Part shown: positions 1 through 24,961 of the stretch, one piece after another
Layout: each line of letters starts with the position of its first letter
Numbering within the stretch: position 1 is the stretch's first letter
Virus record (IMG/VR): IMGVR_UViG_3300009774_000023
Location: 1 to 24,961 of that record
DNA: 24,961 nt
Reading direction: 5' to 3' (one strand)
DNA from: a virus
Notes under the pieces: model-generated
The model's input: the letters and a program-made list of their open reading frames with translations, nothing else
The model's database searches: none
What the model was told of the DNA's origin: nothing
Position numbers and translations under genes: made by a program

Positions 1-1409
1 GTGATGATCGTTGGATTCGCAAATGCTTCGTTTGATGTCGTTTCACCAACTGGCACGTAGATAGCTATTGAGACGTTGCTGAATGCCTCGTCAGGAAGAA
101 TTGAGTCAACTGGTCGAGTTGTTACGCCAGGCACGACAGATGGGCTGCTAAATGCCTCGTCGCTCGATATTTCAGTCGGGTTGATAATCGTTTGGTTAGA
201 AGCGATATATGAAGTCTTAGTCTCTGTGTCACCTCCTAGTGAGTTGGAAGCGTAAAGGCTGACTGAGTAGATACCCGAAGTTGTATAGGTGTGAGTTGGG
301 TTCTGAAGCGTACTTGTACCGCCATCACCAAACGTCCAGGCCCAGGTATCTGGAATGCCGAGTGAGGTATCAGTGAAGGTGACTGTTACTGGTGTACGGC
401 CAAGTAGTGGGGTGGCCGTGAAGGCAGCTGCGGGTACTGTTGGGCCGACAAATGCCCATCCTGAGTTATTTCCACTATCTAGTGAGTTACGAGCGTTCCA
501 CGTCGCTCCACCTGTGACTATCGAGTCCTTGAGGTCGAGATAGTACGCATCGACCGTTCCTGATGGCTTGGAAAAGGTGAATGTGGAACCGCTTGTCACA
601 CATCGAAGGATGATTTGCGATGATGAAGTTCCGTTCGCAACAAAGTTCGTGATGGTTTGGGTTGACCCAGCTACGAAAGTAATCGAGCATCCCGCGGTGA
701 TAGATAACGTGTTGAAGAGATTGTCACCAGATACCTGAACAGTGCCTATCAGGTTGACGACGTTATAGCTCTTTCCACCTCCAGAAAAAGAGTTGAATGT
801 CGAATTAATTGTTGAACCAGTAGACACGAGAGTTCCAGTCGTTACTGCATAGAATGACGCAGTCGTGATTGTACTGTTCGTAAAGTCACCCGAACCGGTA
901 CCCGCAATCTGAATGCCGGAATTTATCGTATAACCATTGGTCCTCAGGACACCGTAACCGTCCATAACGAGTTTATTACCCGTGAAGTTTGATGCCAAGT
1001 CGATAGAGACCGTGCCGCCCCAGTTGTTCTCTACGCGAAGAGCATTACCTCCGGTTGATCCAGTCTGCGTAATCACCATATTGGCACGAGGCTGAATATA
1101 GATGTTCCTATCATGACTGAAGTTATAGAGCGTCAGATTTCCGTATACCTTTATCTCTGGGAGGGAAAGAGCTGGGTCCTTTGTAATTTGAACGGTCCCG
1201 ATTATCCCGGTTGAATTGATGGACTTTGCGAGATGCGAGAATGAAGCCGTCATATTCACGGAAAATGATCCCGGCGCGCTATTCGCATCAAAAATAACGT
1301 CATCAACACTCGTCGGCAAAGAAGCCCCACCTGCTCCACCGCTAGTAGTAGACCAATGTGCCGTGTCGGACCAGTTGCCCGATCCACCTACCCAGTAACG
1401 ATTAGCCAT
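1..1409 (-). CDS. Phage structural protein with PKD domain, C-terminus cut by window edge
   Basis: Open frame from ATG at 1409 to the left edge with no stop, 469 complete codons, so the 3' end is missing. The N-terminus (MANRYWVGGSGNW, then a Ser/Thr/Gly-rich stretch) is a start common in phage and metagenomic beta-rich virion proteins. Residues about 70-320 are repetitive, Asn/Thr/Ser/Gly-rich and probably a beta-helix. Residues about 327-402 are a PKD/Ig-like domain with the signature WTFGDGG followed by NPTHTYTTSGIYSV. From residue about 414 come imperfect short repeats around an EAF core. It is the last visible gene of the tail operon, after the distal tail protein and a small structural protein, so it is probably a tail-tip, fibre or host-adhesion component. 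The fold and position are clear; the exact role is inferred. Confidence 0.8.
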   Translation of the reverse strand, partial: MANRYWVGGSGNWSDTAHWSTTSGGAGGASLPTSVDDVIFDANSAPGSFSVNMTASFSHLAKSINSTGIIGTVQITKDPALSLPEIKVYGNLTLYNFSHDRNIYIQPRANMVITQTGSTGGNALRVENNWGGTVSIDLASNFTGNKLVMDGYGVLRTNGYTINSGIQIAGTGSGDFTNSTITTASFYAVTTGTLVSTGSTINSTFNSFSGGGKSYNVVNLIGTVQVSGDNLFNTLSITAGCSITFVAGSTQTITNFVANGTSSSQIILRCVTSGSTFTFSKPSGTVDAYYLDLKDSIVTGGATWNARNSLDSGNNSGWAFVGPTVPAAAFTATPLLGRTPVTVTFTDTSLGIPDTWAWTFGDGGTSTLQNPTHTYTTSGIYSVSLYASNSLGGDTETKTSYIASNQTIINPTEISSDEAFSSPSVVPGVTTRPVDSILPDEAFSNVSIAIYVPVGETTSNEAFANPTII

Positions 1410-1422
1410 ATAGGGTCAGCCC

Positions 1423-1830
1423 CTACAGTTTGAAGATCTTGTTAGAGGTATTGGCGAACTGAACGGTAATGTCACCGCCATTTGGTGTCACTGGAAGTCC
1501 AGTTCCCGTGTCGATATAGCAGAGGAGACGAGAGGTTCCCGCTGTACCCGTGTCCTTATAGAGAACGATCGCTTCTACTGTTGCCCCTGTGACAGCTGTA
1601 AAGGTTTGGTCAGCAGCATCAGCTACTCCTCCAGTTGAAGTCTTGCTTGCAAGGTTGGCGCTAGTAGCAACTCGAGCGCCTGCTGCTATGTCACTCAGGT
1701 TCGCATGATTGGCGAGGTCAACGGTATATGTTCCAGTATCGACTAAGACAGCTTTGATATTGTCAGTCGCCCAGGCAATCGAACCATCTAGTATTCCTTC
1801 TCTTCCTTTGTCGAATAATTTGTTCGCCAT
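1423..1830 (-). CDS. Small beta-rich phage structural protein
   Basis: 135 aa, starting MANKLFDKGREGIL and ending SNKIFKL. The layout (a DNIKAVLVDTGTYTV segment, then ARVATSANLASKT, then LPVTPNGGDITVQF) is that of a recurring small virion protein encoded beside tail-tip genes in many siphophages; I recognise the pattern but know of no assigned biochemical role. There are no transmembrane segments or catalytic motifs. It lies 13 nt upstream of the PKD-domain gene and 42 nt after the distal tail gene on the same strand. A GAGG stretch about 11 nt before the ATG may serve as ribosome binding site. Likely an accessory tail or capsid decoration protein; a shaft piece of the downstream adhesin is an alternative. 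Confidence 0.75.
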   Translation of the reverse strand: MANKLFDKGREGILDGSIAWATDNIKAVLVDTGTYTVDLANHANLSDIAAGARVATSANLASKTSTGGVADAADQTFTAVTGATVEAIVLYKDTGTAGTSRLLCYIDTGTGLPVTPNGGDITVQFANTSNKIFKL

Positions 1831-1872
1831 TGCGTTAGTGATCCTCTATTTACTTGTTGTCCCTAATTTAAC

Positions 1873-2637
1873 TTATAGCCAGCGTCTTGTATAGCTCGAA
1901 AGAATTGTCACATCACGAGCTGTGAAGTCATCCGTATAAACAAGTGTGTTAGCGCCCGCATCAAAACTCGGTAGGCTTCCCTTATAGTCAGTTGCTAGTC
2001 CATTAACTAGCAATTGACCTTTAAGCGTGTCTAGTTCAAGCACGTCGCCGGCTACCCATGTTCTTTGGATGGATAAGGTGCGCAGAGTCGTTCCGTTGGT
2101 CAACTGGACTGTCTTAGTAGTTCCACCAGTGATGGTATTGATTGTCACCCGGATAATCGGCTCGGCTTTGTATGATCCACCTACGGTGAATGTAATCGAG
2201 AGAGTTGATGTCGTGACACTAGTTGAAGCGATGAGAGAGCTACTTGACGTATCCCAGCCCATTCCGTCCGGGGAGAAGAACTCAACTGAGAAGGCGGCTG
2301 TAGTGAGTCCCTTTCTAGTGAGGATGATGTTTCGAGCTGAAGCTAGGTAGCGGCGCACTGATCCGCCGTGATCAATGTCGAACGGCTGACTATGGATAGC
2401 CATTGCCGCTTTGAAGGTATCGATCCAGTTCTCTAGGTCTACCTGGGTTGCCTTCCTGATATACCCAGTGACAGTGAACGGCTTACTGTCATATTGCTGT
2501 TTGACCACGAGCGCTCCGTCACGCTCAGCAAGTGAATCAGCCTGGATCTTGTTAAGTGGAGCCGAATAGACGTCAGTATCAACGACAACAACGCCATTAG
2601 CCTGCATATCGAAGCTGCCATATTTGACAGCTTTCAT
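1873..2637 (-). CDS. Distal tail protein (Dit-like, siphovirus tail family)
   Basis: 254 aa. The N-terminal half has the pattern of Dit proteins: a beta-rich region (residues about 1-60) leading to KPFTVTGYIRKATQVDLENWIDTF and then PFDIDHGGSVRRYLAS, the usual 'replace and re-evaluate' segment of the N-terminal ring domain. The C-terminal half is a beta-sandwich (about 130-254), as in longer Dit proteins with a galectin/CBM-like domain. Its ATG overlaps the tape-measure stop in an ATGA arrangement, so translation is probably coupled. Position immediately after the tape measure gene is where Dit is normally found. It should form the hexameric hub at the tail tip that joins the tube to the receptor-binding apparatus. 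The family call is by pattern and gene order. Confidence 0.8.
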   Translation of the reverse strand: MKAVKYGSFDMQANGVVVVDTDVYSAPLNKIQADSLAERDGALVVKQQYDSKPFTVTGYIRKATQVDLENWIDTFKAAMAIHSQPFDIDHGGSVRRYLASARNIILTRKGLTTAAFSVEFFSPDGMGWDTSSSSLIASTSVTTSTLSITFTVGGSYKAEPIIRVTINTITGGTTKTVQLTNGTTLRTLSIQRTWVAGDVLELDTLKGQLLVNGLATDYKGSLPSFDAGANTLVYTDDFTARDVTILSSYTRRWL

Positions 2638-4472
2638 CCTGCAATCCCCATACGTGCTAGGCGCTGAGTCTTATCGATGCGGTTGAAGAATTGATCGACA
2701 GCTTCAGCTGACTGGTTATAGATGTTTCCGCTGATAGTCGTTGCGTATGTATCACCCCCTGAGCTGCCTTGTGAGGCCGTTTGCCATGCAGAAGTGACCT
2801 TCGATCCAGTTGGAAGGTTTACGACCTCAGGACCATGCTCTCCAACAAGCGTGGAGCCACCAGGTGCAAAGTTTGTTCCGACGGCAAAGCCTGGGTAGAC
2901 CTCTCTTCCTCCATCGATTTTGGCTGTGACGTTTACGAGGTGTTTCTGTGCTGCCTTCTGGGCAGGCGAAGATACGCCGTCATTAATGATCTGACTTGCG
3001 TGAGCCAAGATCTTAGTTGTTGTATTTGCAGAATTTTGTGCAGCATCCTTTGATCCCTGGATCGCTGCCTGCATATCGTCATAGGCCTTCTTGACCTGGG
3101 CAATCGCTATGAGAGCCGCAGCAATAGCGATAGCAGGCATGACGAGCGGCATTGCTATGACCCCTCTAAATGCTTCGTATGAAGCAATCGCTGAAGGAAT
3201 AGTAATGAGGCGGAAGGTTGCGAAGCCGACCGTAATCGCATCAAATGCAGCATTGAAGGCTAGGGCAGCTGTGATGGCTGTAAGAACGGTAATGAGACCC
3301 CATAGCCAGGGGTCGCCGTCTTGCAGTCCCTTTATCAGTCCACCAACTGCGCCCACGATTATGTTTAGAGCATCGACAGCTAACCCAACTGCGGCGACGA
3401 GTGTGACACCGATTACTGGAATAAGCGGCACAATGACGTTCTGCCATAGATCGGTAAGTGGCGGGATCAACTTGTCTTGGATTGTCTTGGCTAGATCTGA
3501 AAGCTTTGGTCCCAGGTATTCGCTTACCTTGCGACCGAAATCAACAATGTTATTAATAACTGGTCCAACGTGCTTGATAAGATCGTCCATCCATTGTTGG
3601 ACCATTGGACCAACACGGGTAGCAAAATCTTGAAGTGTAGGCATTACACCCGCGGCTGCATCCTTGATGCGATCGAAGAAGCTGCCCTTGATGATGTTTC
3701 CAGCAGTATCCATTCCAAGTGCTCCGCGACCGATTTGTCCAAACGAGTCACTGATGTTGCTCATGACTCCCTGGAACGTGCCTGACTGCTTTGCCATCAA
3801 GCCGCCGAATTTCGAGCCGGATGTAGTCATAGCTTCTAGTGCGGTCTGGACGTCGTTGAATGTTGGACCAACACCAGCGGCCATATCATCTTTGATCTGT
3901 GCAGCAGTCTTGTGCATCGTCTGCGCTAGGTAGTCGAGCAACGGAACGCCCGCCTGGGTAAATTGCAAGAGGTCTTGCCCCATGAGCTTCCCTGCGACCC
4001 GTACCTGGCCATATACAGCCGTCAGTTGGCCGATAGGGACTGACACACCCGCAGCGACGTCACCGAGCTTCCGCATAGTCGGGAGGACATCATCTTGGGC
4101 AAAGCCATAGGCGAGTAGTTGCTTTGAGGCGTCGACAACACCAGGAAGATCAAACGGTGTCTCTTTGGCAAACTGTGAGATCTGCGTGAGCATCGTCTGA
4201 GCCTTCTCAGCTGAGCCGAGCATCGTCTCGAAGGCGACGCGTGATTGCTCGAAGTTGCCAGTACTATCTAGTGCGCTCTTACCGAGGTCAAAAAGCTTTC
4301 CGGCTAGTTGCGGTAGGTAAACACCTAAGGCGACATCTTTAATGCGAGAAAGGGAAGCACCAAAAGCGCTCCCCTTTGAACTTGCGTCATCAAGTGAATT
4401 GCCAAATTGCTTGACAACAGCTGTGCCTTCATCCTTGGCACTAATGACAATATTTATTCGGTTATCGGCCAC
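2634..4472 (-). CDS. Tail tape measure protein
   Basis: 612 aa. Residues about 60-260 match the tape-measure domain of siphophages (NFEQSRVAFETMLGSAEKA, then KETPFDLPGVVDASKQL, then AGKLMGQDLLQFTQAGVPL). The middle is amphipathic and hydrophobic helix, with Ala/Ile/Val-rich stretches about 365-405, 415-440 and 475-500 that could insert into the membrane during DNA ejection. The C-terminus has the usual GGSTLVGEHGPEVVNLPTG motif. At the general ratio of about 1.5 angstrom per residue this suggests a tail of roughly 90 nm (inference). It follows the tail chaperone frame by 25 nt and overlaps the distal tail gene by 4 nt. An antisense open frame opposite it is a composition artefact. Confidence 0.93.
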   Translation of the reverse strand: MADNRINIVISAKDEGTAVVKQFGNSLDDASSKGSAFGASLSRIKDVALGVYLPQLAGKLFDLGKSALDSTGNFEQSRVAFETMLGSAEKAQTMLTQISQFAKETPFDLPGVVDASKQLLAYGFAQDDVLPTMRKLGDVAAGVSVPIGQLTAVYGQVRVAGKLMGQDLLQFTQAGVPLLDYLAQTMHKTAAQIKDDMAAGVGPTFNDVQTALEAMTTSGSKFGGLMAKQSGTFQGVMSNISDSFGQIGRGALGMDTAGNIIKGSFFDRIKDAAAGVMPTLQDFATRVGPMVQQWMDDLIKHVGPVINNIVDFGRKVSEYLGPKLSDLAKTIQDKLIPPLTDLWQNVIVPLIPVIGVTLVAAVGLAVDALNIIVGAVGGLIKGLQDGDPWLWGLITVLTAITAALAFNAAFDAITVGFATFRLITIPSAIASYEAFRGVIAMPLVMPAIAIAAALIAIAQVKKAYDDMQAAIQGSKDAAQNSANTTTKILAHASQIINDGVSSPAQKAAQKHLVNVTAKIDGGREVYPGFAVGTNFAPGGSTLVGEHGPEVVNLPTGSKVTSAWQTASQGSSGGDTYATTISGNIYNQSAEAVDQFFNRIDKTQRLARMGIAG

Positions 4473-4497
4473 GCCTTGTGAAACTCAGTCAGCAGTT

Positions 4498-5090
4498 TTA
4501 GTTGTTCGGTTGCTGCCTTCTATCGTTCAATTTAACATGGTCACTATCTAATTCCCATATGAAAAATGCTTGCTGAATTGCCCAGTCAGGCTCTTCTAAT
4601 ACTTGAGCCATTGATAGATGAAACTGTTGTCTGTATCGAAAGAGCGCAATATCATCTTTTACATCAGCTGGAATGTTGTGAACAAGGCCCCTAACTACTA
4701 CATCTCTATAGCATTCTTGATACTCGGCTAGTTGGTCGGCCCAGTCTGGGTCAAGTTCATCCCAACTTTTGGGTCGTCGTACTTGCTCCTAGTAATCAGT
4801 TCAAATGCACTCGTGGTTAAGATTGCTGGAAGGTCATCAATGTCATCGGACTCAGCATCGAGCGTCTCTCCACCAACGAGGACCTTTCCATTCTTGAATG
4901 CAGCTTTGACGTACTTCGTAAAGACCCGCACATACGCTTCTCCGTCTTTCGAATCAAGCAGAGCCATCTCCTTAGTACACTCCATTGAAGCTCTAGAGTC
5001 CATCACCTGGAAGGTTAGGTAGTGATCTTTGGTCCAGCCTTCAGAAACTCTGTCTAAAGATAGGGTAGCTATAAGTTGCAGTCGTGACAT
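4498..5090 (-). CDS. Tail assembly chaperone, long form made by -1 frameshift (gpGT-like)
   Basis: Predicted 197-aa frameshift product. Frame 0 runs from ATG 5090 through the Lys codon AAA at 4769-4767; slipping back one base there continues in the -1 frame for 89 codons to TAA at 4500-4498. The -1 frame is open from just upstream of the slippery site and reads as a good protein (SWDELDPDWADQLAEY, then HNIPADVKDDIALFRYRQQF, then EEPDWAIQQAFFIWELDSD). It has no start codon or ribosome binding site near its beginning. The gene pair lies between tail tube and tape measure genes, exactly where lambda-like phages encode gpG and gpGT. The long form should recruit tail tube protein to the tape measure during assembly. 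The frameshift is inferred from sequence, not measured. Confidence 0.85.
4728..5090 (-). CDS. Tail assembly chaperone, short form (gpG-like)
   Basis: 120 aa from ATG 5090 to TAG 4730-4728. The start is supported by GGAGA 8 nt upstream. An acidic stretch (ESDDIDDLPAIL) and a conserved-looking N-terminus (LQLIATLSLDRVSEGW) fit small siphophage tail chaperones, which are poorly conserved in sequence but fixed in position. Made by normal termination, it would be the abundant partner of the frameshifted long form and would coat the tape measure before the tube polymerises. It is separated from the tail tube gene by a strong terminator (5143-5167) and may have its own promoter. Function rests on gene order and the downstream -1 frame. 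Confidence 0.85.
   Translation of the reverse strand: MSRLQLIATLSLDRVSEGWTKDHYLTFQVMDSRASMECTKEMALLDSKDGEAYVRVFTKYVKAAFKNGKVLVGGETLDAESDDIDDLPAILTTSAFELITRSKYDDPKVGMNLTQTGPTN
4767..4773 (-). other. Programmed -1 frameshift site CCCAAAA
   Basis: Read on the minus strand the heptamer is C CCA AAA in the zero frame, a canonical X XXY YYZ slippery site. It lies 12 codons before the short-form stop and inside the stretch where the -1 frame is open. A short TGGG/CCCA pairing just downstream could add a weak hairpin; I did not find a strong one. Confidence 0.85.
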
Positions 5091-5115
5091 TCATTGGTTC
5101 TCCGTTTAGTGACAC

Positions 5116-5123
5116 TATTTATA
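5116..5123 (-). promoter_or_regulatory. TATAAATA element upstream of the tail chaperone gene
   Basis: Minus-strand octamer TATAAATA lies between the tail tube terminator and the chaperone start, where a new promoter would be useful. The same octamer precedes the small terminase (15039-15046) and the HNH gene at 22172. No clear -35 box is visible. It could be a -10 element or a T4-late-like signal; this is inference. Confidence 0.4.
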
Positions 5124-5130
5124 CATAACC

Positions 5131-5167
5131 GAGACAAAAAGAAAAGAGCCCTGTTTTGGGGCTCTTT
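5131..5167 (-). terminator. Rho-independent terminator after the tail tube gene
   Basis: On the minus strand, stem AAAGAGCCC (5167-5159) pairs with GGGCTCTTT (5151-5143) around a 7-nt loop and is followed by TCTTTTTG. It sits 17 nt after the tail tube stop codon and would lower transcription of the chaperone, tape measure and tip genes relative to the tube protein, which is needed in many copies. Confidence 0.85.
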
Positions 5168-5183
5168 CAGTATTAGAGAAGTA

Positions 5184-6146
5184 CTAGGCGGCAACGTATG
5201 TCGCGCGGCTGACATTGAGTACAGGCACGATTGATGCGTTCTGAGAGGTATTGAACTCACAAAAGAACGCAATGGTCGCAGTTACGATTGCATCGCGGTC
5301 ACGGGACTCGTCAAGCGAGCGGTAACGTACACGCCCAGCTGTGAATTGGAGGTTGGTAGTTCCATTGGAGAGCGTGATGCGAAGTGCTTTAACAGTGTTG
5401 GCAATGAAGTCGTCGTGGTACTGGCTGTCAGTAAGACGGACGACAAACTCACCACTCGCTTCAAACGTGCCGCGATCAAATTGAGGAACGTCACCTGTTC
5501 CAAGTGGATCGAACTTTTCAGATGATCGTTGCATGGTGAGCTTTAGGCTCTTGGCAGCAATGTCAGTTGCTCCCGAAAGGGAAGCGATATCGGCCGCTAC
5601 TCGCAGTGCGATGTTCTTACTTGTGAACTCTTTCTCAGTAGTAAAGGCGACTGTCTCTGATGAATCAGCACCAGCACGAGCCTTGACAGCTGTAGACATT
5701 TCTACCCATCCGCCGGCCTGAGCCGTTATATCGAGGTTGTCAAAGGTGCCATATGAGTGACGCTTAGCTCCTAGTGGTGAATTGCGAGTAATTGTCTGAG
5801 TAGATGGAATGCTTGATTGGTTGACGCTAAATGTGTGTGGGTAGATACCGCTAACAGCAACACCTGTTGAGACTGAACCAAATAGACCAAGGAGTAGGAA
5901 GCCAATCGACTCCGATGTGACTTTGCCACCGATTGAGCCTTCAGCCCAGGTAGCTGCTACTTCGCTGTCATTCACTCGATCCACAACGCCCATAGCGCTC
6001 TCGTTCTCGAGTGGAGTCGTCTTGTCTTGAATACCCTGCGTTAGCCAGCGCAACCAAATTTGTGGAGGAACGCTTGTTCCTGGGACTGTTTCAATGCCGA
6101 GGCCAATTGCCTCACGCCTACCGATATATGGACTAGTTGTTGACAT
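5184..6146 (-). CDS. Major tail protein (tail tube)
   Basis: 320 aa. I place the start at ATG 6146 because AGAGG lies 6 nt upstream; a GTG one codon earlier is too close to that site. The sequence is beta-rich with a typical tail-tube opening (REAIGLGIETVPGTSVPPQIWLRW), a SIGGKVTSESIGFLLLGLFGS segment and a C-terminal strand region (DRDAIVTATIAFFCEFNTSQ). The length is usual for siphophage tube proteins with an insertion. Position between tail terminator and tail chaperones is conserved. It should polymerise as stacked hexamers around the tape measure. Its start overlaps the upstream small gene by 14 nt, and a terminator follows the stop. Identification is by pattern and synteny. Confidence 0.87.
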   Translation of the reverse strand: MSTTSPYIGRREAIGLGIETVPGTSVPPQIWLRWLTQGIQDKTTPLENESAMGVVDRVNDSEVAATWAEGSIGGKVTSESIGFLLLGLFGSVSTGVAVSGIYPHTFSVNQSSIPSTQTITRNSPLGAKRHSYGTFDNLDITAQAGGWVEMSTAVKARAGADSSETVAFTTEKEFTSKNIALRVAADIASLSGATDIAAKSLKLTMQRSSEKFDPLGTGDVPQFDRGTFEASGEFVVRLTDSQYHDDFIANTVKALRITLSNGTTNLQFTAGRVRYRSLDESRDRDAIVTATIAFFCEFNTSQNASIVPVLNVSRATYVAA

Positions 6147-6360
6147 CACCTACCTCTGGCTTCTTGAGCCGTTTTAGTTTCTTGTGAGCATCTTCAAGAT
6201 CCATAGCTTCCACCTCACCAATTCCTGGTGAGAAGTATTTGCGCTTTTCAGTAATCACTTTCTCAGCGACTTCTGCCCTTGGATATTCTTCGATGTTCAT
6301 ATTACTCATAGGTCTAAAATAACCCAACTCATAAATTCTTACTATAGGAAACTTCGACAT
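6133..6360 (-). CDS. Small protein between tail terminator and tail tube genes, unknown
   Basis: 75 aa, charged, with a Lys-rich C-terminal helix (DLEDAHKKLKRLKKPEV). I do not recognise a family. The start is uncertain: ATG 6360 overlaps the upstream gene by 32 nt, while ATG 6309 lies 20 nt after that gene's stop and gives 58 aa; neither has a convincing ribosome binding site. The end overlaps the tail tube start by 14 nt, so it is probably translated with its neighbours. A short head-tail or tail accessory protein is likely; the N-terminal 17 residues may not be real. Confidence 0.6.
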   Translation of the reverse strand: MSKFPIVRIYELGYFRPMSNMNIEEYPRAEVAEKVITEKRKYFSPGIGEVEAMDLEDAHKKLKRLKKPEVGDVNN

Positions 6361-6772
6361 TGATATCCGCTACTAACGCAACCCCGCTCGGTACGCCTAA
6401 GTATTGCCAATCACCACGAGTCACGTTCATGATGTAAGTTCCGATGCTTGATTGGAATGTATTGCCTTGGTCAGCCTCATCTAAGGCATCGATGATCAGA
6501 TCAGTTAGTGGGTACATCTGGTTGTAGTCTGATCCGTCCTCAGCCATTTCAACGTGAGTCCGAACAGTAAAGACAACAGTCCTATCGTTCTGAGATTGAG
6601 CACCTTTGGTATTACTCACATCAATTGGGAGTACTCGCACAGTAGGGTATTTATCGTAGGCACCAGCCTCATGTCCGACTACCTCCATAAAGGCTTGCTC
6701 ACCATCAAGTTGAAGTGGCGTGATTACTGAGATCAGAGCATCTCGAATATCTCGTGATTTAGATACGGCCAC
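6329..6772 (-). CDS. Tail terminator-like protein
   Basis: 147 aa. The N-terminus has the common opening of tail terminator / minor tail proteins (SRDIRDALISVITPLQ), followed by PTVRVLPIDVS, a TVVFTVRTHVEMAEDGSDYNQMYPL segment, and an alternating beta strand end (GVALVADINVEVSYSK). This alpha/beta layout and length match gpU/gp17-like proteins that cap the tail tube as a hexamer and join it to the head. It lies between the HK97-gp10-like gene (overlap 14 nt) and the tail tube gene, the normal place for this function. No catalytic motif is expected. Assignment is by pattern and order, not by strong sequence signature. Confidence 0.72.
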   Translation of the reverse strand: MAVSKSRDIRDALISVITPLQLDGEQAFMEVVGHEAGAYDKYPTVRVLPIDVSNTKGAQSQNDRTVVFTVRTHVEMAEDGSDYNQMYPLTDLIIDALDEADQGNTFQSSIGTYIMNVTRGDWQYLGVPSGVALVADINVEVSYSKNL

Positions 6773-7229
6773 TGTTTACCTCCCTAATGAACTTGCCAAA
6801 GCCAGAGGCGATGTCTCGTGGAACAGTTACCTTGGCGCGCTCGAACACTGGACGAACGAACGGATGCGCCTTTGTACCCTTCTTCTTGATGGATGCCTGA
6901 ACCATCCACGGATTGATGTGCTTGAAGTCTGCCCACTTACGCAGCGGTGACCCTACCTTGACAGACACAAAGCGTGGTCCCCTTCCATTCTCTAGATCAT
7001 CTGCATATGGAGAGTCGGCATAGATCTCAGCTGAGAAGCTTGCACGGTCCATCTTGTATTTGATCGATCGGCGAAGGTCACCTGATGCTCCCACATTGAC
7101 TTCTAGGCGAAGGGAGCGCTGGACATCAATCGCAGAGCCTTCGATCTCCTGGTTCAGTCGAGCAAGTGATGCCTCAGGAAGGGCTCTAAAGACTCGCTTC
7201 ACGTCGGCGTCGTCATAGGACACTTTCAT
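6759..7229 (-). CDS. HK97 gp10-like head-tail protein
   Basis: 156 aa. It carries the family pattern: a DVQRSLRLEVNVGASGDLRRSI segment, then SAEIYADSPYADDLENGRGP, and near the end KAHPFVRPVFERAK, which is the usual 'A.PF..PA.e...' motif of HK97-gp10-type proteins. The start ATG is 2 nt after the stop of the preceding connector gene, and the end overlaps the tail terminator gene. It is taken to act at the neck, in head-tail joining or tail completion. The family is well recognised by sequence, while its molecular role in phages generally is only partly defined. Confidence 0.85.
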   Translation of the reverse strand: MKVSYDDADVKRVFRALPEASLARLNQEIEGSAIDVQRSLRLEVNVGASGDLRRSIKYKMDRASFSAEIYADSPYADDLENGRGPRFVSVKVGSPLRKWADFKHINPWMVQASIKKKGTKAHPFVRPVFERAKVTVPRDIASGFGKFIREVNSGRI

Positions 7230-7231
7230 GG

Positions 7232-7549
7232 CTACAGCCCCTCACGTTGGACGAGAGCATGCTTGTGGCTTACATTTCCCACGCCTGCATAGGTTCTGAC
7301 TGCACGCACATTGAAAGTTCCACCGTCATAGATCATCTGATCACCCGCGATGATGTCCTGGCTCGTGCCTTTGAAGTACACGTCATAGCCATAGCCCACT
7401 GCGAAGCTATTCTCGATCTCAGTCCGACTCGCCATTGGAGTAAATAGGCAAACAACTCCTGTATAGAGAGTCTGCTTTTCTTTACGTCCATTAGTCCCAA
7501 CCGCAACAGCTCGCTTAATGTCTGCCGCATGGGGGAACAACTGGCTCAT
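7232..7549 (-). CDS. Head closure / head-tail joining protein
   Basis: 105 aa, beta-rich and small. The run PHAADIKRAVAVGTNGRKEKQTLYTGVVCLF followed by FKGTSQDIIAGDQMIYDGGTFNVRAVRTYAG is the layout of head-tail joining proteins, where a beta barrel built on a description of 'device' strands closes the connector after packaging. It overlaps the connector gene by 4 nt (ATGA) and is 2 nt from the gp10-like gene, so the neck genes are translationally coupled. Short and quickly evolving, it is identified mostly by position and the GDQMIYDGG turn. Confidence 0.75.
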   Translation of the reverse strand: MSQLFPHAADIKRAVAVGTNGRKEKQTLYTGVVCLFTPMASRTEIENSFAVGYGYDVYFKGTSQDIIAGDQMIYDGGTFNVRAVRTYAGVGNVSHKHALVQREGL

Positions 7550-8139
7550 GCTCGCCTCAACTTGTAGGCGTCGATCACCTGCCAGTTGGCTTGAGCTCGG
7601 TTCATCGCTGGTTCTGGTATGCCGTTGCTACGGATTGATCCCATCGTCTGTAGTCGATAGCTACCGATCGACTGAGCGATGACGTCCTGGCCATTGTTGA
7701 TTGCAAAGTTACACATGGCCGCTGCGATACCTAGACAAGCCAACTTAAGATCGTCTGGGACTGTAGATACGCCGTGCTTGTAGCTCACACTCAATAGGTC
7801 GTTGTTCCAGGTCGAGAGTCCACTCTTCTGTCCCCAGTAGAGAGTGATGCGTCCGTAGCTGTTGAAGAAGTAGTTGCCAGACCCAATTGGCGTCTGAGTG
7901 GTGTTTGGATAGCCGATCTTGATTCCGTCTACCGATGTAACGTCCTGGTGGCGTAGCCAAAGAGGTGACTTGAAGTCGTATTGCTCATCTATAACTGTCT
8001 TGATCTCTCCAAAGCTTCGGTGCGTGTACCGATCAACAAAGGCATTCATCGCGGCTACCGTTTGAGTTGCTAGAACGTCAGGAACAACGGTAGCCCCGAG
8101 GTAAGTGATTAGTTCTGCCTTTGTGAATATAGCGCTCAT
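7546..8139 (-). CDS. Head-tail connector (gp6-like adaptor)
   Basis: 197 aa. It begins with a helical part (TKAELITYLGATVVPDVLATQTVAAMNAFVDRYTHRSFG), as in gp6/gp15-like adaptors that dock under the portal, then a beta insertion (about residues 50-115) and a helix bundle ending with a conserved-type tail (AMNRAQANWQVIDAYKLRRA). It should form the ring joining portal to the closure protein. The start has no Shine-Dalgarno; a TATATT box ends 8 nt before the ATG, which suggests a near-leaderless transcript. An HNH endonuclease gene separates it from the capsid genes. Confidence 0.78.
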   Translation of the reverse strand: MSAIFTKAELITYLGATVVPDVLATQTVAAMNAFVDRYTHRSFGEIKTVIDEQYDFKSPLWLRHQDVTSVDGIKIGYPNTTQTPIGSGNYFFNSYGRITLYWGQKSGLSTWNNDLLSVSYKHGVSTVPDDLKLACLGIAAAMCNFAINNGQDVIAQSIGSYRLQTMGSIRSNGIPEPAMNRAQANWQVIDAYKLRRA

Positions 8140-8147
8140 CTGCGTTC

Positions 8148-8153
8148 AATATA
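8148..8153 (-). promoter_or_regulatory. -10-like box 8 nt before the connector start
   Basis: Minus-strand TATATT followed by GAACGCAG and ATG. The same ending, with two changes, precedes the prohead protease (TATTAAGCGCAGAT then ATG). No good -35 box is seen at 17 nt. It could restart transcription after the HNH gene and give a message with almost no leader. Confidence 0.4.
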
Positions 8154-8173
8154 AAACAAAGCCAGCAAAACTT

Positions 8174-8572
8174 CTAGACATTCATATCTTTGTAAATTTG
8201 TTCTTGGCTTTTTCCATCTAGGACAGAGATAGAAATTGCCCTGATCGTATCCAGCGATACGTATGCACGCCTTTTTCTTACATTCTCCGACTTTGATATC
8301 CACTGGAGGTTAGATACTCTGTTGTCATTTCTAAGTCGGTTCAGGTGATCTATATACAGAGGCCCAACGTGATCAGGTTTTGGAAGAAACGCATCTGCAA
8401 CCAGCCGGTGAACGAAATATCGCCTTGTCTTTCCATCGGTCCGAAGTGAAACATTGGCATAGTCGTTGCGAAAGTAGAAGGCCCTTATTCGCTTGAATTT
8501 GGAGTGACGAACACGACCCTGATTAGATACTTCAAAGTATGGTGCTGTATCGATTTGTTTCCAAAACTCCAT
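8174..8572 (-). CDS. NUMOD4-HNH homing endonuclease
   Basis: 132 aa. The N-terminus (EFWKQIDTAPYFEVSNQGRVR) is a NUMOD4 motif; the centre (FVHRLVADAFLPKP, then IDHLNRLRNDNRVSNLQW) is the HNH_3 core with His, Asp-His and Asn-N residues that bind metal and cut DNA. The last 30 residues (LDTIRAISISVLDGKSQEQIYKD) look like a helix-turn-helix NUMOD used for target recognition. It stands between the capsid cassette and the connector genes with terminator-like DNA upstream, so it is a free-standing selfish endonuclease rather than a structural gene. No intron is evident around it. The family call is firm; whether it is active is unknown. Confidence 0.92.
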   Translation of the reverse strand: MEFWKQIDTAPYFEVSNQGRVRHSKFKRIRAFYFRNDYANVSLRTDGKTRRYFVHRLVADAFLPKPDHVGPLYIDHLNRLRNDNRVSNLQWISKSENVRKRRAYVSLDTIRAISISVLDGKSQEQIYKDMNV

Positions 8573-8590
8573 TTACTCTATTTTAACAAA

Positions 8591-8620
8591 AAAGAAGTCC
8601 CGTTCATAGGGACTTCTTTT
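8591..8620 (-). terminator. Strong terminator after capsid cassette
   Basis: Perfect 11-bp stem: AAAGAAGTCCC at 8591-8601 and GGGACTTCTTT at 8609-8619, 7-nt loop. On the minus strand it is followed by a T run; T residues also follow on the plus strand, so it may work in both directions. It lies 17 nt beyond the small acidic gene and would boost capsid gene messages relative to the genes behind it. Confidence 0.9.
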
Positions 8621-8636
8621 ATATAGGTAGAGAAGA

Positions 8637-8930
8637 CTATTTTGTCTCTTCGGCCTTTGCATCTGTTTTAGCTTGCGCATTATCAGTTGCTTTTGCTTTT
8701 TCAACGGCAGCAGCTTCATTTTTAGCGTGCTGTTCATTAGATGCGACTACTTCAGCTGAAGGTTCGTTAGTTTGGAGTTCGACTTCGCCAGCTTCGTACG
8801 CTGACTCAATTTCGCGACTCTTTGCTACTTCATCAACGCGCTTCAGCTCATCATTATCTATATTGATCACTTCACCACGAACGTGTGGGTACACGTCAGC
8901 GGTAAAGGTAACGAGAGTTGTCTTTGACAT
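8637..8930 (-). CDS. Small acidic protein after major capsid gene, unknown
   Basis: 97 aa. The first half (VTFTADVYPHVRGEVINIDNDEL) looks like a small beta unit; the second half is almost wholly Ala, Glu, Lys, Asp and Gln (residues about 55-97), expected to be a disordered or helical acidic tail. It is 24 nt after the major capsid stop and ends just before a strong terminator, so it should be made at a high level with the capsid protein. A head decoration or head-stabilising protein is plausible from location, as small genes here often are, but no family can be claimed. Confidence 0.7.
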   Translation of the reverse strand: MSKTTLVTFTADVYPHVRGEVINIDNDELKRVDEVAKSREIESAYEAGEVELQTNEPSAEVVASNEQHAKNEAAAVEKAKATDNAQAKTDAKAEETK

Positions 8931-8954
8931 AGAGAGTTTCTTCTTTCGGCCTTA

Positions 8955-10112
8955 TTACTTGATGTTCATCTTTGCCCAGGCGATGTCCATGAATGGACGA
9001 CCTGCGACACGTTCGATCATGCGAAGGCTGATCTTGTCCTGGCTGAAGTCAGTACCGTCAGTTCCGTAGTCAACACGGAGCGCACCACGGTTACCGATCC
9101 AGTAGTTGGTAGGAACACAGAACCAGAGTTCAGTTTCGTTTGTGCCAGCACCTAGGTTTGCAGGGATCTCATCAACGATGGTGATCGCTTTGCCGAGGAA
9201 TGTGCTTGGAGCAGTTCCATCAAGGCTAGGGATATATAGAGGGCGACCGTTGCCGTCTTTTAAGTTGTAGATCAATTGCAGACCTGTGCTTGATGTGATG
9301 AATTGACCAAGTAGACGGTAAGCAGTTGGAAGGCTGAAGAATAGCTTGTTCACATCAGTGAAGGCTAGGTTCCCAGCGGCTGTGTTACCTGTGACAGTTG
9401 TTGGTGTGATGTCGCTTGAACGGAAGCCGAATGGCTTGCTCGCGCCGTCACCAGCTGCAAAGGCAAGGTTTTCAGCCAAGGCAAGTGCAGTTGCAAAACG
9501 GTCTTCAACGATGTTCTGAAGGTCAGGGCTCACAGCAGTATCAGCAAGTGATTCGCTTGAGAACTTGTCGAGCGCTGCGAGTTTGAAAGGAACGAGTTGC
9601 TTCTTTAGGAAGGTAGCGCCTGATTCAGTAATCGCAGCACCTTCACCAACCCAGTAAGTCGTTGGAAGTGAGTTGTCGTATGGCATGTCAAGGATTGCAG
9701 GCATATCTTGGAGGACAGTTGCAATCTGACGGATTGGACTGATGTAGTACATTTTGGCGATGATTGATTGGCGAAGTGTCGTAGGGACGAGAACGCCACC
9801 TTGACCAGCTGTACCAACTGTTTGAGCTTTGTTTCGTAGCTCTGCATCTTCACGCCATTCAATACCTTTTGCTTCGTAGTCTTTTGCGATGAGCTCGTTA
9901 GACTTCTTGATGAGGTCCTTGTCACCAGTTGTGATGGCTTGGTAGAAGCTCTTGATGACACTTTTGTCTTCTTCAGTTACGTTTTCACGAGATACGATGA
10001 AGTCTTTCTTGTGAGCATCAAGCTCTAAAAGCATTTCTTTCTTTGCCGCGTTTACTGCTTCTTCAGTTTTTTCTGAGACAGCTTTGGCGATTAGTTCACT
10101 AATTTTGGTCAT
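8955..10112 (-). CDS. Major capsid protein, HK97 fold
   Basis: 385 aa from ATG 10112, chosen because AAGGAGGTGAT lies directly upstream. Residues 1 to about 100 are helical and charged, a delta (scaffold-like) domain. The capsid fold begins near TAGQGGVLVPTTLRQSIIAKM, the classic HK97-type N-arm/start motif, followed by SPIRQIATV, the E-loop region (YWVGEGAAITESGATF) and the P and A domains, ending GRPFMDIAWAKMNIK. In this family the prohead protease removes the delta domain during maturation, probably in the segment around residues 95-110. The protease gene lies 22 nt upstream. One copy is present, with good coding character throughout. Confidence 0.95.
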   Translation of the reverse strand: MTKISELIAKAVSEKTEEAVNAAKKEMLLELDAHKKDFIVSRENVTEEDKSVIKSFYQAITTGDKDLIKKSNELIAKDYEAKGIEWREDAELRNKAQTVGTAGQGGVLVPTTLRQSIIAKMYYISPIRQIATVLQDMPAILDMPYDNSLPTTYWVGEGAAITESGATFLKKQLVPFKLAALDKFSSESLADTAVSPDLQNIVEDRFATALALAENLAFAAGDGASKPFGFRSSDITPTTVTGNTAAGNLAFTDVNKLFFSLPTAYRLLGQFITSSTGLQLIYNLKDGNGRPLYIPSLDGTAPSTFLGKAITIVDEIPANLGAGTNETELWFCVPTNYWIGNRGALRVDYGTDGTDFSQDKISLRMIERVAGRPFMDIAWAKMNIK

Positions 10113-10113
10113 A

Positions 10114-10130
10114 ATCACCTCCTTAAGGTG
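10114..10130 (-). promoter_or_regulatory. Extended Shine-Dalgarno inside a small hairpin, capsid gene
   Basis: Minus-strand AAGGAGGTGAT (10124-10114) can pair over 11 nt with the usual 16S rRNA 3' end and is 1 nt from the capsid ATG by its end, 4 nt by GGAGG plus spacer. The core also folds as CACCT-TAAGG-AGGTG (10130-10116), which would hide part of it. It decides the start at 10112 rather than the GTG two codons earlier. Confidence 0.8.
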
Positions 10131-10134
10131 TTGG

Positions 10135-11055
10135 TTATGCGACCACCGCCTCTAGCTCTAGGGCTATGGCAGCTTCTGCTTCTGCTAATTGTTCGTCTGT
10201 GAGATCTGCATCGAGATCTAGCTCTGTTTCGTCCTCAGCACCCGAGTGGTCGATATCGCCCCCGTTAGCTGCGGCTTCTTCAGCTGCGATTCGATCGATT
10301 TCAACCTGTGCGTCGATAGCCTCTTGCGCCTCACGAGCGGTCTTCTCTTCTTCTGTCTCAACTGGTGCGGCTTGTGCCTCTTTGATAGCGGTCAGTTCAG
10401 TTGTCACTTCAGCGAGTGATGTGCCGATCTTCCCGACGAGGTCAGTTAGCTCAGTAATTGATTGCTTAAGTTCTTCCACTTGTGGTTCTCCTACTTCTTT
10501 GGTCTTTAACTCCGCTTCAATGCGGTCTGCTTCTTCTCGCATACTCTTGATCATCCAGGTAGCGTCCTTCTGGCTAATGTCACCGGACTTATAGCTGAGG
10601 GCTACGGCATTTGCATTAGCGGGGATAGCGACGACACTCACTTCAAGCAGCTCACAGTCCTTGAGAACTGGGATGTCATCTTCGTACTCGACGGTGTGAG
10701 GTATGAAGCCGGCCGACACTGTGCGCAGCGTGCGCTTGACCAGTTGGCGAAAGATCATGTCAGCGCGAGGGTTGATCTCTGCCTCATCAAACTGGGCCGT
10801 GATGAACGACTTGCCGTTCACATTCAGTTGAAGGTCTGAGCCTTGTCCTAGGACGTTCTCTGGGTCATCTGGATCGTGTCCCCAAAGGATGAGCGGGTTA
10901 GAGAGATAGCGGTCTGTCTTCCAGCTTGACTGGTCAACGATCTCGCCTTGACGATCTACTGAGTCGTCGCTAAAGCAGAAAGTAACCTTGCGGTTTACCT
11001 CATCAATTGACTTAATATCGATCTGGAATAGCTTATTGATTATCTTGGATTTCAT
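10135..11055 (-). CDS. HK97-family prohead protease with long acidic C-terminal extension
   Basis: 306 aa. Residues 1 to about 155 form the U35-type serine protease: His60 in LILWGHDP, Ser114 in RTVSAGF, and Glu138 in CELLEVSVVAIPANANA match the family's catalytic positions. Family members are often about 200 aa; here residues about 165-306 add a coiled-coil (ADRIEAELKTKE, ELKQSITELTDLVGKIGTSL) and a strongly acidic Ala/Glu tail. This could be a scaffold-like domain, though the capsid protein also has a delta domain. It processes the capsid delta domain in proheads. A candidate promoter lies directly upstream and the ATG has no Shine-Dalgarno. Confidence 0.93.
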   Translation of the reverse strand: MKSKIINKLFQIDIKSIDEVNRKVTFCFSDDSVDRQGEIVDQSSWKTDRYLSNPLILWGHDPDDPENVLGQGSDLQLNVNGKSFITAQFDEAEINPRADMIFRQLVKRTLRTVSAGFIPHTVEYEDDIPVLKDCELLEVSVVAIPANANAVALSYKSGDISQKDATWMIKSMREEADRIEAELKTKEVGEPQVEELKQSITELTDLVGKIGTSLAEVTTELTAIKEAQAAPVETEEEKTAREAQEAIDAQVEIDRIAAEEAAANGGDIDHSGAEDETELDLDADLTDEQLAEAEAAIALELEAVVA

Positions 11056-11094
11056 ATCTGCGCTTAATATGAATCAAAGTCTTTAGGTTTGCAA
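11056..11094 (-). promoter_or_regulatory. Candidate promoter for protease-capsid genes
   Basis: Minus strand: TTGCAA (11094-11089), 17-nt spacer, CATATT (11071-11066), then 10 nt to the ATG. Spacing is ideal, and the start would lie within about 3-4 nt of the transcript's 5' end. It sits at the end of the MuF gene. Confidence 0.5.
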
Positions 11095-11097
11095 TAC

Positions 11098-11832
11098 CTA
11101 TTGCATCACCCGGACAGGAAGCAAAACGCATCGACACCTCGGATGAAGTGGAGCACCAGGTACGTCGTCATAGCTGTGGTTATATGTGCTTACCTTCGCG
11201 TCACCATTTCGATTGGTTGATGTCTCGTGCTGCACATCGCCTTTATCGAAGAAGTTCTCATCGATCCCAATGATTCGGCCATCCATAGGGCCACAGAATG
11301 GACAAACCATTTCGTCTTCAGCTGTGTGCCACTCTTTGCCCTCGATGACGCCTGACTGTCCCCATGCTGATATGTCGGCATAAGACTGCGCCCTGGCTAC
11401 CTCAGTAGAGGCGATGAGATCTGCACGCTGCTCGATCGCAAATCCAAAGATCGCCTCGACTCGTGATCGAAGTGTGTAACCGCTCTCCCCAGCATTGATA
11501 CCTTCTGTGAGAGCTGCCCTGAGCTGCTTCTCGGTCTCATCATTGACATCACCTGCAATCTTGAAGCTACGGGCATCTAGGTACTCTCTGACGGCCTTAG
11601 CGAACGGATCATAGGTACTTGGCTGCTGCCCGATCTCGAGCATCGCTTCACGAGCTGTTGAGATGATCACTTCATAGAGAGTTGGAGCGATGGCTAGCTT
11701 GATTGAGGTGTCAGACTGCTCCCATTCGATCAGGTCGCCTACATAGTCCTTTGTCTTGATGGACTTTCCGCGGGGATTGTTTGCCAGGCCCTCTAATACG
11801 AGTGCCTTCTGTGCATTGAACTGCGCACGCAT
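11098..11832 (-). CDS. MuF-type head morphogenesis domain, probably expressed as portal fusion
   Basis: 244 aa from the first ATG (11832), but the frame is open and protein-like for at least 29 codons upstream (VAARTAKARRYESALVQI precedes the Met), back to the A10 run in the portal gene, with no ATG, GTG or TTG and no Shine-Dalgarno at 11832. The C-terminal part has the Phage_Mu_F / SPP1 gp7 signature: ASTEVARAQSYADISAW, then EWHTAEDEMVCPFCGPMDG and PLHPRCRCVLLPV, whose Cys/His residues may bind metal. MuF proteins bind the portal and are packaged in small numbers. The most economical reading is production as the C-terminal part of a frameshifted portal-MuF protein; independent start at 11832 cannot be excluded. 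Confidence 0.85.
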   Translation of the reverse strand: MRAQFNAQKALVLEGLANNPRGKSIKTKDYVGDLIEWEQSDTSIKLAIAPTLYEVIISTAREAMLEIGQQPSTYDPFAKAVREYLDARSFKIAGDVNDETEKQLRAALTEGINAGESGYTLRSRVEAIFGFAIEQRADLIASTEVARAQSYADISAWGQSGVIEGKEWHTAEDEMVCPFCGPMDGRIIGIDENFFDKGDVQHETSTNRNGDAKVSTYNHSYDDVPGAPLHPRCRCVLLPVRVMQ

Positions 11833-13253
11833 GATCTGGACCAGGGCAGATTCGTAGCGCCGTGCTTTCGCTGTTCGAGCTGCAACCTTATGCTCACCCT
11901 GGTTAGTCGTTAAGTCTTTTTTTTTTGACCCGCTTGAGGGTCGTTCTTTGGATCGTTCGGATCAGCATTCGGATCTTCGCTGTCTAGAGCATTTGGATCA
12001 GTTGTAGGCGCCGGCTGTGATTGAGCCGTACCGTCTGCGATATTGCTCAGTGGAACATTTGTACCTGCCATGTAGATCTGCTCGCCTAGGTGATCTGGAA
12101 GGGCTTCCTCGCCATACATCTCGCGTACTTCATCAATCGTGTAGACCTTATTCGTCAGTGCACTAGCAAGCTTGAGCTTTGCTTCTACGTCTTCTGGCAC
12201 TGGATTCTCAAAGCTGAGCTCGAGTGTCGGATCGAATGGGTGGACAAGTGATTGGTTCAGCTGCTCTACGAACTGAGTCACACGAGGGACGACGTTGAAT
12301 AGGATGTGCATGTAGAGCGCAGCGTCCATGTTGGCGCGGTTGAAGTTAGCTGTCATGCCGAGCACAGCGTCAGGCGTCTTCCACATAGCGAGGACTTCTT
12401 CTTTAGAGAACTTACGGCTACCAAGGAAGTCGAGATCTGAAGGTGTCATCATGAACGGCTTAGCGTCTCCACCTTCAATCAGCAGTGGCTTACCGGCATT
12501 GCCTGCGCCTGTGTTCTCATCGCTGAATTGCTGCTTCCACCTGGCGTAGGACTCATCTGACATCTCTTCGTTTGAGGTGAAGATCAGAGACGGTTTAGCG
12601 CCATTGGCGATCAGGTTGCGGTTCCAGTCCTTCATCTGCTCGTCAAGGTCGATCGTCGCTGCGGCAGCTGAGATTACTGACTGGCCGTTGTATGGGTCGG
12701 CAGGGTTCGGGTTGATGTCACGAATAAAGGCTGTGACTGGGTAGTCGTGGTTGGCGAACTTAACGATGCTCTTTGAATACGCAGGTTCGAGCTTGAATTG
12801 GACCAGGTGGGACTCGAAGATCTGAAGCGCATCCGGCAGTTTGTTCTTGCCAGGGACGAATGGCTCTGTGCCTTTCGTCATGTAGATATAGCTCTCACCG
12901 GTGAAGTTGACATAGGTATAGTGGAGCTTGCGTAGCTGACGGCCTGTGTGAGCGTTGTTAGGCTCGTTCAGTAGCTTGAGGATTGGGTGATCGGTGATCT
13001 CTTCCTGGTCGCCGTCTAACTTCTTCCGATAGAGCTTGAAAGGCACTGCTGCACAGAGCGATGCGATTGAGTCATTGGCGGCAAAGGACCATCCCACGTT
13101 GGCACTGATCTGCTCACTCTTGAGTGCATAGTTCTTAGTACGCCCATCGCCCCAGAGATCATCTACTGGTCGAAGAGAGGGCAAATAGTCCTTGCGAGAT
13201 GCCCCCGCAATGAACGCTCCAAGCCTTTGACGTAATGATCCTTTGTTTTTCAT
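11098..13253 (-). CDS. Predicted portal-MuF fusion by -1 slippage on A10
   Basis: Frame 0 from ATG 13253 through the portal to the Lys codon at 11921-11919 (445 codons), then -1 into the MuF frame for 273 codons to the stop at 11098: 718 aa. The MuF frame is exactly -1 relative to the portal. The run gives slippery A AAA AAA heptamers, and polymerase insertion of one A would have the same effect. The MuF frame is closed by TGA upstream of the run (at 11962-11964), so entry must be near the run or at the later ATG. Covalent portal-MuF fusions are known in other phages. Expression is inferred. Confidence 0.6.
11910..13253 (-). CDS. Portal protein, HK97-type
   Basis: 447 aa. It shows the HK97 portal pattern: an N-terminal clip/wing region (VGWSFAANDSIASLCAAVPFKLYRK), HPILKLLNEPN with GRQLRKLHYTYVNFTGESYIY, an SHLVQFKLEP segment, a DPYNGQSVISAAAATI stretch and the stem/crown helices (KFSKEEVLAMWKTPDAVLGM). 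The last 40 residues are disordered, rich in Asp, Pro and Asn, ending QAGQKKKT over a run of ten A. Twelve copies form the portal ring through which DNA enters. The disordered tail could be a linker when the protein is extended into the MuF frame. It follows the large terminase after a 69-nt gap; no Shine-Dalgarno is near the ATG. Confidence 0.94.
   Translation of the reverse strand: MKNKGSLRQRLGAFIAGASRKDYLPSLRPVDDLWGDGRTKNYALKSEQISANVGWSFAANDSIASLCAAVPFKLYRKKLDGDQEEITDHPILKLLNEPNNAHTGRQLRKLHYTYVNFTGESYIYMTKGTEPFVPGKNKLPDALQIFESHLVQFKLEPAYSKSIVKFANHDYPVTAFIRDINPNPADPYNGQSVISAAAATIDLDEQMKDWNRNLIANGAKPSLIFTSNEEMSDESYARWKQQFSDENTGAGNAGKPLLIEGGDAKPFMMTPSDLDFLGSRKFSKEEVLAMWKTPDAVLGMTANFNRANMDAALYMHILFNVVPRVTQFVEQLNQSLVHPFDPTLELSFENPVPEDVEAKLKLASALTNKVYTIDEVREMYGEEALPDHLGEQIYMAGTNVPLSNIADGTAQSQPAPTTDPNALDSEDPNADPNDPKNDPQAGQKKKT
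11917..11926 (-). other. A10 slippage run at portal/MuF junction
   Basis: Ten consecutive A on the minus strand (CAA AAA AAA AAG in the portal frame), two codons before the portal stop. Runs of this length are known to provoke -1 ribosomal slippage and RNA polymerase stuttering. It is the longest homopolymer I noticed in the window. Confidence 0.8.
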
Positions 13254-13322
13254 ATAGGGCGAATAGATATTCCTTATGTTCTAGTTCTAACTTAACAGCA
13301 AAGCAAAACAATGAGAATAGGT

Positions 13323-14537
13323 TTATGCCGATCGAACTCTGAATTCTTTATGTGGCTTATTAAATAGCGTGTGAATCATATATCGAAGTGAATCAGCTGC
13401 GTCGTCATCCTCTTTAATTGGATCATCAGTTGAGTCATCGTTCTTAGTAAGCTTCCACGAGTAGTTTTCAAGCTCCCATACCAGGTCCTCATTGGATGGA
13501 TCTGGATCAATGGTCAGCGCCCGCGTATTGAATTTGGTCTTAGTGGTGTTGATGCCGGCGAGGACTGATCCAGGACCCTTATCTACAGCTTTGAGGCGAA
13601 GCTTTAGCTCTCGGTTCAAGTTGAGGATAGCGATTGGATCTTCCGAGTCAGCCACCTGGATATCGAGCTTCGTATCGCCGATTAATTCTTGGATCTTCTT
13701 GGCGCGCTGCTCATCATCAAGCTTCGTCTTATAGAGCGTACGCATCACGTGAACGCTGTCATCACTCCCTATGGCGTATATGAGGGCCGCTAACGGGTGG
13801 TTATAGCCGAAGTCGATTGATAGCCCATATTTGATAGGTTCAAACGGTAGAGGCACTACATGCTTGTCACGACTGAACTCTTCGTAGATCAGTCCTTCTT
13901 GTTTGTGGTACTCGGCAAGCATCTCCTGGGCGTACTGACTAGGAGTCATTTCAAGCTTCATGCCGCCAAGCTCTTCAGGGTCCAGCATTGGGTTGTCGTA
14001 GCTAGTGAAGTGGAAGACCGCGTAGTTCTCGTTGGACTGGGCTAACTTCTCTAGCCTGTATAGGGACTTGTAGCCCTTTGGCGTACCCATAAAGATTGCA
14101 GACCCTTTGAAGTCAACGAGGGTCGGCCTGATGATCTCTCGCCACTGTTTCTCAAAGGCACGCATTGAGTCCAGCTCGTCCAATACGACGAGGCTGTACT
14201 TCTTTCCGCGGGCCGTCTCGATGTTCTCCCAACCGAATAACCGGATCTTGTTTGTAGAGCCGTCAGGACGCCTGAGAACGACTTCCAGGCGTTGCTCATT
14301 GGCAGACACAAAGTTGCTGGTGCCCACGACCTTCTCTAGTAGGTCAGACCAAACGATGTCCCGTGCTTGATCCCTGGTAGTAGCAAAGTATGCAACTGGT
14401 GCAGGAGCAAAGAGGCAGACACCAACCATCTCTTCGATGGCCTCTGTTGTCTTACCGAAGCGACGGCCACAACGTAGGACTTTGAAGCGAGCGCTACTCT
14501 GCGCTATCAGTCGCTGTGCTGGATGGAGTATCCCCAC
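13323..14537 (-). CDS. Terminase large subunit
   Basis: 404 aa. ATPase domain: Walker A CGRRFGKTT (residues 23-31), Walker B LVVLDE with Asp120-Glu121, and coupling motif MGTP about residue 150. Nuclease domain of the RNase H-like fold: Asp in LSIDFGYNHP, Asp in QVADSEDPIA, and a C-terminal DDDAADSLRYM acidic cluster. All expected catalytic residues are present, so it should be active in cutting and translocating phage DNA into the prohead. The start is a GTG at 14537, 44 nt inside the small subunit gene, so translation is likely coupled. Length is slightly short for the family but complete. Confidence 0.96.
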   Translation of the reverse strand: MGILHPAQRLIAQSSARFKVLRCGRRFGKTTEAIEEMVGVCLFAPAPVAYFATTRDQARDIVWSDLLEKVVGTSNFVSANEQRLEVVLRRPDGSTNKIRLFGWENIETARGKKYSLVVLDELDSMRAFEKQWREIIRPTLVDFKGSAIFMGTPKGYKSLYRLEKLAQSNENYAVFHFTSYDNPMLDPEELGGMKLEMTPSQYAQEMLAEYHKQEGLIYEEFSRDKHVVPLPFEPIKYGLSIDFGYNHPLAALIYAIGSDDSVHVMRTLYKTKLDDEQRAKKIQELIGDTKLDIQVADSEDPIAILNLNRELKLRLKAVDKGPGSVLAGINTTKTKFNTRALTIDPDPSNEDLVWELENYSWKLTKNDDSTDDPIKEDDDAADSLRYMIHTLFNKPHKEFRVRSA

Positions 14538-15027
14538 TCGATTTGAGCCTGTTTACGATTGCTGAGTCAAGTCCAATAGGCATGAGTGAAGCACCATCTT
14601 TGCCAGTGATCTCCTGACGGTCTTTCCAGTCAAAATTGTTTTTGAGGCTGAATTGAGCGCCAGTAGCGTTACGGCTATAGAGCTGAGACTCTGCAAACTC
14701 ATGCACGCGCTCTCGTGCAGTCTCTACCGTGGGAAAGTACTGCTCTGTTTTTGCATAGTTGAGAAGGGTTCGACGGTCAATTCCCATGTGTCGAGCTAGT
14801 CCGGACATTGTGTAGGGCTTTTGCTCGGTCATCACTTCGCGTGTCATCCAGATTGTGTCGCCACGTTGATTGAAGCCATTCTCTACCTGGCGCTTTTCAA
14901 CATGAGGATCACAGTCATCAAAGTAGTTCTTGATGCCTTGCTCAAGTTCATTCACTGTCGCGTAAGCAAGTGGCCTACCGCCTGCGTGCTTTGGTGTCTC
15001 TTCAGCTAGTGATTCTTGATTCGCCAT
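14494..15027 (-). CDS. Terminase small subunit
   Basis: 177 aa from ATG 15027; an ATG eight codons earlier (15051) exists but would place the TATAAATA box inside the gene. After a disordered start comes GGRPLAYATVNELEQGIKNYF, then a helix-turn-helix (KPYTMSGLARHMGIDRRTLLNY) for recognising packaging DNA, and FAESQLYSRNATGAQFSLKNNFDWKDR, the pattern of gp3/Terminase_3-type DNA-packaging small subunits. It recruits the large subunit to the start site of packaging. It is the first gene of the late operon, beside the strand switch at about 15.1 kb. No Shine-Dalgarno is seen. Confidence 0.9.
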   Translation of the reverse strand: MANQESLAEETPKHAGGRPLAYATVNELEQGIKNYFDDCDPHVEKRQVENGFNQRGDTIWMTREVMTEQKPYTMSGLARHMGIDRRTLLNYAKTEQYFPTVETARERVHEFAESQLYSRNATGAQFSLKNNFDWKDRQEITGKDGASLMPIGLDSAIVNRLKSSGDTPSSTATDSAE

Positions 15028-15038
15028 AATGTTGCGTC

Positions 15039-15046
15039 TATTTATA
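15039..15046 (-). promoter_or_regulatory. TATAAATA element before terminase small subunit
   Basis: Minus-strand TATAAATA ends 11 nt before ATG 15027, at the head of the whole structural operon. No consensus -35 box is evident. The octamer also precedes the tail chaperone gene and the HNH gene at 22172. It is a likely late-promoter -10 element, by position. Confidence 0.45.
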
Positions 15047-15192
15047 CACAAAAGCTTTGGATTTAAAAGGGCTCATATTACGTCTCCCTAGAAAATAGCG
15101 TCCGACCTGCGGTGCTAGATATATCCACGCTCCTGACTGCTGTTGAGAGTGGGAGTAGATCTTCCGCGCTGGCCCGCAGCTAGAGTGAGCCC

Positions 15193-15585
15193 ATGGGGAC
15201 TGAACCGACAGAAGTGAATAATGCTGAGTCAACCTCTGAGCCGTGGCGTTGGCCTGCCCAGTGGTTCAAAGATGAGAAGTTCTGGCGTGAGGTAGCGAGC
15301 CGCACGGTCTCAGGCATCATCGTAGTGACTCTTGGATTTATGGCTGCGATGCTCATGGGACTGTTTCCTGACAGTCACCTACGCTCGGTCCGTCTAGCAT
15401 TTGCTGTCCTTTCGGTCCTTCTCGTTGGACTGCACTCAGCTATTATGCTTCCAATAGTTTCATTCATAGCTAAGAATTTGACAGGCAAGCGCCGTAAATA
15501 CTCTGTATGGGTTATTGCATTCGGATCAGTTTTTATCCTGTATGCGTTTCTTGTTTGGATGTGGCTGACGTTGGTCCCAAGCTAG
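15193..15585 (+). CDS. Membrane protein with about three TM helices, holin-like by size
   Basis: 130 aa. A hydrophilic acidic N-terminus (to about residue 35) is followed by hydrophobic helices at about 39-58 (SGIIVVTLGFMAAMLMGLF), 65-93 and 104-128 (WVIAFGSVFILYAFLVWMWL), with basic residues (NLTGKRRK) between the last two. I do not recognise a family. It is transcribed away from the late operon and converges on the CAP gene; the ATG has no clear Shine-Dalgarno. Size, TM count and closeness to the late genes allow a holin, but superinfection exclusion or another membrane role is equally possible. The region 15,052-15,192 before it shows no other gene. Confidence 0.6.
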   Translation: MGTEPTEVNNAESTSEPWRWPAQWFKDEKFWREVASRTVSGIIVVTLGFMAAMLMGLFPDSHLRSVRLAFAVLSVLLVGLHSAIMLPIVSFIAKNLTGKRRKYSVWVIAFGSVFILYAFLVWMWLTLVPS

Positions 15586-15594
15586 GTCTCTTTG

Positions 15595-15640
15595 GTTTGC
15601 ATCGATAGCGATGTTTCTGAAAATGTCCCGAAGTATTACT
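15595..15640. terminator. Weak hairpin between convergent genes
   Basis: CATCG-ATAG-CGATG followed by TTTCTG, after the plus-strand membrane gene and before the end of the CAP gene. The stem is only 5 bp, so termination here is a guess. Confidence 0.25.
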
Positions 15641-16226
15641 GACTCACTCCAGTCACTGGCAACTTGTCCTCTGCGACCTGTTCAGTACCAAAGTGTGCAA
15701 CAACGTAGTTGCAGTCGTCTCGCGAGCTGTGAGCTATTCCGAAGCCAACATCTTCATAGTCACCGACAAGGACCGCTTGGTGAGTCGGACTATTGATCCA
15801 GGCCTCAACTATGGCGTTCGTACTAGTCCAACACTTCGCCAGGTTCTCTCCTGCGCGCTGATAGTCATATCCAACTGTGTTGAAGAAGTCCCAAGGCGTC
15901 TTGCCTGGCCGAGTGTGCGCCCAATAGTTCTGGGCTACAAGGTCATCCGCTTTAGCTTGAGCTGATGATTCGAGCTTGGTGTTGAGTGCCAGATATGAAA
16001 GGTGTTTCGTGGATCTGTACTGATTCACAAGTGACAAAGCGCCTGGGACGTTCTCCGTGGCCGGCTGCGCGTTGACAACTGATATAGCCGGCGGTTGGAC
16101 CGTTGGCTCTATAGGACGAGCTGAGATGAATATAGAAGCGTAGAGCCAAATAATTGCAAGCATCGCTCCAATAGAAGCGAAAAGTACTATGGTTCCAAAA
16201 GTTGAATAGGTTGATCGTTCGCGCAC
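15636..16226 (-). CDS. Membrane-anchored CAP/SCP-family protein
   Basis: 196 aa from GTG 16226 (AAGGA lies 8 nt upstream; the overlapping ATG is in another frame and stops early). Residues about 10-34 are a signal anchor, then a Pro-rich linker, then a CAP domain (about 62-185) of the bacterial YkwD type: LVNQYRSTKHLSYLALN, NYWAHTRPG with His104, GENLA with Glu127, EAWINSPTHQAVL with Glu141 and His149, and a FGIA strand. These four residues match the family's metal/active-site set. Two Cys (132, 172) could form a disulfide outside the cell. Bacterial CAP proteins act at the cell surface with mostly unknown chemistry. It has an unusually long structured leader. A lysis or host-surface role is speculation. 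Confidence 0.9.
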   Translation of the reverse strand: MRERSTYSTFGTIVLFASIGAMLAIIWLYASIFISARPIEPTVQPPAISVVNAQPATENVPGALSLVNQYRSTKHLSYLALNTKLESSAQAKADDLVAQNYWAHTRPGKTPWDFFNTVGYDYQRAGENLAKCWTSTNAIVEAWINSPTHQAVLVGDYEDVGFGIAHSSRDDCNYVVAHFGTEQVAEDKLPVTGVSQ

Positions 16227-16248
16227 ATTGATGTTCCTTGTTTAGTTA

Positions 16249-16418
16249 TAATTTTGTTCTACTAAGCGTATGGTGATGAGCAAATGTGTTGCCTTCATAT
16301 CCGTATAACTTACGGCTCGCTATACCAATCTTGCCGCTTCCTCCTTGCGAGAGGTCTATATGGACTTGGGTATAAAGACAACAATTTGCTCATCACTACG
16401 CTTAATTTTGATGTTCTA
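16249..16418 (-). ncRNA. Palindromic structured element in the CAP leader
   Basis: Arms 16264-16291 and 16379-16403 pair over 25 bp (7+13+5) with one 2-nt and one 1-nt bulge. The 87-nt interior holds further pairings: a perfect hairpin CCGTA-TAACT-TACGG (16310-16324), CTCGC/GCGAG, TATACC/GGTATA, and CCTC/GAGG. It lies between the promoter at 16443-16470 and the GTG at 16226, so on the minus strand it would be part of the 5' leader. Imperfect direct repeats TAATTTTG(atg)TTCTA flank it (16249-16261, 16403-16418). Possible identities: cis-regulatory RNA or a small MITE-like mobile element. I match it to no known riboswitch class. Confidence 0.6.
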
Positions 16419-16442
16419 GCAAGATATCTCTTACTGCCGCTT

Positions 16443-16478
16443 ATTATGCGCTTATTGCTTTAATAGTCAACACTATTA
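16443..16478 (-). promoter_or_regulatory. Promoter with dyad operator, upstream of CAP gene
   Basis: Minus strand: TTGACT (16470-16465), 16-nt spacer, CATAAT (16448-16443). A perfect 7-bp dyad TAATAGT-caac-ACTATTA (16461-16478) covers the -35 box, as expected for a repressor operator. The same module occurs at 18957-18992. Confidence 0.75.
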
Positions 16479-16495
16479 TTATCCGATTAGTACCC

Positions 16496-16504
16496 TGTGG
16501 ATAA
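16496..16504 (-). other. DnaA box
   Basis: TGTGGATAA, the exact reverse complement of TTATCCACA. It touches the end of the PH-domain gene and shares an 11-bp stretch CCTGTGGATAA with the box at 19855. A single box may be regulatory rather than part of an origin. Confidence 0.5.
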
Positions 16505-16993
16505 CTATGGAGTAGTGCCGTCGATAGTTGCCTGATCCGCCTTGAGCTGAATTTGATTCTGCCAATACTCTGGGTTAGGAATTAGCGTGATCGTGGCTTG
16601 GACCGATCCACCATTCGTCTCAATACTGACCGTTCCATAGTTGAGCACCTGACCAAAGATGCCGCCTTTAGCAGCTGTCGAGCGCGAGACTCGTACCCAC
16701 TCGAATTGCTCATCCTTGCTAACGAAGAGGGTGATCCAATTCTTGATGATAATGCCGTCGTTGTTTAGTTCGATGTAACTGAGGCCATAGACGTACAGCT
16801 GAACGATCGTAATGACAACTACTGAGATTATTGCTACAAGGGCGATCTGGAAGACGAGAGACTGGTCAATGCCTGGTGCAGAGATCCAGGAAGAGAGTCC
16901 AACCCATAGCAGTCCAATCAAAGACGCACCGGTTAGAAGAACTACGACGTAGCCGATCCAATGCTTGTAGATGCGGGCTGGCAATGGGATCAT
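16505..16993 (-). CDS. Membrane protein with bacterial PH (bPH_2-like) domain
   Basis: 162 aa. Two hydrophobic helices, residues about 12-37 (YVVVLLTGASLIGLLWVGLS) and 46-70 (ALVAIISVVVITIVQLYVYG), are followed by a C-terminal domain with the pattern of bacterial PH proteins: LSYIELNNDGIIIKNWITLF, EQFEWVRVSRS, GQVLNYGTVSIETNGG. This YdbS/bPH_2 arrangement is frequent in Actinobacteria and Saccharibacteria; the domain's ligand is unknown. A consensus promoter ends 6 nt before the ATG and no Shine-Dalgarno is present. Together with the CAP and 3-TM proteins it makes a membrane/surface group between late and early regions; such genes may alter the host envelope (inference). Confidence 0.82.
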   Translation of the reverse strand: MIPLPARIYKHWIGYVVVLLTGASLIGLLWVGLSSWISAPGIDQSLVFQIALVAIISVVVITIVQLYVYGLSYIELNNDGIIIKNWITLFVSKDEQFEWVRVSRSTAAKGGIFGQVLNYGTVSIETNGGSVQATITLIPNPEYWQNQIQLKADQATIDGTTP

Positions 16994-17027
16994 GTCTTGA
17001 ATATGAATGATCCAGTGGAAATGTCAA
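16994..17027 (-). promoter_or_regulatory. Promoter giving a leaderless message for the PH-domain gene
   Basis: Minus strand: TTGACA (17027-17022), 16-nt spacer, CATATT (17005-17000), then CAAGAC and ATG 16993. Transcription normally starts about 7 nt after the -10 box, that is at the A of the start codon. The rest of 17,028-17,167 shows no gene. Confidence 0.75.
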
Positions 17028-17167
17028 TGTATATAAAGCCCCCCTTCCGGCAGCTAGGGCGAGAGGAGCAACTTCAACACTTCACCTGTTCTCTAAGACC
17101 GTTCCTTTTCCGAAGTACTAAGTGAAAACTACCGAACTGCTTGTGGGCACCGCATACACCAGGTTGA

Positions 17168-17611
17168 CTATCGGGTAAGTAGTCGGGACTCAGCTTCTTT
17201 CCTTGCGGATACGGCATCTTCAAAGTGTTCATGGAAACCAAGGTTGTGGCGTTGGCCGTCTACCTCGATATTCGCGAACCACTTCTGGGTGACTTTATTG
17301 AAACTGACTCCCCTGACTCCACTCTTGTTTGTTCTATAGATCCTGGTGTTATGCCGCTGTTGTGTGAGAGATGCCCATCGACAGTTCTTAGGTGAATAGC
17401 CAAGATTGTTGTCTATTCGGTCAAGAGTGAAGCCATCTGGACGCTCGCCCATATCCTGGATGAAGTTCCAAAAGCCACTGCGTACAGACCAGCGCTTACA
17501 CACTTTGATACCCCTACCACCGTAGTTGTGGTAATCCTTTTGATTAGGAAAGTTACATCTTTCCTTCATTGCCTTATAGGTGTACCAATATCGGTGTTGT
17601 GTTGCGCGCAT
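17168..17611 (-). CDS. HNH endonuclease with C-terminal AP2-like DNA-binding domain
   Basis: 147 aa. HNH part: WYTYKAMKERCNFPNQKDYHNYGGRGIKVCKRW, DMGERPDGFTLDRIDNNLGYSPKNCRWAS, the common phage 'HNH with GGRGI' type, with Cys18/Cys54 and Cys97 as likely metal ligands. C-terminal part from about residue 112 (KSGVRGVSFNKVTQKWFANI, GFHEHFEDAVSARKEAE) is an AP2-like DNA-binding domain. It stands alone between intergenic regions with its own near-consensus promoter, as expected for a free-standing homing endonuclease. No interrupted gene is visible around it. Confidence 0.93.
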   Translation of the reverse strand: MRATQHRYWYTYKAMKERCNFPNQKDYHNYGGRGIKVCKRWSVRSGFWNFIQDMGERPDGFTLDRIDNNLGYSPKNCRWASLTQQRHNTRIYRTNKSGVRGVSFNKVTQKWFANIEVDGQRHNLGFHEHFEDAVSARKEAESRLLTR

Positions 17612-17651
17612 TACTGGATCTAATTATAAACGTTCGTAGGTCAGTTGACAA
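17612..17651 (-). promoter_or_regulatory. Promoter of HNH gene at 17168-17611
   Basis: Minus strand: TTGTCA (17651-17646), 17-nt spacer, TATAAT (17628-17623), 11 nt to ATG 17611. Near-consensus; predicted leader only about 4 nt, without a Shine-Dalgarno. Confidence 0.75.
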
Positions 17652-17756
17652 TTACCACATTAGGGGGCAATTCATCAGAGCCTGGGTTTAGCGCTACTCG
17701 CAAGTTCTATCATTACCTTGGCATCATTCAATGAGGGGTTACGGCGTATGATCTAT

Positions 17757-17850
17757 GAGTAAAGTATTTGCATAAGTGACCTAACCTGTTAAAATAGAAA
17801 CAGTTTAGGTCGACAAACAAGGCTCCGCGTTATGCGGGGCTTTTCTATTT
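17757..17850 (+). ncRNA. Candidate small RNA ending in a terminator
   Basis: Two hairpins in tandem: GACCTAACCTGT (17778-17789) with ACAGTTTAGGTC (17800-17811), 11 of 12 paired around a 10-nt loop, then GCTCCGC-gttat-GCGGGGC (17822-17840) followed by TTTTCTATTT, a plus-strand rho-independent terminator. No plus-strand gene lies upstream of it back to 15,585, so the terminator needs a non-coding transcript. A TATGAT at about 17,748 could be its -10 box but the -35 is weak. Confidence 0.4.
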
Positions 17851-17891
17851 GTACCTTATACCCCCGAGAGTCGTAGTTTAGGTCGACAAAC
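17802..17891. repeat. 17-bp direct repeat pair AGTTTAGGTCGACAAAC
   Basis: Perfect copies at 17802-17818 and 17875-17891, starts 73 bp apart, on both sides of the terminator. Each contains the palindrome GTCGAC and outer GTTT/AAAC symmetry, so each could be a protein-binding site. The first also forms the right arm of the hairpin at 17778-17811. The region 17,612-17,981 holds no protein gene. Confidence 0.7.
17822..17850 (+). terminator. Rho-independent terminator without an upstream gene
   Basis: Stem GCTCCGC/GCGGGGC with one G-T pair, 5-nt loop, then TTTTCTATTT. Clear on the plus strand. Confidence 0.8.
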
Positions 17892-17969
17892 GGTTGTCCT
17901 CATTAAAACATAGTCGTATAGCTGAGTAAACGATGAAATAATCTACTAGTCAAAATGCTCATGTATAGG

Positions 17970-17975
17970 CATAAT
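17970..17975 (+). promoter_or_regulatory. -10 box 6 nt before the small plus-strand gene
   Basis: CATAAT then ACGGGC then ATG 17982. No good -35. Same spacing as the promoters at 16994 and 19726. Confidence 0.5.
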
Positions 17976-17981
17976 ACGGGC

Positions 17982-18197
17982 ATGACAGGTACCAAAAACA
18001 AACAATCACTCTTTACCTGGCAAGCGGTTCCAAATAGCCCCATACGCCCCCAGAGCGCAATCGACTTTGAAAGACACGAAGCTTTGCACAGTGTCCGATA
18101 CCAGGCGCAACTATTTCAGAAGAATCGTGTGAAGTGGACAACTCGTAAGCCCAGCTCATCGACCTCACCGCCACAAGAAATAAACCCCACTGCTTAG
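17982..18197 (+). CDS. Small protein, unknown, with own promoter and terminator
   Basis: 71 aa from ATG 17982 (an upstream in-frame ATG at 17955 would precede the -10 box). Basic and Ser/Pro-rich, with LFTWQAVPNSPIRPQSAIDF and VRYQAQLFQKNRVKW; no TM helix, no recognised family. A CATAAT box 6 nt before the start and a terminator whose stem begins inside its last codons frame it as an independent unit. An antisense open frame on the other strand lacks such signals. The unit structure makes it more likely to be real than its sequence alone would. Confidence 0.5.
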   Translation: MTGTKNKQSLFTWQAVPNSPIRPQSAIDFERHEALHSVRYQAQLFQKNRVKWTTRKPSSSTSPPQEINPTA

Positions 18198-18212
18198 GTG
18201 GGGTTCTTGTTT
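18183..18212 (+). terminator. Terminator after small plus-strand gene
   Basis: AACCCCAC (18183-18190) pairs with GTGGGGTT (18198-18205), 7-nt loop, followed by CTTGTTTT. The stem overlaps the gene's last codons. Confidence 0.85.
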
Positions 18213-18424
18213 TAGGAGGCAAGTGTCAGGATATTGACTATGACGGATAGAGCTAGAACTAGGGCAACTGTCTCGTTCAGCTGCCTCTGTGCGTACGTCC
18301 GTCTCTTTAGATAGCTGTCGAAGCGTTTACTTGCCTTACCTTTCGGCTTTCGAGCTAGTACCGATAGGTCGAGGATCTCACCCGTCGAGGTATCGGTGAG
18401 GCCATGCCTAGTGTGGACGATCAT
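18212..18424 (-). CDS. Small C-terminally anchored membrane protein, unknown
   Basis: 70 aa from ATG 18424, whose first bases overlap the preceding stop in an ATGA arrangement; a GTG at 18445 would overlap more. The basic middle (RKPKGKASKRFDSYLKRRTYAQRQ) precedes one hydrophobic helix at the very end (VALVLALSVIVNILTLAS), a tail-anchor layout. No family recognised. It is the last of three overlapping small genes read from the promoter at 18957-18985, so it is translated by coupling. Confidence 0.6.
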   Translation of the reverse strand: MIVHTRHGLTDTSTGEILDLSVLARKPKGKASKRFDSYLKRRTYAQRQLNETVALVLALSVIVNILTLAS

Positions 18425-18636
18425 ATTCGTCGAGCGCTTGACCACTTATATCGCTTGTCTTCCTCTGTAGTACTGATATACAGCGCACCACGTTTCAGCA
18501 ATGCCCTATGGCCACGGAACGATGCTGCACGATCTGCGTAAGCGAAGACAACCAGTTCCCCGTCTATCTTGCTAATCAAGTCGACAGTTCCGGTGCGCTC
18601 GTTCGCATGGGTATCTCTTGCTATTTCGATGATCAT
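18421..18636 (-). CDS. Small protein, middle gene of three-gene operon, unknown
   Basis: 71 aa. Start at ATG 18636 chosen because it overlaps the upstream stop (ATGA) and AGAGG lies 10 nt before; an in-frame start further upstream would overlap the neighbour by 60 nt. Composition looks like a compact alpha/beta protein (TGTVDLISKIDGELVVFAYADRAASFRGHRAL, then GALYISTTEEDKRYKW). No family recognised. Overlaps at both ends (4 nt each) indicate a tight operon with its neighbours. Confidence 0.65.
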   Translation of the reverse strand: MIIEIARDTHANERTGTVDLISKIDGELVVFAYADRAASFRGHRALLKRGALYISTTEEDKRYKWSSARRI

Positions 18637-18923
18637 GATGCAACTACCTCTCGTGCTGCAATCCACTCGAGATCCTTTAGCTTGCGGTGAAACTCCCACC
18701 CCTCAGGGTTATAGTCAGAGCCCGCATCAAAATAGCCGCGCTTGCTTATCGTTCGTGAACAGAAGAAGCTCTCAATGGTCATCATGACATCGTGACCATT
18801 GAGAACACCCTCAAGATGTACAGAGATATATTCGTTGCCATCTGCGCCACGTCGCTTCTGTTTTATGATCATGGCAGATCCGCCCAATGATTCAATTTTC
18901 GTCTTTAGTGATATTGCTTTCAT
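18633..18923 (-). CDS. Small protein, first gene of three-gene operon, unknown
   Basis: 96 aa, mixed alpha/beta with a basic loop (MIIKQKRRGADGNEYISVHLEGVLNGHDVMMTI) and a C-terminal helix (EFHRKLKDLEWIAAREVV). No recognised family. Its promoter carries the same dyad operator as the CAP gene, so the two transcripts are probably controlled together. AGGG lies 9 nt before the ATG. Possible early regulator or host-takeover protein; no direct evidence. Confidence 0.68.
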   Translation of the reverse strand: MKAISLKTKIESLGGSAMIIKQKRRGADGNEYISVHLEGVLNGHDVMMTIESFFCSRTISKRGYFDAGSDYNPEGWEFHRKLKDLEWIAAREVVAS

Positions 18924-18956
18924 TCCGTTGTGCCCTGTTTAGTTATTTACCCGCTT

Positions 18957-18992
18957 AGTATGCGCTGACCTCCGTAAATAGTCAACACTATT
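18957..18992 (-). promoter_or_regulatory. Second copy of promoter/dyad-operator module
   Basis: Minus strand: TTGACT (18985-18980), 17-nt spacer, CATACT (18962-18957). Dyad AATAGT-caac-ACTATT (18977-18992) overlaps the -35. The following leader CCCTGTTTAGTTAT (plus-strand reading, 18933-18946) matches 13 of 14 bases of the CAP leader at 16236-16249. Confidence 0.75.
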
Positions 18993-19011
18993 AAGTAGTA
19001 GTTAAAACAAC

Positions 19012-19725
19012 TTAACCAAACATTAGGCCAGCGAACTCAGGCATTGTAGAAACAAGGAATAGCGCTTGCGCATCTTTGTCTCCACGTTCAATGATCCAAC
19101 GCAGCTCACGCGCGCGTGCGTCGTCTGGGGCTATGAATAAAACGAGTGGGAAGCTCGACAAGTCATCTTCTGTAGCGTGCTGATATGCATGCCAATATCG
19201 CGCGAGTTTATCCTTAATAGCTTTCTGTCTTTCAGTCCCCATATCGATCTCGATCCACAGACTGATGTTTCGGCGCTTGACCAGATCCGCCACGTCGACG
19301 TGATAGTCAGGACGCAAGTCAGCCCCCGCAATTACTTGCCAGGTATCCGGCTCAGTAGAAAAGCCGTCTATCCGTACGCGGCCGGCCCGCTCTGCTCTCA
19401 ACAGTTCTACATGAGCATCAGCGATTCCGAGTGTGTGATAGTCAACGGTCCTGAATGGCCAGAATCTACCGGGACGTCGTGAGAGCGCGTGCCCGGCACT
19501 TCCGAGCTGAAAGACGAACTGACCACTCCCTGCGCCGTTCCCACCTACTAGGCGGCGCTCTATTCGCTTCACATAGCCGCGATCTGCAAGTCGGGTCATT
19601 GCACGCCACATTGGAGTACCACTCGCCAGGTCATTGAAATGCAGAGCAGCAATGTGTGCAGATGCAAGCTGTCCGAACTTGGCAATAGACAGCACGATCT
19701 GGCGGTCACGATCATGGATAAGCAT
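19012..19725 (-). CDS. Replication-relaxation family protein
   Basis: 237 aa. The N-terminus is a winged helix (DRQIVLSIAKFGQLASAHIAALHF, then MTRLADRGYVKRIERRL) followed by FVFQLGSAGHALSRRP, the pattern of replication-relaxation / MobC-type proteins of Gram-positive plasmids and phages. The second half resembles a restriction-like fold (RPDYHVDVADLV, WIEIDMGTERQKAIKDKLARYWHAY), with Asp, Glu-x-Asp and Lys in nuclease-like order. Such proteins are proposed to nick or relax DNA or act with replication. It ends just left of the promoter/operator at 18957 and starts beside a DnaA box region. A consensus promoter ends 6 nt before the ATG. The family call is good; biochemical function is inferred. 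Confidence 0.85.
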   Translation of the reverse strand: MLIHDRDRQIVLSIAKFGQLASAHIAALHFNDLASGTPMWRAMTRLADRGYVKRIERRLVGGNGAGSGQFVFQLGSAGHALSRRPGRFWPFRTVDYHTLGIADAHVELLRAERAGRVRIDGFSTEPDTWQVIAGADLRPDYHVDVADLVKRRNISLWIEIDMGTERQKAIKDKLARYWHAYQHATEDDLSSFPLVLFIAPDDARARELRWIIERGDKDAQALFLVSTMPEFAGLMFG

Positions 19726-19760
19726 GAGATCACTATGTAGGAACGAAGTACGCGTGTCAA
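19726..19760 (-). promoter_or_regulatory. Promoter giving a leaderless message for the replication-relaxation gene
   Basis: Minus strand: TTGACA (19760-19755), 17-nt spacer, CATAGT (19737-19732), GATCTC, ATG 19725. Predicted start of transcription is at the start codon; no Shine-Dalgarno is present. Confidence 0.75.
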
Positions 19761-19854
19761 CGAGCCGTATTCGCCCGTGATTGCGCGCTTCTAGAGTGTG
19801 CCGACATTCACATCAGGTCCACAGCCATTTTCACACCTGGTGTTGTTTCCGTAT

Positions 19855-19863
19855 TTATCCACA
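19855..19863 (+). other. DnaA box in the divergent intergenic region
   Basis: Perfect TTATCCACA. Nearby are CACCTGGTG (19834-19842) and several TCCACAG / TCACAC half-similar words at 19,805-19,865. The 19,726-20,176 region contains no supported protein gene; it is the best place in the window for a replication origin or for regulation by host DnaA, though AT content is not extreme. Confidence 0.5.
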
Positions 19864-20136
19864 GGTGCCTAGATCTATTGCAAAAGAATAGGGTTGACGA
19901 TTCAAAGCTAATAGCCCACACTATGCACCAGACGAACGCGGGACACCAAATGGTAGGTCCAACAGCAAGTAGTCACTCAACATTAACAATCTGTCAGACA
20001 ACGGTAAGGGCACAAGAATGTACGGGGCAAACTGCAACCCGACCCTATCGAATGTAGAACGCATTTCAATTCTGCGTGTTCGTGTGCAATAGCTAGCACC
20101 TCGGCCCACGGGACAACGCTAGCGCCTTACCGCGGT

Positions 20137-20165
20137 CTGACAATAGATAAAGGGGGAATCATAAG
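20137..20165 (+). promoter_or_regulatory. Candidate early promoter for the plus-strand module
   Basis: CTGACA (20137-20142), 17-nt spacer, CATAAG (20160-20165), 11 nt to ATG 20177. AAGGA (20163-20167) could instead act as ribosome binding site. Confidence 0.45.
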
Positions 20166-20176
20166 GACGTAATGAC

Positions 20177-20476
20177 ATGAACCAAGATCACCAGTGGACC
20201 TTGCCAACTAAGCGCAAAGGTACCTCACTGAAGAACATCCATCACAAACTAGATCCAAGCTTCGTTGCGGCTTTAGACCGCCTAGGAGTTGCGGAGACAA
20301 CTAGGACCGGCAAGACGATCTCACGAGGAACCATCTTGACCGACCTAAGCACCAAAGACTCTGTGTTTCATCGACAGATGAGAGCAGAACTAAGGCGCAC
20401 ATATTTACAACTGAAAAGAGGAAAAGAACATGCAAGTAGCAACATTCACGAGAGGACTGACAGTCAAGCCGAGTAA
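20177..20476 (+). CDS. Small basic protein, first gene of early module, unknown
   Basis: 99 aa, basic, with KLDPSFVAALDRLGVAETTRTGKTISRGTILTDLS, which could be a short DNA-binding fold, and a charged C-terminal helix (MRAELRRTYLQLKRGKEH). No family is recognised. AAGGA is 9 nt before the ATG. It leads the recombination operon and its end overlaps the next gene by 47 nt. Its place opposite the replication-relaxation gene fits a regulator of early transcription, but that is a guess. Confidence 0.6.
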   Translation: MNQDHQWTLPTKRKGTSLKNIHHKLDPSFVAALDRLGVAETTRTGKTISRGTILTDLSTKDSVFHRQMRAELRRTYLQLKRGKEHASSNIHERTDSQAE

Positions 20477-20621
20477 GACAACCATCACACGCGTTGACTA
20501 TCGCCTAGCTGTACGAGCTATCCTGGTAAGTCCGAAGCGCCGACCGCTGATCAATCAGCCACTAAAAAGCAACGTCACACGCTCTCTGAGCAAGGCACTT
20601 GTATGGGCAGTAATTCAGTAA
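20430..20621 (+). CDS. Small basic protein overlapping both neighbours, unknown
   Basis: 63 aa, strongly basic (RVDYRLAVRAILVSPKRRPL). AGAGGA 8 nt before the ATG is a good ribosome binding site. It overlaps the upstream gene by 47 nt and the ERF gene by 19 nt in other frames, so it bridges what would otherwise be a 126-nt gap. No family recognised. The ribosome binding site and operon spacing support translation; protein function is unknown. Confidence 0.5.
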   Translation: MQVATFTRGLTVKPSKTTITRVDYRLAVRAILVSPKRRPLINQPLKSNVTRSLSKALVWAVIQ

Positions 20622-21319
20622 CAGCTGACCAACCCAAAGACTTTAGTGGTTTGAACCTCTACCAGAAGATCGCCAAGATCACTGGTGAAGTGGGTCTCAT
20701 CAAGAAAGGTGGGACGAACAAAGAGCAAGGCTACGCATTCATTGAGTACGCAGCTGTTGCAGGAGAGCTACGAGGCCTGTTCGCAAAATACGGTGTAGTA
20801 ATCGTCCCGCGTATGCAGCAGATGTCTAAGCAGACGCGACATGAGGTCGTCAGTAAATATGGCGCCAAGGGTACTCATGCGCTGATCGACTTCTACTTCA
20901 ATGTAGTCAACGCCGACAAACCAGATGACAGGTTCACAGTGGTGTGGACGGGTGAAGCCCTGGACTACGGCGACAAGGCGACTAATAAGGCCGCCACAGG
21001 TGCTCTCAAGTACTACCTAATGCGCCAGTTCAATATCAGCGAAAAAGGCGAAGATGCCGACGCTGATAGCCCGACAGCTATTGCAACTCCGACTACCCCA
21101 TTGGCAACCGACCAAGACAACACTGCTGCAAAAGATGAGCCGGCAGAAGACGTATTGGCTCGCGCTAAACAGAAGATCAACGAAACCTTAGAGGCGCAGC
21201 ATCACACGGCGATCGTAGCTAAGAAGGCCTACATCACTAAGGTGCTCGGCCACAGCACGATAGATAACCTCATCGAGGCGGATCTCGTGATGGATGCCCT
21301 CGAAGCGGAGCACGCCTAA
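20603..21319 (+). CDS. erf: ERF-family single-strand annealing protein
   Basis: 238 aa. The ERF domain spans residues about 18-150: LNLYQKIAKITGEVGLIKKGGTNKEQGYAFIEYAAVAGELRGLF, then the family's hallmark GEALDYGDKATNKAATGALKYYLM. The C-terminal third (about 155-195) is an acidic Thr/Pro/Ala linker followed by a helical end. ERF proteins form rings on ssDNA and anneal complementary strands in phage recombination and genome circularisation. No exonuclease partner is visible in this window. Stop and next start overlap (TAATG), so the downstream zinc protein is coupled. Assignment is firm. Confidence 0.93.
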   Translation: MGSNSVTADQPKDFSGLNLYQKIAKITGEVGLIKKGGTNKEQGYAFIEYAAVAGELRGLFAKYGVVIVPRMQQMSKQTRHEVVSKYGAKGTHALIDFYFNVVNADKPDDRFTVVWTGEALDYGDKATNKAATGALKYYLMRQFNISEKGEDADADSPTAIATPTTPLATDQDNTAAKDEPAEDVLARAKQKINETLEAQHHTAIVAKKAYITKVLGHSTIDNLIEADLVMDALEAEHA

Positions 21320-21537
21320 TGTACGGCATTGACAACTCAGACGAGACACTGCGCATCCAGGAAATGGAAGCAGATGCAGAGATCTCCAGACTTGGTAAGT
21401 GCATCGCATGTTTACGACCACGAGTCCTCGACTCAGATCAACTATGTAATACCTGTGGCGACACAGGCGCACGAGCCGAGCTGATTGCACTGCTCATAAC
21501 ATCAAATAGCGGGCTGAACGCCCAGGAGAACAACTAG
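21319..21537 (+). CDS. Small CxxC zinc-ribbon protein
   Basis: 72 aa. Cys28-x2-Cys31 and Cys43-x2-Cys46 (GKCIACLRPR, then QLCNTCGD) form a treble-clef or zinc-ribbon knuckle; the first 25 residues are an acidic helix. Starts on the overlapping TAATG after ERF and ends immediately before the next gene (stop ends at 21537, ATG at 21538). Similar small zinc proteins occur in phage recombination operons, commonly of unknown role; binding to ERF or DNA is possible. Confidence 0.75.
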   Translation: MYGIDNSDETLRIQEMEADAEISRLGKCIACLRPRVLDSDQLCNTCGDTGARAELIALLITSNSGLNAQENN

Positions 21538-22029
21538 ATGGCACGAGCCACACGAATCACCAAAATTAAGTTTCACTCGATCAACCGAGACATCCGAACA
21601 GCGGTAGAGACAAGCAGCTTCAACGCAATAGCTATCGCTAAAGTCCACCATGTTAGCCCAGAGTCAGTGCGCTCAATCCGACGTTCAAAAACATGGCCAG
21701 GATTCGTCACTGCTAAGCAGTTGCGGTCAACTATGATCTCGCGCCAGAAAGCCGATCAATTTGAGAAGAGCCAGAGCACACTTCAAGTTGGACCAGTTAA
21801 GAAGTTTACAAAGGATCTCAAGGGACTCATGGAGAACCCCGTTCAATATGTCACAGTGAAGCAATTCACTGATGCCATCGACTCACTAAATGGGAAGATC
21901 ACCCAAGACCGAATGCGGTCAGATATACACCGGAGCAGGATCGATGCCCAGGGCAAACGATTAGACAGATACGGACTGGTCCTAAATAGGATTCAGAAAC
22001 TCAAACCACGTTGGTTCCGAGAGAACTAA
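21538..22029 (+). CDS. HTH-like coiled-coil protein, unknown
   Basis: 163 aa, basic. Residues about 18-50 (IRTAVETSSFNAIAIAKVHHVSPESVRSIRRSKTWPGF) read as a helix-turn-helix, as in phage proteins that end 'S..TVR.I....tW..F'. The rest is helical with a possible coiled coil (SLNGKITQDRMRSDIHRSRIDAQGKRLDRYG). No family is named. It sits directly between the zinc protein and a small glycine-rich gene (TAATG overlap at 22029). It may be a DNA-binding early regulator. Confidence 0.7.
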   Translation: MARATRITKIKFHSINRDIRTAVETSSFNAIAIAKVHHVSPESVRSIRRSKTWPGFVTAKQLRSTMISRQKADQFEKSQSTLQVGPVKKFTKDLKGLMENPVQYVTVKQFTDAIDSLNGKITQDRMRSDIHRSRIDAQGKRLDRYGLVLNRIQKLKPRWFREN

Positions 22030-22127
22030 TGGCGGGCACTAAAGCAGGGGGTCAGCTCGCAAAGATGAAGATCCTCGCCCGTGACCCTGACTTCTATAAG
22101 AGGATCGGGAGCAAGCAATCGTTGTAA
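22029..22127 (+). pseudogene. Truncated small KGG/GxxGG-type protein
   Basis: 32 aa (MAGTKAGGQLAKMKILARDP, then DFYKRIGSKQSL). It matches the first half of a common phage small-protein family that begins MAGT..G and continues RIGAIGGKNG.TGGF; here the frame ends just after RIGS. The intact counterpart is the next copy at 22708-22944. The frame is lost at the edge of the HNH segment, so the gene was probably cut by insertion of the endonuclease. The start overlaps the preceding stop (TAATG), so the short peptide is probably still made. Confidence 0.55.
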
Positions 22128-22162
22128 CTACTACCATATCTTTTCTATAACTGAATTGCTTA

Positions 22163-22170
22163 TATAAATA
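22163..22170 (+). promoter_or_regulatory. TATAAATA element directly before HNH start
   Basis: TATAAATA is 1 nt before ATG 22172. Same octamer as at 5116 and 15039. If it is a -10 box, transcription would begin just inside the gene, so the role is doubtful here. Confidence 0.25.
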
Positions 22171-22171
22171 C

Positions 22172-22711
22172 ATGGTTATCGAAATTACAAACGGATTTAT
22201 AATAATTGATCGAGCTGACTTACTGCTTGCTCGCAAGTATAAGTGGCACGTCAATGACCAGGGATATGCAGTCTGGCGCGGAGTTGAGGATGGGGAAAAG
22301 AAGACCCATCGTCTGCACCGACTAATCGTGCACACACCAAAAGGACAGATCACAGACCATATAAATCACAATCGGCTTGACAACCGCCGTAGTAACTTAC
22401 GCATCGTCACTCAATCAGAGAATATGCGCAATCTGACAGATCAAGGAAAAGGTTACTGGTATCACAGGAAGAACAAGAACTGGTGCGTAGAGATACATGG
22501 TAAGCACATTGGATCATTCAGGACTGAGGCTGAGGCTATAACGATTGCTTCTCAGGTTCGCTCTGGTGGAACATACATAAAACCGGAAAGAACAGAATGC
22601 AAGTTCGGGCATTCGCTAGTTGATGCTTACAGATATGAGCGTGTCACCTTGTGTAAGCCCTGCATGAAACGTAGACAACAAGAATATTACAGAAGGAGGA
22701 TAGCAAAATAG
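22172..22711 (+). CDS. HNH endonuclease with AP2-like and CxxC tail
   Basis: 179 aa. N-terminal HNH_3-type domain: YKWHVNDQGYAVWR, HRLIVHTPKGQITDHINHNRLDNRRSNLRIVTQSEN, with the His, Asp-His and Asn residues of the fold. Residues about 103-130 (GKGYWYHRKNKNWCVEI, HIGSFRTEAEAI) are a short AP2-like DNA-binding region; then Cys/His residues (ECKFGH, TLCKPCMKRRQQEYYRRR), reminiscent of phage HNH proteins with a zinc tail. It lies between two copies of a small glycine-rich gene and probably inserted after a conserved AGGAT.GG.AGC stretch. The stop TAG overlaps the ATA start of the next gene. Confidence 0.9.
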   Translation: MVIEITNGFIIIDRADLLLARKYKWHVNDQGYAVWRGVEDGEKKTHRLHRLIVHTPKGQITDHINHNRLDNRRSNLRIVTQSENMRNLTDQGKGYWYHRKNKNWCVEIHGKHIGSFRTEAEAITIASQVRSGGTYIKPERTECKFGHSLVDAYRYERVTLCKPCMKRRQQEYYRRRIAK

Positions 22712-22944
22712 CAGGAACATTAGAGGGAGCAAAGAAGGCTACGGAAAAGATAAGACAGCGTGATCCTGATCACTGGCGTAGGATTGGAGCGATCGGTGGG
22801 AAGAACGGACATACTGGTGGATTCGCTGTTATGGATAAGCAACTTCACCGAGAAGTAAGTGCCAAAGGTGGAGCAAATGGCCGAGGTAAGCGCGCACCTA
22901 TCTATCGCTCACCACTGAACAGTGACGACAAACAAGACAACTAA
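22708..22944 (+). CDS. KGG/GxxGG-type small protein with ATA at the start position
   Basis: 78 aa. The frame reads (I)AGTLEGAKKATEKI, RDPDHWRRIGAIGGKNGHTGG, then VSAKGGANGRGKRAP, the full pattern of a phage small-protein family with GxxGG motifs related to KGG stress-protein repeats. The N-terminus aligns with MAGT of the copy at 22029, so ATA at 22708-22710 stands where ATG is expected. AGAAGGAGG lies 8 nt upstream, ideal for that ATA. No ATG, GTG or TTG exists in frame between the previous stop and residue 42. Either ATA is used as a rare start or the gene was recently silenced. Function of the family is unknown. Confidence 0.6.
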   Translation: MAGTLEGAKKATEKIRQRDPDHWRRIGAIGGKNGHTGGFAVMDKQLHREVSAKGGANGRGKRAPIYRSPLNSDDKQDN

Positions 22945-22958
22945 ATACGGAGAACGAG

Positions 22959-23585
22959 ATGCCACGAGTAGTCGCATATGCCCGGGTAAGCACGGACAGA
23001 CAAGATTCAGATAATCAGAAGTTCGAGCTAGACAATTACATGCGGCGACATGGTATCGAAGGCGTTGAGGTTGTTACAGAGGTCGTCTCTGGGACAGTGA
23101 AGCTCAAAGACCGAAAGGTCGGAGCGCTCATCGAATCACTACGTGATGGCGACACACTAATCGTGAGTGAGATCAGCCGACTCTCTCGCGACATGCTCAC
23201 TGTGGCAAGCATCATTCAAGATTGTTTGTCACGGGGCATCGTCATCATCGCTGTCAAGGAAGGCTGGACGCTGGGTAATGATCCTGGCTCAAAGTTCACC
23301 GCGGTCGCATTTGGAATGGCGGCTGAGATTGAACGCAACTTCATCAGCCAACGAACAAAAGAAGCACTGCAACGCAAAAAGTCTGAAGGCATGGTGCTTG
23401 GAAGACCTATTGGTGTCAAACGTCCGCAGGATCGGAAGCTCAATGGTAAGGACGATGAAATAGTTCGGTACTTGAAAGCTCACGTTCCAATTGCCGCGAT
23501 CGCCCGCGTTCTGGAAGTCAATGTTCAAACGCTGCGGACATACATGCGCGAAGAACAATTAGTAAATCGCGTGCTCGGATTGTAA
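22959..23585 (+). CDS. Small serine recombinase (resolvase/invertase type)
   Basis: 208 aa. Catalytic domain about 1-135: VVAYARVSTDRQDSDNQ with nucleophile Ser11 and Arg8, LIVSEISRLSRD with the conserved Arg residues, EGWTLGNDPGSKFTAVAFGMAAEIERNFISQRTKEAL (the long E-helix), then KKSEGMVLGRP. C-terminal helix-turn-helix about 170-205 (VPIAAIARVLEVNVQTLRTYM). Length and layout are those of resolvases and DNA invertases such as Hin, Gin or Mpi, not of large serine integrases. It could resolve multimers or invert a segment such as tail fibre DNA; a dyad 23 nt after the stop may be a site. A GGAG lies 8 nt before the ATG. Confidence 0.93.
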   Translation: MPRVVAYARVSTDRQDSDNQKFELDNYMRRHGIEGVEVVTEVVSGTVKLKDRKVGALIESLRDGDTLIVSEISRLSRDMLTVASIIQDCLSRGIVIIAVKEGWTLGNDPGSKFTAVAFGMAAEIERNFISQRTKEALQRKKSEGMVLGRPIGVKRPQDRKLNGKDDEIVRYLKAHVPIAAIARVLEVNVQTLRTYMREEQLVNRVLGL

Positions 23586-23607
23586 TGCAACCGCACAATC
23601 TAGTCGG

Positions 23608-23645
23608 GCGTTTAAATCATATGGACGATATGCAGGTAAAAGCGC
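23608..23645. promoter_or_regulatory. Dyad after recombinase gene, candidate crossover site or operator
   Basis: CATAT-GGACG-ATATG (23618-23632) is perfect, with outer GCGTTTA and TAAAAGCGC arms roughly symmetric. It precedes, and partly overlaps, a CATAAT box (23645-23650) 10 nt before ATG 23661, so an operator for the next gene is as likely as a recombinase site. Confidence 0.4.
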
Positions 23646-23660
23646 ATAATAAACGCAAAT

Positions 23661-24026
23661 ATGAATGAACGCGAGACATCGATAATCGAATTGGCAAAAA
23701 CCGGCATGTCAGGTCGAAAAATTCGTGATCGCTTGCACCTGGCGATTCCGAGCGAAAAAGTCAATGCCATCGTTCGACGCGAACTAGGTCCGGTGAAGGC
23801 CGGACGAAATAGCGAACACAACTCGCTCTACATAATCAGGCCTCTCATAGAGCAGCTGATGGTCGAGGAACTAGGCAAAGACCCGTTCCTATGCGAGATC
23901 TGCAAAGAGCAGCAAGCTGTGCACTGCGATATCCACCATACGAAGTACGAAGGCGCGACAATCTACGATCTTCAATTCGTCTGTCGCAGCTGCAACTTGT
24001 CGCATGTGAATAAAGGACTTGTCTAG
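23661..24026 (+). CDS. HTH + HNH/zinc endonuclease-like protein
   Basis: 121 aa. N-terminal helix-turn-helix, residues about 6-42 (SIIELAKTGMSGRKIRDRLHLAI, then EKVNAIVRRELGPVKAG). From about residue 76 an HNH-type zinc fold: FLCEICKEQQ, HCDIHHTKYEGATIYDLQFVCRSCNLSH, with Cys-x2-Cys, Asp-x-His-His and Cys-x2-Cys. This is the ordinary HNH arrangement with structural zinc. A DNA-binding domain fused to HNH is typical of phage homing or regulatory nucleases. A CATAAT box is 10 nt before the ATG; its last codons form the left arm of a 10-bp hairpin. Confidence 0.85.
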   Translation: MNERETSIIELAKTGMSGRKIRDRLHLAIPSEKVNAIVRRELGPVKAGRNSEHNSLYIIRPLIEQLMVEELGKDPFLCEICKEQQAVHCDIHHTKYEGATIYDLQFVCRSCNLSHVNKGLV

Positions 24027-24048
24027 CTGGACTGCGAGCCAGCTAGAC
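24021..24048 (+). other. 10-bp hairpin overlapping the HNH stop codon
   Basis: GTCTAGCTGG (24021-24030) pairs perfectly with CCAGCTAGAC (24039-24048), 8-nt loop. The stop TAG is inside the left arm. No T run follows, so this is not a standard terminator. Confidence 0.65.
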
Positions 24049-24055
24049 GATGCCG

Positions 24056-24137
24056 GTCACGACCAGGCTCGAACGTCGCGGACTAATAACAAAGTTGTTA
24101 GTGCTATACGACCGCGGCGATCGATCTAGGTCGTGAC
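24056..24137. other. Nested inverted repeats, possible structured RNA or binding site
   Basis: Three nested pairings: GTCACGACC (24056-24064) with GGTCGTGAC (24129-24137); CGCGG (24077-24081) with CCGCG (24112-24116); ACTAATAAC (24082-24090) with GTTGTTAGT (24094-24102, one G-T), loop AAA. Arms are perfect or near-perfect and collinear, as in a branched RNA or a cruciform protein site. Lies in the 140-nt gap between two plus-strand genes; no known family recognised. Confidence 0.55.
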
Positions 24138-24166
24138 TAATCAATAACTAAGCAGGAACCAAATAA

Positions 24167-24526
24167 ATGAGTGAGAAGGAACCCACACCCAATAGTCGCA
24201 TCACTGACGAAGACATGATTGCCCTTGCCATAGAGCGGTCGAACATGAACGAGACAGTCATAGACGATGCTGCTGCACGAATGATTGCAGCCATGTGGCA
24301 TGGCGGTCAGTTGACTGCAATGTGCGGCTTTGCATCGAACGGAGCTATTGAATACGAACGCATGGCTCACGAGATAGCCCACACCGTTCTCGATCCAGTT
24401 ATCTATGACGTTGAAGCTGAACAGTTTGTCTTAGACAAGCTAGGCGAGTACATCACAGCTTGTGGCGAGCGACCAGCTGTCGAAGGTTGGCACAAGCTAT
24501 GGCTCAAAGGCAGTGGTGATGAGTGA
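24167..24526 (+). CDS. Small acidic protein beside ArdC, unknown
   Basis: 119 aa, acidic and mostly helical (MIALAIERSNMNETVIDDAAARMIAAMW, then YERMAHEIAHTVLDPVIYDVEAEQFVLDKLGEYI). No TM helix. No named family is recognised; proteins of this size with an 'MIAAMWHGGQ.TA..' type helix are seen next to ArdC genes in actinobacterial mobile elements, but I cannot name one. AGGAA is about 9 nt before the ATG. It overlaps the ArdC-like gene by 8 nt, so the two are likely made together. Confidence 0.65.
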   Translation: MSEKEPTPNSRITDEDMIALAIERSNMNETVIDDAAARMIAAMWHGGQLTAMCGFASNGAIEYERMAHEIAHTVLDPVIYDVEAEQFVLDKLGEYITACGERPAVEGWHKLWLKGSGDE

Positions 24527-24961
24527 GATCTCTACTGAACGCCGGCCACAACTTGAAACACCGACTAATGCCGCGTTGCTTGAGGGCCTTTTAACCCTCG
24601 AAGGATCAACAGGTGAGACATACCGACGATTTTGGAACTATTCCCCTCGTAACATCGGCTTTCTAGCCTTACAGGGTTGCCCACCAGAGCCAGTCGCTAC
24701 TTACCGAAAATGGACTGAACTCAACCGGCAGGTGCAAAAGGGTAGCAAGGCGTTCTCAATCCTGCGGCCAATTGCTATCAAGGTTGAATCAAAGAACGAT
24801 GACGACGAGCAGAAGATGATCCGTCGCTTCAAGGTAGTCCGTGCGCTCTTCCCTCTGAGTCAAACAGAGGGTGAAGAGCTGCCACCGTATGAGCCGGAGC
24901 ATTGGAGCGTAGACCGTGCCTTGGGAGCACTAGCCATCGAGCGTGTCCCGTTCGAGTCGTA
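24519..24961 (+). CDS. ArdC-like antirestriction / ssDNA-binding protein, 3' truncated by window
   Basis: 147 complete codons from ATG 24519 (AAAGG 8 nt upstream), open to the right edge. The N-terminal ArdC domain is visible: FWNYSPRNIGFLALQGCPPEPVATYRKWTELNRQVQKGSKAFSILRPI, matching the family's N-terminal ssDNA-binding pattern of Asn, Trp, 'R.V.KG.K...I..P'. A basic/acidic insertion (KNDDDEQKMIRRFKVVRALF) follows. ArdC proteins protect entering DNA from host restriction and some contain a C-terminal metalloprotease-like domain, which would be outside this window. In a phage its role would be early protection of injected DNA. Confidence 0.85.
   Translation, partial: MSEISTERRPQLETPTNAALLEGLLTLEGSTGETYRRFWNYSPRNIGFLALQGCPPEPVATYRKWTELNRQVQKGSKAFSILRPIAIKVESKNDDDEQKMIRRFKVVRALFPLSQTEGEELPPYEPEHWSVDRALGALAIERVPFES

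Follow-up and report, generated by a model that had tools for sequence, protein, structure and literature searches.

A candidate programmed −1 frameshift site joining portal and MuF in a clade of phages

The portal gene of the phage studied here appears, from its sequence, to end in a programmed −1 frameshift site whose minority product would be a portal-MuF fusion, a reading to which we assign a probability of about 0.86. The portal is the ring of 12 subunits by which DNA passes into the head, and MuF is a second head protein. The portal gene lies in a virus record of 24,961 bases (the window); the host and the remaining genome fall outside that record. A recoded portal-MuF fusion had been proposed in the initial annotation of this DNA, and its conservation in about 14 lineages now gives it strong support. 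Most ribosomes would terminate at the portal TAA to give a 447-aa portal, and lysine tRNAs could re-pair on A_AAA_AAG, letting a minority of ribosomes slip back one base into MuF and produce a protein of 718 aa. Both products would share the portal domain and so could co-assemble in one dodecamer, in which the slip rate would set the number of MuF-bearing subunits; a rate near 10% would put MuF on about 1-2 of the 12. The run of ten A in the window may add RNA polymerase slippage, leading to the same product.

Portal and MuF reading frames in the window

The features of the locus are as follows.
11910 to 13253, minus strand: portal ORF, zero-frame product of 447 aa with C-terminus ...GQKKKT and then the stop; PF04860 (E 1.8e-54), phrog_12 / phrog_2662
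11917 to 11926, minus strand: A10 run, ten T on the plus strand, read directly
11916 to 11922, minus strand: slippery heptamer A_AAA_AAG in the portal frame, with a heptamer at the same place in related −1 loci
11910 to 11912, minus strand: portal stop TAA, directly 3' of AAG ACT
11098 to 11961, minus strand: open MuF frame, −1 to the portal; PF04233 (E 1.3e-15); no ATG, GTG or TTG before 11832
11098 to 11832, minus strand: MuF ORF from the first ATG, as given by mechanical ORF listing; conserved MuF residues lie upstream

In the Pfam search the portal scored 185.5 bits against a cut-off of 39.1 (PF04860), and MuF, encoded 3' of the portal, 58.6 bits against 29.6 (PF04233). The minus-strand codons at the portal 3' end are GGT CAA AAA AAA AAG ACT TAA, and a second heptamer, A_AAA_AAA, stands one codon upstream of A_AAA_AAG. 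Direct reading confirms that the MuF frame is −1 to that of the portal and meets it at the A10 run near the portal stop, and that MuF has neither an ATG, GTG or TTG nor a Shine-Dalgarno sequence before 11832, both as first annotated. A −1 shift at A_AAA_AAG (11922-11916) joins 446 portal residues to the 272 aa encoded past the slip (11098-11916, plus stop), which yields the 718 aa given earlier for the slip product. The locus thus combines an overlapping downstream ORF in the −1 frame without its own start, as in −1 frameshifting, with a run of at least nine A/T, as in slippage of the Thermus dnaX type.

The first MuF start codon is the ATG at 11832, 30 codons past the slip (29 by the earlier count), and the sequence before it, tctgccctggtccagatc, contains no Shine-Dalgarno. 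This stretch had been described as protein-like, and it aligns with the MuF of 12 relatives, as conserved protein would. Met 11832 is not likely to be the MuF start, because conserved MuF residues precede it. MuF might still be a separate protein whose translation begins by reinitiation or coupling, in which case the overlap would be incidental; distinct muf genes beside the portal are common (PMC5576092), and the more distant loci L127 and L158 have TGATG overlaps. However, the first start comes at residue 30 in the window, 81 codons past the slip in L001 and 88 in L027, in each case after conserved MuF residues, and heptamer conservation would be left unexplained, which makes a separate MuF improbable.

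Elsewhere in the window, a CAP-superfamily protein (15636-16226, minus strand; PF00188, 4.9e-14) has an N-terminal hydrophobic segment and the C-terminus KLPVTGVSQ, whose LPxTG-like motif is terminal and lacks the membrane segment that usually follows. Two HNH endonucleases are encoded at 8174-8572 (minus strand; NUMOD4 and HNH_3), inside the head module, and at 22172-22711 (plus strand; HNH_3). A Replication-relaxation family protein lies at 19012-19725 (minus strand; PF13814, 1.2e-19), a family known mainly from plasmids and integrative elements.

Slippery heptamers among relatives

Relatives were gathered by scanning viral contigs and genomes with the portal and MuF as queries, and so by homology to either protein and not by slippery site. 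Their portals are roughly 50-57% identical, with two more distant loci at 27-32%. Apart from Dietzia maris itself, the 395 genomes sampled from the Dietzia class held MuF matches that were all distant, and the 401 sampled from the Dietzia family added three more close loci, two of them −1. Among GenBank phages there was no close cultured relative (portals at most about 30% identical), and in the examples inspected portal and MuF are fused or separate in the usual ways, or lack annotation; among plasmids only distant portals matched.

In the clade loci that are neither fused in frame nor ridden with indels, MuF is always in the −1 frame and never in +1, and a start codon in the overlap is mostly absent. 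A phased X_XXY_YYZ stands 1-15 codons upstream of the portal stop in the −1 clade loci.
A_AAA_AAG: window, L001, L010, L019, L029, L100, L102-L104
A_AAA_AAC: L005, L026
A_AAA_AAA: L024, L027
C_CCA_AAA: L002, L008, L009, L097 (Dietzia maris), L098, L105, L168, L170
G_GGA_AAA: L042

An in-frame X_XXY_YYZ was present in the overlap of all 20 of the −1 loci tested (about 14 lineages; overlaps of 8-76 codon pairs), and the same motif occurred 3 times in 8,622 codon pairs of their portal bodies. The chance of a heptamer in the overlap is 0.3-2.6% per locus; the joint product, 2e-45, overstates the case, since it treats all loci as independent and counts the ascertained window as well as near-duplicates (L008/L009, L024/L027, L098/L170). 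Once near-duplicates are allowed for, about 14 lineages with five types of heptamer still stand. For L168 the portal stop was placed too far downstream, which enlarges the overlap and is conservative. The five different heptamers share one place and mostly belong to the class V_VVA_AAR, among the most shift-prone heptamers in E. coli (PMC4066793).

The C_CCA_AAA and G_GGA_AAA lineages have at most four A in a row, so a long A run fails as a common element of the family. The initial annotation had named the A10 as the slippage element and asked whether the run is conserved; the heptamer does sit within it here, and the run is kept in the A-run lineages, but the A10 itself is not the conserved element. 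Relatives without it carry another heptamer in its stead, never a MuF start with a ribosome binding site at the equivalent of 11832, and most loci have no usable start at all.

Some loci count against this reading. An in-frame GTG lies 3-4 codons past the slip in the MuF frame in L008, L009 and L042, and about 10 codons past it in L098; L003, a noisy contig with other indels, reads through in frame and has no heptamer. L015 also has other indels, and retains TTC CCA AAA CCA.

Homopolymers attract indel errors, and with indels in L003 and L015 the frame break could be seen as an assembly error, or else as a decayed gene. Yet the same −1 offset recurs across independent metagenomes and also in contigs from genomes (L097 from Dietzia maris, L168, L170), with heptamers that have a longest run of four, and the MuF Cys and CRC motifs are kept, so that error or decay is scarcely credible; the comparative set thereby disposes of a sequencing error restoring one continuous frame. 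The A run could also be a phase-variable tract, replication slippage toggling genomes between fused and unfused states, as A10 unfused (window, L029, L100) and A10 fused (L011-L014) loci coexist. This is very improbable: L011-L014, from four metagenomes, are uniform at A10, the difference in phase comes from bases before the run and not from its length, and the shift is kept in lineages without a run.

In three of the loci (L019 2139-4013, L024 2013-3965, L098 2028-3983) the portal ORF includes a 2'-5' RNA ligase / Acb1-like domain (PF13563, PF23474), with an Acb1 score under the Pfam cut-off in L019 and L024. It follows the portal domain and precedes the slip site, so an anti-CBASS-like domain would be present on every portal subunit. 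Directly upstream of the L098 portal, a terminase-like ORF (16-1968) has an intein-like insert (CVHEDTLVDTPSG...VLTHNC).

Stimulatory signals and the route of slippage

A Shine-Dalgarno-like GAGGGT element precedes every C_CCA_AAA, G_GGA_AAA and A_AAA_AAA site, its G-run set 12 nt from the heptamer, and reads GAG GGT then AAG in all except L168. Even L042 has it, with a portal identity of only about 30%. GGT makes up 4-30% of Gly codons in the genes bearing the element, and its choice there has a joint log10 probability of −6.7 if six lineages are taken as independent. Experiments in E. coli have proven that GAGG placed 6-17 nt upstream stimulates −1 frameshifting (PMC4066793). At this distance a canonical Shine-Dalgarno is absent in most A-run loci, the window included. 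The only similar element in the window, AGCGGGT close to the run, was rejected, as about 10% of portal-body windows match it.

A downstream stem-loop was likewise rejected as a common stimulator, with z near 0 in A-run loci and about −0.7 to −2.2 in C_CCA_AAA loci; downstream RNA structure is not found in all bacterial frameshift cases (PMC4066793). L024 and L027 do have a perfect hairpin, GCCTGAA-gaga-TTCAGGC, a few bases 3' of both A_AAA_AAA and the portal stop; with z about −1.9, it might act as a stimulator in that lineage.

The window phage itself appears to use, for its tail assembly chaperone, the same heptamer and spacing as its relatives use at portal-MuF.
4767 to 4773, minus strand: C_CCA_AAA of the tail-assembly-chaperone pair, ORF 4728-5090 with a −1 extension to 4498
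The slip context is GAC GAC CCA AAA GTT, and AGGAG (4786-4790) lies 12 nt upstream. The identity of the pair rests on its position before the tape measure (PF20155) and on its architecture; profile searches of 4498-5090 (minus strand) gave no PHROG or Pfam match.

Either the ribosome or RNA polymerase could slip at such sites. In the A-run lineages, including the window, polymerase slippage on A9/A10 rather than the ribosome might yield the fused message. All A_AAA_AAG and A_AAA_AAC loci have 9-10 A, more than the heptamer requires, and bacterial RNA polymerase slips efficiently on 9 A (PMC5009743). Most of these loci have no canonical Shine-Dalgarno, and L011-L014/L099/L110 and L101 are fused yet keep the run, so that both products are possible from either phase. 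Against this, the C_CCA_AAA, G_GGA_AAA and A7 sites, in the same place and the same clade, cannot work in this way, and by ending in AAG/AAC the sites preserve a heptamer in codon phase, for which polymerase slippage has no need. In the window and the A-run relatives nearest to it, only 5-24% of Lys codons are AAA, and the site is nonetheless AAA AAA AAG/AAC. We regard polymerase as the sole agent in these lineages as rather unlikely, and it may contribute or even dominate in the A9/A10 members, the window among them.

For the family at large we favour −1 ribosomal frameshifting, since in some lineages the same position is occupied by heptamers that lack a long run; the C_CCA_AAA sites, with no more than four A, mean that polymerase slippage on an A run cannot explain the family. 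Both kinds of slippage had been invoked at the outset, and polymerase slippage is now confined, as a possibility, to the A9/A10 lineages. The evidence is comparative throughout, and from it we only infer the efficiency of the frameshift, the presence of the fused protein in virions, its co-assembly and a set count of subunits with MuF in each ring. That recoding builds a mixed dodecamer, with ~1-2 MuF subunits per ring breaking its 12-fold symmetry and with frameshifting and polymerase slippage interchangeable in setting the ratio, is a tentative proposal, held at slightly short of even odds.

Origin of the site and known systems

In a maximum-likelihood portal tree the frameshift loci fall in one clade, with the in-frame-fused L012/L101 and L018 nested among them; three changes are needed, for which a single gain and two returns to in-frame fusion suffice. 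Because outgroups are mostly in-frame portal-MuF fusions, the fused state is probably the older one and the frameshift a later addition, which would have demoted MuF to a minority of subunits. L018, which matches phrog_2662 end to end, has wholly lost the site. L011-L014/L099/L110 (A10) and L101 (A9), two sister lineages, are in-frame fusions that retain the run, in which one A fewer would give a portal ending ...KKKT or ...KKKTICQK before a stop. By analogy with Thermus dnaX, the retained run is what polymerase slippage would need to make a portal-only protein.

The conserved recoding site in this gene pair appears to be undescribed, as the initial annotation had supposed: the literature searched, which takes in few subscription papers, yielded no description of portal-MuF recoding. 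The portal is not mentioned among GeneTack clusters (PMC3711429) or in the accessible part of a large recoding review (PMC5009743), and PRFect counted MuF-like genes among its hits as false positives, tied to VIP2-MuF fusion genes (PMC10274946). Gene callers miss the site, calling MuF from a late ATG or not at all. It offers a direct route to asking how a phage places a few MuF copies on a 12-fold ring, and since −1 slippery sites, A-run sites and in-frame fusions all occur within one clade, the gain, change and loss of recoding signals can be followed there as a natural experiment.

In-frame portal-MuF fusions are known in cultured phages (PMC7302621), such as Streptomyces phage Gilgamesh (gp46) and Microbacterium phages of clusters EA and EB, and together with those of the outgroups they show that the fused chain is viable. 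They resemble the present case in having both domains in one chain, but carry MuF on all subunits, with no frameshift. The model MuF protein, SPP1 gp7, binds the portal at about 1-3 copies per virion (PMC5576092, PMC4493119), and without it only about a quarter of SPP1 virions are infectious (PMC6316719, PMC5576092, PMC4493119). SPP1 gp6/gp7 is thus alike in placing a MuF protein on the portal ring in that dose, and unlike in that MuF comes from a separate gene and is held non-covalently. If MuF here acts as gp7 does, a few of the 12 subunits with MuF covalently attached would provide an SPP1-like dose by another route.

Tail chaperones and major capsid proteins are known cases of recoding (PMC5009743). 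In the tail assembly chaperone G/GT, a gene of the structural module undergoes a conserved −1 shift close to its end, and short and extended products are made in a set proportion, as proposed here, but these are tape-measure chaperones, not a portal ring plus MuF. Capsid frameshifts (Lactobacillus A2, T3/T7, Listeria PSA; PMC5009743) also add a recoded C-terminal extension to a minority of head-protein subunits, mostly an Ig-like domain on the shell protein, whereas here MuF would be added to the portal. Escherichia coli dnaX shares the A_AAA_AAG beside a stop, has an upstream Shine-Dalgarno of its own, and differs in that its shift truncates the product, near 1:1, whereas the shift here would extend it. 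Thermus thermophilus dnaX uses polymerase slippage on A9 (PMC5009743); the dnaX family has solved the problem both ways, as may hold here.
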